A stretch of DNA of 64,000 nt from the NCBI GenBank assembly GCA_017453065.1, contig JAFTKW010000001.1, forward strand, positions 62,001-126,000, read 5' to 3'. Position numbers and translations under genes: made by a program. Position 1 is the first letter of the stretch. Each line of letters begins with the position of its first letter. This DNA comes from Lachnospiraceae bacterium (GTDB lineage: Bacteria > Bacillota > Clostridia > Lachnospirales > Lachnospiraceae). Of this stretch, positions 1 through 64,000 are shown one piece after another. The notes beneath the pieces are model-generated. The model saw nothing but the letters and a program-made list of their open reading frames with translations. It did not search any database and was not told the origin of the DNA.

Positions 1-986
1 TCCAGTTTGTAAAGGGTCAATCCAATACGATGGTCGGTTACACGTCCCTGTGGGAAGTTGTAAGTACGAATCTTTTCGGAACGGTCACCAGTACCAATCT
101 GGCTACGACGAAGTTCTGCTTCTGCATCATGTCTCTGCTGCTGTTCCAAATCGTACAATTTCGCTTTCAACAGAGCAAAAGCTTTTGCCTTGTTCTGGAG
201 CTGAGATTTCTCAGTCTGGCTATATACCACGATACCGGAAGGATAGTGGGTGAGTCGAACTGCGGAGTCAGTGGTGTTGACACACTGTCCACCGTTACCA
301 GAAGCTCTCATTACGTCGATACGAATATCCTTGTCATCAATTACAATATCAATGTCCTCGTCTACCTCAGGCATAACTGCTACACTGATGGTAGATGTAT
401 GAATACGTCCGCCGGACTCTGTCTCGGGAACACGCTGTACACGATGAACTCCACTTTCATATTTCATCTTGGAATAAGCGCCCTGACCAGTAATCATGAA
501 CTGTACTTCCTTCATACCACCGATACCGATTTCGTCCACGTTCATAGTTTCCACTCTCCAGCGGTTGCCTTCTGCATAGTGCACATACATACGATAGATT
601 TCAGCAGCAAAAAGAGCAGCCTCGTCTCCGCCTGCACCTGCACGAATTTCCACGATAACGTTCTTGTCATCGTTAGGATCCTTAGGAAGAAGCAGAATCT
701 TCAATTCCTGCTCTAACTCTTCGATACGCTTCTTGCTGTCGGAAAGTTCTTCTTTCAACATTTCACGCATTTCTTCATCGGATTCCTCTTCCAGCATAGC
801 AAGGGAATCAGCCACTGCCTGCTTGCATTTTTTGTACTCTTTATATGCTTCTACCAAAGGAGTCAAATCGCTCTGCTCCTTCATCAAACTGCGAAAACGA
901 GTCTGGTTCTCTGTAACTGTAGGTTCTCCCAACTCGTTCATGATTTCCTCATATCTGGCAAGCATATCATCTAATTTGTCAAACAT
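1..986 (-). CDS. prfA: Peptide chain release factor 1 (3' end cut by window edge)
   Basis: Class I release factor that reads UAA and UAG stop codons and triggers hydrolysis of peptidyl-tRNA on the ribosome. The 328 residues present include the acidic N-terminal helices, the stop-recognition tripeptide as PET in RVPETES, and the catalytic GGQ in [10 protein letters not shown]. These fix it as RF1 rather than RF2 (RF2 has SPF). The ATG at 986 follows a strong AAGGAGG ribosome site. The C-terminal ~30 residues lie beyond position 1. It is the last visible gene after yqhQ-like and prmC. PrmC methylates the GGQ glutamine, so enzyme and substrate are neighbours, an arrangement common in Firmicutes. 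Confidence 0.97.
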
Positions 987-1059
987 GTAATCCTCCTTGT
1001 TTTCTGAAGGAAAATCCGAACCCTCTGGTGAGGAGAGGATTTGTCCTTCATTAATACAT

Positions 1060-1995
1060 CTATTTCTGCGCATGTACCACGCGGTCTAATCCAGCGTAAT
1101 CTTTAATCACTTCTACTTTTTCAAAGCCTTGCTGCGTCAGCAACTGGCTTACAGACTCGCCTTGGTCATGTCCAATCTCCAAAAAGAGATGTCCTTGCGA
1201 TTTTAAAAACTTTGGTGCTTGTTCTGCTATCTGGCGATAAAAGAACAGGCCATCTTCCATGCCATCCAAGGCATTCATCGGTTCAAAATCTTTAACCTCT
1301 GGCATCAGTCCTTCAATTACCTTGGTTGGAATATAAGGTGGGTTGGATGTAATCACATCAAACTGCCCCTCTACCTGAGTGAACATATCACTGTGAATCC
1401 AGCGTACTATCTGGTCTAGTTTTTCAGTGCCATCACCTATTCCACACTCAAGAATAGCAGCTGCATTCCTTCTTGCAACCACAAGCGCTTCCTTGGAAAT
1501 ATCCACACCTACACCGTAGGTTCCAGGGCACATCTTCAGCAAGCTAATCAAGATACAACCGCTACCTGTGCACATATCGAGCACTTTCACACCAGTAGAC
1601 TCTGAAGTGCTCTGTAGTTCACACTCTGTCGCCCCCACAACCTGCATTTGTCTTTGAGCCACGCAAGCCTTAAGAACTTCTAGCGTCTTTTCCACTAACA
1701 CCTCTGTGTCCTGTCTTGGAATGAGCACATGCTCATTGACCTCAAAAACAAGGCCCATAAATTCCTGCTGCCCTAAGATGTGTTGAAGAGGAACTCGTTT
1801 TGCTCTTTTGCAGATTGCCTCTTCATAAGCCTCAATCTGCTCTGGCAAAACCTCTCTATCTCCATGCACCAACAGCGTATTTCTGTCTGTGCCACAGATG
1901 GTTTCCAACAAAAGTCTCGCATCTAGCTTTGCCTCGGGAACATCAGCTGTTTCCAGCTCCTTCACTCCCCAAACATAGCAATCTTTGTAGGTCAT
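1060..1995 (-). CDS. prmC: Peptide chain release factor N5-glutamine methyltransferase
   Basis: HemK/PrmC family SAM-dependent methyltransferase, 311 residues. It methylates the glutamine of the GGQ motif in RF1 and RF2. Visible features are the N-terminal helical release-factor-binding domain, the SAM-binding motif [15 protein letters not shown] and the catalytic NPPY motif (TSNPPYIP). The start ATG overlaps the stop of the upstream yqhQ-like gene by 4 bases (ATGA), indicating translational coupling. prfA follows 73 bases downstream. The insert around residues 115-135 ([21 protein letters not shown]) looks like a low-conservation loop and is longer than in many relatives. Confidence 0.95.
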
Positions 1996-3050
1996 TGCTG
2001 CGCTTCCTCACCATATGCTTCACTAGCACCTTGCAATGTATCTTCCACAACAGGTGTCTGCTCTGTCACTCCCTCTTCTGCCTGATATTTTTCCCATTTC
2101 TCAGGGAAATTCTCAGCCATGAAAGCTTTCCAGTCAAAAACTGCTTCTACAGAAGCGATTGCCACTTCCACCATATCCTTGGTTGGTTCTTTGGTAGTGA
2201 TTCTCTGAATCAAAAGACCTGGAAGGGACAAAATTCGAATGATAATATTGTTGCTTCTACCTGCAATACGAATAAATTCATAGGAAATACCTGCAATCAC
2301 AGGAATCAATGCCAAACGAATCAACAATCTATAAACAGTATGGTCCACTCTAATAAAGAAGAACAACACAATACTAACAATCATGACAAAGAACAAAAAG
2401 CTGGTTCCGCATCTCTTGTGTAGTCTAGAACTACGCATAACATTGCTGACAGTAAGTGGTCTGCCTCTCTCGATGCAGTTGATACACTTGTGCTCTGCAC
2501 CATGATACATAAACAATCTCTTAATATCCTTCATCAAGGAAATCAAAAGTACATAAAGCACAAAGATGCCAATACGGATACCACCCTCGATGATAGCCAT
2601 CAAGGAAGCATTTCTCACATAAGATTCAATCTTGGATGTGATGTAGTAAGGAAGCACGATAAACAACCCTACAGCAAGCACTACCGCTACTAAAGTAAGC
2701 AAAAAGGACATTACCTTTTCCGCTCTTCCTCCTGTCAATTTGTCCAAAGCTTTGTCTGACAAATGATCTTTTGCATCCTCGTCCTCATAAAAAGAGGCAG
2801 AGTAATTCAAAGTTCTGGTTCCCAAACTCATAGAATCTATAAAGTTAAATACACCGCGGATCAATGGAAGTTCCTTAATCTTACTTCCATGAAGTGCACC
2901 CTGGAAGTTCTCTACGTCCACTTCAATCTCCCCATCTGGCTTTCTTACTGCCACGGCATATTTTTCTGCATTCTTCATCATTACGCCTTCAAGCACTGCC
3001 TGTCCGCCAATGCCAGAATATTTGTTAACTTTCTTTTTCTTCTTTCCCAT
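1992..3050 (-). CDS. DUF1385 (YqhQ-like) membrane protein
   Basis: 352-residue member of the DUF1385 family, related to Bacillus YqhQ, whose biochemical role is not established. It begins MGKKKKKVNKYSGIGGQAVLEG with the family GGQAVLEGVMM motif, then has hydrophobic segments near residues 115-135, 145-175 and 225-260. The motif HGAEHKCINCIERG, with histidine and cysteines, is typical of the family. I chose the ATG at 3050 because AGAGGTAG lies 7 bases upstream; an upstream in-frame ATG at 3098 lacks such a site. The gene sits directly before prmC and prfA with a 4-base overlap, the usual clostridial context. The C-terminal ~40 residues are acidic and weakly conserved. Confidence 0.85.
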   Translation of the reverse strand: MGKKKKKVNKYSGIGGQAVLEGVMMKNAEKYAVAVRKPDGEIEVDVENFQGALHGSKIKELPLIRGVFNFIDSMSLGTRTLNYSASFYEDEDAKDHLSDKALDKLTGGRAEKVMSFLLTLVAVVLAVGLFIVLPYYITSKIESYVRNASLMAIIEGGIRIGIFVLYVLLISLMKDIKRLFMYHGAEHKCINCIERGRPLTVSNVMRSSRLHKRCGTSFLFFVMIVSIVLFFFIRVDHTVYRLLIRLALIPVIAGISYEFIRIAGRSNNIIIRILSLPGLLIQRITTKEPTKDMVEVAIASVEAVFDWKAFMAENFPEKWEKYQAEEGVTEQTPVVEDTLQGASEAYGEEAQQ

Positions 3051-3138
3051 TATATCTACCTCTGTATATAAGCCTCTTGATAGAATATGTCGAGGCAATT
3101 TCTGCTCTGAGCGCAGTCACTTTTGCGTCATACACCTC

Positions 3139-3223
3139 GCGCACGGGTGCGCATCTCATACTCTAAGAAGCGATTTTGTTTCTTAGAGTATAAAAGGTTG
3201 AGATAAAAAATACCTCAACCTTT
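3139..3223 (-). terminator. Three consecutive hairpins, the first being the rpmE terminator
   Basis: Between rpmE and the yqhQ-like gene lie three inverted repeats. 3192-3202/3214-3223 (AAAGGTTGAG type, 10 bp) ends in TTTTAT on the minus strand and acts as the rpmE terminator. 3158-3169/3180-3191 is a perfect 12-bp stem. 3139-3144/3147-3152 is a 6-bp GC-only stem (GCGCAC). The first is a standard intrinsic terminator; the role of the other two is unknown. Confidence 0.75.
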
Positions 3224-3262
3224 CCCATGCTTCTTGTAACAATGTAATTGTTCAAATAACAA

Positions 3263-3466
3263 TTAGTTCTGTACGCCGTATTTTCTGTTGAACTTATCAA
3301 TACGTCCGTCAGTTCTAGCAGACTTCTGCTGACCTGTGTAGAAAGAATGGCACTTAGAGCATACTTCTACGTGGATTTCTGGCTTTGTAGAACCAGTAAC
3401 AAATGTATTGCCGCAGTTGCAAGTTACAGTTGCCTGATAATACTGTGGATGGATTCCTTCTTTCAT
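3263..3466 (-). CDS. rpmE: 50S ribosomal protein L31, zinc-binding type
   Basis: 67-residue L31 of the large ribosomal subunit. The four zinc ligands are present as CNCGN and [10 protein letters not shown], so this is the C+ form and not the zinc-free paralogue. The ATG at 3466 has GAGAGG 8 bases upstream; a GTG codon at 3475 is in frame but sits too close to that site. The gene has its own promoter-like sequence (3547-3575) and a strong terminator, so it is probably an independent transcript between rho and the release factor block. The order rho-rpmE-yqhQ-prmC-prfA is conserved in many clostridia. Confidence 0.97.
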
Positions 3467-3546
3467 CTCTTTCACCTCTCTATGATCATTAAGTTATAAT
3501 TCATGTTCTCATCCGCACTGCTTATGGACCCACAAACAGCGTTGTT

Positions 3547-3575
3547 ATTGTATCATGCCTTAATTCAATATGCAA
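3547..3575 (-). promoter_or_regulatory. Sigma-A-like promoter for rpmE
   Basis: On the minus strand TTGCAT (3570-3575), a 17-base spacer and TACAAT (3547-3552), about 80 bases before the rpmE start. The match is good in spacing and hexamers but rests on sequence alone. Confidence 0.55.
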
Positions 3576-3627
3576 GCACAAATTTCCATAAGTTTGCGCT
3601 TTTTTTAATTAAGCGACAGATTTTCTT

Positions 3628-5052
3628 TTATATGAGCTTGATTTTCTTTACCATATCTACGAATTCTTTATTGTTTTTTGTTTTGGCAAACATATCCAGG
3701 ATTCTATCTGCAGCCTCATCTGCTTTCAAACTATTAAGCGATCTGCGAATGTGGTTGATTGCTTCCAATTCCTCTGCAGTAAGGAGCAAGTCTTCTCTTC
3801 TGGTTCCAGATTTCTGAATATCAATAGCAGGGAAAATACGTCTTTCAGAAAGTTTGCGGTCCAGTACAATTTCCATGTTGCCGGTACCTTTAAACTCCTC
3901 GTATACTACGTCGTCCATCTTACTTCCGGTATCTACCAGTGCAGTCGCAAGAATAGTCAGGCTTCCGCCCTCTCTCATGTTACGCGCTGCGCCAAAGAAT
4001 CTCTTTGGCATATGGAGTGCTGCTGGATCCAAACCACCAGAAAGAGTACGTCCACTTGGTGGTACTACCTGGTTATATGCTCTGGTAAGTCTTGTGATAC
4101 TATCCAGCAAAATTACTACGTCTTCGCCATGCTCTACCAGTCTCTTGGCTCTCTCTATTACCATTTCAGCCACTCTTTTGTGGTGCTCTGGAAGTTCATC
4201 AAAAGTAGAGTAAATAACTTCCACATTTGGACCTTCAATAGCCTCCTTGATATCGGTCACTTCCTCTGGTCTTTCATCAATAAGAAGAATGAGCATACGA
4301 GTCTTTGGTGCATTGTACAACACAGACTGCGCCACATCTTTAAGAAGTGTTGTCTTACCTGCCTTTGGTGGGGACACGATCATACCACGCTGTCCCTTAC
4401 CTACTGGGCTAATCAAATCCATGACCCTCATAGCCACGCTGCAACCTGGCTTTTCCAGTTTCATGCGCTGGTTAGGAAAAATAGGAGTCATGTCTTCAAA
4501 ATTACGTCTTCTCAATGTCTGCTCCACCGTGTAGCCATTGACAGATTTAATATATAGAAGCGCAGGGAATTTCTCCTGCTGAGTCTTTACGCGTTTATTT
4601 CCAACCAGAATATCTCCTGTTTTAAGGCCAAATCTACGAATCTGGCTAGGAGATACATAGATATCGTTTTCACCAGGCATGTAGTTTTCACAACGGATAA
4701 ATCCATATCCATCCGGCATAATTTCCAAAAGGCCATTCGCCTCTTGCCCACTGTCTAATTCTGCTGGAAAACTATTTGCTTCATACACCGCATTGCGGTC
4801 TGGCGCTGGTTTACTTCCTGCATCTCTTTCCTGTGGTACCCTATTCTCCGTTTCGCTGGCTACCACTTTTGCCTTCATCTCACCAGTTTCCGCTTTCACA
4901 CCGGCCATCTTCGCCTCCGCATCCTTTACATCTTCTGCAAGCATAGCCTCTACTACCTGACTTTTGTTCATTGCAGAAACACCTTTAATTCCTCTACCCT
5001 TTGCAATCGCTTTCAAATCGCTAAGGCCTAGGGATTCATACTTTTCTCTCAT
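3628..5052 (-). CDS. rho: Transcription termination factor Rho
   Basis: Hexameric RNA-dependent ATPase that terminates untranslated transcripts. The 474 residues contain the N-terminal Rho_N SAP-like helix bundle (ESLGLSDLKAIAKGRGIKG), a charged linker at about 45-105, the cold-shock-like RNA-binding domain (GLLEIMPDGYGFIR), then the ATPase core with Walker A PPKAGKTTLLKD, Walker B ILLIDERPEEVTD and the Q/R-loop region. The start at 5052 has AGGAGG 6 bases upstream. The linker is longer than in E. coli Rho (419 residues), as in other Gram-positives. A TATAAT-type -10 lies about 80 bases upstream, without an obvious -35. Confidence 0.97.
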   Translation of the reverse strand: MREKYESLGLSDLKAIAKGRGIKGVSAMNKSQVVEAMLAEDVKDAEAKMAGVKAETGEMKAKVVASETENRVPQERDAGSKPAPDRNAVYEANSFPAELDSGQEANGLLEIMPDGYGFIRCENYMPGENDIYVSPSQIRRFGLKTGDILVGNKRVKTQQEKFPALLYIKSVNGYTVEQTLRRRNFEDMTPIFPNQRMKLEKPGCSVAMRVMDLISPVGKGQRGMIVSPPKAGKTTLLKDVAQSVLYNAPKTRMLILLIDERPEEVTDIKEAIEGPNVEVIYSTFDELPEHHKRVAEMVIERAKRLVEHGEDVVILLDSITRLTRAYNQVVPPSGRTLSGGLDPAALHMPKRFFGAARNMREGGSLTILATALVDTGSKMDDVVYEEFKGTGNMEIVLDRKLSERRIFPAIDIQKSGTRREDLLLTAEELEAINHIRRSLNSLKADEAADRILDMFAKTKNNKEFVDMVKKIKLI

Positions 5053-5184
5053 ATACTCCTCCTATTGGTAGGTTTTCAATTGTTGATTGTTATCTGATGG
5101 GAAAAATGACAGGATATCTGTCAAAGAGTTCAAGATTTCTCTGCCCACATTATAATACAACCTTGATAAAATAGAAAGACTTTT

Positions 5185-6270
5185 TTATTTCAATATAAAT
5201 TCCATATATACAGGGTCATGATCAGAATAGGCGTAACCCAAGTTTAGGTTGGTGTAATTCACCATCTCAATATTGTCCGAAAAAATAAACCCATCCAATG
5301 TAATGGTCATGGTTTCCCCTGGAATATACTCGATATCTGCATTGCGCGCACTGTCCCAAAGGCCCTGTGCTTCCTCTCCTTGCAACTCATCTATAGCAAA
5401 AGCAAAACCTTCTGGAAGCAAATCTCTTGGAAATGGATATGCCCAGGAAAAAGCAGGCTCCTCATCAAAATTCATATTTTTCAAATCGTGGTTAAAGTCT
5501 CCAGCGCAAATCACATAATTGCCGGCGGCATATTCCTTTGCCATATCTTCTGCAAACATCTTGATTTGCCCTTCTCTGATGCTGGCATCACTACTGTATG
5601 CAGACATATGAATATTAAAAATGCAAAGATATTTGCCACCCTCCACAGGGATTCTGCTGACACTGTAGCAGCGGTCCAAATCCAGCACCTTGGTGACAGA
5701 TGTAGTAATTGGCAAACTTCTGCGAAGGGCAGATTCTATGCCAAATCTAGAAAAAGTAGCAATACACGCTTTGTTTTTGCCATGAGGCTCCAAGATGGGA
5801 TAAGCCAAAAAGGCAGAATCAAAATTCACCGCATAAGTATTGTCAAAACTCTCAAAGTTTTGGCACAACAGTTCAAACTGATTTACATGATGGCTTCTGG
5901 TTCCATCCAAATCCACTTCCTGAAAAGTCACAAAGTCAGGATTTAAGTCTTTTACCGCCTTGGCAGCACCTTGAATTGCATAAATCACACTTTCTTTGCT
6001 CTTAGCTATGGATTTTTCTCCACCATCCATGAAAAAGCTGAAGTCTGGCAGATAGGCTCCAAATCCTAAATTGTAGCTGACGATACCGTAAGTTTCACCT
6101 GTCGTTGCAACCAAATCAGAACTGTGTGAAACCTCCAGCACCTGCTTGTCTGGTATACGCTCGTATGTAATAAAAACATACGCAACATAACACACAAAAA
6201 GCGTCAAACATACACCAAACACAATCCCCACTGATTTAAGTATGCTTTTCACAAGATGATTCTTGTTCAT
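5185..6270 (-). CDS. Membrane-anchored endonuclease/exonuclease/phosphatase family protein
   Basis: 361 residues with an N-terminal transmembrane segment (about residues 12-33) followed by an extracytoplasmic EEP-fold domain. Catalytic-type motifs are visible: the FQEVDLDG glutamate, the GDFNHDL Asp/Asn pair and the terminal SDHDPVYMEF His-Asp. These residues bind the metal and the phosphodiester in DNase I, sphingomyelinase and inositol-phosphatase relatives. Substrate cannot be told; a surface phosphodiesterase or nuclease is plausible. It has its own strong promoter (6313-6341) and stands alone between rho and the divergent malic enzyme gene. Confidence 0.8.
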   Translation of the reverse strand: MNKNHLVKSILKSVGIVFGVCLTLFVCYVAYVFITYERIPDKQVLEVSHSSDLVATTGETYGIVSYNLGFGAYLPDFSFFMDGGEKSIAKSKESVIYAIQGAAKAVKDLNPDFVTFQEVDLDGTRSHHVNQFELLCQNFESFDNTYAVNFDSAFLAYPILEPHGKNKACIATFSRFGIESALRRSLPITTSVTKVLDLDRCYSVSRIPVEGGKYLCIFNIHMSAYSSDASIREGQIKMFAEDMAKEYAAGNYVICAGDFNHDLKNMNFDEEPAFSWAYPFPRDLLPEGFAFAIDELQGEEAQGLWDSARNADIEYIPGETMTITLDGFIFSDNIEMVNYTNLNLGYAYSDHDPVYMEFILK

Positions 6271-6312
6271 GAAATTTCCCCCACAAAAATACTAGATTTC
6301 GTTTTCTTCTGT

Positions 6313-6341
6313 ATTATACAAAACCTTCCCCCAATTCTCAA
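6313..6341 (-). promoter_or_regulatory. Sigma-A promoter for the EEP-family gene
   Basis: Minus strand TTGAGA (6336-6341), 17-base spacer, TATAAT (6313-6318), about 40 bases before the start at 6270. Near-consensus. Confidence 0.7.
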
Positions 6342-6516
6342 TGGTATAAACTGCTTTTTTCATGGAATTTCTTGCCCAAAAACCTACTTTTATTTCGCTT
6401 TGGATATTGCACAGCCGAAAAAAAATGGGTATGATGATTATTGTTCCATTTCTTGGGACAAAATAGGCTTTGCCCTGCAAAGTCTTCATCTACAATACAG
6501 AAAAGAGGTTTTTCTT

Positions 6517-7668
6517 ATGACGATAAATGAAAAAGCACTTATGCTTCACGAGCAGTGGAATGGCAAATTGGAGACCGTTTCTAAGACTCCTGTCAAATCC
6601 AGAGAGGATTTAGCTCTTGCCTATACCCCTGGCGTCGCTGAACCATGTAAGGTTATCGCACAAGATCAGGAAGCGGCTTACACATACACTATGAAAGCCA
6701 ACACTGTTGCCGTCATCTCTGACGGTAGTGCTGTTTTAGGCCTTGGCAATATCGGTCCATATGCCGCCATGCCTGTTATGGAAGGAAAAGCTGTCCTTTT
6801 CAAGGAATTTGGTGGAGTGAATGCAGTTCCGATTTGTTTGGATACTCAGGACACCGAAGAAATCATCAAAACCGTCACCTACCTGGCTCCTGGTTTTGGT
6901 GGCATCAACTTAGAAGACATCAGTGCTCCTCGCTGTTTTGAAATCGAGGAACGCTTAAAACAAATATTAGATATCCCTGTTTTTCACGACGATCAACATG
7001 GAACAGCCATCGTTGTTTTGGCTGGCATCATCAATGCACTGAAAGTCGTAGGCAAAGCAAAGGAAGACTGTAAAGTAGTCGTAAACGGTGCGGGTAGCGC
7101 AGGCATCGCCATCACCAAATTGCTCCTAAGCTACGGTTTCCCTCACATCACCATGTGTGACAAGATGGGTATCGTTTCCAAGGATGCAGAAGGACTCAAT
7201 TACATGCAATTGGAGATGACTAAATACACCAACCTCTCCAATCAGACGGGCACTTTGGCTGACGCTATGAAGGGTGCCGATATCTTTGTCGGCGTTTCTG
7301 CTCCTGGTGTAGTTAGCCCTGAGATGGTATCCTCCATGAACCATGATGCCATTCTTTTTGCTATGGCCAATCCTGTTCCAGAAATCATGCCAGATGTAGC
7401 CAAAGCTGCTGGCGCCAAGGTTGTAGGTACAGGCCGCTCTGATTTCCCAAATCAGGTCAACAACGTAGTTGCTTTCCCTGGCATCTTCAAAGGCGCTTTG
7501 GAAGGCAGAGCAAAACAGATTACTGAAGAAATGAAGTTGGCTGCTGCAAATGCTATCGCAGGACTTGTTCCAGAAAGTGAGCTTTCCGAGGACAATATCA
7601 TGCCTCAGGCCTTTGACCCTAAGGTAGCGGAAGTGGTTGCCAGTGCTGTAAAGGCACATATCCGTTAA
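6517..7668 (+). CDS. NAD(P)-dependent malic enzyme (malate dehydrogenase, oxaloacetate-decarboxylating)
   Basis: Converts malate to pyruvate and CO2 with reduction of NAD(P). The 383 residues match the short bacterial malic enzyme type. Seen are the N-terminal substrate motif ([10 protein letters not shown]), the metal/substrate region ([18 protein letters not shown]), the DDQHGTAIV signature, and the Rossmann motif [14 protein letters not shown]. The ATG at 6517 with AAAAGAGG upstream is preferred over far-upstream in-frame codons that would add non-conserved residues. It opens a plus-strand group with a radical SAM and a DUF4364 gene; no functional link among them is evident. Cofactor preference cannot be read with certainty. 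Confidence 0.93.
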
Positions 7669-7703
7669 TTCTCCGCCAACCCATTTCAGCCGATTGAAAT
7701 ATT

Positions 7704-8669
7704 ATGAATCCATACTACTCATTGAATGATTATTTCCAAAAAACATACGGACAGAAATGCTACAAGATTGCCATCGATGCTGGACTAACCTGTCCAAACA
7801 GAGACGGCAGTCTAAGTACAGGCGGCTGCAGTTTTTGCAGTGCACTGGGCAGTGGCGATTTTGCTATTTCCAGGTCTGTCGGTTCTGTCACTGAGCAGAT
7901 TCAGGCAGGACTTAACCTTTTTCAAGGAAAAAAGACAGGTTCTCTATTTGTGGCTTACTATCAGGCGTTCACCAATACCTATGGACCAATCTCAAAGCTG
8001 GAGCAGATTTACAGGGAGGGACTTTCACATCCCCAAATCATTGGCATCTCCATTGCCACCAGACCAGATTGTTTAGGACCAGAAGTACTTTCGCTTCTTG
8101 CAAGACTTAAGGCGGAATTCCCAGACAAATTTATCTGGGTTGAATTAGGCCTTCAAACCTGCCACGAATCCACAGCCTTGCAGGTTGGCATTGGATACCC
8201 TCGCAGCGTCTTTGAAAAAGCTATGCAGGATCTTGCGGCTCTATCCATCCCTTCAATCGTCCATGTAATATTAGGACTTCCAGGGGAAACCTTAGATCAC
8301 ATTCTTCAAACCATCGACTACGTCAACCGTTTTCATCCTTTCGGAGTCAAGCTACAACTTTTGCACATCCTAAAGGGCAGTCGCATGGCTCGTCAGTATG
8401 GGATAGAAATTCCAACCAAGGAATGCTTAGACTACAGTTCAGCGAACTTACCTCTCCTTCACATTTACACCATGGAAGAATATTTGGAGGTCCTGATTTC
8501 CTGTATGGAACATTTAGACCCTTCCATCTGTCTGCATCGCGTGACAGGTGACGGTCCTAAAGATATACTCCTCACTCCCCTTTGGAGTGGACATAAAAAA
8601 TTGGTGCTAGGAACCCTGCACCATCTATTAGCAACCAGACAAACTTATCAAGGAAGGCTTTTTTCATGA
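7704..8669 (+). CDS. Radical SAM protein, TIGR01212/YhcC family
   Basis: 321 residues with the family signature CPNRDGSLSTGGCSFC, which carries the cysteines for the 4Fe-4S cluster that cleaves S-adenosylmethionine. Further family motifs are VELGLQTCHESTA and GLPGE. Relatives include E. coli YhcC and Bacillus YtqA; their reaction is not established. The stop overlaps the start of the DUF4364 gene by 4 bases (ATGA), so the two are co-translated. Confidence 0.9.
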   Translation: MNPYYSLNDYFQKTYGQKCYKIAIDAGLTCPNRDGSLSTGGCSFCSALGSGDFAISRSVGSVTEQIQAGLNLFQGKKTGSLFVAYYQAFTNTYGPISKLEQIYREGLSHPQIIGISIATRPDCLGPEVLSLLARLKAEFPDKFIWVELGLQTCHESTALQVGIGYPRSVFEKAMQDLAALSIPSIVHVILGLPGETLDHILQTIDYVNRFHPFGVKLQLLHILKGSRMARQYGIEIPTKECLDYSSANLPLLHIYTMEEYLEVLISCMEHLDPSICLHRVTGDGPKDILLTPLWSGHKKLVLGTLHHLLATRQTYQGRLFS

Positions 8670-9181
8670 TTCAAGATCCACACACCCTTTACAAACTCAT
8701 CATTCTATATATGTTAAATCGCGTTTCTTTCCCTCTGACCAAGTCTCAGGTGGGCGATTTCGTATTGGGAAAAGAATATACCAACTTCTTAACATTGCAG
8801 CAGGTAATCTCGGAGCTCATTGATACCAACTTGATTACCGCCACATCCATGCGCAATCGTACCCATTTAACCATCACAGAGGAAGGGAAGGAAACCTTAA
8901 ACTTCTTTGGCAACCGCATCAGCGATGCCATCAAAAAGGACATTGATTCCTTCTTCTCCGAGCATGAATATGCACTGCGAAATGAAGTTTCTGTCTTGGC
9001 CAACTACTACAAATCTACTAGTGGTGAATACGAAGCACACCTGATTGCAAAAGATAGAGGCATTACTCTCGTAGACATCACACTCTCTGTTCCAGTAGAA
9101 GAGGTAGCCTCTTCCATCTGCGACAACTGGCAAAAGAAAAATCAAGATATCTATAAATACTTAATAGAGCAGCTGTTTTAA
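8666..9181 (+). CDS. DUF4364 family protein
   Basis: 171 residues, recognised as the DUF4364 family common in clostridia. The N-terminal ~70 residues look like a winged-helix fold: LYKLIILYMLNRVSFPLTKSQ, a central helix, then a TITEEGKE wing-like segment. The C-terminal half is a mixed alpha/beta domain. A DNA-binding or sensory role is possible but not shown. It is translationally coupled to the upstream radical SAM gene and ends inside a strong terminator stem. Confidence 0.75.
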   Translation: MIQDPHTLYKLIILYMLNRVSFPLTKSQVGDFVLGKEYTNFLTLQQVISELIDTNLITATSMRNRTHLTITEEGKETLNFFGNRISDAIKKDIDSFFSEHEYALRNEVSVLANYYKSTSGEYEAHLIAKDRGITLVDITLSVPVEEVASSICDNWQKKNQDIYKYLIEQLF

Positions 9182-9201
9182 TCACAGCTGCTCTATTTTT
9201 T
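9165..9201 (+). terminator. Intrinsic terminator after the DUF4364 gene
   Basis: Perfect 10-bp stem AGAGCAGCTG (9166-9175) / CAGCTGCTCT (9185-9194) followed by ATTTTTTC. The 5' arm lies within the last codons of the DUF4364 gene. Confidence 0.9.
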
Positions 9202-9215
9202 CATCCTTTATTCAT

Positions 9216-10562
9216 CTACGTTTCACTCTTAGGCTCATCCTTCGCCTCAGCCTTCAATCTCTTGAAATGCTCGCGAATCTTCTGTTCATGGCCATTGCCC
9301 GATGGTCTATAAAATTCCTGACCCGTAAGTTCATAAGGCAAATACTGCTGACGCACATAATTGTTTGGATAATCATGGGCGTATTTATATCCTGTACCTC
9401 TTCCCAGTTTTGCTGCGCCCTTGTAGTGCGCATCCTGCAGGTGCGGTGGAATTGCCAGATTGCCTGTCTGTTTCACTTGATCACTTGCCGCAAAAATAGC
9501 TTCGCAGGAGGCATTGCTCTTTGGTGCACAAGCTACATAGATAGCCGCCTGTGCCAAAATAATCTGCGCCTCCGGCATGCCGATACGCTCCACAGCCATG
9601 GAGGCATTGGTTGCCACCACAATAGCCATTGGGTCTGCATTGCCCACATCTTCGCTGGCACAAATCATGATTCGCCTAGCGATGAAGGTTACACTTTCTC
9701 CTGCATAAAGCATGCGAGCCAAGTAGTATACTGCCGCATCTGGGTCAGACCCCCGCATACTTTTGATAAAAGCAGAAATGGTATCGTAGTGATTGTCCCC
9801 ACCCTTGTCGTAGCGCATCACTCTCTTTTGGATACACTCCTGTGCCACTTCCATAGTGATGTGAATCTTTCCATCCTCGCTACGCTCTGTGGTCATTACA
9901 CCCAATTCAATGGCATTTAATGCATGTCTTGCATCTCCGCCAGAAAGGTCTGCCAAAAACTCCAAAGCATCCTCATCTATGGTAGCGTCATAAGCGCCCA
10001 TACCTTTTTCCGTATCATAAACCGCCTTCTTTAAAAGGTTTTTGATGTCTTCTCTTTCCAGCGGTTTCAGTTCAAAGACAATGGACCTGGAAATCAGCGC
10101 CCCATTGACTTCAAAATAAGGATTCTCTGTGGTCGCACCAATCAAAATAATGGTTCCGTCTTCCACAAATGGCAAAAGGTAATCCTGCTGCCCCTTGTTA
10201 AATCTATGAATCTCATCGATGAACAAAATGGTGCGTTTGCCGTACATGCCCTTCATGTCCTTGGCCTTTTCCACCACTTCCTCCATATCTTTTTTGCCTG
10301 CCACAGTAGCATTAATCTGTGTAAAGTGTGCGCTGGTAGTGCCCGCTATCACTTTCGCCAGCGTAGTCTTGCCTGTTCCCGGTGGTCCATAAAAGATAAT
10401 GGAACTTAATTTGTCCGCCTTGATTGCTCTATATAAAAGTTTGTCTTTACCAATAATGTGCTGCTGCCCCACAACCTCATCCAATGTGGTAGGACGCATT
10501 CTGGCAGCCAAAGGAGATTCTTTCTCCATATTGGTGTTTCTCATATATTCAAATAAATCCAT
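9216..10562 (-). CDS. rarA: Replication-associated recombination protein A
   Basis: 448-residue AAA+ ATPase of the RarA/MgsA/Mgs1 family, acting at stalled replication forks with SSB. Walker A is [13 protein letters not shown], Walker B FIDEIHRFNKGQQD, sensor 1 GATTEN, sensor 2 SGGDARHALN, followed by the C-terminal tetramerisation domain (MRGSDPDAAVYYLARML). It follows the MurD-type ligase by 27 bases and is probably the last gene of the murL-murD-rarA transcript. I see no terminator after it except the plus-strand one at 9165-9201. Confidence 0.95.
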   Translation of the reverse strand: MDLFEYMRNTNMEKESPLAARMRPTTLDEVVGQQHIIGKDKLLYRAIKADKLSSIIFYGPPGTGKTTLAKVIAGTTSAHFTQINATVAGKKDMEEVVEKAKDMKGMYGKRTILFIDEIHRFNKGQQDYLLPFVEDGTIILIGATTENPYFEVNGALISRSIVFELKPLEREDIKNLLKKAVYDTEKGMGAYDATIDEDALEFLADLSGGDARHALNAIELGVMTTERSEDGKIHITMEVAQECIQKRVMRYDKGGDNHYDTISAFIKSMRGSDPDAAVYYLARMLYAGESVTFIARRIMICASEDVGNADPMAIVVATNASMAVERIGMPEAQIILAQAAIYVACAPKSNASCEAIFAASDQVKQTGNLAIPPHLQDAHYKGAAKLGRGTGYKYAHDYPNNYVRQQYLPYELTGQEFYRPSGNGHEQKIREHFKRLKAEAKDEPKSET

Positions 10563-10589
10563 ATCGATTCCTTCTTTGGTTGTCTGTCT

Positions 10590-11837
10590 CTACGCCTGGT
10601 GTACATACTCACAGAATTTGTCTCCGCGCTCCTCAAAATTCTTGAAGTATCCGTAGGAAGCTGCCGCTGGGGAAAGCACTACCGCTCCTTGTTTTGGAGT
10701 GATTTCCTTAGCAAGTTTTACTGCTGACACTAAGTCCTCTACATAATGCACATGACTTAGACGCTTTGATATTCCTACAGTCACGCTCCCCTTGCTTGCC
10801 ACTTTTTCCAAGCTCGCCTCGCATACTGCATCATAAATACGCTTCCCAGATTCGTACATAAGGATAAACTGATACTCCACATGGTTCTTAATAAACTCCA
10901 CCAAAATATCATAATTGATGTGCCTATCCATGCCTCCCACCAATACCGTCTTGGTGTTTGGAATACTCTGGGTCGCACTGATAGTCGCCTCTGGAATCGT
11001 TGAAATGGAATCGTCATAATAAGACACCCCATCTACCTGTCCCACAAACTCCAATCTATGTTTCAAGCCATGAAACTCTTTCATGGCTTCGCGCACTGCC
11101 TGTGCATCGCAACCGTACAAATTAACCGCCACCTCATAGACAAAGTTGGCATTGTATTGGTTGTGCTGTCCCAAAAGACTTAAGTCAAACTCCTTCAATC
11201 CCTGCTCAGCAAACACCTTTGTAGTGGCCTTGGTCTGAATCTCAGGCACATTCTCTCCCACCAAAAAGAAATCTCCTTCTTTCTGATAGGTTGCCACATG
11301 ACTTTTTGCTGTGAAATATTTTTCCACGGTTCCATAATAATCCAAATGTTCCTCAAAAAGATTTAAGAACAATCCAATATGAGGAGATGCACTGCCGTGT
11401 GCCAATTGATGACAACTCATCTCAAACACCACGATGGTATCAGGCTTCATCTGGCCATAGTAATCCAAGCATGGCTGTCCGATGTTGCCTAGAAGGAGTA
11501 CTTCTCTATCTGTACACTTGCTTAAAACGGTATAAAGCAACGTCGAGGTAGTGCTCTTGCCTTTGGTTCCTGTGATACCTATAGTCTGATCTCGGAACTG
11601 CTCTAGGAAAAGTTCCGTCTGAGAAGTGTATTTCGGATGGTCCTCTTCCATCACGATTCCAGGACTCTTAACGATAAAATCGTATTTGTCTTCCTGAATA
11701 TCCTGACGCTTTCCTTCGAACACCTCTACCTGCACGTCCTCGCAAAAATTGTTCAAAAATCGTTCTGTGGACTGGCCCTCTCTGCCATATCCCCAGATGA
11801 GCACCTTTTTGCCACGTAATTTCTCTGTTATATTCAT
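10590..11837 (-). CDS. Mur ligase, MurD type (candidate UDP-MurNAc-L-Ala-L-Glu ligase, MurD2)
   Basis: 415 residues with the Mur ligase architecture. It has an N-terminal Rossmann-like UDP-binding domain (IWGYGREGQSTERF), a central ATPase with GITGTKGKSTTSTLL and FLNLFEEHLDYYGT, and a C-terminal domain with VLVGGMDRHINYDILV. It is somewhat shorter than typical MurD (about 440-450). Canonical MurD adds D-glutamate to UDP-MurNAc-L-Ala. The adjacent upstream MurL-like gene suggests the MurD2 variant, which adds L-glutamate for later epimerisation. Sequence alone does not settle which isomer is used. The start at 11837 has AAAGGAG upstream, 66 bases after the MurL-like stop. Confidence 0.8.
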   Translation of the reverse strand: MNITEKLRGKKVLIWGYGREGQSTERFLNNFCEDVQVEVFEGKRQDIQEDKYDFIVKSPGIVMEEDHPKYTSQTELFLEQFRDQTIGITGTKGKSTTSTLLYTVLSKCTDREVLLLGNIGQPCLDYYGQMKPDTIVVFEMSCHQLAHGSASPHIGLFLNLFEEHLDYYGTVEKYFTAKSHVATYQKEGDFFLVGENVPEIQTKATTKVFAEQGLKEFDLSLLGQHNQYNANFVYEVAVNLYGCDAQAVREAMKEFHGLKHRLEFVGQVDGVSYYDDSISTIPEATISATQSIPNTKTVLVGGMDRHINYDILVEFIKNHVEYQFILMYESGKRIYDAVCEASLEKVASKGSVTVGISKRLSHVHYVEDLVSAVKLAKEITPKQGAVVLSPAAASYGYFKNFEERGDKFCEYVHQA

Positions 11838-11903
11838 TCTTACATGCGCTCCTTTATTTCATGCGCTTTTACTTTTTTCTGTGCATCTGCATCCTTGCAC
11901 TTT

Positions 11904-13313
11904 CTACTTCATTTGCTCTTTCAAAAGCGCAAGCGCATCACTTGGCACTCCATGATCGCTGACCCACTCAGTCAAGAGCTCCTCCAAACTACCTGTTACG
12001 CCCTGGATGAAGCTTTGATATCTGTCTGTCAGCAGACTCTTACCGCCTCTTTCCACAAAAGTCTTTAGGGATACCTGTACCTCCTTGCGTGTTCCCACGC
12101 ACTCGAAAGGCTTGTTGTCCTCGATGCCTGCCAGTTCTCTAAAATTCAGATCCAGACTCTCTTTGTCAAACAACTTTTCTCCAAAGATGTCCTTCAATTC
12201 TTCCTCAGTCAGGAACGGAGAAAGAATAATATACACAAACAAGCACTTAGGGCAGTTGCAGCACCAAATGCCCTGTTTACTTCCAGCATTGCAGCTACGA
12301 AATACCTGATGATACTCCTTGCACTTTGCAAAGAGCCATGCAATCTGGAACTCTGAAAGTGGTCTGAGCAAGCTAAAATAAGTGATATCTGAAGTGGTTC
12401 TCTGTCTGAAATACCACATGAAATCTTTTTCAAATTCCAGGCTCTTAGAGTACTGATGATTTACTGTGGAGCCCTTCACTGTGCTTTCATTGGCACTGGA
12501 CTCATTAGACAACGCAATGTATTTTGTACCTGTAAGATATGCGGAAATCACTGCCGAAAAAGCTACCACGGCTGAAAAAGGAATATGACCGTTAAGATAT
12601 CCTTCCTTGTTCAATTCCAAAATCTGCGCATCCAAAATACGTTTGACCGCATAGTCTCCATCCTTGTGCTCACACACTGCGATGACATTTTGTGTGGTGG
12701 CATTGCCATTGATGCTATAAGTTGTAATGCGCTGTCCTTTCAGCACTTCCAATGAAACTACGGAGTCTTTACCACCGCCCACTGGAACAAGGTACCCTGT
12801 ATAAGTTCTGTCATCGTGCCAAGGTTTCTTAAGACCACATAATCCGCCTGCTTTCAGAGTCTTCACGGCATGTTCTCCAGCCTTTAGGCCTTCCACTTCT
12901 TGGCAAGCATCCTGCGCTTCGCAGCAAATATCCACCAAATCTTCCATGGAAATCTCAATTCCATTCAAATACATGAACTCGCCAAGTCCATGATAGAAAA
13001 GTTTTTTCCACCATTTAATTTGCTCTGTGCTAAGCTGTCCACAGCACACCTTCAAAGTAGGTGGGCAAACCGTCTTCCAATAACTGATGGTTTCCACCAT
13101 ACCAAGGTCAAACAGCATGGTATGAAGTAGTGGACTATCCAGTAGCCCTTCCATACGTTCTGTCTTTGGGAATCTCCACTTGGACTTAAAGCTTCTCAGC
13201 CCTGGAATCTCAAAAAGATAAGTTACGAGCAAACTATCTTCTTCCAGCACTGTCTCAAATCCCTTGTATAAAAATGTATCGTATTGTGTTCTTAATTCTT
13301 CAAATCTAGACAC
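11904..13313 (-). CDS. MurL-like UDP-MurNAc-L-Ala-L-Glu epimerase candidate
   Basis: 469 residues. The central segment has a PP-loop-like motif VGGGKDSVVSLEVLKG (about residue 195). Further on are SNESSANESTVKG, NHQYSKSLEFEKDF, and a cysteine-rich WCCNCPKCLFVYIIL. This pattern matches, from memory, the MurL epimerase described in Xanthomonas, an ATP-dependent enzyme that inverts the terminal L-Glu of UDP-MurNAc-L-Ala-L-Glu to D-Glu. Pairing with a MurD-type ligase directly downstream supports this. The start is GTG at 13313 with GGGGGAG upstream. I am fairly sure of the family and less sure the enzyme has the same activity in this phylum. Confidence 0.65.
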   Translation of the reverse strand: MSRFEELRTQYDTFLYKGFETVLEEDSLLVTYLFEIPGLRSFKSKWRFPKTERMEGLLDSPLLHTMLFDLGMVETISYWKTVCPPTLKVCCGQLSTEQIKWWKKLFYHGLGEFMYLNGIEISMEDLVDICCEAQDACQEVEGLKAGEHAVKTLKAGGLCGLKKPWHDDRTYTGYLVPVGGGKDSVVSLEVLKGQRITTYSINGNATTQNVIAVCEHKDGDYAVKRILDAQILELNKEGYLNGHIPFSAVVAFSAVISAYLTGTKYIALSNESSANESTVKGSTVNHQYSKSLEFEKDFMWYFRQRTTSDITYFSLLRPLSEFQIAWLFAKCKEYHQVFRSCNAGSKQGIWCCNCPKCLFVYIILSPFLTEEELKDIFGEKLFDKESLDLNFRELAGIEDNKPFECVGTRKEVQVSLKTFVERGGKSLLTDRYQSFIQGVTGSLEELLTEWVSDHGVPSDALALLKEQMK

Positions 13314-13385
13314 GGAATCTATCTCCCCCTAGGGTTTCATTTACTAATATATTTCTTTGATAAATAACTTCTATATATCTTATCT

Positions 13386-13415
13386 ATCATACCACATTTG
13401 CCCAGTAACAATCAA
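13386..13415 (-). promoter_or_regulatory. Candidate promoter for the murL-murD-rarA unit
   Basis: Minus strand TTGATT (13410-13415), 18-base spacer, TATGAT (13386-13391). The -35 overlaps the stop codon of the upstream ASKHA gene. Confidence 0.45.
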
Positions 13416-14806
13416 TTGTCAGAGTCATTTGTCTCTACTTCGTTTGCGGGGAAATTAATACTTTCCAAATACACCTTCTCAAAGTCTGGTTCCATAGCCA
13501 GATTGATTACTCTGGTACTTTCTTTTAGTCTGGCTACATACTCACACACTACTTGAGCAGCCGTTGTTCGCCTCTGGGCTATTTCTTGGTTATCTACTAG
13601 GCCTTCAATCTGACAATTCTTCTCTTGTATAAGCACCATTCTGCCATAAAGAAATGCACCCTCTAAAGCAACATTTCCAACTGCTCTCACCTTACCCGCA
13701 AACTGCTCTGGTAAAAGTCCTATGCGAACTGCTTTGTCCCCATCCAAAAAGAATCCAAACCCTCCTGCCAAATATACCACAGAAACCGGGGTGTCTTTTG
13801 TCAAAATCTGTAATCCTGCTCTAGTTGCTCCCTTGGCAAGCTGCAACCTTCGGATATCCTGCTGAGTAATCCTTTTGTCAGCCACCACTATTCCTTCCTC
13901 AAAATAAGGGTCTATCAAAAGCCCTGTTTCATCCATATATCCTTGCTCTAACAAATATGCCAGCAAAGAAACATAATCTGCACCGTAGATCTGTTCTCCA
14001 AATCCGCCGCCTTCATAAGCTGGTGCGGCAGGTGTGGCCGTAGCTATTAACCCCTCTGGGCCTGCATACACCATCTCTCCGTTGGTACCAAGGTCAAGCA
14101 GTATTGCCCCCTGCAAAATCTTAGAATCCCACACTTCATTCCTCAAGCACTCATCCATAGAAAGGGCAAACATGCCTGCCAGCACATCTGCTCCTACAAA
14201 AGCAGAAATTCCTGGCATCACGATGGTCCTTAGGCCATGGAAATCAAACACCTCCTGTTCCAAAAAGGAAGCCTGAAAAGGTGCATGAGATAATTCCTCT
14301 GTATCTCTGCCCCTAAGAAGATATAGCATGGTAGTATTTCCTGTAATTATCACGCCTTTAATCTGTTCAATGTACTCTGCGCCCATCTGACAGACTCCCT
14401 GCCAGATAGTTTCTTCTATAAGTCTACGCATCTCCTTGGCAAAATCCTTCTTTTCCATACGAGAAAGCACATCACTTCCAAACTCTCTCTGCGGATTTAA
14501 AGAAGTATAGGTATCTACTATCTCTCCCCCTGACAACCTACGCAGCGTCATCGCCACTGTGGTTGTTCCAATATCCACACAAACCAGCAACTCATCCTGC
14601 GAAAAAGCCTGCCCATAAACATCACAAGGGAGAGTTGCCAACTCACTTGGCAACCCTCCCTTTGTCAATACCTTTATATCTGCCTGATAGGTTTCACACC
14701 TTCCACAGCCTACGCATAGGGTACATGGTTTACTAGACACGCTTCCTTCTCCTTTTGAAGGTCTATTTTGAAAATCTCTTTTAGAAAACTCCCGAAACTC
14801 TCGCAA
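13412..14806 (-). CDS. RACo/RamA-like ASKHA-domain ATPase without a ferredoxin domain
   Basis: 464 residues. The C-terminal ~400 match the RACo/RamA reductive activator fold (ASKHA superfamily): LLVCVDIGTTTVAMTL phosphate loop, GVIITGNTTMLYLL, AILLDLGTNGEMVY and VYLAGGFGFFLD. Known relatives reactivate corrinoid proteins using ATP and an N-terminal 2Fe-2S domain. Here that domain is missing; only a short cysteine cluster CTLCVGCGRC lies at residues 28-37. The apparent start is TTG at 14806, just after the DUF4250 stop, with no clear ribosome site, so it may be translated by coupling. No corrinoid or methyltransferase gene is nearby, so the partner is unknown. Confidence 0.75.
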   Translation of the reverse strand: MREFREFSKRDFQNRPSKGEGSVSSKPCTLCVGCGRCETYQADIKVLTKGGLPSELATLPCDVYGQAFSQDELLVCVDIGTTTVAMTLRRLSGGEIVDTYTSLNPQREFGSDVLSRMEKKDFAKEMRRLIEETIWQGVCQMGAEYIEQIKGVIITGNTTMLYLLRGRDTEELSHAPFQASFLEQEVFDFHGLRTIVMPGISAFVGADVLAGMFALSMDECLRNEVWDSKILQGAILLDLGTNGEMVYAGPEGLIATATPAAPAYEGGGFGEQIYGADYVSLLAYLLEQGYMDETGLLIDPYFEEGIVVADKRITQQDIRRLQLAKGATRAGLQILTKDTPVSVVYLAGGFGFFLDGDKAVRIGLLPEQFAGKVRAVGNVALEGAFLYGRMVLIQEKNCQIEGLVDNQEIAQRRTTAAQVVCEYVARLKESTRVINLAMEPDFEKVYLESINFPANEVETNDSDN

Positions 14807-14814
14807 AAAAGTTC

Positions 14815-14988
14815 TTAAATAAATTGGTTTCGTTCCTTGTCATAATGATAATCAATCGCAGCCAAAGCAGTTACTATCTCTTCCTTGTCCACATCCATAT
14901 CACGACAAAGTTCCTCCAAACTTCCATAAAAGTCTCTGAGTTTCATATTCACCGTGCTAAGCAGCATCACTGGGTCTTTTGGTAACAT
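14815..14988 (-). CDS. DUF4250 family small protein
   Basis: 57 residues, starting MLPKDPVMLLSTVNMKLRDF and ending DYHYDKERNQFI. I recognise the DUF4250 family, a small protein widespread in clostridia with no assigned function. The ATG at 14988 has AGAGGT 5 bases upstream. It lies 15 bases after clpB and is followed almost directly by the ASKHA gene, so the three probably form one transcript. The predicted fold is mostly helical with an acidic centre (CRDMDVDKEEIV). Confidence 0.85.
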   Translation of the reverse strand: MLPKDPVMLLSTVNMKLRDFYGSLEELCRDMDVDKEEIVTALAAIDYHYDKERNQFI

Positions 14989-15003
14989 ATCTAACCTCTC
15001 ACT

Positions 15004-17583
15004 TTATATTTGCGCCACCAAAGCGTCATCCTTCACACCTATTGTGACATGGTCGCCTTCCCTTACTTGGTCTGCCAAAATCAGTCTGGCAACCAGCGTC
15101 TCAACATGGGTCTGAACAAAGCGTTTCAGCGGTCTTGCGCCATACATTGGATCATAGGCATTTTCCACCATAAACCCTTTGGCCTCATCTGTCAAATCTA
15201 CCGTAATAGATTTGTCTTTTAGACGCTCATTCAAATCACTCATGATTAATTCTATAATGGCACCAATATTGTCTCTCGTCAAAGGTTTAAAAAGAATAAT
15301 TTCGTCCAAACGATTTAAAAACTCCGGTCTAAAGTGCATACGAAGCTGTCCCATTACCTGCTCCTGCGCCGCCACTTCAATCTCACCCTGGTCGTTAATG
15401 CCCTCCAGCAGAGAAGTTGCTCCGATATTAGAAGTCATAATCAAAATCGTGTTTTTGAAATCCACGCATCTACCCTGAGAGTCTGTGATTCGACCATCGT
15501 CAAGCACCTGTAGTAGCACATTAAACACATCTGGATGTGCCTTTTCAATCTCATCAAAAAGAACCACGCTGTAAGGCTTACGTCTCACTGCCTCTGTCAG
15601 TTGACCGCCTTCCTCATAGCCCACATATCCTGGAGGAGCTCCGATGAGTCTGGATACAGAGTATTTCTCCATATATTCGCTCATGTCAATGCGGACCATA
15701 TTGGATTCGTCGTCAAACAAAGCCTCCGCCAAAGCCTTGGCAAGCTGTGTCTTACCTACGCCTGTAGGTCCTAAGAACAGGAAAGAACCAATTGGTCTTT
15801 TAGGGTCCTTGATACCGGCTTTTGAGCGTAGAATCGCCTCCGTCACCTTGGTCACGCCTTCATCCTGTCCCACTACCTTTTCATGCAGAACCTCATCTAG
15901 GTGCAGAGTCTTATTACGCTCGCTCTCCGTAAGTTTGGCCACAGGTATACCAGTCCATCTGGAAATAATACGCGTGATTTCCTCCTCAGAAACCTGCTCT
16001 CGTACCAGAGAAAGATCCTCGCCTCCTACCTTAGCCTCTTCTATCTCAAGCTGCTTCTTTAAAGATGGCAGTTTGCCATAGCTAAGTTCTGCTGCCCTCT
16101 CCAAATCTCCCTCTCTCTGGGCAATCTGAATCTGGCTATTTACCTCTTCAATCTCCTGTCGCAGGCTAGACAGACGATCCACCAACGTCTTTTCATTGTC
16201 CCACTTGGCCTTAAGACTCATGAATTCTTCCTTCAGCCCTGCCAACTCCTTCTGTAGTTCCTGAAGTCTGGCCATACTGAGCTGGTCTGTCTCTTTCTTT
16301 AGCGCCGCCTCTTCAATTTCAAGTTGCATAACCTTTCGCTGCAATTCATCCAATTCCGCTGGCAAGGAATCCAGTTCTGTCTTAATCATGGCACAGGCTT
16401 CATCTACCAAGTCGATGGCCTTATCTGGAAGGAATCGGTCCGAAATATAACGGTGAGACAAAGTAGCTGCCGTAACCAGAGCTCCATCCATAATTTTCAC
16501 CCCATGGAAAACTTCGTAGCGCTCCTTCAGCCCTCTCAGGATAGAAATGGTATCTTCCACTGTAGGTTCATCCACCATAACAGGCTGGAATCTACGCTCC
16601 AAGGCTGCATCTTTTTCAATATACTGTCTATACTCATCCAAAGTGGTTGCACCGATACAGTGAAGTTCCCCTCTGGCCAGCATAGGTTTAAGCATATTGC
16701 CGGCATCCATAGCACCGTCCGTTTTGCCCGCCCCCACAATAGTATGCAGTTCGTCGATAAACAAAATAATTTGTCCTTCGCTACGCTTCACTTCCTCAAG
16801 CACAGCCTTTAGACGCTCTTCAAATTCACCTCTATACTTGGCACCTGCAACCAATGCTCCCATATCCAAGGCAAAAATCTTTTTGTCCTTTAAGCCCTGT
16901 GGTACATCTCCTCTGACAATACGCTGAGCCAAGCCTTCTACTACTGCAGTCTTGCCCACACCAGGCTCACCGATAAGCACTGGATTGTTCTTGGTTTTAC
17001 GAGAAAGGATTCGAATTACATTGCGAATCTCCTGATCTCTTCCAATGACAGGATCAAGTTTCTGATCCTTGGCGCGCTGTACCAAATCCTGACCGTACTT
17101 CTCCAGGGTGTCATAGGTCGCCTCTGGATTGTCGCTGGTCACTCTCTGATTGCCACGGACCGTCGCCAACGCCTGCAAAAATCGCTCTCTGGTGATTCCA
17201 TATTCACGGAACACTTCCTTCAACGCCTTATTTGGCACCTTAATCAGCGAAAGAAAAAGATGCTCCACAGAAACGTACTCGTCCCCTAACTGCTTGGCCT
17301 CATCCTCTGCCCCTAGCAATGCTTGATTTAAGTACTGTCCTACATAGACCTGACCGCCCTGTACCTTCACTCTCTTTTCCAAAATTTCCTTGGATTTGCC
17401 CAAAAAATGTTCCTTATTGATTTCCATTTTTTGGATTAGCTTGAGAATCAAGCTGTCATCTATGGTAAGCAGGCTGTAAAGTAAATGTTCCTGTTCAATT
17501 TCCTGGTTCCCATATTCATAAGCCAGTTTCTCGCAGAGCTGAACCGCTTCCATGGACTTTTGGGTAAATTTCGAAATATTCAT
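15004..17583 (-). CDS. clpB: ATP-dependent disaggregase ClpB
   Basis: 859-residue Hsp100 chaperone that resolubilises aggregates with DnaK. Features in order: Clp N domain (1-145), first AAA+ module with [13 protein letters not shown] (about 205), the long M-domain coiled coil (about 405-520), and second AAA+ module with [14 protein letters not shown] (about 605) and [14 protein letters not shown]. The M domain length separates it from ClpC, and no ClpP-binding loop is obvious. The start has AGGAGGG 8 bases upstream. A promoter-like sequence lies at 17619-17646. I found no clear CIRCE or CtsR box, so its heat-shock control is not visible. Confidence 0.97.
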
Positions 17584-17618
17584 ATACTCGCCCTCCTTGA
17601 TTTGTTTGTTCTATACCA

Positions 17619-17646
17619 ACTATAACACTTAAGACATATTTTTCAA
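17619..17646 (-). promoter_or_regulatory. Candidate sigma-A promoter for clpB
   Basis: Minus strand TTGAAA (17641-17646), 16-base spacer, TATAGT (17619-17624), 35 bases before the clpB start. Confidence 0.45.
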
Positions 17647-17748
17647 TAACTCTTTTCGAAAAAAAGTATGAAAAAACCATAAACTTCTTTTTCTGTCAAA
17701 ACATTCATATAGATAAATTAATCCCCAACATAACTATCAGGTATCCTT

Positions 17749-19077
17749 ATGCTAAACCCAATATTTGCTTTTATACAAAGTATCAATCAATTTCTCTGGA
17801 GTGGTCCTCTTCTGGTTTTGCTGGGTGCCACTCATATCATATTAAGTTTCCACCTAAAATTCCCCCAGCGATATGTGTTCCATGGAATCAAACTCTCCAT
17901 CTGTGATAAATCCCCTGCCAAAAAAGGTACCATGAACGGTTTTACTGCCCTTGCCACTTCCCTTGCAGCCACCTTGGGAACAGGCAATATCGTAGGAGTT
18001 TCCACAGCCATAGCCGCAGGTGGCCCTGGCGCTTTATTTTGGTGCTGGCTTACGGGGCTTTTGGGTATGGCAACCGCCTATGCAGAATGCTTCCTAAGCG
18101 TAGTCTATCGCAAACCTTCCATAGACGGCGACTATAGTGGTAGTCCTATGACCGTAATGGAACAAGGACTAAAAAGTAAGCCATTGGCATGCTTTTACGG
18201 TTTGGCACTGGGGCTGGCAGGCCTTACCGCTGGTTGTACCACACAGTCCTTCGCCATTAGCGATGCCGCCAACTCTCTTTGGGGGACTTCTCCCCATCTG
18301 ATTGGCATCGTGCTAGCCCTTCTAACTGCCTGCGTCATCCTAGGCGGAGCGAAACGCATCGGCAAATTTTGCACCAGTGTGGTTCCAATACTGGGCTTTC
18401 TATATATCGGTGCATGCCTCTATCTTCTCATACAAAACCGCACTTACCTGCTTCCGTCCCTTAAACTTATATGGGAAAGTGTTTTTACCCCTCAGTCTGT
18501 GACAGGCGGAATCTTAGGCGGCAGCATCTTAAATGCCGCTCGCTATGGTATTGCCAGAGGACTTTTCACCAACGAAGCAGGTATCGGCACTGCTGCCATT
18601 GCTGCTGGCAACACAGATATTGAAAGTCCAATCAAGCAAGGACTTATCTCCATGACAGCAGTTTTTTGGGATACCATTGTCATGTGTGCTTTGACTGGTC
18701 TAGTCATTATATCCAATGTGCTACGTTTTCCCTACTCCACAGAGGGCTTTTCGGGAGCCGGTCTCACCAGTGCCGCCTTTCTATCCTTTCCTTTTGGTGG
18801 TACCACATTTCTCACACTAACCTTGGTTGCCTTTGCTACCGCCACCTTGATTGGATGGTGCTATATCGGCGAAAAAGGCACGAACTACCTTTGGGGAAAC
18901 AAAGGTAGACGTGCCTATGAAATACTGTATATTGTTATGATTTATGTGGGTGCAATACTGCCCCTAGAATATGTGTGGGGACTGACTGATTTCGTCAACG
19001 GACTGATGGTCTTTCCTAATGTACTCAGCCTTCTCTTGCTACGACACATTTTGAGGCCCCCAACCCATCAAATCTAG
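17749..19077 (+). CDS. Sodium:alanine/glycine symporter (AGCS family)
   Basis: 442-residue polytopic membrane protein that imports small neutral amino acids with sodium. Family motifs include GFTALATSLAATLGTGNIVGVSTAIAAGGPGALFW near residue 65, RGLFTNEAGIGTAAIAAG, and SPIKQGLISMTAVFWDTIVMC. About 10 membrane segments can be traced. The gene stands alone on the plus strand, and its stop is only 5 bases from the convergent lacI stop, with no room for a dedicated terminator. The ribosome site before the ATG is weak (CAGGTAT). Confidence 0.92.
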   Translation: MLNPIFAFIQSINQFLWSGPLLVLLGATHIILSFHLKFPQRYVFHGIKLSICDKSPAKKGTMNGFTALATSLAATLGTGNIVGVSTAIAAGGPGALFWCWLTGLLGMATAYAECFLSVVYRKPSIDGDYSGSPMTVMEQGLKSKPLACFYGLALGLAGLTAGCTTQSFAISDAANSLWGTSPHLIGIVLALLTACVILGGAKRIGKFCTSVVPILGFLYIGACLYLLIQNRTYLLPSLKLIWESVFTPQSVTGGILGGSILNAARYGIARGLFTNEAGIGTAAIAAGNTDIESPIKQGLISMTAVFWDTIVMCALTGLVIISNVLRFPYSTEGFSGAGLTSAAFLSFPFGGTTFLTLTLVAFATATLIGWCYIGEKGTNYLWGNKGRRAYEILYIVMIYVGAILPLEYVWGLTDFVNGLMVFPNVLSLLLLRHILRPPTHQI

Positions 19078-19082
19078 CGCAC

Positions 19083-20090
19083 TTAGAATTCACTCCATCT
19101 CTTGGTTGAGTCACGCTCAACCAGGATACCTGGAATTTTTTCCAGTTTGCCTGTCTGACCTGCGAGCATATCCATCAAGGTCTCCGCAGCCAATTTACCC
19201 TGTTCCCACATACTGGTCTTAATGGTGGAAAGTTTAGGATTAAACCACTGTGCCAATTCGATATCGTCACAGCCCAAGACTTTAACCTGCTCGGGCACCT
19301 TGATACCACACTTTTGCAGAATTTCTATACATCCAATCGCACTTTCATCGTTGGCTGCAAAAATCACATCAGGCAGACCTTTTTCTGGATATTTCTCTTC
19401 CATGTATCTGGTTAAAGTTTTTTGGGTTTCTGCACGATTAAAATAGCCTGCCCACATCCAATCTGGATTGAGAGGAGTCTTGGCCTGCGCCAATCCATCC
19501 ATAAATCCTCTGTGACGTTCTCTGCCGTCGTACATTTCTGTAATACCACTTATGTATCCGATACGAGAACTGCCCAAAGACAACAGATAAGTAGCAGCAT
19601 CAAAACCTGCCTGATAAGAGTCAAAAACCACACTGGACATTTTGTCATCAATCCACTCTCTGTCCAAAAATACCATGGGAATTCCAGCCTCTTTCAAGGA
19701 CTCTCTATGATTTTCTGTAATCATTTCGTTCAAAAAAATACCACCATCTACTCTTCTGCCAAATACATTGGCCATCACAGACATGCTCTTTCGGGAAATG
19801 AATACATTGAGTTCATACCCTCTTTTGTCACATACTCTCTGAATGGAATCTGCCAACTCACCGTAGTAGGCACCGCTCATAGAACTGACAAACAAGCCTA
19901 TGGCTTTGGTCGCCTTGGTCTTTAAGTTTCTTCCATTGAGGTTTGGTATATAATGCAAACGTTCTGCCACTTCAAGCACATGAGCTTTCGTTTCTGGTGT
20001 GAGTACATCTACATCATTTAAAGCATTGGAAACAGTGGAAATTGAGACCCCTGCTTCCCTAGCCACATCTTTAATCGTTACTTGTCCCAT
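19083..20090 (-). CDS. LacI-family transcriptional regulator of the GH3 operon
   Basis: 335 residues. The N-terminal helix-turn-helix is TIKDVAREAGVSISTVSNAL with the hinge AERLHYIPN, followed by a periplasmic-binding-like effector domain (FDSYQAGFDAATYLLSLG, LPDVIFAANDESAIGC). It overlaps the end of the GH3 gene by 13 bases, and its ribosome site GGAG lies inside that gene, so the two are translationally coupled. The likely target is the CG-centred palindrome at 22940-22955 before the GH3 gene, giving feedback control. The effector is probably a sugar released by GH3 or GH43. Confidence 0.92.
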   Translation of the reverse strand: MGQVTIKDVAREAGVSISTVSNALNDVDVLTPETKAHVLEVAERLHYIPNLNGRNLKTKATKAIGLFVSSMSGAYYGELADSIQRVCDKRGYELNVFISRKSMSVMANVFGRRVDGGIFLNEMITENHRESLKEAGIPMVFLDREWIDDKMSSVVFDSYQAGFDAATYLLSLGSSRIGYISGITEMYDGRERHRGFMDGLAQAKTPLNPDWMWAGYFNRAETQKTLTRYMEEKYPEKGLPDVIFAANDESAIGCIEILQKCGIKVPEQVKVLGCDDIELAQWFNPKLSTIKTSMWEQGKLAAETLMDMLAGQTGKLEKIPGILVERDSTKRWSEF

Positions 20091-22924
20091 TTTGTTAACT
20101 CCATATATTCAATCTGCATGCCCGGTGTAATGAATTTAAGTTCTAAGTCATAACGGCCCGATTCTAGTTCCACTCTAGCCAATTTTTGAAGCACCCATCT
20201 GCCACCATTTCCATTGATCTGGAAGGTTACAAAGGTTACACCATTTAAGCTTACCTGACATACCTGCTGTGCTCTATCACTCTCTGTAGAGCAGATATTG
20301 GCTTTCACATCGTATTGTCCAGCCTCGTTTATCTCAATGGCAAAATGCTTTACACCAGAAAGTTCAGTACCGCACACCTTACTTACAGGAACCGTCACCG
20401 TTCCGTCTATAGCTGTCATTGCTGTTGCAGATAGAATAGCTGTTCTTTGTGCCTCTGCTTCATTTGTTTCGTTCCAAGCTGCAATCTTCTGTACCACCGG
20501 AGTCTTCACTGGCCTGTTTGCCGCATGGGACTTAAGCAAGAAAGTAAGAATGTTCTTGGCGCATCTCTGCATTTCACCAAGAGTCAGTTTGCCCTCCTTT
20601 AAGGCTTCCAAAGTATTGTCACCATGAGTGTTTACTTCTGCACCATTGTTGCTAACTACCATGAACAAGTCATTTTGAGATCGAATCATAGAACGGGTAT
20701 CTTTGATATTTGGAGCACCGCCCTCTTCTACGTCATTCATGCGTGCCCACCAGTCTGTCATCACAATTCCCTCAAATCCCCATTCCTTTCGAAGAATAGT
20801 GGTATTGAGATCATAGTTGGATGCATTCCAATAGCCGTTCAATGGATTGTAAGTGGTCATAATAGAAGTAGCATGACCTTCTTTGACACCAATTTCAAAG
20901 CCTCTTAGATAGATTTCTCTCAAAGCTCTTTCAGATACGATAGCATCCACATTTTGTCTGCCTGTCTCCTGATTGTTGCAAGCAAAATGCTTCATGGTAC
21001 CTGTGGTTCCAACAGAAGCGATTCCCCTTACAACCGCTGCCGCCATCTTACCGGTGAGCAGTGGATCCTCAGAAAAATACTCAAAGTTTCTACCGTTGAG
21101 AGGATTGCGATGTATATTTAATCCTGGTCCCAATAAAGAGTCAATCTCATTTCTAACCAATTCCTTGCCAAGAAGCTGAGACATTTTTTCTACCAAAGGA
21201 GCATCCCATGTACAAGCAAGTAATGTACCAATCGGAAGCTGTGTCGCCTTCGCTCCATTGTCCATGCGGATACCAGAAGGACCGTCTGCACAACATCCCA
21301 CTGGAATTCCATAGGAAGCCAAATCATCGCTGACACCGCCAAAGGCTGCCGCAGTTCCCGGAGTTACCTTCTCAGAGCACATTCCCTCGCCGCGAACCAG
21401 CGTAGCTAGCTGCGCCTCATTAAGCTGTGCTACAAAATCATCTAAAGTAGCTTTGCCCGCCTGCACATCCTTAAAGCGAATACCCTGGTCCCCTGTAATA
21501 GTCAAAAAACTTGGCATATTGGCCTGAATACGACCTGCTATATCTATTGTTTTAAGAGGCACTTGAGCATAGGTCTCCTGATATGTGCCATCCGCCTTCA
21601 TCTGTCCTGCAACAAGTCTGTCAAATGCTTTCACTGGTGCTGCGGCTTCGCTAAGCTGCTCTATCACTTCCAAGTCCTCTATCTGCAGACTTCCAATCTC
21701 ATTGCCCTTGGTCTGCTGCATAGAAAGTCTCTGCAGGCAGCGAATGGAATCTCCAATATAAACATGATATTCTCCTGCTTCAAGTACATAGCAGGATTTG
21801 TGTCCTGTCGCTCCACTGTCATCATAAGAAGCCAAATAATACTTTGGAATCTCAATGGTCACAGTCTCTTCCTGCCCAGGAATCAAAAGGCTAGTTTTTG
21901 CAAATCCAACCAAACTCCTGGATGCCTTGCCAAGCTTACCCTGTGGAGCCTCCACATACACCTGCACAACTTCCTTGCCTGCATATCTGTCTCCAATGTT
22001 TTTCACCTTGGCACTCACCGTCAGTTTCTGACCATCGTAACCCATGCTTCCCTGCATCTCAAATTTAGTATAGGAAAGTCCATATCCAAATGGGAACATT
22101 ACCTTATCTGGTGCAAAGGTTTCAAAGTATCTATATCCAACGTAAATATCTTCTTTGTAGTATGAAATGTAAGGATCTCCATACCCTTCTGTGGATGGAT
22201 AGTCCTGCAAATTGTAAACAATGGTATCGGACAGTTTGCCAGAAGGGGTCACACGGCCAGTCAGCACATCTGCCGCTGCATTGCCACCTTCTATACCACC
22301 ATGCCAAAGATAAATCACAGACTGAATAGAGTCTTTGCAATCTTTGTCACACATGAAACTCATGTCGATGATATTCGATACATTTAACGCCACAATGACC
22401 TTGTCAAAGTGAGCACATACTGTCTTCAGCATCTGAAGTTCCACTTCTGTCAGCTGGTAACTTCCCGGTGCATCAACGTTGTCCTTGTCCTCTCCAGCTG
22501 TTCTTCCAATCACCACTACAGCCTTGTCATTGCGCTCTGCCACTTCTTTCGCCAGTGCATCGTCGAGAGGCATTTCTTTTTGGAACCATGGCTCCGCAGC
22601 CCAACCACCGCCGCCATTGTCAAATGGGTTCTCGCGAATAAAGTCAGCATAAATGGATGCAAGGGCCTCATCTACCTGCACTCCTTCTATCTGACGCATT
22701 CCGTCCAGCAGATTGGTCGTGTAAGGTACATTTACTGCGCCCCCTGAACCTGTTCCGCTTCTATAATACTCTATCTGGCATCTGCCAAAAATCGCTACTT
22801 TTTCTCCTTTTTGAATTGGCAAGGTTTCTTTTTCATTTTTCAGCAAAACAGCACCCTGGGATGCAACCAGTCTTCCTAGTTCCGCCAGCCCTTCCATGGG
22901 CACTCCAATCTTACCACTGAACAT
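20078..22924 (-). CDS. Glycoside hydrolase family 3 beta-glycosidase, circularly permuted
   Basis: 948 residues. The usual C-terminal GH3 alpha/beta-sandwich comes first (about 1-300), next a fibronectin III-like domain (305-400), and then the TIM-barrel catalytic domain (about 480-800) with the nucleophile aspartate in GIVMTDWW and substrate motif MKHFACNNQETGR. A final beta-sandwich of about 110 residues (IEINEAGQYDVKANICSTES) resembles a CBM6-like module. The reversed order is known from Ruminococcus albus and Butyrivibrio fibrisolvens beta-glucosidases. No signal peptide is visible, so it acts in the cytoplasm on imported oligosaccharides. Substrate could be beta-glucosides or xylosides. 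Confidence 0.92.
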   Translation of the reverse strand: MFSGKIGVPMEGLAELGRLVASQGAVLLKNEKETLPIQKGEKVAIFGRCQIEYYRSGTGSGGAVNVPYTTNLLDGMRQIEGVQVDEALASIYADFIRENPFDNGGGGWAAEPWFQKEMPLDDALAKEVAERNDKAVVVIGRTAGEDKDNVDAPGSYQLTEVELQMLKTVCAHFDKVIVALNVSNIIDMSFMCDKDCKDSIQSVIYLWHGGIEGGNAAADVLTGRVTPSGKLSDTIVYNLQDYPSTEGYGDPYISYYKEDIYVGYRYFETFAPDKVMFPFGYGLSYTKFEMQGSMGYDGQKLTVSAKVKNIGDRYAGKEVVQVYVEAPQGKLGKASRSLVGFAKTSLLIPGQEETVTIEIPKYYLASYDDSGATGHKSCYVLEAGEYHVYIGDSIRCLQRLSMQQTKGNEIGSLQIEDLEVIEQLSEAAAPVKAFDRLVAGQMKADGTYQETYAQVPLKTIDIAGRIQANMPSFLTITGDQGIRFKDVQAGKATLDDFVAQLNEAQLATLVRGEGMCSEKVTPGTAAAFGGVSDDLASYGIPVGCCADGPSGIRMDNGAKATQLPIGTLLACTWDAPLVEKMSQLLGKELVRNEIDSLLGPGLNIHRNPLNGRNFEYFSEDPLLTGKMAAAVVRGIASVGTTGTMKHFACNNQETGRQNVDAIVSERALREIYLRGFEIGVKEGHATSIMTTYNPLNGYWNASNYDLNTTILRKEWGFEGIVMTDWWARMNDVEEGGAPNIKDTRSMIRSQNDLFMVVSNNGAEVNTHGDNTLEALKEGKLTLGEMQRCAKNILTFLLKSHAANRPVKTPVVQKIAAWNETNEAEAQRTAILSATAMTAIDGTVTVPVSKVCGTELSGVKHFAIEINEAGQYDVKANICSTESDRAQQVCQVSLNGVTFVTFQINGNGGRWVLQKLARVELESGRYDLELKFITPGMQIEYMELTKWDK

Positions 22925-22939
22925 AACGAATTCCTCCGC

Positions 22940-22955
22940 ATAAAAACGTTTTTAT
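22940..22955 (-). promoter_or_regulatory. LacI-type operator before the GH3 gene
   Basis: Perfect 16-bp palindrome ATAAAAACGTTTTTAT with the central CG typical of LacI-family sites, 16 bases upstream of the GH3 start codon. Confidence 0.65.
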
Positions 22956-23018
22956 TTGTCTATCATCATAGCACACTTTCATAGTCTTCTCAAGACTTAT
23001 TTAATCGAAATATCGTAC

Positions 23019-23068
23019 AAAAAAGTCCAGCTTATGTAGACAATTTGCATACATAGACCAGACTTTTC
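23019..23068 (-). terminator. Terminator after the GH43 gene
   Basis: Imperfect stem with outer arms AAAAGTC/GACTTTT (23021-23027, 23061-23067) and an inner ATGTA/TACAT pairing; the minus strand ends in a run of T. It separates GH43 from GH3. Confidence 0.6.
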
Positions 23069-23109
23069 GTCACTAGCTTCAATATATTGGTTACTACTTC
23101 AAAACCTTT

Positions 23110-24660
23110 CTACTCTCCCAGCGGCTGAAATACAAAGTACTCTGCTTTCATGCTTCCACCTTCGCCCTCGCCTTCATGGATGGCATATAGGCCCGCCTTT
23201 ACTCCTACCCATCTGCCAGGGGTTGCTTCTGTTCTCTTACCTAAAGAGGCGAATTCTTCCTCCCCTAGACTATAACAGTAGGATACGTAGGTTTCCTTCT
23301 CCACCTTCATGCGCAAGTATAGAATATCAGCACTTACTTTGCCAAGAACAATTTCCACCTCATCGTCCTTCGTCCACTGACCTATGCGTTGCACCAGATA
23401 TCTCTGTCCATCTCTCTGCGCCACTGCTATGCTGTCATATCTTCCTCCTAGAGAAATCATGCCACACACATCGCCGTCCTTCATTTGGGACAAATCCAGT
23501 TTGGTTGTAATCTGAAACTCTGGCGCTGGCCATTTCTGAATCAGCAGATTACTTACATCGCAGAGCTGCACACCCGGCTCTTTTCTTTGTGCAAACAGCT
23601 CTATACTCTGTCCATCCAGATGATACCAGTCCTCTTTGTAGTTGGCATTCCACTGCCACTGAAGTCCCAGTTTGTCACTTTCAAAGAAATCAGAATCTTC
23701 TGGAGCACAGATAGGGAACTCGCCCTTAACTGGCTTGGTATAACTAAGCACTGGTTCGCCGCAACCCTCTGCATCAGGGTTTACTCCCATTACAGGCCAG
23801 TCATTTTCCCAGTACATAGGCTGCAAATGCACAATACGTCCTGCATTGCCCACATCTTGGAAATGCAAAAACCAATCCTGTCCATCGGGTGTATCTACCC
23901 AAGCCCCTTGATGAGGTCCATTGATAGGTGTGTTTCCTTGATGAAGCACAATTTTTTCCTCATAAGGTCCCCAAATATTTTTAGAGCGCAGTACTGTCTG
24001 CCAACCTGGCTTCACACCCCCTGCTGGCGCAAAAATATAATAATATCCATTTCTCTTGTAAAGCTTTGGCCCCTCAATCGTAGGCTGAGTCTCGCTACCA
24101 TCAAAAATATGCTTGCCATCGTCCAGTACATCAGTGCAGTCTGGCTTAATGCGAGAAAGATGCAAAATACTCTTAAAACCGATTCTGCTTCGCGCAAAAG
24201 CACTTACCATATACGCCTGACCGTCATCATCCCAAAATGGACATGGGTCAATCCATCCAGTTACTTTACGCACGCATACTGGCTCATCCCATCCTTTGAA
24301 AGGGTCTGTAGATTTGACCATAAAGATGCCCTCATCTGGCATTGGTATAAAGATATAAAAAACACCCTCGTGGTACCTAATTGCTGGTGCCCATGCACCA
24401 CAGCCATGAATCGGCTTGTCATAGGTATCAAAAGGCAATTTCTCCATGGCGTAGCTGATTACCTTCCAGTTCACCAAATCTTTTGAATGAAGCACTGGTA
24501 CCGACGGAGAATTGCAAAAAGAAGACGCTACTAAAAAAAAGTCCTCTCCCACTCGAATCGCATCTGGGTCCGAATAGTCTGTATAAAGAATCGGATTTCG
24601 ATATGTTCCATCTCCATTATCTGCAATCCACATTTTGTTTATTTGTTCACGTTTTATCAT
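23110..24660 (-). CDS. Glycoside hydrolase family 43 (beta-xylosidase/arabinofuranosidase type)
   Basis: 516 residues. The N-terminal five-bladed propeller shows the GH43 acids: base aspartate in DYSDPDAIRVG, pKa-modulating aspartate in WIDPCPFWDDDG, and acid glutamate in IEGPKLYKRNG. The C-terminal ~200 residues form a beta-sandwich common in GH43 beta-xylosidases. There is no signal peptide, so it works on imported arabino- or xylo-oligosaccharides. The ATG at 24660 has AGAGGG 7 bases upstream. It precedes the GH3 gene but has its own promoter and terminator. The opening ADNGDGTYRNPIL resembles subfamily 12 members, which I give as a guess. Confidence 0.9.
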   Translation of the reverse strand: MIKREQINKMWIADNGDGTYRNPILYTDYSDPDAIRVGEDFFLVASSFCNSPSVPVLHSKDLVNWKVISYAMEKLPFDTYDKPIHGCGAWAPAIRYHEGVFYIFIPMPDEGIFMVKSTDPFKGWDEPVCVRKVTGWIDPCPFWDDDGQAYMVSAFARSRIGFKSILHLSRIKPDCTDVLDDGKHIFDGSETQPTIEGPKLYKRNGYYYIFAPAGGVKPGWQTVLRSKNIWGPYEEKIVLHQGNTPINGPHQGAWVDTPDGQDWFLHFQDVGNAGRIVHLQPMYWENDWPVMGVNPDAEGCGEPVLSYTKPVKGEFPICAPEDSDFFESDKLGLQWQWNANYKEDWYHLDGQSIELFAQRKEPGVQLCDVSNLLIQKWPAPEFQITTKLDLSQMKDGDVCGMISLGGRYDSIAVAQRDGQRYLVQRIGQWTKDDEVEIVLGKVSADILYLRMKVEKETYVSYCYSLGEEEFASLGKRTEATPGRWVGVKAGLYAIHEGEGEGGSMKAEYFVFQPLGE

Positions 24661-24723
24661 TTTGTAACCCTCTGAATTATTCGTTGTTTTTGGCCCTTAA
24701 AAAGGGGGCATCTCTCCTTACAA

Positions 24724-24752
24724 ATTATAATATACTTTCCGATTTCTGACAA
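24724..24752 (-). promoter_or_regulatory. Sigma-A promoter for the GH43 gene
   Basis: Minus strand TTGTCA (24747-24752), 17-base spacer, TATAAT (24724-24729), about 64 bases before the GH43 start. Confidence 0.65.
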
Positions 24753-24764
24753 TCAATAGGTTCG

Positions 24765-24824
24765 AAAAAAACCCTTAACGAAGGGCTTTTGGCCCCTCTT
24801 TAATGTAACGGTAAAAAATGTCAA
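24765..24824 (-). promoter_or_regulatory. Second promoter-like sequence followed at once by a terminator-like hairpin
   Basis: Minus strand TTGACA (24819-24824), 16-base spacer, TAAAGA (24797-24802), then CCCTT-CGTT-AAGGG (24772-24785) and seven T. A transcript from here would be about 30 nt unless the hairpin is bypassed. It could be an attenuated leader of the GH43 gene or chance. The rest of the 24661-25023 spacer holds the GH43 and cspA promoters. Confidence 0.3.
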
Positions 24825-24863
24825 AAAATATCCAAATATCGTCGAAATATTCTAATATTTCCC

Positions 24864-24893
24864 TTGACAAAATGACGGCTTTCTTGGTACACT
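24864..24893 (+). promoter_or_regulatory. Sigma-A promoter for the cold-shock gene
   Basis: TTGACA (24864-24869), 18-base spacer, TACACT (24888-24893). Predicted start near 24900 gives a 5' UTR of about 120 bases. Confidence 0.65.
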
Positions 24894-24922
24894 TTGCTTG
24901 TATTCTAACGAAGTCATTGATC

Positions 24923-24981
24923 TCACATATTTTTGTAAGTCTTTGCTCTTTCATGGATTTACAAAAATATGTGATTTTTTT
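24923..24981 (+). promoter_or_regulatory. Long hairpin in the cspA 5' UTR
   Basis: Perfect 16-bp inverted repeat (24923-24938 and 24959-24974, arm ending TTTTTGTAA / TTACAAAAA) with a 20-base loop, followed by T-rich sequence to 24981 and then 42 bases to the cspA start. It looks like an AT-rich terminator/attenuator or a temperature-sensitive leader structure. Confidence 0.7.
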
Positions 24982-25023
24982 GTTCTAAGTGGAATCGAAT
25001 TTTTTATCAGGGAGGTACTGGAC

Positions 25024-25236
25024 ATGAACAACGGTACAGTAAAGTGGTTTAACGCTCAGAAAGGATATGGTTTCATCACAAACGAAGCTACTAACGAAGA
25101 AGTATTCGTACACTTCTCCGCTATCAACGCTCAGGGATTCAAATCTCTTGAAGAAGGACAGAAAGTTTCTTTTGATACAGAGACAGATCCTCAGAACGGC
25201 AAAGTTCGTGCTATCAACGTTACAGTTGTAGCTTAA
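25024..25236 (+). CDS. Cold-shock protein, CspA family
   Basis: 70-residue OB-fold RNA chaperone. RNP1 is KGYGFIT and RNP2 VFVHFSAI; the sequence opens [18 protein letters not shown]. These single-stranded nucleic acid binders melt mRNA structure. The ATG at 25024 has GGGAGGT 8 bases upstream; a longer in-frame extension to 24898 would run through the leader hairpin and is not credible. It is monocistronic with its own promoter and a very strong terminator, as usual for csp genes. Confidence 0.96.
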
Positions 25237-25260
25237 TCGAGTCATTAAATCGTACATTAA

Positions 25261-25290
25261 GGGCCTCAGTTTTCACTGAGGCCCTTTTTA
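25261..25290 (+). terminator. Intrinsic terminator of the cold-shock gene
   Basis: GGGCCTCAGT (25261-25270) pairs with ACTGAGGCCC (25275-25284), a perfect 10-bp stem with a 4-base loop, followed by TTTTTATTT. Confidence 0.96.
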
Positions 25291-25328
25291 TTTACCCTAT
25301 ATTATTGCTTGCACCAAAACGCAACGAA

Positions 25329-26339
25329 CTAGTTGCTTGTTGATGCTGCCGTTGCAACCAGTACAGATGAAATCATCGCTGCATTCTGAGCCGCCAAGAT
25401 AGCAATCGTACTATTAATCTCCGCCATAGCAATCGCTGTCTCAATTGTAGCTGCATGAAGCACAGTGTCATTTTGCTTTTTGCCATAATAAGTAGCTACC
25501 AACATTGCCGCATGCATCAATTTGTCTGCCTTGCCAAATCCGAAGAAGCCATAGCCTTTCTTGCCAGTAAGTTCGTCATTCACATCAATGATATCCTGTA
25601 TCAATTCATTTTCTTCAACAGGCAACACACTAAGTGCTCCCAGGGTAGCAAGCCTGCAATCTTTGCTGTATTTATAACCTCTTGACTTAAGGCCCTCAAA
25701 AATACGAAGGAAACGATTGCATTTATCCTGCCAATTACCGTCCCCTAAGGCCAAAGTCTGGCTCAAAGCCTGCACATCATTTGAAGATGAAAAATGCTTT
25801 TTAAGCTCATTGTAGCAATTCTCAACCTCCACTACAATCTGTGCATCGGTCATGGAAGAATATGCCAAAAGTGTAGCATTTGTCACGTCTTCTCTTGAAG
25901 TAAGGAATGGATGATTGCTCCTCATATCCTCGTAAATCGCCTTGCCTCTTGCACATACTCCTTCATAGTCATAGTTCTCAGAAAGTCTTTCAATTACCAT
26001 AGATACAAATGGCAAATACTCAGAAGCTCCAAAATGTTTTCTGAGCTCCTCATAAATTTTGAGAGACTTTTCCATAGCACTCTCAGGAGATGGCTCGGAT
26101 GCCAACAGGCATATCATGGCAGCCATGGCAGTTCCTCTGTAATCTGAAAAGACACCTGTGTTTTCCTTGATTAACTGGCGAGTACGATCCAACTCCTCCT
26201 TTGTAAATTTCCTGCCTGCTTTCAATAAGATTGCCGCGCAGATTGGAGGCAAATAGCTATTTTCCCAAGCAAATGCCTTTTCCGCCACTGCCTTTGTGTC
26301 CAGATAATCCTGGACAAGAGTCTTTAGTTCTTCCTTCAT
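25329..26339 (-). CDS. DUF4003 family protein
   Basis: 336 residues, all predicted alpha-helical and repeat-like, recognised as DUF4003. Motifs typical of the family are DYRGTAMAAMICLLASEPSPE and KKGYGFFGFGKADKLMHAAMLVA. The function is unknown. The C-terminus is Ala/Ser/Thr rich (SSVLVATAASTSN). It begins 27 bases after the mntP stop with no terminator between, so the two are probably co-transcribed. Confidence 0.75.
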   Translation of the reverse strand: MKEELKTLVQDYLDTKAVAEKAFAWENSYLPPICAAILLKAGRKFTKEELDRTRQLIKENTGVFSDYRGTAMAAMICLLASEPSPESAMEKSLKIYEELRKHFGASEYLPFVSMVIERLSENYDYEGVCARGKAIYEDMRSNHPFLTSREDVTNATLLAYSSMTDAQIVVEVENCYNELKKHFSSSNDVQALSQTLALGDGNWQDKCNRFLRIFEGLKSRGYKYSKDCRLATLGALSVLPVEENELIQDIIDVNDELTGKKGYGFFGFGKADKLMHAAMLVATYYGKKQNDTVLHAATIETAIAMAEINSTIAILAAQNAAMISSVLVATAASTSN

Positions 26340-26366
26340 CTTTCTCTCCCTCGTTTTCCCTTATTT

Positions 26367-26924
26367 CTATTTTAACAAACCTTCAATCAGAATCTTCAGG
26401 CCAATGGCTATCAGTACCAATCCCCCTGTCAATTCTGCCTTTGATTTGTATTTTACTCCAAATATACTTCCCACCTTGACACCAACTGCCGACAGACAAA
26501 AAGTGATACAGCCAATAAAAATCACCGCCCACACAATCTGTACCTGCATGAAGGCAAAGGATACACCCACTGCCATAGCGTCAATACTGGTAGCCACTGC
26601 AAGCAAGAACATGGTCTTTGGTGCCATGGAAGCATTCATCTCTTCCTGTTCCTTGCTCATAGATTCTTTAATCATATTTCCGCCAATCAGGCAAAGCAGA
26701 CCAAATGCAATCCAATGGGCATACGCATTGATAAAGTCTGTAAAGAAACTTCCGAAAAAGTAGCCTATGGCTGGCATCAATCCCTGAAATCCGCCAAACC
26801 AAAGTCCTGCGATTGCCATGTGCTTCACATTAATCTTTCCAAGTGACAGTCCCTTACATACTGACACTGCAAAAGCGTCCATAGACAAGCCCACTGCAAT
26901 CAAGAAAAGTTCCATCAATCCCAT
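26367..26924 (-). CDS. mntP: Putative manganese efflux pump MntP
   Basis: 185 residues with six hydrophobic segments in two homologous halves: the first carries LSMDAFAVSVCKGL, the second ATSIDAMAVGVSFAF. These duplicated Asp-containing motifs are characteristic of MntP/YebN exporters. It protects cells from excess Mn2+. The ATG at 26924 has GGAGGAAG upstream. Only 19 bases separate it from the GH105 terminator, so there is no room for a manganese riboswitch; its promoter must lie close to or within that terminator, or it relies on read-through. Confidence 0.93.
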   Translation of the reverse strand: MGLMELFLIAVGLSMDAFAVSVCKGLSLGKINVKHMAIAGLWFGGFQGLMPAIGYFFGSFFTDFINAYAHWIAFGLLCLIGGNMIKESMSKEQEEMNASMAPKTMFLLAVATSIDAMAVGVSFAFMQVQIVWAVIFIGCITFCLSAVGVKVGSIFGVKYKSKAELTGGLVLIAIGLKILIEGLLK

Positions 26925-26943
26925 ATTTCTTCCTCCAGCAAAT

Positions 26944-26981
26944 AAAAACTCATGACTAGTATAAACTTGTCATGAGTTTTT
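26944..26981 (-). terminator. Terminator between GH105 and mntP
   Basis: Perfect 13-bp stem AAAAACTCATGAC (26944-26956) / GTCATGAGTTTTT (26969-26981), 12-base loop, T run on either strand. Confidence 0.85.
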
Positions 26982-26999
26982 GTCTATTCAATAAATAAA

Positions 27000-28139
27000 T
27001 CACTGATCCATGCGGCGCATCTCTGTATATGCCAACAAGAATGGACCTACACCCTTCGCATCATCGTTTACGATTGGCTCAGACATGTAATATTCAAAGG
27101 AACCATCGCGTCTCAAGTTATTTGCTGGTCCAAGTCCTGCAACCAGACAGATACCTCCTAAATGAAGCTCCCCATTCTCTGTCTTGAGATATTTCTCACA
27201 TACGCCGTTGAAAGCCTTGATTCCGTACTCCCTATAGGACTCTGGAAGGAATCCCAATCTAACACCTCGCAGGATACAAAATGCCAAGATGGAGCTTCCA
27301 CTGGTCTCCAGATAGTTTGGCTCTCTGTGGCCAAGTGCTGGACACTGATACCACATACCACTTTCATGCTGGAATTTCAGCAAGGAATCAATCAAATCAA
27401 GGAAAGTAGCCTTAAGCTGCTCGTATTCCTTTTCATATCCTGTAGGTTCTGTCTTGGAAAGGGTATCCAACAATCCCATAGAATACCATCCAAGTGCACG
27501 AAGCCAGAAGTTTTTGGAGCGTCCAGTCTCCTTGTCGCACCAGAAAATCTCCTTGGTGGAATCGTATCCATGATAGTAAAGTCCTGTCTCTTCATCTCTT
27601 AAGAACTTCACTACATTAGCAAACTGGTTGAAGATATCCGCATAGTTCTTTTTGTCATTGAACTTGGTTTCATATTCCATATAAAATGGCTGACCCATGT
27701 AAAGACCATCCAGCCAAACCTGACCAGGATAAATCTTTTTGTGCCAGAAGTTACCATCCTCTGTTCTAGGCTGCGTAATCACCTGACTATAAATCAAATC
27801 AATGGCTTTGCGGTATTTCTCTTTACCAGTGATATCGTAAAGTTGGAACAGGGTCTTTCCAGCATTTACGTTGTCAATATTGTATTCTTCCACAGAATAT
27901 CCATCAATGGAGCCATCCTCCTTTACTCTGTGGTCAATAAAAGCATCTGCAAAATCCAAATACTTCTGCTCACCAGTCGTATTGTAGGTTTCTAACAGTG
28001 CCAAAATCATGCATCCATCGATGTAGTTCCAGCCTGCCTTCAACCCCTGTTTTGCCTTTTCAATATTCCATACTGGAACATCCAAAGTGCTCTTTTCAAT
28101 CAATTCATCAATGTACTGTTCGATTACAGGTAATCTCAT
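27000..28139 (-). CDS. GH105 unsaturated rhamnogalacturonyl/glucuronyl hydrolase
   Basis: 379-residue (alpha/alpha)6-barrel enzyme. It removes the 4,5-unsaturated uronic acid left at the non-reducing end by pectate or rhamnogalacturonan lyases. The catalytic aspartate region is GQVWLDGLYMGQPF, as in YteR/YesR, with further family motifs NFWLRALGWYSMGLLD and YLETSGSSILAFCI. No signal peptide is present, so it acts on imported disaccharides. The start has GGAGGGTG upstream. A cre-like site lies 60 bases before the start. Its product feeds the uronate pathway represented by uxuA/uxuB at 59-62 kb. Confidence 0.93.
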   Translation of the reverse strand: MRLPVIEQYIDELIEKSTLDVPVWNIEKAKQGLKAGWNYIDGCMILALLETYNTTGEQKYLDFADAFIDHRVKEDGSIDGYSVEEYNIDNVNAGKTLFQLYDITGKEKYRKAIDLIYSQVITQPRTEDGNFWHKKIYPGQVWLDGLYMGQPFYMEYETKFNDKKNYADIFNQFANVVKFLRDEETGLYYHGYDSTKEIFWCDKETGRSKNFWLRALGWYSMGLLDTLSKTEPTGYEKEYEQLKATFLDLIDSLLKFQHESGMWYQCPALGHREPNYLETSGSSILAFCILRGVRLGFLPESYREYGIKAFNGVCEKYLKTENGELHLGGICLVAGLGPANNLRRDGSFEYYMSEPIVNDDAKGVGPFLLAYTEMRRMDQ

Positions 28140-28198
28140 TTGTTACACCCTCCAAGTTATGTATGCCATATTCCCGAAAAATGGCTTATCTACTATAT

Positions 28199-28212
28199 TG
28201 TAAACGCTTACA
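28199..28212 (-). promoter_or_regulatory. cre-like catabolite control site before GH105
   Basis: TGTAAGCGTTTACA on the minus strand, matching the Firmicute CcpA consensus TGNAANCGNNNNCA. It lies between the ABC exporter stop and the GH105 start. Confidence 0.65.
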
Positions 28213-28231
28213 TAACTTTTGGCAAGGAAAA

Positions 28232-29797
28232 CTATGCACCCACTTCCATTTTGTCAAAGCATCCATTTGCCACTGTCATAAGTGCAAAGCAAAGAACCAC
28301 CAAAACACCAATCATAAGCAGGTAACCAAGCTCCATTCCCCAGGCTACGCTTCCGATAACAGCTGCCGTTACAACCACGCCCAGGTCGATACCCATAAGG
28401 AACATCTGGAACAACTGTTTACCTGTTTTGCCCATGGAAGAACCAAACAAAGTCTCTGTCACAATCATGTTGTAAATCTTACATGCCTGAAGTGCCACAA
28501 AGAAAATGATGCACAGGAAAATCTGAAGGACTGGCAGGCCCAAAATGATTCCTGCTGGAATTGCGCAAATCGCCCCACAAACAAAGGATTTGATATGTTC
28601 AAGCACTGTAGAATACCAAAGTTTTTTCATTGGGCTGTCTGGCAATAGGAAAGTATAAGGATTCTTGATCTCCTGTCCCCATTTACCAGCTGTGGTAGAC
28701 ATACAAAATACCATATATCCCATTGCAAGTGGAAGGATGAACTCCTTTGCATCCATCATATCCTTACCCCAGATATATCCAATGAAGGCACTCAGTACCA
28801 TCATAATAATCGTAGTCTTGTCAAAGAAGAAGAACTTACTTTTCTTGTACTCTAAAAGCTGCTTGTAGAAAATAGCCTTGGCTCCACCAGCTTTGTAGGT
28901 TACGCTAGCCTTACCATACTTTTCTTTCTTGCCGAGAGATGCCATCTGGCCATCTTCTCTTTTAAGTTTCAATTCTTCGTAATCATCTGCGAATTTCATC
29001 GCATCTTCATAGAAGCCTCCCTGGCAAGGCATCTTGTATGCAGCCAAAAATACAACTACAGCAAATACTACATAGAGAATAGATACAATCACATTGCATG
29101 TGGTAGGTCCAACTAAGAACAAATGGAACAGACCAATGTACCAACCAATCACTGGCACCATCTGAATCTTGTCGCCAAGCAAATAGTTCATCACAGTTTC
29201 CAATGACAAACCATAGTTATGATAATCCCAAAGAGCAATCACCACAAACACACCGATAATCAGGTAGCAAAGTGCTACAATCCACTTTCTTCCCTTTTCT
29301 GTAATGCGCTCACTACCGTACAAAATCACCATCAAGGACCCTTCTACAATACCATCCAGCACCATGGATACCAACAGATAAAGAAGAATCTGCCACCAAG
29401 AGCAGTGGAACAAGATGATGCCCATGCCAAGCACTACAGAGTTAAGTAAAATATAAGTGCCTAATGTCTTGATATGCGCATAAATCAATACCTGCTTTGG
29501 TGTGATTGGAGATGGAAACATCATATGTACATCTCCCTTACGATAAAGCAAACCTTTACGCTTTACATAAGAAATCATGTTTGCTGGAATCAGCCAAAAA
29601 ATTACGATAGAACAAGCTGCTGCCATAGTCTCTGGAGTATTCATCTGATACTCAGACAGAAGCAGATTCATGGAAAAAGGAAGCATCAAACCATAAATCA
29701 AAATCAAAACCAGGTACAAATATGTCATAGGCTTCTTTACAGCCTTTTTGGCCCAGTTCTTTAAAGTCTTTTTGTACAGATACCAAATTGCACTCAT
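28232..29797 (-). CDS. ABC exporter permease (putative ABC exporter, PF16962-like)
   Basis: 521-residue membrane protein with about ten or more hydrophobic segments (for example near 24-45, 60-80, 105-155, 175-200, 215-260, 330-380, 400-450, 460-515). The pattern RKGDVHMMFPSPITPKQVLIYAHIKTLG is typical of clostridial two-component exporters whose ATPase gene lies just upstream. Its start overlaps the ATPase stop by 4 bases. The substrate is unknown; relatives are implicated in lipid or peptide export, without proof here. Confidence 0.8.
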   Translation of the reverse strand: MSAIWYLYKKTLKNWAKKAVKKPMTYLYLVLILIYGLMLPFSMNLLLSEYQMNTPETMAAACSIVIFWLIPANMISYVKRKGLLYRKGDVHMMFPSPITPKQVLIYAHIKTLGTYILLNSVVLGMGIILFHCSWWQILLYLLVSMVLDGIVEGSLMVILYGSERITEKGRKWIVALCYLIIGVFVVIALWDYHNYGLSLETVMNYLLGDKIQMVPVIGWYIGLFHLFLVGPTTCNVIVSILYVVFAVVVFLAAYKMPCQGGFYEDAMKFADDYEELKLKREDGQMASLGKKEKYGKASVTYKAGGAKAIFYKQLLEYKKSKFFFFDKTTIIMMVLSAFIGYIWGKDMMDAKEFILPLAMGYMVFCMSTTAGKWGQEIKNPYTFLLPDSPMKKLWYSTVLEHIKSFVCGAICAIPAGIILGLPVLQIFLCIIFFVALQACKIYNMIVTETLFGSSMGKTGKQLFQMFLMGIDLGVVVTAAVIGSVAWGMELGYLLMIGVLVVLCFALMTVANGCFDKMEVGA

Positions 29798-30492
29798 GCC
29801 TGTCCCCCCTCTGTTACCTGGAAGAACAGATCTTCAAGATTCTCTGCGCCTACCATTTCTTTGCTGTATGTACCAATGATATGGCCCTTCTCCATCACAA
29901 AGGTAACATCCCAAAGTTCTTTTACCATTTCAAGCATATGTGTACTAATCAGTACTGTGGCTCCCCTATCCTTCAATTCCAGGACAACCTTCTTTAATTC
30001 TTTGATTGCTGCTGGATCCAAACCAACCATAGGCTCGTCAAGTAAAATTACTTGAGGCTTAACAGCAAGTGCGCAGCAGATACTTACCTTCTGCATCATA
30101 CCTTTGGACAGTTCATTTCCCAATTTGTCCTGTTTGTCCAAAAGTTCGAAGCGCTCCAAAAGGAAATCAATTTCCTCCTTGGTGGACTCTACCTGATAAG
30201 CCTTCAGGATAAATTCTACATGCTCTCTTACGGTAAGCGCATCATACATTGCTGGAAGCTCTGGTACATAAGCAAAAACCCTCTTTGCCTCTACGCTTCT
30301 GCCCGGAATCCCCTGAATACTAACCTGACCATCGTAACGTACCAAGCCAGCAATACTTTTGATAATAGATGACTTACCTGCTCCATTTGGTCCAAGCAAA
30401 ACCCCAATCTGTCCATCTGGCACCAGAAAACTTACCTGATCTACTGCCAATGTCTTTCCGTACTTCTTTGTCAAATCCCTAATCTCTAACAT
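29794..30492 (-). CDS. ABC transporter ATP-binding protein
   Basis: 232-residue exporter-type ATPase. Walker A LGPNGAGKSSIIKS, signature LSKGMMQKVS (SK instead of SGG, common in this class), Walker B VILLDEPMVGLD and H-loop STHML. The ATG at 30492 has GAGGG 8 bases upstream; a GTG at 30507 overlaps that site. It works with the overlapping permease. The promoter at 30567-30595 and an inverted repeat at 30526-30555 suggest repression by an unlinked regulator. Confidence 0.93.
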   Translation of the reverse strand: MLEIRDLTKKYGKTLAVDQVSFLVPDGQIGVLLGPNGAGKSSIIKSIAGLVRYDGQVSIQGIPGRSVEAKRVFAYVPELPAMYDALTVREHVEFILKAYQVESTKEEIDFLLERFELLDKQDKLGNELSKGMMQKVSICCALAVKPQVILLDEPMVGLDPAAIKELKKVVLELKDRGATVLISTHMLEMVKELWDVTFVMEKGHIIGTYSKEMVGAENLEDLFFQVTEGGQA

Positions 30493-30525
30493 TTTTTCGT
30501 CCCTCACACTAATTATTTATACTCG

Positions 30526-30555
30526 AATACAACTGTATCGCTGTACTGTTGTATT
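30526..30555 (-). promoter_or_regulatory. Inverted repeat downstream of the ABC exporter promoter
   Basis: AATACAAC (30526-30533) and GTTGTATT (30548-30555), with partial symmetry inside. The position just downstream of the -10 fits a repressor site such as those used by GntR/YtrA-type regulators of exporters. Confidence 0.5.
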
Positions 30556-30566
30556 ACTCACTTAAT

Positions 30567-30595
30567 ACAATAATACTGTTTGAGGGAATTGTCAA
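30567..30595 (-). promoter_or_regulatory. Sigma-A promoter for the ABC exporter operon
   Basis: Minus strand TTGACA (30590-30595), 17-base spacer, TATTGT (30567-30572). Confidence 0.6.
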
Positions 30596-30647
30596 TTGAT
30601 TTTTTTTATTTTTTTTAGAAGAGCTACCCCCTTCTCTGCTCTGACCT

Positions 30648-31337
30648 TTAACCTACTTTATAGCCCGTCCCCCAGACTACCTTTAAATAAATAGGCTGTT
30701 TTGGATTTTCTTCTATCTTCTCTCGAATATGTCTGATATGCACTGCAATGGTATTGTCAGCGCCGATGGCACGCATATTCCAAATAGATTCGTAAATCTC
30801 TTCGATGGACATTACCTTTCCTTTTTCCTGCACAAGCAGTTTTAATATCTTGTACTCAATAGGTGTCAATTTCACTTCCTTGTCGCATACAGTTACCGTA
30901 CGAGTCACATCATTTACTACCAAATCATCGAAGCGATACACCTTGTTTAAACTATGACTTGCACTTGAAAGCTGCACATATCTACGGATATGTGCCTTCA
31001 CTCTTGCCAATAGTTCCAATGGACTGCAGGGATAAACCACGTAGTCATCTGCGCCACCTTTAAATGCCTTGATCTTGGCCGCTTCGTCATCTCTCGCAGA
31101 GAGCACCATAATAGGAATCGGACTAATCTGTCTAATCTGTCCAATCAATTCAAATCCGTTGTCATTTGCAAGCTCTATATCTGTAATTAGCATCTTCACC
31201 TCTTCCATTTCAATGGAATCCAATATTTCCTGACGGCTGGATACTATCTTTGTCACGTATTCATCGCCCATCAAAAGTGGCTCCAAGGGTGCCACCACGC
31301 CACTTTGATTGTTGTAAACAAGAATCTGTCCGTTCAT
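30648..31337 (-). CDS. OmpR/PhoB-type response regulator with degenerate receiver
   Basis: 229 residues. The N-terminal receiver domain (1-115) keeps the likely phosphoacceptor aspartate in LITDIEL and the serine in VLSARDD. It lacks the N-terminal acidic pair (ILVYNNQ instead of the usual VDDE) and the conserved lysine (YVVYPCSP instead of KPF). The C-terminal winged helix (about 130-229) is intact, with LTPIEYKILKLL and ADNTIAVHIRHIREKI. No histidine kinase gene is adjacent. The ATG at 31337 has GGGAGAAAC upstream. It probably regulates without normal Mg-dependent phosphorylation. Confidence 0.88.
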   Translation of the reverse strand: MNGQILVYNNQSGVVAPLEPLLMGDEYVTKIVSSRQEILDSIEMEEVKMLITDIELANDNGFELIGQIRQISPIPIMVLSARDDEAAKIKAFKGGADDYVVYPCSPLELLARVKAHIRRYVQLSSASHSLNKVYRFDDLVVNDVTRTVTVCDKEVKLTPIEYKILKLLVQEKGKVMSIEEIYESIWNMRAIGADNTIAVHIRHIREKIEENPKQPIYLKVVWGTGYKVG

Positions 31338-31415
31338 CTGTTTCTCCCTTCTGGTCTTTCCTTGAGTTTGACCCATTCATATTTTACCTATTCGGATAGT
31401 TGCCAAAATATTCCC

Positions 31416-31465
31416 AAAAAAATACTGCAAATCATAAGAAACCAATTCCATTCTTTGCAGTATTT
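31416..31465 (-). terminator. Terminator after the vanZ-like gene
   Basis: Perfect 11-bp stem AATACTGCAAA (31421-31431) / TTTGCAGTATT (31454-31464); the minus strand continues into seven T. It closes the lon-ysxC-AI-2E-vanZ side of the operon. Confidence 0.85.
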
Positions 31466-31480
31466 AGTATCTCTATTAAA

Positions 31481-31963
31481 TTATACGTTTTTCACAAATC
31501 TTTTTATGGCAAGAAAGTAAACAAAATATCCTATTAAGGCTCCCAGAAGATTCAACAAAATATCGTCCACATCAAAGGCTCCAAAATTTGTCCACATCTG
31601 TATCAGTTCAACCCCGAGGATAAATACCAATACAGATAGCAAAAAACTAAATAGGCTTTTTCCCTTTTTCCACACAAGTGGCAACAGCAATCCATAGGGA
31701 ATAAAAATCACAATGTTTCCAATCAGATTTTCAAAACTATTGATGCGTCCCCAATATTCAATATACATTCGAATAGTTTTAAAAAAGGTAAAGTTGGCAT
31801 GAGACAGCCCCTGCCAGAACACATCCGGAGACCACTCCTCCACAATACTCCTTAGATGGTCTATGGGATACTTAAATATAATCACCTTAATCAAAACCAG
31901 CAAATAAATGGCAAATACACATTTAATCAATATGGATTTTGCCCGTGTCTTCCCCAAAGTCAT
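31481..31963 (-). CDS. VanZ-like family membrane protein
   Basis: 160 residues with four hydrophobic segments. The family motif is NLIGNIVIFIPYGLLLP followed by ELIQ(M)...DVDDILLNLLGALIGY. VanZ gives low-level teicoplanin resistance in enterococci, but most relatives have no assigned role in the envelope. It starts 9 bases after the AI-2E gene stop and is the last gene before a terminator, so it belongs to that transcript. Confidence 0.88.
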   Translation of the reverse strand: MTLGKTRAKSILIKCVFAIYLLVLIKVIIFKYPIDHLRSIVEEWSPDVFWQGLSHANFTFFKTIRMYIEYWGRINSFENLIGNIVIFIPYGLLLPLVWKKGKSLFSFLLSVLVFILGVELIQMWTNFGAFDVDDILLNLLGALIGYFVYFLAIKRFVKNV

Positions 31964-31972
31964 ACTCGAAAT

Positions 31973-33142
31973 CTATTCTTCCTCATTTTTATTTTTGATA
32001 CTAGCCAAATCCTGTGGTGTCAATTTGCGGAAACGGTTTAGTCCGTTTATCAGTATTAAGAAACTATTCTTGGTGGTTTCAAAAGCACCCGCCTGATACA
32101 AAGTAAGTACTATCATACCAATTGGAATAGATATGATCATTCCAAGTACGCCGCCCATCTTGTATCCTATGTACAAAAGGAACAGAGATGGAAGGGCTGG
32201 CATGCCCATAGAATCTCCCATAATCTTGGGTTGAATGAACTGGCGTACCAACTGACTGATACCCCATATAACGATGAGGCCTATAGCCATACCATATTCA
32301 CCGCTGAACAGTTTGATAATCGCCCATGGCACCATTACCGTGCCTGTTCCAAGGAAAGGCACTATGTCCAAAAGTGCAATGCCAAGCGCAACCACTAACA
32401 CATAGTTTACCCTGAGAACCAGCAACCCTATTACTAAAAGTAAATAAATCCAAATCTCAATCTTGAACTGAGCCTTAATATAGCCACCTACGGATTTGAT
32501 CACGGAATTCTTGACCATATTCCATGTACTTTTGATTCCATTTGGAGTATGCTGGCGCAAAAAATCTGCCAATACATTTTTGTCTGCTACGAAGAAATAT
32601 GAAGAAAGCAAGCACATTACTACACTGATAATCAGTGCAGGTAAAGATTTTGCAAATCTACCTACCACTTCAATTGTTGGAGAACTTACACTTTCCACCA
32701 GGTCTACAATCAATTCACCAGCCTTGGCTGTCAAATTGCTGATGCTATCCTGAACGCTGACAGGCAAACGGGTTAACACTACTGAAAAAGCTTCGCCCAC
32801 TTCCTCTAGGTCTTTTTCCCATGCGCTCCAGATTTGAGGCATATCTTCCACCATAGCAATCACTTCCTGCACTACCTTGCCACCAACCAGATAGATACAG
32901 AGTATCACAAGTGCAATAACCAGAATAATAACAAATGCGGTGCTGGCCTTGCGTTTAATCTTTAGTTTTTCTTCCAAAAAACGTACCACAGGATTTGCAA
33001 TCCAAGCTATAATCCAGCCCACCACAAACGGTGCAAAAAAAACCAAAACCCTTGGCACTAGAAATACAACAAGTACTAAAGATACAATGAAAATAAAAAT
33101 ATTCAACAACGCCTTGATATAGCGTTTCGTTGATGCTGTCAT
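31973..33142 (-). CDS. AI-2E family transporter (YtvI-like)
   Basis: 389 residues with about eight membrane segments, a charged N-terminal half and the family C-terminal region LGTGTVMVPWAIIKLFSG...PKIMGDSMGMPALPSL. Family members include autoinducer-2 exporters, Na+/H+ antiporters and the sporulation protein YtvI; substrate cannot be assigned. The start overlaps the ysxC stop by 4 bases (ATGA), so it is coupled to that GTPase gene. Confidence 0.88.
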   Translation of the reverse strand: MTASTKRYIKALLNIFIFIVSLVLVVFLVPRVLVFFAPFVVGWIIAWIANPVVRFLEEKLKIKRKASTAFVIILVIALVILCIYLVGGKVVQEVIAMVEDMPQIWSAWEKDLEEVGEAFSVVLTRLPVSVQDSISNLTAKAGELIVDLVESVSSPTIEVVGRFAKSLPALIISVVMCLLSSYFFVADKNVLADFLRQHTPNGIKSTWNMVKNSVIKSVGGYIKAQFKIEIWIYLLLVIGLLVLRVNYVLVVALGIALLDIVPFLGTGTVMVPWAIIKLFSGEYGMAIGLIVIWGISQLVRQFIQPKIMGDSMGMPALPSLFLLYIGYKMGGVLGMIISIPIGMIVLTLYQAGAFETTKNSFLILINGLNRFRKLTPQDLASIKNKNEEE

Positions 33143-33738
33143 TGGTTTTCCTCCCCTAGAAGTAAGGTATCTAAAAGTTCATATACCTCTTCTCTACCCT
33201 GCTTGGTTTCCGACGAAAATGGAATCACTATCGTCTCAGGCAAGGTCTTTAATGTAGTTTTGATTAACTTTATCTGTTTCTGTATCTGACTGCGATTGAT
33301 TTTGTCCAGTTTCGTTGCAATAATAACTGGTTGGAAGCCCTGATTTACAATCCAGTCATACATTATTCTATCATTGCCAGATGGCTCATGTCTAATATCA
33401 ATCAAAAGAAATACGATTTTGAGTTGCTTTGACTTGTGAAGATAGTCCTCGATCATCTTTCCCCACTTAGCCTTGACCTCTTCATTGGCTTTGGCATATC
33501 CATATCCTGGGAGGTCTACAAAGTAAATCTGGTCGTTGATATTGTAATAGTTGATAGTCTGTGTTTTGCCTGGCTGAGAGCTGGTTCTCGCCAAAGATTT
33601 GCGGTTCATAAGCGCATTAATCAGAGAAGACTTACCTACGTTACTCTTACCTGCAAAAGCCACTTCTGGATGCTGGTTATCTGGTAGCTTACTGGTAATT
33701 CCGCATACGGTTTCCAAACTTACATTTTTGATAATCAT
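33139..33738 (-). CDS. ysxC: Ribosome biogenesis GTPase YsxC/YihA (EngB)
   Basis: 199-residue essential GTPase for 50S subunit assembly. G1 is [15 protein letters not shown]2/switch [12 protein letters not shown]3 [10 protein letters not shown]4 TKLDK, G5 FSSETKQG. It begins at the base after the lon stop, with AAAAAGGAG in the end of lon. lon-ysxC is a conserved pair in Firmicutes. Confidence 0.97.
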
Positions 33739-36057
33739 TTATTTCTCCTTTTTCAACGCATGCTCAAGCACTTGCTCCATACGCTCTACAAATACAATCT
33801 CCAATCCATCCTTGATTTCTTTGGAAATCTCATCTATATCCTTTGCATTTTCTGTAGGTACCAATACCTTCTTGATTCCAGCACTCTTGGCTGCCAAAAT
33901 CTTTTCCTTCAATCCACCAATCGGAAGAACCCTTCCTCGCAGCGTAATCTCGCCCGTCATAGCCACATGGGCATAAACAGGGATTTCTGTCACCGCAGAA
34001 AGAATCGCCGTAGCCATGGTAATACCTGCTGATGGACCATCCTTTGGAACCGCCCCCTCTGGAATGTGTATATGAAAATCACTCTCCTGGAACACTTTAG
34101 CATCCACATGATAGGCTTCGCTCACAGATCTTACATAGCTAATGGCTGTAAAGGCAGATTCCTTCATTACCTCACCCATCTTTCCTGTGAGCTGAATTTC
34201 TCCCTTTCCTGGCATGCGATTGACTTCAATCTGAAGAGTATCTCCACCTACACTGGTCCATGCCAAGCCTCTGACAATACCTATCTCATCATTTTGATTT
34301 ATTTTGTCTGGAAGGTATTTCACCTTGCCTAAATATTTCTCCAAATTCTGTGAAGTAACCTTAATTTGGCTGACTTTCTTAGTCAAGATTTCTCTGGCTG
34401 CTTTACGACAAATTTCGCCTATCTTACGTTCCAATTCTCGCACTCCAGCCTCTCTTGTGTAGCCACTGACAACCTGTTTGACAGCACCGTCACTTATGGT
34501 TAATTTGCCTTCTAAACCATTTCGTAACAGCTGTTTTGGAACTAGGTGCTCTTTCGCAATATGGAACTTTTCGTTGGCCGTATAACTGCTTACTTCTATG
34601 AGTTCCATGCGGTCCAATAAAGGTTTCGGAATCGTGGCGGTAGAATTTGCAGTAGCCACAAAGAACACTTCGGACAAATCCACAGGGATTTCCACATAGT
34701 GATCTCTAAACTTGTGGTTCTGTTCACTATCTAAAACCTCTAAAAGCGCAGCAGATGGATCTCCTTTGTGATCACTGCTCACCTTGTCTATCTCATCTAA
34801 AAGCATCAATGGATTCTTAACGCCCACCTGCTTTAGACCCGTTACTATTCTGCCCGGCATAGCTCCCACATAAGTTTTGCGGTGTCCTCGGATTTCTGCT
34901 TCATCTCTCACGCCGCCCAAACTAATACGGACGTATTTCTTGTTCAGTGCCTCTGCAACACTCTTTGCAATGGAGGTTTTGCCTGTTCCTGGTGGCCCCA
35001 CCAAGCAGATAATTGGGCTATCCCCTGTTTTGGTCAGACTTCTCACTGCCAAGAACTCTAAAATACGTTCCTTTACCTGGCTTAGGCCATAGTGCTGTTC
35101 CTCCAATATCCTCTCTGCCTTGTCCATGTCTGTGCTGTCTTTGGATGCCTTGTCCCATGGCATTTCCAATAGAGTCTCTATGTAAGCTCTCTCCACTGCA
35201 CTTTCGGAACTACTGGAGGATAGGCCTTTAAATCTAACAATCTCCTTGCGAATTTTGTCTTTTACTTCTTTCGATGCTTTCAGCTTGTCCACCGCCTGTG
35301 TAAACTGGTCTGCATCTGAAAAACTATCTTGCTCTCCAAGTTCCTCTCGGATGAAAGCCATCTGCTCTCTGAGCAAATATTCTTTCTGATGCTTGTCTAC
35401 ACGGTCCTTGACCTTGTCAGTCAACTCGCCTTTCACCTTGGAAATCTGAATTTCATTGGTCAAAATCTCTGCCAGTGCATCCTGTCTTTCCTGCAGGGTA
35501 TCAAGTTCCAATATACGCTGCTTGGTTTCATATCCAAGAGGCATGCTCATGCAAATCTGATCAATAGTTTCTTCCAACTCTGTCATTGTTGGCAGTTTAG
35601 TTGCCAGCACTTTTCCCAATTTAGGATTGTACTGTATATATGCCTGAAACAATTCCTTCAGCTGGCGAAGCATCGCTTCCTGTGTTGTCTCATCCAGTTC
35701 CTCTTTCCTCTTTGGCAAAGCTTCTACCTGCGCCTTCAGATAAGTTTCTTCCTCTTCATCAAATGACACCAGTTTTCCTCTATCGGTTCCCAATACTAAT
35801 ACTCTCAGAATACCGTTTGGAAGTTTGCTAAGCTGCTTTACCTCCACAATGGTTCCTGTCTTGTGCATATCATCAAAGGAAGGGTCTTCCACACCCGGAT
35901 CTATCTGCGCCACAACAAAAAGCTGTCCATCCGCCTGCATGGCAGTTTCTACAGCCTGTATGGATTTTTTTCTACTTAAATCAAAGTGAATTACCATATT
36001 GGGCATAATGGTCAATCCACGAAGTGCCACTGCTGGCATCGTCAACAATTTTTTCAC
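33739..36057 (-). CDS. lon: ATP-dependent protease Lon (LonA type)
   Basis: 772 residues: N-terminal substrate domain (1-200), coiled-coil, AAA+ module with [16 protein letters not shown] (about 355) and LLDEIDKV, and the C-terminal serine-lysine protease domain with catalytic serine in [11 protein letters not shown] and lysine in [10 protein letters not shown]. It degrades misfolded and regulatory proteins in the cytosol. It follows clpX by 104 bases and immediately precedes ysxC, the usual Firmicute order tig-clpP/clpX-lon-ysxC. Confidence 0.97.
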
Positions 36058-36101
36058 GTCATTCTCCCTGTCAATTCAAGAGTTTGCAGTAATCAAATAT
36101 A

Positions 36102-36125
36102 GCGCCGCAACATCCATTGCGGCGC
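36102..36125 (-). terminator. GC-rich hairpin between clpX and lon
   Basis: Perfect 9-bp stem GCGCCGCAA / TTGCGGCGC with a 6-base loop. The minus-strand tail (TATATTTGATT) is only weakly T-rich, so it may be a partial terminator or an RNA-processing signal. Confidence 0.5.
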
Positions 36126-36161
36126 CATAAAAACCTTAGGTTTCCCTAACTATTGTTTTTA

Positions 36162-37406
36162 TTAACCCTTGTGAAATACCTGGGGTTTGCATTCTCCGCG
36201 CACCGCTTCCCCTGTGATCACCACTCTTTCAATGGATTCATCAGAAGGGATTTCGTACATTACATCCATCATGACATTTTCCATAATGGAGCGTAAGCCT
36301 CTTGCGCCAGTTTTTCTCTCCAGAGCCAGTTTTGCAATGGCTTCCACAGCATCCTCAGATACCTCAAGTTCCACATCATCCATTTCAAACAGTCTCTGAT
36401 ATTGTTTCACCAAAGCATTCTTTGGCTCTTTTAAGATTCGTACCAAAGCTTCCAAATCCAAACCTTCTAAGGATACGTTGATAGGCACACGTCCTACAAA
36501 TTCGGGAATCAATCCGAATTTCACCAAATCCTGAGGCGTTACCTCGCCTAAGATTTCGCCAATCTCCTTGGTGGATTTGTCTACAATCTGCGCATTGAAA
36601 CCTATGGCTTTCTTGTCCAATCTTGCTTCAACAATCTTTTCAAGACCATCGAAGGCTCCGCTACAGATAAAGAGAATATTGGAAGTATCCACTTGAATCA
36701 GTTCCTGATGTGGGTGCTTTCTTCCACCCTGAGGTGGTACACTGGCAACTGTACCTTCCACTATCTTTAGAAGCGCCTGCTGTACGCCTTCACCTGATAC
36801 GTCTCTTGTGATAGATACGTTTTCACTTTTCTTGGTAATCTTGTCGATTTCATCAATATAGATGATACCGAACTGGGCTCTCTCTACGTCATAATCTGCA
36901 GCCTGCAGAAGTTTCAACAAGATATTCTCAACATCCTCGCCCACATAACCAGCTTCGGTAAGTGTAGTCGCATCGGCAATCGCAAAAGGAACATTGATAA
37001 TCTTGGCCAAAGTCTGTGCAAGATAAGTCTTTCCAGAACCGGTAGGACCAATCATCAGAATATTACTCTTCTGCAGTTCTACATCTCCTGGTTTCTGCTC
37101 TGCAGTAACGCGTTTATAGTGATTGTACACAGCAACAGCCAATACCTTCTTGGCTGCTTCCTGTCCAATGACATATTCATCCAAAAACTTTTTGATTTCT
37201 ACAGGTTTCAAAAGATTGATATCAGGCGCTTTGCCACCGGCTCTGCCCATCTCTTCAAACTCTTCCTCTAGGATGTCTGCACAGATATCCACGCATTCAT
37301 CACAAATATATACACCTGCAGGACCAGCAATCAGCTTTTTTACCTGCTCCTGTGTTTTATTACAAAAGGAGCATCTTATTCCATGTGAGGAACTTTTTCC
37401 TGCCAT
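36162..37406 (-). CDS. clpX: ATP-dependent Clp protease ATP-binding subunit ClpX
   Basis: 414-residue unfoldase. The N-terminal zinc-binding domain has CSFC and CDECVDIC; Walker A is [14 protein letters not shown], Walker [11 protein letters not shown]. The ClpP-docking IGF tripeptide is seen in KKAIGFNAQ. It selects substrates and feeds them to ClpP. The gene starts 20 bases after the clpP stop, so the pair is an operon. Confidence 0.97.
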
Positions 37407-37426
37407 ATCATTTTGATCCTTTCATC

Positions 37427-38023
37427 CTAATTCTCTGCAGCAGGACGACTGGTCACAACTTTATCAATGAGACCATATTCAAGTGCTTCCTGAGCAGTCT
37501 TCCAGTTGTCGCGTTCTGTATCTGCTGCCACAACCTCGTAAGGCTGTCCACAATTCTCAGCAAGCATACGGTTCAGTTTTTCTTTGGTGTGCAGGATATG
37601 TTTAGCTGCAATTTCAATCTCTGTAGCCTGACCCTGTGCACCGCCAAGTGGCTGGTGAATCATAATCTCTGCATTTGGAAGCGCCATACGTTTGCCCTTT
37701 GTTCCACCTGCGAGAAGAAATGCTCCCATACTAGCAGCCATACCAATGCAAATCGTTGATACATCACATTTGATGAACTGCATGGTATCGTAGATGGCCA
37801 TGCCTGCTGTTACAGAGCCACCTGGGCTATTGATATATAGGTTAATATCCTTATCTGGGTCCTCTGCTTCCAAAAACAAAAGCTGTGCCACAACTAAACT
37901 TGCAGTCACCTCGTTTACTTCTTCACCTAGGAAGATAATTCTATCCTTCAAAAGTCTGGAATAAATGTCGTAAGATCTCTCTCCTCTGCTGGTTTGTTCA
38001 ACGACATAAGGTACTAAACTCAT
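37427..38023 (-). CDS. clpP: ATP-dependent Clp protease proteolytic subunit ClpP
   Basis: 198-residue tetradecameric serine protease. The triad region shows Ser in [12 protein letters not shown], His in MIHQPLGG and the later Asp (AADTERDNW). The ATG at 38023 follows GGAGG by 8 bases; the in-frame ATG at 38044 overlaps that site. It has its own promoter (38063-38091) after the tig terminator and is followed closely by clpX. Confidence 0.96.
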
Positions 38024-38062
38024 ATGCAATTCCTCCATTTCCATTATTTACATCCACCATTA

Positions 38063-38091
38063 ATATTAGTCTACAAAAGCTGTTTTTTCAA
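38063..38091 (-). promoter_or_regulatory. Sigma-A promoter for clpP-clpX
   Basis: Minus strand TTGAAA (38086-38091), 17-base spacer, TAATAT (38063-38068), 40 bases before the clpP start. Confidence 0.5.
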
Positions 38092-38094
38092 CCG

Positions 38095-38132
38095 AAAACA
38101 GAGGATTTTAGAAATTCTTAATCCTCTGTTTT
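38095..38132 (-). terminator. Terminator of tig
   Basis: Perfect 13-bp stem AAAACAGAGGATT (38095-38107) / AATCCTCTGTTTT (38120-38132) with a 12-base loop, 29 bases after the tig stop on the minus strand. Confidence 0.85.
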
Positions 38133-38160
38133 ATGTTGCTTAATAAAGCTCTATATGGAA

Positions 38161-39624
38161 TTATTCCTCAGTCTTTTCAGCTGCTTTCTTTGTAGTTTTC
38201 TTTGCTGCTGGTTTCTTTGCAGGAGCTTCTTCAGTTTCTGCTTTCTTTGTAGTCTTCTTTGCTGCTGTCTTCTTTGCAGGTGCTTCCTCAGCATCTTCTG
38301 CCTTCTTTGTAGTCTTCTTTGCAGTAGTCTTCTTTGCTGCGCCTTCCTTAGCTTCAGCAACTACGAACTCAACTGCCTTGGCAATTGCGATATCCTGCAT
38401 AACCTGTTTCTTACCGTTTTCGCCAAGAACTTCTTTCACTTTGTCAAGTTCCATCTGATAAGTCTCTGCCATCTTAGCTGCTTCTGCATCGAAATCTTCT
38501 TCTGTAGCTTCAATGCCTTCTGCTTTCACGATCGCTTCAAGTACCAATCTGGACTGGATGCGGCTAAGAGCCTGTGGTTTAACCTGCTCAAGCATCATCT
38601 GAGGGTTAAGTCCTGTGAACTGGAAGTACTGTTCCATAGAAAGACCCTGCATCTGCAATCTCTGTGCAAACTCGTCCACGATCTGTCTCTGCTGAGTCTC
38701 GATCATTGCTTCTGGAATTTCCATTGCAGAATCAGCAACGATTGCATCGATTACTGCATCTTCTTTTGCTCTCTTAGCTTCGTCATTTTTCTTCATTTCC
38801 AGAGTCTTCTTTACGTCCTCTCTGTACTCTGCAAGTGTATCAAATACGGAAACTTCACTAGCGAACTCGTCATCAAGTTCTGGAAGCTGTTTTTCAGTGA
38901 TAGATTTAACAGTACATTTGAATACTGCTGGCTTACCTGCCAAATCAGCAGCATGATACTCTGCTGGGAAAGTAACATTTACTTCTACTTCTTTGCCGAT
39001 TTCAGCGCCAACAAGCTGCTCTTCGAATCCTGGGATAAATGCGCCAGAACCGATTGTCAAAGGATAATCTGTACCCTTTCCACCTTCGAAAGCAACGCCA
39101 TCCACAAAACCTTCGAAGTCGATAACTGTCATATCGCCATCTTTAACTGCTCTATCTTCAACAGTAATTGTTCTAGCACTGTTCTCGCGCTCTCTCTGAA
39201 TCTGAGCATCGATTTCTTCTTCTGTAACAGTTACATCTGCTGCTTCTACTTTTACCCCTTTATATTTACCAAGAGAAACCTCTGGCTTAAGTGCTACTTC
39301 AGCAGTAAAGATGAAAGGTTTTCCAGCTTCAATCTGAACTACGTCGATCTGTGGGCTAGATACGATTTCTTCTTCACATTCCTCAAGTGCTTTCTCGTAA
39401 GCAGTAGGAATCAACTCGTTTGCAGCATCTTCATAGAAGATTGCTGGACCATACATTTTTTCAATCATTTTGCGTGGCACTTTGCCCTTACGGAAACCAG
39501 GAACACTGATTTTGTTCTTGTTTTTCTGATAAGCAACCTCAATTGCTGCTTCCAGTTCTTCAGCAGAAACTTCGATTGTAAGTTTTGCCATATTTTTTTC
39601 CAGTTTTTCAACCTGTAAACTCAT
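38161..39624 (-). CDS. tig: Trigger factor with lysine/alanine-rich C-terminal tail
   Basis: 487-residue ribosome-associated chaperone and prolyl isomerase. The ribosome-binding N domain carries FRKGKVPRKMIEKMYG, the FKBP-like domain lies at about 160-245 (DFEGFVDGVAFEGG), and the C-terminal chaperone arms follow. After about residue 427 comes a 60-residue tail of three KKTTKKA repeats separated by acidic EEAP segments. E. coli and Bacillus proteins (about 430 residues) lack it, and it resembles histone H1-like tails. Start at 39624 has GGAGG upstream. A small hairpin GGTGC/GCACC lies just before the ribosome site. Confidence 0.96.
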   Translation of the reverse strand: MSLQVEKLEKNMAKLTIEVSAEELEAAIEVAYQKNKNKISVPGFRKGKVPRKMIEKMYGPAIFYEDAANELIPTAYEKALEECEEEIVSSPQIDVVQIEAGKPFIFTAEVALKPEVSLGKYKGVKVEAADVTVTEEEIDAQIQRERENSARTITVEDRAVKDGDMTVIDFEGFVDGVAFEGGKGTDYPLTIGSGAFIPGFEEQLVGAEIGKEVEVNVTFPAEYHAADLAGKPAVFKCTVKSITEKQLPELDDEFASEVSVFDTLAEYREDVKKTLEMKKNDEAKRAKEDAVIDAIVADSAMEIPEAMIETQQRQIVDEFAQRLQMQGLSMEQYFQFTGLNPQMMLEQVKPQALSRIQSRLVLEAIVKAEGIEATEEDFDAEAAKMAETYQMELDKVKEVLGENGKKQVMQDIAIAKAVEFVVAEAKEGAAKKTTAKKTTKKAEDAEEAPAKKTAAKKTTKKAETEEAPAKKPAAKKTTKKAAEKTEE

Positions 39625-39695
39625 TATTACATTTCCTCCTTTGGTGCTTAGGCACCATCTTAAATATAAATGGACATAATCACAGTCATTGTACG

Positions 39696-39724
39696 ATTAT
39701 ATCATAGGTTTTGGCATTTGTCTA
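39696..39724 (-). promoter_or_regulatory. Sigma-A promoter for tig
   Basis: Minus strand TAGACA (39719-39724), 17-base spacer, TATAAT (39696-39701). It touches the stop of the upstream ABC gene. Confidence 0.65.
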
Positions 39725-41113
39725 CATTTTCCAATGTATGGAATTTAGTATTTCTTTGTCTGTTTCCTGGTGTGTAACCACCACAATGCATCTGCCCTTT
39801 TGCTTCTTTACTATGTACTCTGCCATTCGCTGTTTCGTCTGTTCATCCACGCCCGCAAAAGGCTCATCTAAAAGAATCAGTTCCCCACTGGAAAGCATGG
39901 CCCTTACAAGACAAACTCTGCGGCGCATTCCACCGCTGAGCATCTGGCAGGTTTGCTGAGCCTCCAATTCCGGGATTACCTCTAAAAGGTTTTCCCATAT
40001 TTCTTGTCTTCTATGACTTCCAAGTACCATTTCTATATTTACAAGAGGTGTTTCCTCCAAAAGCAAACGGTCTTCTTGGAAAACCATACTGCATAAAACA
40101 GCACTTTTCTCTGTTAGCTGATTGCTCTTTGCACTTGCTTCCTCATTGGGCTCCAATCCAGCCAAAATTCGAAGCATCGTAGTCTTTCCTCTTCCCGAAG
40201 GAGCCTGCAAGGTATAAAGCTGTCCTGCTGACAGTTTTATTTTCTGTTTTTTCCACACTTCTTTGTCCCCAAAGGATTTGGAAATCACCCAAGTGTCTTC
40301 CGCAAAGCCCTTGTCCACCTTTTCACGAAAAACCGGTCCCTTGCACTTGGGCTTCCACTGACAAAAACGCATCCATGCCAACATACCTGCTTTTTCGTAC
40401 AGTGTGCTAAGCAAAAGAATTACCACAATCCAGGCAAAAACCTCTGGCGTATTTAGATGAGTCTTTGCCATATACAGGCCTTCTCCAATGGAATAATCCG
40501 GCGTACCGATGACTTCTGCTGCCACACCAGATTTCCAAGCAAGCCCGAAGGAAAGTTTCAGCGCATTGTCCATAAATGGCTTCAGAGCCCTTCTGTACAA
40601 ATAAAACCATTGATTTTTCCTTGGCATCTGATAAACCTTTGCCACTTCCAGCATGGAACAATCCACCTGCTTTAATCCTTCACAAAAAGCAAAATAGATG
40701 TATGGAAAAACCACCACAAAGACAATCGCCACGGAAAGCCATCTGGAACCCCACCATATAAGTAGAAGTACCACAAAAGCTGCCACAGGTACCGATTTCA
40801 TAAAGGAAAGAACCGGCTTTAGTAAATCATCCACCCAATCTTCCTTTGCTCCAAATGTCCCAAGCACCGCGCCCGTCAGTAATCCCAGCAAAAAACCAAT
40901 GGTTATTTTGCCAAGGCTAATTAGAAGCGTCTTGAAAAAATCCACCTTCACTACCAACGTTCCCAGTGCCTTCACGGTGTCCAAAGGGCTAGCAAACAAT
41001 ACAGAGTTGTTCACCCACCAGGCAAACAATTGCCACAGTATGAGCCATAGAAACACTATGGCTGTTTTACGAATTAACTTTTTTATTTTCTCTTTTCTTG
41101 TATTCATCAACAT
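39722..41113 (-). CDS. Fused ABC importer permease-ATPase (nitrate/sulfonate/taurine type)
   Basis: 463 residues join two proteins that are normally separate. Residues ~1-260 are an SsuC/TauC-like permease with several membrane segments and the coupling motif EVAKVYQMPRKNQWFYLYRRALKPF. Residues ~275-463 are a short SsuB-like ATPase with Walker A APSGRGKTTMLR, Q-loop VFQEDRLL, signature LSGGMRRR, Walker B LILLDEPFAGVD and H-loop THQET. All catalytic motifs are intact, so it is likely active. The lipoprotein gene 34 bases upstream supplies the binding protein. No ribosome site is evident before the ATG at 41113, so the start is uncertain. Confidence 0.88.
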   Translation of the reverse strand: MLMNTRKEKIKKLIRKTAIVFLWLILWQLFAWWVNNSVLFASPLDTVKALGTLVVKVDFFKTLLISLGKITIGFLLGLLTGAVLGTFGAKEDWVDDLLKPVLSFMKSVPVAAFVVLLLIWWGSRWLSVAIVFVVVFPYIYFAFCEGLKQVDCSMLEVAKVYQMPRKNQWFYLYRRALKPFMDNALKLSFGLAWKSGVAAEVIGTPDYSIGEGLYMAKTHLNTPEVFAWIVVILLLSTLYEKAGMLAWMRFCQWKPKCKGPVFREKVDKGFAEDTWVISKSFGDKEVWKKQKIKLSAGQLYTLQAPSGRGKTTMLRILAGLEPNEEASAKSNQLTEKSAVLCSMVFQEDRLLLEETPLVNIEMVLGSHRRQEIWENLLEVIPELEAQQTCQMLSGGMRRRVCLVRAMLSSGELILLDEPFAGVDEQTKQRMAEYIVKKQKGRCIVVVTHQETDKEILNSIHWKM

Positions 41114-41147
41114 AGGTACACTGGTTTGTATTCAAACTAATTTACAT

Positions 41148-42137
41148 TTACTGCACAAAGTAAAAATCTTCCCCTGGAAGGCTTCCTCCCACAGCTTCTT
41201 TGGACTGATTGAAAATCACCTGTAAGTATCCACTCAAGGCTTCTTTCATCTCCTGTCCCTGTATACATACGATATTGCACTCTGGAATAGCCTTTCTTGC
41301 CAAAGGTTCTTTGGCTACAATCCCTTGCTCCACAGCCCAGGTTGCTGCTTGATCTACATTGGCATTCACATATTCTGTACTCTTTGCATGATCTGCCAAA
41401 AACTGCATCACCGCTTCGGGATACTGCTTCAGAAATTCACTTCGTACAACCGTCACTCCAGTAACCATCATACCACCTTCTGTTCCGCGCCATGCATCCC
41501 ACTGTCCAGTCATATCCATCACCACTTTTAACTGGTCATTTTGTGCCAATGCTGCTGTCACAAATGGCTCGGGAAGTAATCCTATGGCATCTGGATGCTC
41601 TGCCAGCATGGCAGCCACTTCCGTTGCCTCAGATTTAAACTCCAAGGTAATTGCACTAACGTCTACTCCTGCCTGAGCAAGCAGATAGCGCAGGACATAA
41701 TCTGGAGTGGTCCCTTTTCCTGTCAAATAAAGCGTTTTATTTTCTAAATCTTTTAATTCATCGATACTTTCGTCCCCGGACACCATATAGAGTACACCCA
41801 AGGTATTGATATCGATGACTTTTAAATTTCCTTCCATTCTACCATACAAAATAGAAGCCACATTGGCAGGAAGCAACGCAATATCCAGTTCTCCTTTAAT
41901 CATCAATGGAAGCAATTCATCTGCCGCAGTCATCATGTGAAATTCATATTTTTCATTTTCGCTATTTGCATCAGACGCTTCCTTTTGTTCATTCATCATT
42001 GAAAGAAGTCCCAATGTTGTTGGTCCTTTCAAAGACCCAATTCGAATGGCATCTGGTTCATTCTCTTTTCCCTGGCAGCCTGTAAGCAAACCGCATACAA
42101 GCATCAAACTCACAAACAAACTTAAAAACTTTTTCAT
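41148..42137 (-). CDS. ABC importer substrate-binding lipoprotein
   Basis: 329 residues. A lipoprotein signal peptide (MKKFLSLFVSLMLVCGLLTGC) places it on the outer face of the membrane, with the lipid-anchored cysteine in LLTGC. The mature part resembles NMT1/SsuA-type type II binding proteins (IRIGSLKGPTTLGLLSMM, LPANVASILYGRMEG, LPEPFVTAAL). Ligands of this group include sulfonates, nitrate, thiamine precursors and others; none can be assigned here. The ATG at 42137 has GGAAAG 8 bases upstream and is preferred to the one at 42155. Confidence 0.88.
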   Translation of the reverse strand: MKKFLSLFVSLMLVCGLLTGCQGKENEPDAIRIGSLKGPTTLGLLSMMNEQKEASDANSENEKYEFHMMTAADELLPLMIKGELDIALLPANVASILYGRMEGNLKVIDINTLGVLYMVSGDESIDELKDLENKTLYLTGKGTTPDYVLRYLLAQAGVDVSAITLEFKSEATEVAAMLAEHPDAIGLLPEPFVTAALAQNDQLKVVMDMTGQWDAWRGTEGGMMVTGVTVVRSEFLKQYPEAVMQFLADHAKSTEYVNANVDQAATWAVEQGIVAKEPLARKAIPECNIVCIQGQEMKEALSGYLQVIFNQSKEAVGGSLPGEDFYFVQ

Positions 42138-42234
42138 ACAAAACTTTCCAATCATATTTTTTTATTTATGGCTAATACTAAAACCAAGATAAGTGATGAC
42201 AATTCGCTACAAGTTAGATTTCACACAAGAAATC

Positions 42235-42298
42235 TGTATCTAGGTAAGCGGTTGACACGCTTGTCTTAGATATAGATACAAGGCAAATGAATTTGCCT
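42235..42298 (+). promoter_or_regulatory. Two inverted repeats in the spore protein gene leader
   Basis: TGTATCTA (42235-42242) pairs with TAGATACA (42273-42280), and AGGCAAAT (42281-42288) with ATTTGCCT (42291-42298). They precede the ribosome site ACGGAGG. TTGACA at 42252 may be a -35 element, though no good -10 follows and a sporulation sigma factor is expected. Confidence 0.4.
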
Positions 42299-42324
42299 AG
42301 ATTTTCAAACGGAGGTATTTTAAA

Positions 42325-42525
42325 ATGGCTAGTAGTAGATCTAACAGAGTAGAAGTTCCAGAAGCTAAGGCAGCTATGGATCGTTTCAAAACAGAAGTTG
42401 CTTCTGAACTTGGTGTTAACTTGAAGGAAGGTTACAACGGAGACCTTACTTCTCGTGAAGCAGGTTCTATCGGTGGCGAAATGGTTCGTAGAATGATCAA
42501 AAAGCAGGAAGAATCTATGAAATAA
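42325..42525 (+). CDS. Alpha/beta-type small acid-soluble spore protein
   Basis: 66 residues with the family signatures (VPEAKAAMDRFKTEVASELGV, then GYNGDLTSREAGSIGGEMVRRMI). These proteins coat spore DNA and protect it against UV and heat; germination proteases cut them after a conserved Glu-containing site. The ATG at 42325 has GGAGG upstream. The gene is monocistronic with a strong terminator. Its presence implies an endospore-forming lineage. Expression in the forespore (sigma G) is expected but no clear sigma G promoter was identified. Confidence 0.95.
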   Translation: MASSRSNRVEVPEAKAAMDRFKTEVASELGVNLKEGYNGDLTSREAGSIGGEMVRRMIKKQEESMK

Positions 42526-42557
42526 GCTCGCCTACGTAAGTTCATCTTATATGGCAA

Positions 42558-42595
42558 AGAGGGGTCCTGGAGCAAATGCTTCGGGACTTCTTTTT
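42558..42595 (+). terminator. Terminator of the spore protein gene
   Basis: Stem of about 15 bp including several G-U pairs, GAGGGGTCCTGGAGC with GCTTCGGGACTTC, 4-base loop, then TTTTT. Confidence 0.85.
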
Positions 42596-42663
42596 GCTGT
42601 CAAACGAAGCTGAACGTTTACTGAACTCTACAACTTGGGATTTATCGCGCTCAAGTGTTGATT

Positions 42664-42920
42664 TGCACACCAAATTGCCGATTTGTCGTATTTGGTGTGC
42701 AGAATTTGAGGCTATATTTGAATGAAATGCACACCTAATTGCTATTTCCAGGATTTGGTACGCAAAACTATCAATAAAAAGCCCAAGGATTGTCTATATA
42801 CCGATAGAATTGAATTTTTCTGCACACTAAATCATATTTTTAGATTTTTGATGCGCAAGTGGGTTTACAAAAGTTAAGAAAACCAGCGCACCAAATCGCT
42901 ATTTTCAGGATTTGGTGCGC
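42664..42920. repeat. Array of four related palindromic elements
   Basis: The 502-base gap 42526-43027 holds four 35-38 base elements: 42664-42701, 42728-42764, 42821-42857 and 42886-42920. Copy 1 has perfect 12-bp arms TGCACACCAAAT/ATTTGGTGTGCA; copy 4 has perfect 11-bp arms GCGCACCAAAT/ATTTGGTGCGC. Copies 2 and 3 are degenerate. Copies 2 and 4 share the loop sequence GCTATTT(C)CAGG-like. Nothing coding is seen here. Confidence 0.8.
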
Positions 42921-43027
42921 AAAGTGAGTGCTCCCCTTCGTCTACAACTCATCAAATCCCACTTTCACAAACTCAACGCCTCCAGTAACCTCTAATTCGC
43001 CAAACCAATCGCCTCGATAAATTCAAG

Positions 43028-43564
43028 TTATTGAAGTCCTTCTGTTAATTCTTCAAAGAAACTATTTGTATATCTGTTCATTTCTTCACACAAAGGAATC
43101 GTTTCAGGCAAATAACATTGATTTTTGTCCAATACATTTTGCTCCATGAAATCTAATGTATCCACCAACGATTGTCCCCTAACAGAGCCGGTGATTAATG
43201 TTTTTACTACCAAGTAGGTTTTGCCACCCTCTAATACATGAGCATCATGCAAAATCTTTCCTTCCAGCGTTTCAGGTACTTCACTTCTTTGAGATTCCCA
43301 TGCAATTTTTATTGTTTTAGCAATTATCTCGTCAGCATAATTTTGTGCTATCATCCATTGCCTAATTTTATCTTCATCTCTATAAATAAAACCGTGAAAA
43401 TAGGTTGCCAATATCAAACACTCTTCATCCACTTGATAGTCACTAATAGAAAGTATCCTATTAACCATCTTCCTTACTAGTTCAATATGCCACATATCAT
43501 GCATAATGTCTTTGTCTATATAATAAGGCTGCACGAATTCTAATAATGCTTTTTCATTCAACAT
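43028..43564 (-). CDS. HD-domain-like hydrolase
   Basis: 178 residues. HIELVRKMVN, YFHGFIY and KILHDAHVLE fit the HD superfamily of metal-dependent phosphohydrolases, with HD in LHDAH; the early histidines MHDMWH fit the first metal ligand. The nucleotide substrate is unknown. The ATG at 43564 has GGAGAGGG upstream. It starts 13 bases after the DJ-1 stop, so they share a transcript. Confidence 0.7.
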   Translation of the reverse strand: MLNEKALLEFVQPYYIDKDIMHDMWHIELVRKMVNRILSISDYQVDEECLILATYFHGFIYRDEDKIRQWMIAQNYADEIIAKTIKIAWESQRSEVPETLEGKILHDAHVLEGGKTYLVVKTLITGSVRGQSLVDTLDFMEQNVLDKNQCYLPETIPLCEEMNRYTNSFFEELTEGLQ

Positions 43565-43577
43565 ATTTCCCTCTCCA

Positions 43578-44129
43578 TTATTCCTTATAAATAATCCCCT
43601 CAGCCAACTTATCTGCCGCATCTTTGCCGACAAATCTCTCTACAATGGCAAGGCCAAAACTGATGGCACAGCCCATGCCACGACTAGTAATCACATTGTC
43701 TACTACTTCTACGGAATCAAAGGTTACTTCAGCGCCATCCAAATGCTCCTCAAAACCAGGATAGCAGCAAGCCTTCTTGCCCTTCAAAATTCCGCAGTGT
43801 CCAAGTACGCTTGGTGCTGCACAAATTGCCGCCACGCCTTTGCCCTGCGCATAGAAAGAATCTACTTGCTCCATCAAAAGTTCACAGGCTTCCAAATTTC
43901 TAGTTCCCGGCATGCCACCAGGAAGAACAATCATGTCCAAAGAATCAAAGTCCACATCCACAATTCCCATATCCATGACAACTGGAATCTTGTGAGAACC
44001 TGTCACACATTTGTCATCTGTCACGCCTACCATCAAAGTCTCGATTCCTGCTCTGCGGCACAAATCCACTACGGTCAAGGCTTCAATCTCTTCATATCCT
44101 TCTGCAAAAAAGACTGCGATCTTACTCAT
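43578..44129 (-). CDS. DJ-1/PfpI family protein
   Basis: 183 residues. The class I glutamine amidotransferase-like fold shows the DJ-1 glutamate in FFAEGYEEIEA and the nucleophile-elbow cysteine in AAICAAPSVLG, with ITSRGMGCAISFGLAI near the end. Relatives are deglycases, chaperones or oxidative-stress proteins; activity remains debated. Two adjacent ATG codons exist (44132 and 44129); the second is better spaced from AGAGAGG. Confidence 0.9.
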   Translation of the reverse strand: MSKIAVFFAEGYEEIEALTVVDLCRRAGIETLMVGVTDDKCVTGSHKIPVVMDMGIVDVDFDSLDMIVLPGGMPGTRNLEACELLMEQVDSFYAQGKGVAAICAAPSVLGHCGILKGKKACCYPGFEEHLDGAEVTFDSVEVVDNVITSRGMGCAISFGLAIVERFVGKDAADKLAEGIIYKE

Positions 44130-44373
44130 CATTTATCCTCTCTTCCTATCAAATTAATAATTATACTATTTCCTAAAACTTTCGTTCGGATAATCCTTCC
44201 AGGCTCCGATTCTTCCTACTTCCATATTTCCGGTCATCCCTCCGAAAGCTTACTTTTTTCGCCTTTCTAAGTATAACTTGTTTAATCTCAAAAATAAAGT
44301 ATAATAAGAAAGGGAAAACACAAAAAACAACGTATAACAACGACGAAATAACTAGCAAAAAAGGAGTTATAGC

Positions 44374-44880
44374 ATGGAAATCGAACGTAAATTTACCATT
44401 AAGACTTTACCCGCAGATTTAGATTCCTATCCCGTGCATCATATAGAGCAGGCTTACCTTTGTACCGAGCCAGTCATTCGCGTACGCAAGGAAGACGACA
44501 ACTATTACATGACCTACAAAGGCAAAGGCATGATGGCCAGAGAAGAATATAACTTGGCACTGACCGAGGAAGCCTACTACCATCTCCGTGAAAAAGCGGA
44601 TGGCATCATCATCTCCAAAAAGAGATACTTAATTCCACTGAAGAATCCACAGTTCGTTGAAGGAAGTCCAGTTCCTCCAGAGGACTATACTTTGACCATC
44701 GAATTGGACGTATTTGATGCTCCACTTACCCCACTCATCATGGCAGAAGTGGAATTCGGAAGCAAGGAAGCCGCCTCAAACTTCCTTCCACCAGATTGGT
44801 TTTTGGAGGATGTCACCTATGATCCAGCCTACCACAACTCTAATCTGAGCCGTGTTGGATTCACTGAAAAAACACTCTAA
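44374..44880 (+). CDS. CYTH domain protein
   Basis: 168 residues. The N-terminal EIERKF (ExExK) and later charged strands (VIRVRKEDDNYYMTYKGKG, IELDVF, MAEVEF) define the CYTH triphosphate tunnel fold. Relatives hydrolyse inorganic triphosphate or thiamine triphosphate or make cAMP; triphosphatase is the commonest bacterial activity. It diverges from the DJ-1 gene across a 241-base spacer in which I see no distinct element, and ends in its own terminator. Confidence 0.88.
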   Translation: MEIERKFTIKTLPADLDSYPVHHIEQAYLCTEPVIRVRKEDDNYYMTYKGKGMMAREEYNLALTEEAYYHLREKADGIIISKKRYLIPLKNPQFVEGSPVPPEDYTLTIELDVFDAPLTPLIMAEVEFGSKEAASNFLPPDWFLEDVTYDPAYHNSNLSRVGFTEKTL

Positions 44881-44922
44881 TTAGTGTCAATTCAGCCCAA
44901 AATCAGTAAAAACTTGCAAGTG

Positions 44923-44957
44923 AAAAGCCCAAAGCGTATCAAACGCCTTGGGCTTTT
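44923..44957. terminator. Bidirectional terminator between CYTH and malQ genes
   Basis: Near-perfect 15-bp stem with AAAAGCCCAA...TTGGGCTTTT outer arms and a short loop; T-rich on both strands, so it serves the convergent CYTH and malQ genes. Confidence 0.9.
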
Positions 44958-45036
44958 ACTATTGGAGTTACTAATATTGACCTATATAAACGACATGGGT
45001 ATGTCTGTTTATAATATTATTTATTGTCCTTTGTTT

Positions 45037-46539
45037 CTACTTTTTTTCTGCTTTTGCACGTCCAAAGAGGATTGTCTCTTTCTTGATGCGTGCTGCCAAA
45101 GCTTCTGTAGTTACGCCGGCTTTCATACGCCACTTCCAGTTGATTCCCAATGTGGAAGGAGTATTGATTCGAGCTTCACCGCCTAGTGCAAGATAATCCT
45201 GCATAGGGATAATTGCTGTATCAGCTACGCTTCCAAGTGCTGAACGGATGAACTTCCATTCCAAATCCTTGGTATCTGTGATTTCCAAATACTCATCCGC
45301 CAAAGCTTTATCTTCTTTTGGGAGCTGACTGTACCAACTTAAGGTCGTGTCGTTGTCGTGAGTTCCTGTGTAAACCACACTGTTTCTCACATAATTGTGT
45401 GGCAAATAATCGCTCTCTTCTCTAGAGTCGAAAGCAAACTGCAACACCTTCATTCCAGGGAAGCCTGTCTTTTCTACCAACTCCATTACTGTATCTGTCA
45501 TGAATCCAAGGTCTTCTGCGATAACCGCCTTGTCTCCAAGAACCTTCTTCATGGTAGCAAAAAGATCATATCCAGGACCTTTTACCCACTGTCCATTTAC
45601 AGCAGTTGGATCACCGTATGGGATGGACCAATACTCATCGAAGCCTCTGAAATGGTCGATGCGAAGTACATCGTAAAGCTCATAGCAGAAAGCTATACGC
45701 TGCATCCACCATTTGTAGTCTGTCTTTTTGTGGTAATCCCAGTCATACAAAGGATTGCCCCAAAGCTGGCCTGTAGCAGAAAAAGCATCTGGAGGGCATC
45801 CTGCCACGCGGCTTGGTAGACCGTCTTCGGTGAGCTGGAACAATTTGGGGTTGGCCCATACATCTGCGCTATCGGCAGACACGTAAATAGGAATATCTCC
45901 TACAATCTCAATACCTTGCTTGTTAGCATACGCTTTCAACTCTTTCCACTGCATCTGGAACAGATACTGCTGGAATTTGTAGAATTCAATCTCTCTGGCA
46001 TACTTTGCTCTGCACTCAGCCATTGCAGACTCCTTGCGAAGTCGTAATTCATCTGTCCACAGAGTAAAACTCTTGCCCTCGTTTGCATCTTTGATTGCCA
46101 TAAACAGGGCGTAGTCTTCCAACCAGAATTCATTTGCCTTTACAAAATTTACATACTCTGGCTTTTTTGCATAACCAAACTGGCCAAATGCTCTATCAAA
46201 GGCTCTTTGAAGCACTGCGAAACGGGACTCATATATTTTTTCATAGTCTACGTATTCTGGGTGAGTACCCCACTGTCTTTCATCACACTCCTGCTTTGTG
46301 AGCAGTCCCTCCTTTACCAATGTTTCCAAATCGATAAAATAAGGATTACCAGCAAAGGTCGAGAAAGACTGATATGGAGAATCTCCATAACTAGTTGGGC
46401 CAAGTGGTAAAATCTGCCACAACTTCTGGCCTGCAGACTTCAAAAAGTCTACAAACTCATACGCTTCCTTTGAAAATGCTCCTATTCCATAGTTGGATGG
46501 AAGGGAGGAAATTGGTAATAAAATCCCGCTTTTTCTCAT
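45037..46539 (-). CDS. malQ: 4-alpha-glucanotransferase (amylomaltase)
   Basis: 500-residue GH77 enzyme that transfers alpha-1,4-glucan segments and frees glucose. Motifs: GILLPISSLPSNYGIG at the N-terminus, IEIVGDIPIYVSADSADVW, RIDHFRGFDEYW (nucleophile Asp), IAEDLG (acid/base Glu) and YTGTHDNDT. The ATG at 46539 has GGAG upstream; an in-frame ATG at 46569 lies inside glgP. It starts 14 bases after the glgP stop, forming an operon for maltodextrin and glycogen use. Confidence 0.96.
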   Translation of the reverse strand: MRKSGILLPISSLPSNYGIGAFSKEAYEFVDFLKSAGQKLWQILPLGPTSYGDSPYQSFSTFAGNPYFIDLETLVKEGLLTKQECDERQWGTHPEYVDYEKIYESRFAVLQRAFDRAFGQFGYAKKPEYVNFVKANEFWLEDYALFMAIKDANEGKSFTLWTDELRLRKESAMAECRAKYAREIEFYKFQQYLFQMQWKELKAYANKQGIEIVGDIPIYVSADSADVWANPKLFQLTEDGLPSRVAGCPPDAFSATGQLWGNPLYDWDYHKKTDYKWWMQRIAFCYELYDVLRIDHFRGFDEYWSIPYGDPTAVNGQWVKGPGYDLFATMKKVLGDKAVIAEDLGFMTDTVMELVEKTGFPGMKVLQFAFDSREESDYLPHNYVRNSVVYTGTHDNDTTLSWYSQLPKEDKALADEYLEITDTKDLEWKFIRSALGSVADTAIIPMQDYLALGGEARINTPSTLGINWKWRMKAGVTTEALAARIKKETILFGRAKAEKK

Positions 46540-46553
46540 GCTCCTATTCTCCT

Positions 46554-48824
46554 TTAGCGAAGTTTCCAAATATCTCTATCGTACTGCGCGATAGTTCTGT
46601 CAGAAGAGAAGAAACCAGCTTTAGCAATATTTACGAGCATCATCTTTTTCCATCTTCTTCTGTCTTCATAGTCTGCAAAGACTTTATCCTTAGTTTCAAT
46701 GTAGTCTTCCAAATCAAGCAATGTCATGAACCAGTCTTTGTTCAAAAGCTCTTTGTACAATCTCTCTAAGTTTTCCTTGTGTCCTACAGCCAAAGCCTGC
46801 TCGCTTACGATAAAGTCTACCGCAGCTTTGATTACAGGGCTGTTTTCATAAAACTCTCTGGAAACATAGTCTGCATCAGCATAATGTTTGATAACGGTAT
46901 CGGAATCCTGACCAAAAATATAGATATTGTCATCTCCAACCAGTTCATGGATTTCTACGTTAGCACCATCGGATGTACCAAGGGTAACTGCACCGTTAAG
47001 CATAAACTTCATGTTACCTGTACCAGATGCCTCCTTGGATGCCAAGGAAATCTGCTCAGATACATCACAAGCAGGAATCAATCTCTCAGCGTAGGTTACG
47101 TTGTAGTTCTCAACCATTACAACTTTCATGTAAGGGCTAACCTCTGGATCCTTTGCAACGATTTCCTGAAGAACAAGAAGCAAATGGATAATATCCTGAG
47201 CGATTACATATGCAGGAGCTGCCTTTGCACCAAAGATAAAAGTAAGTGGTCTCTGAGGCTTTTTGCCTGCTTTGATTTCCAAATATTTATGAATGATATA
47301 GAGTGCGTTCATCTGCTGACGCTTGTACTCATGCAAACGCTTAATCTGAATGTCAAAGATAGAGTTTGGATCAATTTCAACACCCTCTACCTCTGTGATG
47401 TGTTTAGCAAGAGCCTTTTTCTTATCATACTTAATTTCTTCGATTTTGTCTAGGACTGCATCGTCTTCGATGAATGCCAAAAGCTTTTCAAGTTCTGCAG
47501 CGTCCTTCTTGTATCCAGTTCCAATTGTTTCGTCCAAAAGTGCCACCAATTCCTGGTTGCAGGACTGAAGCCAACGACGGAATGTAATACCATTTGTCTT
47601 GTTGTTGAATTTCTCAGGATAAAGCTTATAGAAGTGATTCAGCTCTGTCTCCTTCAAAATATCTGTATGAATCGCAGCAACACCGTTTACAGAGAATCCG
47701 TAGTGGATATCGATGTGAGCCATGTGTACTCTGCCATCTTTGTCAATGATCTGTACCTTTGGATCTGTGTACTTCTTCGCAATTCTCTTGTCCAATTCTT
47801 TAATGATTGGAACAAGCTGAGGAACTACTTTTTCAAGGAATTTAAGTGGCCATTTCTCAAGCGCTTCTGCAAGAATAGTGTGGTTGGTGTATGCACATGT
47901 CTTGCTTACCACTTCGATAGCCTCATCCATAGTAAATCCTTCTTCCTCTGTGAAGATACGAATTAACTCTGGAATAACCATAGTAGGATGTGTATCGTTG
48001 ATCTGGATTACGACATGCTCATTTAACTTGTGAAGGTCGTATCCAGCTTCTTTTACCTCTTTCAAAATCAGTCTTGCGCCGTTTGAAACCATGAAGTACT
48101 GCTGATAGATACGAAGCAAGTTACCAGCCTCGTCAGAATCATCTGGATAAAGGAACAAAGTGAGGTTCTTTTCAATCTCCTCTTTGTCAAAGCTGATGCC
48201 ATCTTCAACCAAAGACTCATCTACTGTCTCAATATCAAAAAGGTGCAATTTGTTTACACCGTTCTCATAACCAACTACATCGATGTCATACAATCTGGAT
48301 GTCACTTTTCTGTCGCCAAAAGCAACCTGGAAAGAAACATCTGTCTTGTTAAGCCAGCCCTGTTTTTCAATCCATTCGTTCTTCTGTGCATCCTGCAACT
48401 TGTCTGTGAATACCTGTTTGAACAAACCGAAGTGGTAGTTCAGACCGATACCATCACCAGGAAGTCCCAGTGTAGCGATAGAATCCAAGAAGCAGGCTGC
48501 CAATCTACCAAGACCACCGTTACCAAGGGATGGTTCTGGCTCAACCTCTTCTATCTCTGCCAAAGATTTGCCATAGGAAGCGAGCACCTTGTTTACTTCT
48601 TCTCTTACGCCCAAATTGATTAAGTTGTTGCTCATCAATTTACCAATCAAGAATTCTGCGGAAATGTAATAAACCTTTTTGGAACCAGTGATAGGTTTTG
48701 TCTCATTGATTAAGCTCTTTGTAAAGTTCAAAAGACCATAATACAATTCCTCATTTGTGCAAGCCTTGATATCTTTCCCGTAAAGATTCAAAACTGCCTC
48801 CTGTAACTGTTTTTCTACGTTCAT
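46554..48824 (-). CDS. glgP: Glycogen/maltodextrin phosphorylase
   Basis: 756-residue GT35 enzyme releasing glucose 1-phosphate from alpha-glucans using pyridoxal phosphate. The PLP lysine is in [15 protein letters not shown], with [16 protein letters not shown] and QINDTHPT near the N-terminal half. The ATG at 48824 has AAAGGAG upstream and starts 14 bases after the lacI stop. With malQ it converts linear maltodextrins or stored glycogen to glucose and glucose 1-phosphate. Confidence 0.97.
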
Positions 48825-48838
48825 GTTTTTTGTCTCCT

Positions 48839-49828
48839 TTAACATATAATATCCAGATATTGTAATCTTTCTATACTATACGGCATCAAAATTTCCTGAC
48901 CCTTTTCCCCTTTCATAAGTCTGGAAATTTCTTCCACCGCTTCAGCCGATAAGTTTCTAAAGTTCTGCTTGATAGTGTACATCTGCTTACCCACATAGCC
49001 CATCAGCATCAGTCCATCAAAGCCACAGACCGGTCTAAATATGTCCATCTCAGTCAGTGCCTTCATAGCCCCGATTGCCATAAGATCTGACGCACACACC
49101 ACCGCATCTGACTCAATCGCATTCTTAAATGTAATATTTCTGGCGGCCAATTCGCTAAATTCGCCATCCTTTACTACCAGTTTCAATTTCATGTCTTTCG
49201 CAAGAGTCTTGATACCCTGCAGACGTCTTTCTGTCACGTAGCCGTTTCGCTTTCCTGCAATATAGAGTATTCTCTTACAGTTGTTTTCTTTAATCACTCT
49301 CTTTGCCACATCGTATTGAGCCTTTGCCTGATCAATCCACACTGTGGACGTCGAGTCATTTACCATTGGAGCGTCAATAAGTACTATTTTAAATACTTGC
49401 GCCTGAACCAACTGATGTAGTACCTTGTCATCCTTACTCATTCCATAAATGATGATTCCAGAAATATTCTGAGATTTGAAATAAGCAATTATCTCCTCCA
49501 AACTCTTGTCCTGAATCATGGAAAAGAACACGGTGATGACATCCAAAGAACATTCCTTTGCCTGATGCAAGGCCCCTGCAAGATACTGCATATCAATCTC
49601 ATCAATGGCTTGCGTCTTCGTCACCAGGTTCATAAGTAAAGCCACTCGTCCAGCCTGCTTAGAAGAAAGGGCAGCTGCAATAGTGTTTGGGATGAAACCT
49701 AACTCTTCAATGGCATCATTTACCTTTTTCTTTGTCTCCTCGCTTACGTTGGGATAGTGGTTCAACACTTTGGAAACTGTGGAAATAGCTACCCCTGCGT
49801 GCTTGGCAACATCCTTAATTGATACCAT
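48839..49828 (-). CDS. LacI-family regulator of the glgP-malQ operon
   Basis: 329 residues. [23 protein letters not shown], hinge [14 protein letters not shown], then a periplasmic-binding-like effector domain. The ATG at 49828 has AAAGGAG upstream. It is the first gene of the lacI-glgP-malQ transcript, with a CG-centred palindrome (49844-49855) between its promoter and start, so autoregulation is likely. The effector is probably a maltodextrin or glucose derivative. Confidence 0.93.
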
Positions 49829-49843
49829 ATTTTTCTCCTTTCG

Positions 49844-49855
49844 GAAAACGTTTTC
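49844..49855 (-). promoter_or_regulatory. LacI-type operator before lacI-glgP-malQ
   Basis: Perfect 12-bp palindrome GAAAACGTTTTC, 7 bases downstream of the promoter -10 and just before the ribosome site. Confidence 0.7.
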
Positions 49856-49862
49856 TATAAAC

Positions 49863-49891
49863 ATCATACAAAACGCCTGACGGAATGTCAA
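49863..49891 (-). promoter_or_regulatory. Sigma-A promoter of lacI-glgP-malQ
   Basis: Minus strand TTGACA (49886-49891), 17-base spacer, TATGAT (49863-49868). The -35 is embedded in an inverted repeat (AAAACGC..GCGTTTT, about 49870-49897) that may also help end the upstream GGDEF transcript. Confidence 0.75.
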
Positions 49892-49915
49892 GCGTTTTTT
49901 TCGTATATTTTCGTA

Positions 49916-51544
49916 TTATTCGTTTTTCTCTTTCATTTTGAACTTGTTATGATACATCTCAGAGTCTGCTCTGCTTCGCGTATCATTCAAGTCTACATCT
50001 GTCAGTTTGTCAAAACGGGCACTTCCATAGGCAATGCTTATCATCATATCTGGATGTGCTTTGTTGTATTTGGCGAAAGCATCATCCAACCTTGCAAGAA
50101 AGACATCCGCCTCTTTTAGCTTAGTTGCATGAAGTAAAACGCAGAATTCATCGCCACCTACACGGAACACACTTCCACTTCCACCCAAAATATCTTTGAT
50201 AATAGAAGCACTTTCGATGATGTATCTGTCACCATACTCATGTCCCTTAGTGTCATTAATCAGTTTTAAATCGTTTAGATCAAACATGATTACTACGCCA
50301 CTATCTTTTTCCACATCCACTCCACGAATCATCTCTGCCCAAGCCAATCGGTTGAGGCATCCTGTCATCTGGTCATGGTAAGCTAATTTTTCAAACTTCT
50401 GAGCCTCTGACAAAGCATCCAGCAATTTGCGTGTTTCGCGGATAGTGGTGTAGCCCAGCGAAGCTACGTAAATAAGGAAGCCCAACGCTCCTAGGTACAT
50501 ACTAACTGTACCCTGTGAAAAATAGTAGCGCGCCAAATCTACAAATGTACATGCGAAACAAATTAGCAGACAGATAATATTCACTTTGCGTTTTGGAGAT
50601 AATCCATATTTCTTGATTTCCCATAACACCATGTAAACTCCAATGGCAATACCCACAATGAATGTCACATGGGTAAACCAAAGGGTCTCTCTAAAGTCTG
50701 CGATATTAAACAATTGCATACTAACGCAAAAAGCAATATTCACATAACTGAGGAATTCTATGGTGCGCCAAGCGGTGTGTTTCTTACCGCCGTGCAATCC
50801 TCCGATAAACATAGAAAACGGAATTGGGATTAGCATCAACGCAACAAATGGAATGTAGCTGATGACAATATTGTTGTAAAATATCATCTTTGCTGCTGGC
50901 AAATCCGTGATTTGCCAGGTACTGATACAGATTGCAAAGAAGCCCAAATGCATCAGGTCCTTGTTTACCTCTCTCTCCTTGTACACAATCAGCACATAAC
51001 ACACAAAGCACACGCCGATGATCAAGGTGATAAAGCTCAGCACCATGGGCAGTGCATCTTTCGATATCACATCCACCACGATGTCATACTTCTCGCCGAA
51101 ATAAAATGTCGGAATAATCCCAACCGCACTTTCATACGGAGTCCACATTTCCACGCGTACCTTGCTCAGTCTATCCTCTTCCAAAATCGGAATCATGTGC
51201 CATGTTACACCTGCTGTTTTGCCGAACCCATTTCTAGGGTCAGGAGTCAGACGGTACACCATAGTATCGTTTAAAAATACTGCTACACTCTGGTGAATCG
51301 TTGAAAAAGCAAGTTCACTTCTTCCGTTTTGCACTTCTGGCAAAGCAAATTCTACAATCGTCTTATTTTCTTCTTTCGGTGAACCTTTTCCTGCCTTACC
51401 TTCCCAAACCTCTTTAATGACAGTGAAATCATTATTTTGACGCAAGCGATATTCCACATGCCCGAAGGATGAGTAAATAAAAAACAGCAATATCATCAAA
51501 AGTCCAAATACAAAGCCATATCTTTTGAGTTCGTTTCTAACCAT
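49916..51544 (-). CDS. Membrane diguanylate cyclase (GGDEF domain)
   Basis: 542 residues. One N-terminal membrane segment, then an extracytoplasmic domain (about 30-165), seven or so membrane segments (about 170-375), and a C-terminal GGDEF domain with intact RVGGDEFCVLL. This layout matches 7TM sensor cyclases with an outside ligand domain. It should make cyclic di-GMP in response to an unknown signal. No inhibitory RxxD pair is evident immediately upstream of GGDEF. It starts 10 bases after the phosphofructokinase stop, so it belongs to that operon. Confidence 0.9.
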   Translation of the reverse strand: MVRNELKRYGFVFGLLMILLFFIYSSFGHVEYRLRQNNDFTVIKEVWEGKAGKGSPKEENKTIVEFALPEVQNGRSELAFSTIHQSVAVFLNDTMVYRLTPDPRNGFGKTAGVTWHMIPILEEDRLSKVRVEMWTPYESAVGIIPTFYFGEKYDIVVDVISKDALPMVLSFITLIIGVCFVCYVLIVYKEREVNKDLMHLGFFAICISTWQITDLPAAKMIFYNNIVISYIPFVALMLIPIPFSMFIGGLHGGKKHTAWRTIEFLSYVNIAFCVSMQLFNIADFRETLWFTHVTFIVGIAIGVYMVLWEIKKYGLSPKRKVNIICLLICFACTFVDLARYYFSQGTVSMYLGALGFLIYVASLGYTTIRETRKLLDALSEAQKFEKLAYHDQMTGCLNRLAWAEMIRGVDVEKDSGVVIMFDLNDLKLINDTKGHEYGDRYIIESASIIKDILGGSGSVFRVGGDEFCVLLHATKLKEADVFLARLDDAFAKYNKAHPDMMISIAYGSARFDKLTDVDLNDTRSRADSEMYHNKFKMKEKNE

Positions 51545-51554
51545 GGTATTTTCC

Positions 51555-52781
51555 CTATTTTCTTACTAGGTGTTTCGGAGTTCCGTTTTCGTAAATTGGC
51601 ACAAGCTCGCCCATAATCAGTGGTCTTGCATACGCCTCAAATTCTTCTGTCATGCTGCAGCCATCTTCACCAACCCAGTTAAATGGAACATTTCTTTCCA
51701 CGTTGGCAATAGAATGGATATCATGCACTGCGGTTTCACACTTGTATGGGTTGTCGGAGACTCTATTTAACGTCACCATAACCCCTGTTTCACCAGAAAG
51801 TGCTGCATTCACAGCGGCCTTACCAGCCATTCTTGCCTCTTCTATATCTGTCAGGGAAGCGATATGGGTTGCCGCTCTTTGCAAAGTAGAAAGTTCAACC
51901 GCTCTAGCTTTTACTCCCAATTTGCTTGAGAGAAGCTGTGCCAAGAATACACCACAGCCGCTAAGCTGAGTATGTCCAAACGCATCCTTTGCTCCGCCTG
52001 CACCAGTAAGTTCACATACAAAACGTCCATCTGCCACCTTGATACCCTCAGATACCGCGATGACAATGGTCTTCTTTTCCTTGGTCAAAGCATCCACCTT
52101 GTCTACAAACGCATCTACGTCAAAGACTATCTCTGGTAAATAAATTGCATCCACGCCTTCACAGGTCTCATCCTTAGCAAGCGCTGCTGCCGCTGCCAAC
52201 CATCCGGCATGTCTACCCATGATTTCTACAATCAGTACCGCGGTTCTGTAATCTCCGTACACCGCATTGTCTCTAATTAACTCTTTCAAAGAAGTTGCAA
52301 TATATTTTGCTGCCGAGCCAAACCCAGGGCAGTGATCTGTGACTGGCAAATCGTTGTCCACCGTCTTTGGCACGCCCACAAAGCGCTGTTTCTTGCCATG
52401 TGCTGCTGCATAGTCGGAAAGCATCTTTACGGTATCCATGGAATCGTTACCACCGATGTAAAACAATGCATCAATGTCGTTCTTTTCCATAACTTCAAAA
52501 ATTCTCTCATAGACCTGCGTTCCATCTTCTGGCTTTGGCATCTTGAATCGACAAGATCCCAAAAAAGCGGAAGGTGTACGCATCAACAGTTCAATGCCAT
52601 CCTGTGTACTTAGGTATTCATCTAAATCCAATATTTTTTCTTCCAAAAAGCCCTGAATACCGAACACCATACCATAAACTTTGTTTACCCCTGCTGCCTT
52701 GGCCGCTTCATAAACACCTGCCACAGATGAATTAATCACTGCGGTAGGTCCTCCAGACTGTCCTACTACAATGTTCCCCAT
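51555..52781 (-). CDS. Phosphofructokinase, probably pyrophosphate-dependent
   Basis: 408 residues of the PFK superfamily, producing fructose 1,6-bisphosphate. Two diagnostic positions point to pyrophosphate as donor: GGNDSMDT, with Asp where ATP enzymes have Gly (GGDGS), and GVPKTVDND, with Lys where ATP enzymes have Gly (PGTIDND). Also seen are GQSGGPTAVINSS and MGRHAGWLA. The first Asp of GGDD is Asn here, unusual for PPi enzymes. It lies 4 bases after the yfhO-like gene and 10 before the GGDEF gene. Confidence 0.88.
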   Translation of the reverse strand: MGNIVVGQSGGPTAVINSSVAGVYEAAKAAGVNKVYGMVFGIQGFLEEKILDLDEYLSTQDGIELLMRTPSAFLGSCRFKMPKPEDGTQVYERIFEVMEKNDIDALFYIGGNDSMDTVKMLSDYAAAHGKKQRFVGVPKTVDNDLPVTDHCPGFGSAAKYIATSLKELIRDNAVYGDYRTAVLIVEIMGRHAGWLAAAAALAKDETCEGVDAIYLPEIVFDVDAFVDKVDALTKEKKTIVIAVSEGIKVADGRFVCELTGAGGAKDAFGHTQLSGCGVFLAQLLSSKLGVKARAVELSTLQRAATHIASLTDIEEARMAGKAAVNAALSGETGVMVTLNRVSDNPYKCETAVHDIHSIANVERNVPFNWVGEDGCSMTEEFEAYARPLIMGELVPIYENGTPKHLVRK

Positions 52782-52785
52782 TTCT

Positions 52786-55320
52786 TTATTCCTCCTTTGT
52801 TTTTTGCATAAACATCCAAAATAAAAAAATACTTACACAACAACTTGATACCAATATACCAAACAAGACACCTTGTGGTCTATAGTGCAATTCGACAAAA
52901 TGGGTTCCCGACTCGATTGGCACAGAAACCATGGAGCCAAGCCAATCTTCCGTTTCTGTTACCTTTCCATCTACCAGCACCGTCCAGCCACTGTCCTTTG
53001 GAATGCTAAATACCAAATTTCCATCCTGACTGGCTGTGATACTGCCAGACATATATCCATCTTCATACTCCGAAACGCTAAAAGGTTCCTCTCCAAGTGC
53101 AGCCACCGTCTGTTCCAAAACCTCTGGCCTTAAACGGTAAATCTGCAAATCGATCGGCTGTCCTTCCTCTTCCCCGCTTTCCTGCGTAAAGAGCCAGGTC
53201 TCACCCTCTTCCAAGTATCCCAAATCTAGGATGCAGTTACGCTTCAAATCATCAAACTTTCTAACGTCCGAAGAAGTCTCTGTAGCGCCTTCTGTCACCA
53301 CATTTCCGTTTTCATCCACCTCGGAAAGTCCTTGCACTGGACTCATATTTATCTTTTCTATCTTATGAGGTACATAAGCATAGTAATGTCCGCTCTGTTC
53401 TACTTCCAACATACTGCCGCGAAGTTCATAGGTGTACATAGTCTTTTTGCCCACCATCACCTGCGCCATCTCGTTCTGTGTAACCAGCCCATTGCTTCCA
53501 CCCTCGATGAGTTGATGCTCCAAGCTACTTTTTTCTTCCTCTGTAAGGACAAAACCAACAGGCAAAGTATAGCGATGTTTGTATAGTTTCATCTTGCCAC
53601 TTTCTCCTGCCAGAGTATAGAGCACTTCCCCTTCCTCTGTTTCAGCAAAGGTATATCGAACTCCCAAAAGAGCCGCTGTAAATCCTGTCATGCCATCTGC
53701 ATAGTAGGAAACCTTTCCTCCCTCCATACCGATATCATTGTAGAAGCCTGCCATGGCACTTGCTGTAGTAGAAGAAAAAATAGATACACCTTTGTATCCT
53801 GCCAAAGCTCCATCATTTTTGGTCATATTACATCTACTGTCAAAACGATAGAACTCCTCCGCTTCTTCCTCCGGAATCTGCTCAAGTAAATTCTGATAAT
53901 TGGTCCATTTGGTCATGTAGTAAGTTCGCTGCACTACATCTACGCTGGTCTCAAACATATTTACACTGCTCTCTGTCACCAGCAACGCCACCGCCATCAG
54001 TAGCACCACTTCTCTCGCCTGATGGAAAAAGAAATATACACACGCCAGTACAGCGTATATTCCAAAAAACACCCAAGAGATCGCTGCCACGCCCACTGTA
54101 AATCCGTCTGTGCTAACAAATATCCCACACAGAGTCATAATCACACATCCCACCAGAACAGATAGACCAATCCATACTGGTTTCCAGGATTTGATATGCA
54201 TGACCACTTCAAACATCATGGTCAACATCAAAAAGATATATAAAAAGGACTGTCTCGCAGGCAAACTATCTGGATAGTTCAGCCCATGCCAAATGAAATT
54301 CAACGTATTCACAGAAAAGCTGAGCATCATAAATGCCGCCAAAAGTCCCTTGGCAATTCGCTGTGCGATGGGCACTTTGCCGCAGAACAGATAAGCAGGA
54401 AACAGGAAGAACACCGCCACGGAGCAAAACACATTTGGCCAATGGTCCAACCCGATTTCCACCGGATTGGCAGTGAAATGTCTGGCGATTACTTCCAGAC
54501 CATTGAAATAGATCTCTATGGTCTTTGGAAAAGAAGAATCATCAAAACCGGTGGCTACCATCGCCATCATCACTGGAATCAACAATACTGCTGCCATACC
54601 TCCTGCCAGAAGCGATGACACTCCAAATTTCCAGATGCTGTGTAGTCTCGTCTTCCAATTTACTTTTTCTGTCAAAAACAGCACCACATAGTACAGCACC
54701 AAAAACAGGCATAGCATGATGGACAAATAATAGTTCGTAAAAATGGAAGCTGTAAGCATAATCGTATACAGCCCAGTTCTGCCTTGCTTAACAATTCGCT
54801 CCAAGCCCAAAATAACCAGCGGTGCCAGCCAAATGACATCCAACCACATAGGATTCCAGTTGTAAGCCGCTACAAATCCAGACATAGCATACAAGGTACT
54901 GAATCCCAGCACAATGAGTGATGTGGTTTCAAAGCGCTCTCTCAAATAGTAGGCAAAACTAAAGCCACAAAGACCTATCTTCAAAATGATGAAGAAAGTC
55001 ATAAACTCAATAATCAAATGCTCTGGGCAAAAATACACCAAAAGATTGGTAGGTGTAGCAAGATAATATGCAAAAATGGATGTGAAATCACTTCCTATGC
55101 CTAAGTTCCAGGCAGATGCCAAACTTTCTCCTTCATGTAACTTACGCCAAAGTTCTCTAAGGAAGGGTACATACTGATGATACATATCACAGTGCATAAA
55201 GCTGTTTCTACCGAATGGATACACTCCTCTGATTGCGCAAATCACCATCATCGCCACAAAAGGAATCACAAAAGCCAATATATATAAATACTTACGTTTC
55301 AAATTCCGAAAACAATTCAT
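52786..55320 (-). CDS. YfhO family membrane protein
   Basis: 844 residues with a dozen or more hydrophobic segments in the first two thirds and a large extracytoplasmic C-terminal part, ending with a last membrane helix (VLFGILVSSCCVSIFLFWMF). Opening motifs RNSFMHCDMYHQYVPFLRELWRKL and FAYYLATPTNLLVYF are typical of YfhO. In Bacillus and Listeria YfhO acts in glycosylation of teichoic acids from lipid-linked sugars (GT-C type). It leads an operon with PFK and the GGDEF gene. Confidence 0.9.
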   Translation of the reverse strand: MNCFRNLKRKYLYILAFVIPFVAMMVICAIRGVYPFGRNSFMHCDMYHQYVPFLRELWRKLHEGESLASAWNLGIGSDFTSIFAYYLATPTNLLVYFCPEHLIIEFMTFFIILKIGLCGFSFAYYLRERFETTSLIVLGFSTLYAMSGFVAAYNWNPMWLDVIWLAPLVILGLERIVKQGRTGLYTIMLTASIFTNYYLSIMLCLFLVLYYVVLFLTEKVNWKTRLHSIWKFGVSSLLAGGMAAVLLIPVMMAMVATGFDDSSFPKTIEIYFNGLEVIARHFTANPVEIGLDHWPNVFCSVAVFFLFPAYLFCGKVPIAQRIAKGLLAAFMMLSFSVNTLNFIWHGLNYPDSLPARQSFLYIFLMLTMMFEVVMHIKSWKPVWIGLSVLVGCVIMTLCGIFVSTDGFTVGVAAISWVFFGIYAVLACVYFFFHQAREVVLLMAVALLVTESSVNMFETSVDVVQRTYYMTKWTNYQNLLEQIPEEEAEEFYRFDSRCNMTKNDGALAGYKGVSIFSSTTASAMAGFYNDIGMEGGKVSYYADGMTGFTAALLGVRYTFAETEEGEVLYTLAGESGKMKLYKHRYTLPVGFVLTEEEKSSLEHQLIEGGSNGLVTQNEMAQVMVGKKTMYTYELRGSMLEVEQSGHYYAYVPHKIEKINMSPVQGLSEVDENGNVVTEGATETSSDVRKFDDLKRNCILDLGYLEEGETWLFTQESGEEEGQPIDLQIYRLRPEVLEQTVAALGEEPFSVSEYEDGYMSGSITASQDGNLVFSIPKDSGWTVLVDGKVTETEDWLGSMVSVPIESGTHFVELHYRPQGVLFGILVSSCCVSIFLFWMFMQKTKEE

Positions 55321-55360
55321 TTAAGTCAAGTTCTCCTAATTTATGGATATACAAAGTAAT

Positions 55361-55382
55361 TTTATCACAGTACTTTGATAAA
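55361..55382 (-). promoter_or_regulatory. 22-bp palindrome upstream of the yfhO-like operon
   Basis: TTTATCA and TGATAAA half-sites around an AGTACT core, one mismatched pair in 22 bp. It overlaps a TAAAAT -10-like sequence about 40 bases before the yfhO start, consistent with an operator. Confidence 0.55.
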
Positions 55383-55443
55383 AGCAAAATTTTTAGTGCG
55401 CTTGTTGCGCAACGCTGCAGAATTAATATTGATAAGTTCACTT

Positions 55444-55473
55444 GCAAGCAAATACACTTTACTGGCAAGCAAA
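55444..55473 (+). promoter_or_regulatory. Direct repeats upstream of the nagA promoter
   Basis: GCAAGCAAA at 55444-55452 and 55465-55473, spaced 21 bases (two helical turns), ending 4 bases before the -35. This fits an activator binding tandem half-sites. Confidence 0.45.
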
Positions 55474-55477
55474 CTTC

Positions 55478-55506
55478 TTGACCTTGTGCGCTTGCGAATT
55501 TACAAT
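55478..55506 (+). promoter_or_regulatory. Sigma-A promoter for nagA
   Basis: TTGACC (55478-55483), 17-base spacer, TACAAT (55501-55506), 30 bases before the nagA start. Confidence 0.7.
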
Positions 55507-55536
55507 ATGATTAGAAAGTAAAAGAGGTGCCTAAGC

Positions 55537-56682
55537 ATGATTATCAAAAATGGTCTTGTGTTTACAGAGAATGGTTTTGAATCCAAGGAACTTTATATAA
55601 AGGATGGTATTTTTAGTACAGAAACTAGTGCAAACCAATCACAAATCACAGAGGAAATCCTAGACGCAACCGGTTTGTATGTCATCCCCGGCTTGACCGA
55701 CATCCACTTCCATGGATGTATGGGGCAAGACTTCAGCAACGGAAGTCTAGAAGCCATTGAAGCAATAGCAAAGTATCAAGCCAGCCAAGGCATCACCACC
55801 ATATGTCCTGCCACCGTAACCCTGCCTGCTGACCAAATCAGTCAAATCTGTGAAGTTGCTGCAGATTACGCTAACCAGCATGGCTCCATTCTATGTGGCA
55901 TCAATTTGGAAGGCCCCTTCCTCTCTGCCAAAAAGAAGGGGGCACAAAACGAAGCCTTTCTTCAGCGCGCTGACCTAGACAAATTTCAGGCATGGCAGAA
56001 ATCAGCAAAGGGACTTGTCAAACTAATTTCTATAGCCCCAGAATTTCCAGAGAACATGGCTTTTATTCGTGAGGTCAAGGATTCTGTTACTGTATCTCTA
56101 GGTCATTCCAATGCGGATTACGAAACTGCCATGAAAGCCTTTGAAGCTGGCGCAAGCCATGTGACACATCTATTCAATGGTATGTCCCCTCTGGCTCATC
56201 GAAATCCCGGTGTTCCAGGTGCAGCTTACGACTGCCAGCACGCCATGGTAGAACTGATTGGTGATGGTGTCCATATTCATCCTGCCATGATTCGCACAGC
56301 CTTTTCTATCTATGGAGCAGACCGCATCGTCCTCATCAGCGATAGTCTGGAGGCCACCGGCATGTCAGATGGCACCTATCAGCTTGGCGGACAAGAAGTC
56401 ACTGTCAAAGGAAATCTAGCCACGCTTGGTGACGGCACTATCGCCGGTTCAGTCACCAACCTAATGGACTGTGTACGCTATCTAGTTAAAGAAGTAGGCA
56501 TCCCTCTTGAAACGGCCATTAAATGCGCCGCTGTCAATCCCGCAAAATCTATTGGTATCTATGACAAATACGGCAGTTTGGATGTGGGAAAGGTTGCCAA
56601 CTTTGTACTGCTGGACAAAGATCTGAATTTGAAGGGTGTGTATATCTGCGGTAAAAAACAAACGCAAAAAAACAAAAAATAG
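55537..56682 (+). CDS. nagA: N-acetylglucosamine-6-phosphate deacetylase
   Basis: 381-residue amidohydrolase giving glucosamine 6-phosphate and acetate. Metal and substrate motifs: GLTDIHFHGCMGQDF (the first His of the HxH pair), INLEGPFLSAKKKGAQN (metal Glu), LGHSNADYE, GASHVTHLFNGMSPLAHRNPG, and the catalytic Asp in LISDSLEATGM. Start ATG has AGAGG upstream. No nagB is adjacent. It recycles amino sugars from peptidoglycan or imported chitin and mucin sugars. Confidence 0.96.
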   Translation: MIIKNGLVFTENGFESKELYIKDGIFSTETSANQSQITEEILDATGLYVIPGLTDIHFHGCMGQDFSNGSLEAIEAIAKYQASQGITTICPATVTLPADQISQICEVAADYANQHGSILCGINLEGPFLSAKKKGAQNEAFLQRADLDKFQAWQKSAKGLVKLISIAPEFPENMAFIREVKDSVTVSLGHSNADYETAMKAFEAGASHVTHLFNGMSPLAHRNPGVPGAAYDCQHAMVELIGDGVHIHPAMIRTAFSIYGADRIVLISDSLEATGMSDGTYQLGGQEVTVKGNLATLGDGTIAGSVTNLMDCVRYLVKEVGIPLETAIKCAAVNPAKSIGIYDKYGSLDVGKVANFVLLDKDLNLKGVYICGKKQTQKNKK

Positions 56683-56700
56683 AAACTAAGGGGCAAAAAT

Positions 56701-56744
56701 AATCCCTTCCATGTGGTAAACGCCGCCACTTGGAAGGGATTTTA
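56701..56744. terminator. Bidirectional terminator between nagA and the MORN gene
   Basis: Stem of 16 bp with one mismatch, outer arms AATCCCTTCCA / TGGAAGGGATT, followed by TTTAT on the plus strand and A/T-rich on the minus. It serves both convergent genes. Confidence 0.85.
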
Positions 56745-56745
56745 T

Positions 56746-57723
56746 CTATTTTATATCACCATTCTTGAATTCTCCTTTATACATAACCGTGCCATCACTA
56801 TTATATAGAACACCTTTTCCATGATACTTTTCATTTTTAAACTCTCCATCATATAAAAGATTTCCATCGTCATACAACTTCCCCTTTACATATTCCCCAT
56901 TTTTAAACTCACCTGCAAACAGAGGCTTCCCTGCGATTGTGACGACTCCTCGACCATGTGCCTCTCCATTCTTGAATTCACCAATATATGTTATATCCTC
57001 TGTTCTAAGAAGTAGATCTACTAAAATATTTACGCCATCAAATGAAATCACTTGCACATAATCATTACGTTCTCCAGCATATAACATATCATAAAAAAAA
57101 TGATAGCAATACTCTATGCCAGCTCCCGTTCTTTCTCCCATAACATAGTCGCCTTCATAATCTGCCACAAACGATATTATGCCTTCATCCGCATGGGATA
57201 TATCGAAAACTAATGCACTCCCATTCAAACACCCTTCTTTAAAATATCCAATCTTCTCAAGGCAATAGTTTCCCCAAGTTGTTCTTTTCAAAACAAATCC
57301 TAGCCCATTTGGCTTATTATCTTTCATCTCTCCATAATAAATCCACTCTTTTTCTTCTACTGTCAATTTATGAACACCGTTCTTATCTTCCTTTACATAA
57401 GCTTTATTCACAGTTATTTCCCCATTAATAACACTTAGATAGTACTGTATCAAGTCAATACTATCTTCTTTTCCATAAGGAAAATCTTCAATTTTATGTC
57501 CCTTCCCTGACAATTTATTAGATCGTTCCGCAGCAAATGCGCAAATCTCTTCAATGTCGTTTTTTGAAAAATCATCCGAATATGTTTGACTCTCATTACC
57601 TATTTGCTGTTCTGTAGTCATATTACTCATTTCACTTGGTGTTTCAGTCTCATCCGAATCATTTCCGCAATATGCCAGAAAGCATATTATTAATATTATC
57701 CATACCCAATTACCCTTTTTCAT
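56746..57723 (-). CDS. MORN-repeat lipoprotein-like protein
   Basis: 325 residues. An N-terminal hydrophobic segment ends LAYCGND, an imperfect lipobox (Tyr at -1), then a Ser/Thr/Glu-rich linker. The C-terminal ~200 residues carry MORN repeats such as YYGEMKDNKPNGLGFV, YIGEFKNGEAHGRGVV, YDGEFKNEKYHGKGVL and YKGEFKNGDIK. MORN repeats form beta-hairpins that bind lipids or proteins. It is probably anchored to the outer membrane face. GGAGG precedes the ATG at 57723. It diverges from the XRE gene. Confidence 0.82.
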   Translation of the reverse strand: MKKGNWVWIILIICFLAYCGNDSDETETPSEMSNMTTEQQIGNESQTYSDDFSKNDIEEICAFAAERSNKLSGKGHKIEDFPYGKEDSIDLIQYYLSVINGEITVNKAYVKEDKNGVHKLTVEEKEWIYYGEMKDNKPNGLGFVLKRTTWGNYCLEKIGYFKEGCLNGSALVFDISHADEGIISFVADYEGDYVMGERTGAGIEYCYHFFYDMLYAGERNDYVQVISFDGVNILVDLLLRTEDITYIGEFKNGEAHGRGVVTIAGKPLFAGEFKNGEYVKGKLYDDGNLLYDGEFKNEKYHGKGVLYNSDGTVMYKGEFKNGDIK

Positions 57724-57791
57724 TTTTTCCTCCACTCATTAGTCATTTAATCAACTTGTAAACACCCCTAAAGGATTTCGTCAAATCCCAT

Positions 57792-57812
57792 TTTAGAGTT
57801 TATAACTCTAAA
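57792..57812. promoter_or_regulatory. Operator-like palindrome between the MORN and XRE genes
   Basis: Perfect 9-bp arms TTTAGAGTT (57792-57800) and AACTCTAAA (57804-57812) around TAT. A further half-site TTTAGAG lies at about 57846-57852 just before the XRE ribosome site. Fits binding and autoregulation by the XRE protein. Confidence 0.65.
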
Positions 57813-57863
57813 TGTCAATAAAATATATCTGTTTACTTATAATAATTTAGAGAGGTAAATAGA

Positions 57864-58088
57864 ATGAAATATAATGAACGAATTAGAGAAATTCGAGAAG
57901 ACAATTCTTTGACCCAGCAAAAAGTTGCAGATCTTTTGCACATAGGCCAAAGAACCTATGCCGATTACGAAAGTGGTAAAACTAGAATCCCTATCGATAA
58001 TTTACTTATTCTTGCTAAACACTACAATGTTTCTCTCGATTTCATCTCTGGAGCAAGTAATGTAAAAAAAGAATATCCAAAAGAATAG
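57864..58088 (+). CDS. XRE-family transcriptional regulator
   Basis: 74 residues, essentially one helix-turn-helix domain of the Cro/C1 type: SLTQQKVADLLHIGQRTYADYESGKTRIP. Small single-domain regulators often control their own promoter and a divergent neighbour. The ATG at 57864 has GAGAGG upstream. The palindrome at 57792-57812 is the likely site. It ends in a long terminator stem whose 5' arm contains the stop codon. Confidence 0.92.
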   Translation: MKYNERIREIREDNSLTQQKVADLLHIGQRTYADYESGKTRIPIDNLLILAKHYNVSLDFISGASNVKKEYPKE

Positions 58089-58130
58089 GCAACAGCATTG
58101 ATAATCATCAATACTGTTGCCTATTCTTTT
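58083..58130 (+). terminator. Terminator of the XRE gene
   Basis: 20-bp arms with one mismatch (58083-58102 and 58107-58126), AATAGGCAACAG type, 4-base loop, then CTTTTAAT. Includes the TAG stop codon. Confidence 0.92.
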
Positions 58131-58182
58131 AATAAAAAAACGCCAATTCTTCTATTCTTAGAAAAATCAACGTTTCTTTCAG

Positions 58183-58262
58183 TACGGGTGAAGGGACTTG
58201 AACCCCCACGGTCTCCCACTAGAACCTAAATCTAGCGCGTCTGCCAATTCCGCCACACCCGC
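58183..58262 (-). tRNA. tRNA-Leu (anticodon UAG)
   Basis: Minus-strand cloverleaf: acceptor GCGGGTG pairs with CACCCGT (a G-U at the first pair), D arm GCGGAATTGGCAGACGC, anticodon stem CTAGA/TCTAG around TTTAGGT (anticodon UAG), a long variable arm as in leucine tRNAs, T loop TTCAAGT. The CCA end is not encoded. It reads CUA/CUN leucine codons. Confidence 0.95.
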
Positions 58263-58329
58263 ATATATGTGGTGTCTTTCACGACACCACGTCATTATAC
58301 AATTATCTATATGCGTTTGTCAAATCATT

Positions 58330-59034
58330 TTACATCATATTCTGCAAACTATCCATATCCACATAATATGGACCTGTAAAGTCCTGGCTACAGTATACCT
58401 TGATCTGTCTGCCTACATACATGTTTGGATCTGTCCAGATATGATCGCTGGTAAACATGTGTGAAATACCGGAAAACACATCCTCATATTTACATTCTAA
58501 TTTGAATGGATGTCTTCCATTTACAGTATAATTGTGGCATAGAAATCCACCTGTAACTTCAGCGTACACATAATGTCCTGCAGCAATTACCTTCTTCACT
58601 TTTGCTCTTCTGCGAAGTGGCACCAAAAGTGTTCCACCACCTACCAGGGCAAAAACAAGTCCCATACCACCAAGAATCAGCACTACAAAAAGACTTCCGC
58701 TGGTAGAACGAATTCTGGTTGGATACATGTTGTCGACCAAGATTTCAATGGGCTTGCCTTCAAACATAGAACTGCTATAGTAACCAATCTTCTCAGTGTA
58801 TTCCCTTCCATCCACCTTATAGGTCACCCACACATCGTATTCCGTGTCTCCATCACTATCCCTATAGGATTCAATTTCAGCAATAACCCCTTCAATCTCT
58901 CTTGCGCTCTCCTTAAAATTCTGGTTGTTGATGAATGCAGCCACACCTCCCAGCAACATACATAATCCCACAAAAAAGAAGACGCCTCCACAGATAAATT
59001 CGACGGCTCCGCCGACTTTAATGTTTTTCTTCAT
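58330..59034 (-). CDS. DUF3592-like membrane protein
   Basis: 234 residues with two membrane segments (about 14-36 and 105-130). The extracytoplasmic loop REIEGVIAEIESYRDSDGDTEYDVWVTYKVDGREYTEKIG has the DUF3592 pattern of a short beta-rich domain, followed by NMYPTRIRS. The C-terminal ~100 residues form a second beta-rich part. Function is unknown. The ATG at 59034 has GAGGGAGAG upstream, with a promoter at 59068-59096. Confidence 0.7.
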   Translation of the reverse strand: MKKNIKVGGAVEFICGGVFFFVGLCMLLGGVAAFINNQNFKESAREIEGVIAEIESYRDSDGDTEYDVWVTYKVDGREYTEKIGYYSSSMFEGKPIEILVDNMYPTRIRSTSGSLFVVLILGGMGLVFALVGGGTLLVPLRRRAKVKKVIAAGHYVYAEVTGGFLCHNYTVNGRHPFKLECKYEDVFSGISHMFTSDHIWTDPNMYVGRQIKVYCSQDFTGPYYVDMDSLQNMM

Positions 59035-59067
59035 TTGTACTCTCCCTCTAAAAATATAATATCGGTA

Positions 59068-59096
59068 ATTGTACCACCTGGCTCTCAAAATCGCAA
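59068..59096 (-). promoter_or_regulatory. Promoter of the DUF3592 gene
   Basis: Minus strand TTGCGA (59091-59096), 17-base spacer, TACAAT (59068-59073). Confidence 0.55.
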
Positions 59097-59137
59097 GCCA
59101 CCGATTAAAGATGGTGCTTGACGCAAACCACACCCCC

Positions 59138-59180
59138 AAAAAACAAAGCGTCCACACTTTCGTGCAGACGCCTTGTTTTT
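59138..59180 (-). terminator. Terminator of uxuB
   Basis: Stem AAAACAA-GCGTC / GACGC-TTGTTTT with a bulge on each side and a 14-base loop; on the minus strand it ends in TTTTTTGGG. Closes the uxuA-uxuB transcript. Confidence 0.8.
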
Positions 59181-59216
59181 GAGGTTTGAGGTTTATTTTA
59201 TGAGTAAGAAAAAGAA

Positions 59217-60818
59217 TTAAGCTAAATATTTTTTGAGAGTCGCTCTTACAGCGCCTTCGCCTGCAAGCATCTCTTTAAAGTAGGTGCATACCAAATCTGC
59301 CATGCCTACTTCGTACAAGTCCACACCAAAAATCTTGGCATTGGAAAGTACTGGTTTGATTTTGGATTCAACTTCTCCTGTATATCCCAATTTAAATTCA
59401 CTCACATATGGACATACAGTTTCAAGAAGTGGATCTGGGCTCAAAGTGAAGCTGTTGCCAGCATCATCAATCGCCATCAAATATCTAAGCCATCCAGCAA
59501 ACACCATAGGAATAAGCTTGAGATCTGCTACGTTTCTGCCTGTAGCCACATATGCTTTGATGGTCTCACCAAAACGGATAGCCAACTTCTGTGAAGTGTC
59601 TGTTGCAATACGCTGTGGTGTATCAGGCATGAATGGGTTAGGAATACGCACATTGAGTACGGTATCGATGAATTTCTTAGGATCAAGCACACCAGGGTTT
59701 ACTACTACTGGAAGACCCTCTACATAACCGATGGTCTCTACCAATTTCTTGAGTTCTGCGTCCTTCATCTCTTCGGAAATCTTTTCATAGCCAAGTACGC
59801 AACCAAATACAGCAAGTGCTGTGTGAAGAGGGTTAAGACAGGTACAAACTTTCATCTTTTCTACCTTGTCTACAGTCTCTCTGTCTGTGAACATGAGACC
59901 GCCCTTTTCAAGCTCTGGTCTGCCATTTGGGAACCAGTCTTCGATTACCAGGTACTCACACTCTTCTGCGTTTACAAAAGGAGCCACATAAGTGTTCTTG
60001 GAAGTAACAACTGGCTGAAGATTTGGAATACCATCTGCTTTCAGAATTTCTTCTACAGAAGCGTCTGGTCTAGGAGTGATTTTGTCAATCATGGACCAAG
60101 GGAAAGAAACCTTTGTCTTGTCATTTACATAGCCAAGGAAACCTGCATCCACAAGTCCATTGTCACTCCAAGCTTTAGCAAATGCTTCGATTGCCGCATA
60201 AAGCTTGTCTCCATTGTGAGAGCAGTTGTCCATACTTACCATAGCGATAGGTTTCTGACCTGCCTCATATCTGGTGTACAAAAGGGATGCTACTTTTCCG
60301 ATGTAGCTGGCTGGCTTCTGTGGGCCGTTTGCAAAATCTGCTACTACTGCAGGAAGCATCTGACCCTTTCCATCCACCAAGCTGTAACCCTTTTCTGTGA
60401 TGGTAAAACTTACCATCTGTAAAGAATCCTTTCTAAAAATCTCCTGAAGTCTCTCAAATTCCTGTGGTCTTTCAGAGTCAAGGATGCAGGATTCTGCCAC
60501 GCTGCCTACCAATGTTTTAGCTACATTGCCGTCAGCCTTCAAAGTAACCAGGATGGAATATTCATCCTGAGGACGATTCATTTTTTCTACGATTTCATAG
60601 TCAAAGCCTTCTGCAACGATGAGACCTCTATCCAAGGAGCCATCATTCAAAAGGTTCTGTACTACATTTGCCTGAAAGGCTCTAAAGATATTACCTGCGC
60701 CAAAGTGAATCCAGAAAGGATTCTCTTTTGTTTTTGCACGCATAGCTTCTCTGTCATACTTTGGAAGAGAAAAACCAGCTTTTTTAAGGGCTTCTAAATC
60801 ATATACGCAGTTTGCCAT
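59217..60818 (-). CDS. uxuB: D-fructuronate reductase (mannitol dehydrogenase family)
   Basis: 533-residue long-chain polyol dehydrogenase. Motifs: WIHFGAGNIFRAFQ (NAD-binding start), VSMDNCSHNGDKL, CLNPLHTALAVFGC and the Asn/Lys catalytic region around DKITPRPD. The linked uxuA identifies the substrate as fructuronate, reduced to mannonate, rather than mannitol or tagaturonate. GGAG lies upstream, within the end of uxuA; the gene starts 2 bases after the uxuA stop. Completes the glucuronate branch of pectin/xylan uronate use. Confidence 0.9.
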   Translation of the reverse strand: MANCVYDLEALKKAGFSLPKYDREAMRAKTKENPFWIHFGAGNIFRAFQANVVQNLLNDGSLDRGLIVAEGFDYEIVEKMNRPQDEYSILVTLKADGNVAKTLVGSVAESCILDSERPQEFERLQEIFRKDSLQMVSFTITEKGYSLVDGKGQMLPAVVADFANGPQKPASYIGKVASLLYTRYEAGQKPIAMVSMDNCSHNGDKLYAAIEAFAKAWSDNGLVDAGFLGYVNDKTKVSFPWSMIDKITPRPDASVEEILKADGIPNLQPVVTSKNTYVAPFVNAEECEYLVIEDWFPNGRPELEKGGLMFTDRETVDKVEKMKVCTCLNPLHTALAVFGCVLGYEKISEEMKDAELKKLVETIGYVEGLPVVVNPGVLDPKKFIDTVLNVRIPNPFMPDTPQRIATDTSQKLAIRFGETIKAYVATGRNVADLKLIPMVFAGWLRYLMAIDDAGNSFTLSPDPLLETVCPYVSEFKLGYTGEVESKIKPVLSNAKIFGVDLYEVGMADLVCTYFKEMLAGEGAVRATLKKYLA

Positions 60819-60820
60819 TT

Positions 60821-61888
60821 TTATCTTGCTCCTTTCTCAATCGCTTCCCAAAGACCGTTAAGGTAAGTTGCGCCAAGTGCTCTGTCATAGAGACCGTAGC
60901 CAGGCATAGCAACTTCGTCCCAAATCATACGTCCGTGGTCTGGACGGATAGGACCTGTAAATCCGATTTCATAAAGAGCCTTCATGATTTCATACATATC
61001 GAAGGTTCCATCTGCAGACAAGTGAGCTGCTTCTTCGAAATCAGTTGGGCTGTTGAACTTCAAGTTACGAACATGCGCAAAATGAATTCTTCCCTTCAAG
61101 GAACGAATCATATCTGGCAAATCATTTTCAAGGTTTGTACCATAAGAACCAGAACAGAATGTTACACCATTGTGTGGGTTGTCTACCATCTGCATCATAC
61201 GAAGGATGTTTGCCTTGTTGATGATGATACGTGGAAGACCAAATACGCTCCATGCTGGATCGTCTGGATGAATAGCCATGTTGATGTCATATTTGTCACA
61301 AACAGGCATAATTCTCTCGAGGAAGTATTTCAGGTTTGCAAACAATTTCTCATCGTCTACATCCTTGTACTCTTCAAAGAGCTCTTTTACTCTAGCCATA
61401 CGCTCTGGCTCCCAACCTGGCATTACTGTGCCGTTCATGTCGCCTGCGATGGATTCAAACATCTTTTCAGGATTGATAGCATCTACAGCTTCCTGTGTGT
61501 AAGCAAGTACAGTAGAACCGTCTGGTCTCATACGAGCAAGCTCAGTTCTTGTCCAGTCAAATACTGGCATGAAGTTGTAGCATACCAAATGGATATCTTC
61601 TTTACCAAGGTTTTCCAAGGTCTGAATATAGTTTTCAATATACTGTTCTCTCTCTGGAGCACCAGTCTTGATTGCGTCATGAATGTTTACGCTTTCGATA
61701 CCTGCGATGTGAAGGCCTGCTGCCTCAACTTCATCTTTCAGCGCACGAATTCTCTCTCTGCTCCAAACTTCGCCAGGAGTAGTATCGTACAAAGTAGTGA
61801 TTACACCATGTACACCTGGAATCTGTCTGATCTGTTTCAATGTTACTGTGTCAAATTTTGATCCATACCATCTGAGTGTCATTTCCAT
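60821..61888 (-). CDS. uxuA: Mannonate dehydratase
   Basis: 355-residue TIM-barrel enzyme that dehydrates D-mannonate to 2-keto-3-deoxygluconate. Seen are MTLRWYG at the start, GIESVNIHDAIKTG, HLVCYNFMPVFDWTRT, IHPDDPAWSVFGLPRI and FCSGSYGTN, the known metal-binding pattern. The ATG at 61888 follows AGAGGG by 10 bases; the one at 61882 is also possible. A TATAAT -10 lies at about 61937-61942 without a good -35, suggesting activator dependence. KDG kinase and aldolase are not in the window. Confidence 0.95.
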   Translation of the reverse strand: MEMTLRWYGSKFDTVTLKQIRQIPGVHGVITTLYDTTPGEVWSRERIRALKDEVEAAGLHIAGIESVNIHDAIKTGAPEREQYIENYIQTLENLGKEDIHLVCYNFMPVFDWTRTELARMRPDGSTVLAYTQEAVDAINPEKMFESIAGDMNGTVMPGWEPERMARVKELFEEYKDVDDEKLFANLKYFLERIMPVCDKYDINMAIHPDDPAWSVFGLPRIIINKANILRMMQMVDNPHNGVTFCSGSYGTNLENDLPDMIRSLKGRIHFAHVRNLKFNSPTDFEEAAHLSADGTFDMYEIMKALYEIGFTGPIRPDHGRMIWDEVAMPGYGLYDRALGATYLNGLWEAIEKGAR

Positions 61889-61985
61889 AAGCTTAGTACC
61901 CTCTCTTTCGCTTAAACAGTTTTTCAAGATAGTTTCATTATAACCGAATTTTCAGAAAAACCTATTGACAACCTTGTTGCATACA

Positions 61986-62017
61986 TTGTAAAACTTGCGG
62001 TTTTGCAAATTTTACAA
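61986..62017 (-). promoter_or_regulatory. Inverted repeat upstream of uxuA
   Basis: 13-bp arms (61986-61998 and 62005-62017, TTGTAAAA...TTTTACAA) with one mismatch, about 45 bases upstream of the -10. Could be an operator for a uronate-responsive regulator. Confidence 0.5.
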
Positions 62018-62021
62018 TCAA

Positions 62022-62056
62022 AAAAGACAAGGTCACTTCAAAATACCTTGTCTTTT
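62022..62056 (-). terminator. Terminator of the MFS gene
   Basis: Perfect 12-bp stem AAAAGACAAGGT / ACCTTGTCTTTT with an 11-base loop, T-rich on the minus strand. Confidence 0.9.
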
Positions 62057-62069
62057 GCTCTACTAAATT

Positions 62070-63266
62070 CTATTCTTGATCTTTCTTCGGGACTCTCAAT
62101 AGCACCAATCCCACCGTAATCACCACTGGAAACAATATTGCCACCAAAATTCCTTTTTTCAAATCTCCATTCATGGCATCTGCCACCAAGCCTACCACCG
62201 TAGGGCCACTGGAACATCCCACATCTCCCGCCAGTGCCATCAAGGCATACATAGCCGTTCCCGCTCCCGGAAGACTGATCGCTGCCATACTAAAGGTCCC
62301 TGGCCAGAAAATCCCTACAGAAAAGCCACAGATTCCGCAGCCCACCAGAGAAAGCACAGGATGTGGTGCGAAAACAGTCAGCAGATAGCTGGCAACACAA
62401 AGCAAACCACTGCCTACCATCATTTTTTTCAGCGGAATCCGGCTACTATACTTTCCATAGATTGCCCTTGAGGTTCCCATCAAGACGGCAAAGGTACAGG
62501 GTCCTGCCAAATCACCCACCATCTTCGATACCCCCAGCGCCGACTCTGCAAAAGCAGATGCCCACTGGCTCACTGCCTGCTCCGATGCACCAGCACAAAT
62601 CATCAGAATCATCAACAGCCAGAAAACTTTTTGCGTAAGCATCTTTCCAAGTCCCATCTTTTCATGACCATTATCTATAGGATAGATAGGTACCAAAGAA
62701 AAATATAACACATTAAACAACGGTACCAACGCCCAAAGACACGCAAGCACCTTCCAATTGGATATTCCACACAGGGCAAAGAACAAAGTAGACAGTAGCA
62801 CTACCGCCACATGCCCCCAGCAATAAAAAGAGTGTAGCAAGCTCATGGCCCCTTCTTTTTCCTTGGTAGGACAAGCTTCCACGATAGGACTTACCAGCAC
62901 TTCCATGATTCCTCCACCGATGGCATAGAGCACTACGCAGCTTAGAACTCCCGCATAGGCATTGCCCACCATCTGAGGTACTACTGCAAGGCCACAGAGA
63001 CCAAGTGCGGATACTCCATGCCCAAGTATCATAGCCGCACGGTAGCCAATAAAATCTATAAACTTGGTAGCCAAAAAGTCCACTGTAAGTTGCACTGCAA
63101 AATTTAAGGTCGTGATGAATGTAATCTGATCCAATGTCAGCCCAAAATCTTCCACAAAGGTCAAAAACAACAGTGGCACAAAGTTATTGACGATAGCCTG
63201 TGTAATGTAACCTATGTAACTGGCGTATATGGTATGTTTGTAGTTTGTTCTTATATTATGTAACAT
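62070..63266 (-). CDS. MFS transporter
   Basis: 398 residues with about 12 membrane segments. The first helix starts TIYASYIGYITQAIVNNFVPLLFLTF; later SLLHSFYCWGHV and GICGFSVGIFWPG resemble the FucP/NarK-like sugar and organic-solute branch. The substrate is unknown; a sugar or uronate is possible from its neighbours uxuA-uxuB, but a terminator separates them. The ATG at 63266 has GGGAG upstream. It starts 1 base after the Nudix stop, so the two genes are coupled. Confidence 0.85.
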   Translation of the reverse strand: MLHNIRTNYKHTIYASYIGYITQAIVNNFVPLLFLTFVEDFGLTLDQITFITTLNFAVQLTVDFLATKFIDFIGYRAAMILGHGVSALGLCGLAVVPQMVGNAYAGVLSCVVLYAIGGGIMEVLVSPIVEACPTKEKEGAMSLLHSFYCWGHVAVVLLSTLFFALCGISNWKVLACLWALVPLFNVLYFSLVPIYPIDNGHEKMGLGKMLTQKVFWLLMILMICAGASEQAVSQWASAFAESALGVSKMVGDLAGPCTFAVLMGTSRAIYGKYSSRIPLKKMMVGSGLLCVASYLLTVFAPHPVLSLVGCGICGFSVGIFWPGTFSMAAISLPGAGTAMYALMALAGDVGCSSGPTVVGLVADAMNGDLKKGILVAILFPVVITVGLVLLRVPKKDQE

Positions 63267-63267
63267 C

Positions 63268-63774
63268 TTATTTCGCTCCCTGACGCTCATCGGTAATGAT
63301 GTGCACCAATTCCTCATGAGGATTCTGCAAATACTCCTGTAAAAAGGAAGGAAACGCTGTATATTTGTCCAAATCCTCAATTGGAATCCAATGCATCTCT
63401 TCCTTAATACCGTATTCCCAGCTATCACTATGAAGTTCTTTTGTTCCTCTTGGCTTCATAAGAAAATAAAGCGCTATCTCGTGGCAGCAAAGCCCACTAA
63501 GCAACCCATCGCTGGAGTCAAAGAAGTTCTCGTGTACCACCGCAAGTCTATCCACCTCATAGTGCACACCTGTCTCTTCGAAAACCTCTCTCACCACTGC
63601 CTGCTGAGCAGTTTCGCCTAACTGAACGCCTCCGCCCACGCTGTATAGATAGTTGTCCCTCTCATTTCCAACCATCAGTACACAGCCATCTTCTACCACA
63701 ATTGCTCCCGCACGATAACGAAACCAATTGTCATCCCTTGAAAAGCAACAATCCTTACCCTTATTCCAATCCAT
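63268..63774 (-). CDS. Nudix hydrolase
   Basis: 168 residues. The Nudix box is complete: GGVQLGETAQQAVVREVFEETGV. These enzymes hydrolyse nucleoside diphosphates linked to another moiety; substrate unknown. The N-terminal YRAGAIVVEDGCVLMV and C-terminal HWIPIEDLDKY are typical. GGAGAGG precedes the ATG. It follows the partial gene at the right edge by 11 bases. Confidence 0.93.
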   Translation of the reverse strand: MDWNKGKDCCFSRDDNWFRYRAGAIVVEDGCVLMVGNERDNYLYSVGGGVQLGETAQQAVVREVFEETGVHYEVDRLAVVHENFFDSSDGLLSGLCCHEIALYFLMKPRGTKELHSDSWEYGIKEEMHWIPIEDLDKYTAFPSFLQEYLQNPHEELVHIITDERQGAK

Positions 63775-63785
63775 ACTTTCCTCTC

Positions 63786-64000
63786 CTACTCACTGTATTG
63801 ATCCAATTTCTGCTTTTTCTTTGCAATAGTAATAGTACGCTCCCTGTCTCCAGGTCTTTGGCAAAGCATTTCCACCACCTCATCGTTTTCCATCACTTTA
63901 CTTACCTTGTAAAGCCTGCCCAAATCATTTAGGTAGTAAGCTTCCTCGCCCATCCAAAGAGTACGGCTTCCTGTAACCCAAAACGGACAAAGAATCAAAG
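63786..64000 (-). CDS. Unknown protein, 5' end outside the window
   Basis: About 71 C-terminal residues are visible, ending AKKKQKLDQYSE, with the stretch GEEAYYLNDLGRLYKVSKVMENDEVVEML. The open frame runs to the window edge; an internal TTG at 63998 is not a convincing start. I do not recognise the family. It is probably co-transcribed with the Nudix and MFS genes. Confidence 0.6.
   Translation of the reverse strand, partial: LILCPFWVTGSRTLWMGEEAYYLNDLGRLYKVSKVMENDEVVEMLCQRPGDRERTITIAKKKQKLDQYSE

Follow-up and report, generated by a model that had tools for sequence, protein, structure and literature searches.

Both the supply of D-glutamate (D-Glu) by MurI and the ligase MurD commonly rank as almost universal targets for antibacterials. 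Another route to the D-Glu residue of peptidoglycan precursors is known chiefly from Xanthomonas, where it involves pairs such as MurL/MurD2 (XOO_1319/XOO_1320) of X. oryzae, and from a handful of other bacteria; for Bacillota, we have not found it in print in those parts of the literature that were available. According to the available portions of two reviews, of 2018 and 2021, MurL converts ATP into AMP and has no recognized domain (PMC8788868, PMC5808125); the X. oryzae enzyme has no glutamate racemase activity, and an adenylation step has already been proposed (PMC8788868). The carriers given in these portions are Proteobacteria and Actinobacteria, accompanied by distant fungal, amoebal and cyanobacterial homologues; Firmicutes are not named there (PMC8788868, PMC5808125), and may be mentioned in Feng et al. 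2017. An earlier note on the DNA analyzed here described the pathway as studied mainly in Gammaproteobacteria, which leaves out the Alphaproteobacteria and Actinobacteria that the accessible part of PMC8788868 already reports.

A murL homologue next to a gene for a MurD-type ligase

The window, i.e., the whole stretch of 64,000 nucleotides that was analyzed, stems from a Lachnospiraceae bacterium (assembly GCA_017453065.1), in the following referred to as the host. The relevant features all reside on the reverse strand:

13386-13415 (-): weak candidate murL promoter, TTGATT-18-TATGAT with TG, from a promoter scan
11904-13313 (-): murL homologue, 469 aa, GTG start, matched by NF041275
12762-12785 (-): PP-loop-like motif PVGGGKDS, residues 177-184 of the MurL homologue (coordinates computed from residue numbers)
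12243-12293 (-): C341-x9-C351-x2-C354-x2-C357 of the MurL homologue, four cysteines predicted to form a metal (zinc) site; coordinates again derived from the residue numbers
10590-11837 (-): gene for a murD-type ligase, 415 aa, matched by TIGR01087
9216-10562 (-): rarA, open reading frame with a match to Pfam MgsA_C (7.3e-72); a possibly co-transcribed neighbor outside the pathway

A 469-residue protein with the motifs VGGGKDS, SNESSANES and CNCPKCLFV had been noted directly before a Mur ligase and rarA, and both the coordinates and the presence of all three motifs in the open reading frame at 11904-13313 agree with this description. The gaps amount to 66 nt between murL and the ligase gene and 27 nt between the latter and rarA. 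A G-rich, Shine-Dalgarno-like stretch lies upstream of the murL GTG codon, and the promoter scan gave no surplus over shuffled sequences (12 found, 11.3 expected).

The identification of the protein as MurL, which the earlier note had made dependent on a match to a MurL profile, was borne out by a profile search with NF041275 (MurL; E=1.8e-72, 244.3 bits). The curated cut-off of this model, 700 bits, was not reached in any of the 101 genomes sampled from the genus, the 397 from the family or the 398 from the phylum; as the model is named for a single order, the Xanthomonadales, the missed cut-off rules out the narrow Xanthomonadales label but leaves membership in the wider MurL family unaffected. 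NF041275 matched all 53 aligned MurL homologues and, in a single comparison, the window protein and the annotated Xanthomonas sacchari MurL were identical at 117 of 352 aligned positions (33%, E=7e-55). Pfam offered nothing but a weak match to DUF6395, which 45 of the 53 homologues share at E<=0.1 (best 1.5e-4). The 415-aa ligase scored 262.7 bits with the murD model TIGR01087 (E=7e-78), above the cut-off of 211.95.

The murL-murD pair is not a chance neighborhood, because the same gene order recurs in many genomes. The ligase gene is the next open reading frame on the same strand in all six other MurL-containing members of the host's genus, and the murL-murD2-rarA synteny is also present in G044 and G074. 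Across the family, murL and the ligase gene share a contig in 25 of 26 genomes, being located within 1 kb of each other in 24 and about 3 kb apart in G215, and the ligase of G348 is encoded on a contig other than that of murL. Among the named loci, which represent the best 80 by similarity among the matches listed and are no census, murD2 is found downstream of murL in 72 (about 2.7 kb away in L162 and L165), and one (L229) carries a natural in-frame murL-murD2 fusion of 911 aa. Seven of the 80 lack murD2 in the stretch covered; four of these end within 700 nt past murL, and in L210, L214 and L222 murD2 looks unlinked to murL. MurL and MurD2 distances are correlated (Spearman 0.735, 78 pairs), a value reached by none of 999 permutations, for which the maximum was 0.153.

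MurL and MurI exclude each other

MurL occurs in 7 of the 101 genomes sampled from the genus, in 27 of 397 genomes and 26 of 334 genera of the family, host included, and in a single one of the 398 genomes of the phylum sample, which is the host. MurI was judged by TIGR00067 (cut-off 146.65). Matches above cut-off were obtained in none of the seven MurL-containing versus 89 of the 94 MurL-free genomes of the genus. In the family, they were absent from all 26 MurL-containing genomes and present in all 17 MurL-free ones, and they were likewise absent from the 50 MurL-containing genomes behind named loci. The latter stem from 50 of the 80 loci, selected so as to favor isolates and a broad taxonomic range, and at least four of them are already among the 33 MurL-containing genomes of genus and family; the 17 family controls (13 + 4) are each at least 93% complete, with 6% contamination in G105. 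Fisher tests that ignore kinship gave p = 4.6e-8 for the genus and 2.4e-12 for the family. In a MurC tree of 40 genomes, MurL is scattered within the genus, with five changes, at least three of them forced by supported branches; when this tree was used to control for kinship, it provided just three supported independent pairs, too few for a sign test.

Of the MurL-containing genomes in the three sets, 2 of 7, 8 of 26 and 15 of 50 have TIGR00067 matches below cut-off, the host not being among them. These matches do not exceed 43.8 bits, save for one of 108 bits in G929, and similar weak matches are also seen in genomes that do have MurI. An unrecognised racemase is therefore possible in those MurL-containing genomes, the host excepted. 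The MurI relative of G929 is encoded after a ddl-like open reading frame and reads LADGHY where four MurI proteins of the genus have LGCTHY. The cysteine of the latter motif is presumably catalytic, and its loss would fit decay after replacement. D-amino-acid transaminase (TIGR01121) was rejected as a source of D-Glu, as none of 21 genomes, host included, had a match above cut-off, and the weak matches in 20 of them extended to MurL-free genomes. These weak matches sit in open reading frames of about 350 aa, IlvE-like as judged by size.

A canonical-type MurD is retained in the absence of MurI in 6 of the 33 MurL-containing genomes (G009, G044, G074, G210, G218 and G395). Its gene occupies a dcw-type position in three of them, i.e., between mraY and ftsW in G044 (mraY-murD-ftsW) and directly after mraY in G009 and G395. 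These genomes lend some weight to the alternative that certain members use both routes, with MurL/MurD2 serving synthesis and a canonical MurD handling D-Glu that is salvaged or comes from the environment. We regard this as a minority reading that deserves to be kept in mind: the retained ligases may just as well mark recent displacement that is still incomplete, and with its one MurD the host, as assembled, could not operate in this way.

D-Glu enzymes and the dcw region of the host

The host draft genome comprises 2.73 Mb on 45 contigs and is 84.7% complete with 5.06% contamination. A search for a second murD and for murI, which had been suggested as a check, revealed the window ligase as the one MurD above cut-off and no match to TIGR00067 at E<=0.001. 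The remaining matches to the MurD profile are far weaker, as would be expected of other Mur ligases. Given the incompleteness of the draft, the absence of murI in the host is by itself weak evidence.

The dcw region is more informative. It runs contiguously in the order spoVD, ftsW, murA, an open reading frame of divIB size, ftsZ, spoIIGA, sigE and sigG. On contig C18 the part from spoVD through ftsW and murA to ftsZ is free of gaps, and ftsW starts at 9536, 3 nt after the end of spoVD at 9532 (positions in stretch L321), with no murD between them. In the MurL-free relatives G031 and G002, murD is located precisely here, between the gene for a SpoVD-like penicillin-binding protein (PBP) and ftsW. 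SigE matched above its cut-offs, SigG above one of two, and SpoVD and SpoIIGA below theirs; these matches are consistent with the host being a spore-former, as the earlier note had assumed. We extended the comparison to 14 genomes that had been picked because they show one MurD. ftsW was found in 13 of them, the exception being G007, and in none of the 13 is murD located between an upstream PBP gene or mraY and ftsW. Twelve of the 13 contain MurL, and G071 has a MurD2-type ligase without MurL in its draft. ftsW was used because mraY proved to be a poor landmark for dcw: 10 of the 14 genomes yielded just an 80-100-bit match, and in the genus members G002, G031 and G000 (the host) mraY is beside neither murD nor ftsW.

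That murI and canonical murD are simply missing from the host assembly, or that a binning error occurred, and that the pair is accessory, would fit the completeness and contamination values and the five MurL-free genomes of the genus that likewise lack MurI above cut-off (G051, G056, G066, G071 and G092, drafts 61-90% complete), but it is very improbable and was rejected in view of the unbroken spoVD-ftsW-murA-ftsZ contig, the uniform lack of MurI matches above cut-off in the three sets of MurL-containing genomes, which include the 99% complete single-contig assemblies G395 and G489, and the synteny shared with G044 and G074, which ties the contig to the genus.

Residues at the ligase specificity positions

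Two positions distinguish X. oryzae MurD2, Glu197 and Arg358, which correspond to Asp182 and Lys348 of E. coli MurD (numbering as in the paper, Met1 omitted), and the double exchange E197D/R358K turns the enzyme to D-Glu (PMC8788868, here and below as far as accessible). A third position is Lys319 of E. coli MurD, where exchange to Thr permits L-Glu, as does K330T in the Streptococcus mutans enzyme (PMC8788868).

Arginine is present at position 348 in all 103 aligned MurL-linked MurD sequences, position 319 is occupied by Ile in 102 and by Leu in one, and position 182 by Glu in 81 and by Asp in 22. Inclusion of the unlinked ligase of the MurL-containing genome G348, which has E/I/R at positions 182, 319 and 348, gives K348 to R in 104/104, K319 to I or L in 104/104 and D182 to E in 82/104. 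The window ligase and the annotated X. sacchari MurD2 both have E/I/R. All 17 canonical-type MurDs have D/K/K, those of the MurL-containing genomes G009, G044, G074, G218 and G395 among them; a dcw position was seen for five of the 17 (G002, G031, G044, G009 and G395). The 103 sequences include that from G071, for which MurL was not found, the fusion, and the duplicates G044/L153, G332/L170 and G367/L189; dropped before counting were G128, whose excised sequence contained a stop, as well as the MurL-linked ligases of G215 and G236 and the second MurD found in G210, all three being split matches. Among the three positions, K319 separates the two types best in the aligned set. That Ile naturally replaces it in MurD2 is taken from our alignment, and in the accessible part of PMC8788868 the position is known from mutants.

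These residues are insufficient as proof of L-Glu use, because E. coli MurD with D182E/K348R did not accept L-Glu and Arg also occupies the R358 position in S. mutans MurD, which physiologically uses D-Glu (PMC8788868, accessible part), and because the solved D-Glu ligase 3lk7 in its alignment has Arg at the K348 position and retains Lys at K319. Arginine at this one position would thus also suit a D-Glu ligase, and with it the possibility that the MurL homologue is a free-glutamate racemase or acts on another glycopeptide. A homologue on a Pseudonocardia plasmid stands without a MurD neighbor, so the superfamily may indeed have other substrates. For the window pair we consider such functions most unlikely: X. 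oryzae MurL lacks racemase activity, Ile or Leu occupies position 319 throughout the MurL-type ligases, and the pairing, the natural fusion and the correlated distances all connect MurL with its ligase.

Predicted fold and chemistry of MurL

GGGKDS (residues 179-184) and the cysteines C341, C351, C354 and C357 are invariant in all 53 MurL homologues, the cysteines also in a set of seven that includes the X. sacchari protein. A profile built from the 53 sequences matched TtuA in the PDB at VGGGKDS (hmmsearch, E=2.9e-4). Comparison by hhalign with single E. coli proteins, one pair each, gave 2e-4 for TtcA, 0.011 for TilS and 0.016 for QueC versus 0.15, 0.17 and 0.3 for three unrelated controls, at low probabilities (46% for TtcA, 4 and 3% for TilS and QueC). 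Aligned with QueC, MurL is collinear over 193 columns, and its four cysteines fall opposite a QueC cysteine cluster, which we take to bind zinc; Pfam QueC matched just 2 of the 53 members (best E=0.018). MurL thus appears to resemble PP-loop ATP pyrophosphatases remotely and to share a QueC-like four-cysteine cluster. QueC activates a carboxylate using ATP, and the resemblance leads us to predict PP-loop adenylation chemistry for MurL.

Distribution and origin

Among the matches listed, named carriers include the Lachnospiraceae records AC2028, KH1T2 and MA2020 as well as Pseudobutyrivibrio xylanivorans DSM 14809, Mordavella massiliensis, Clostridiales 1_7_47_FAA and Ruminococcus flavefaciens XPD3002, and metagenome-assembled genomes (MAGs) assigned to Bacilli, Erysipelotrichaceae and Bacteroidales. 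P. xylanivorans DSM 14809, R. flavefaciens XPD3002, Lachnospiraceae AC2028 and M. massiliensis are not labelled as MAGs; many carriers are gut or rumen MAGs by title. One carrier that shares the genus of the host, G044, is Lachnoclostridium sp. NALB_7823_23. The sole match labelled 'Bacteriophage sp.' is an UNVERIFIED, unannotated fecal scaffold with no sign of a phage gene, and phage carriage was rejected.

In a quick MurL tree, Lachnospiraceae fall into both halves (the split is starred at 95), with sequences from Bacteroidota, Bacilli and Oscillospiraceae between them, and at least four changes are forced by supported branches. The murL-murD2 set is apparently patchy and, judging by this tree, would have been acquired repeatedly, entering Clostridia more than once. 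Loss from an ancestral state or misbinned MAG contigs may offer an alternative explanation.

A replacement for the D-Glu step and its relation to known systems

In conclusion, the window pair very probably (about 90%) introduces D-Glu into the peptidoglycan precursor by a Xanthomonas-type MurL/MurD2 route. This is what the earlier note had proposed, alone or beside canonical MurD and MurI; our in silico analyses support it and indicate that in the host the route apparently stands alone. The opposing scenario of a ligase confined to D-Glu with murI present is contradicted on its genomic side. MurD2 would attach L-Glu, which MurL would then flip to the D form, both reactions and their order being modeled on the Xanthomonas-type route. 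In a PP-loop active site similar to those of QueC and TtuA and equipped with a metal site, MurL may adenylate the glutamate alpha-carboxylate, after which the alpha proton would be lost and hydrolysis would yield the D form. As no free D-Glu would be needed, murI and the canonical dcw murD appear to have been lost, and murL-murD2 looks like a displacement cassette that ousts both.

A broader proposition, to which we give slightly less than even odds, is that the D-Glu step is an exchangeable module in Clostridia: the cassette would have reached Lachnospiraceae and their relatives on several occasions and rendered murI and dcw murD dispensable on each of them, MurL would be a QueC-like PP-loop metal enzyme adenylating the glutamate carboxylate before inversion, and species that possess two types of MurD would represent a displacement in progress or would use D-Glu from the walls of other bacteria. 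A murI/murD pair that appears to be replaced in scattered Clostridia bears on its standing as a target, and species of one genus using either D-Glu route constitute a natural experiment. Under the narrow cut-off set by NCBI, these proteins would not receive the name MurL. Direct hypotheses for MurL/MurD2 enzymology follow from the natural loss of the lysine at K319, a position that random mutagenesis had identified, and from the likeness to PP-loop enzymes and QueC.

Compared with known systems, the host resembles X. oryzae in having a homologous MurL, with no D-Glu-forming enzyme found, and X. sacchari in the adjacent MurD2 in the same order with identical residues at the three ligase positions. 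Unlike the Xanthomonas pairs, it belongs to Bacillota rather than Proteobacteria or Actinobacteria and is known here from sequence; identity to the X. sacchari proteins is 33% for MurL and 25% for MurD2, which in the host has 415 instead of 478 aa. The trait is, moreover, polymorphic within one genus, some genomes keep a canonical MurD, and one natural fusion exists. With the canonical MurI and MurD system the host shares a ligase that is MurD-type by profile, whereas no MurI was found, Arg and Ile replace K348 and K319, and murD is absent from dcw. With the PP-loop ATP pyrophosphatases TtuA, TtcA, TilS and QueC, MurL shares the GGKDS-like motif and, with QueC, a collinear four-cysteine cluster, while the similarity is remote and the substrate different.

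Gene neighbourhood, fusion and solitary ligase

Within the window, the gene 5′ of murL resembles those for corrinoid activation proteins, with profile matches that remain below the cut-offs:
13412-14806, same strand as murL, corrinoid activation protein-like (AcsV/RamA)

On a contig from an uncultured member of the Eubacteriales, murL and murD2 are joined in-frame as a natural fusion encoding 911 aa (L229, 1491-4223). A MurD2-type ligase is encoded alone in G071 (contig C49, L078, 9557-10780), a draft genome of 80% completeness in which MurL, MurI and a murD in the division/cell-wall (dcw) cluster were all not found.

MurI relatives and the host mraY

In the MurL-containing genome G929 (contig C33), a MurI relative (L233, 1438-2283) immediately follows a D-Ala-D-Ala-ligase-like ORF. 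Its second cysteine motif reads LADGHY, as opposed to LGCTHY in four MurI proteins of the genus; the protein appears to be a racemase in decay or one put to a different use. Weak Asp/Glu-racemase matches lie ~0.4-2.1 kb from Mur-ligase-like ORFs (508-543 aa) in G073 (C103), G215 (C7) and G395 (C1), perhaps reflecting a separate D-amino-acid step. The only mraY-profile match of the host is a divergent 324-aa protein encoded apart from the dcw cluster (G000, contig C12, L290, 1336-2310; 80.8 bits, below the cut-off), and the situation is similar in several members of the genus, including G002, which lacks MurL.

MurL homologues on plasmids and a phage-labelled scaffold

A faecal scaffold labelled UNVERIFIED 'Bacteriophage sp.' (L323, MT836755.1), probably a bacterial contig, encodes a MurL homologue of 43% identity. 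The homologue on Pseudonocardia alni plasmid pPaSha1 (L324, 3764-5164) has no neighbouring MurD within the stretch shown, carries GGGRDS instead of GGGKDS, and may act on another substrate. In X. sacchari, murL-murD resides on a 508-kb 'plasmid' (L322, NZ_CP010410.1), which also carries a bifunctional aspartate kinase/DAP decarboxylase gene and is possibly a chromosomal piece or chromid.
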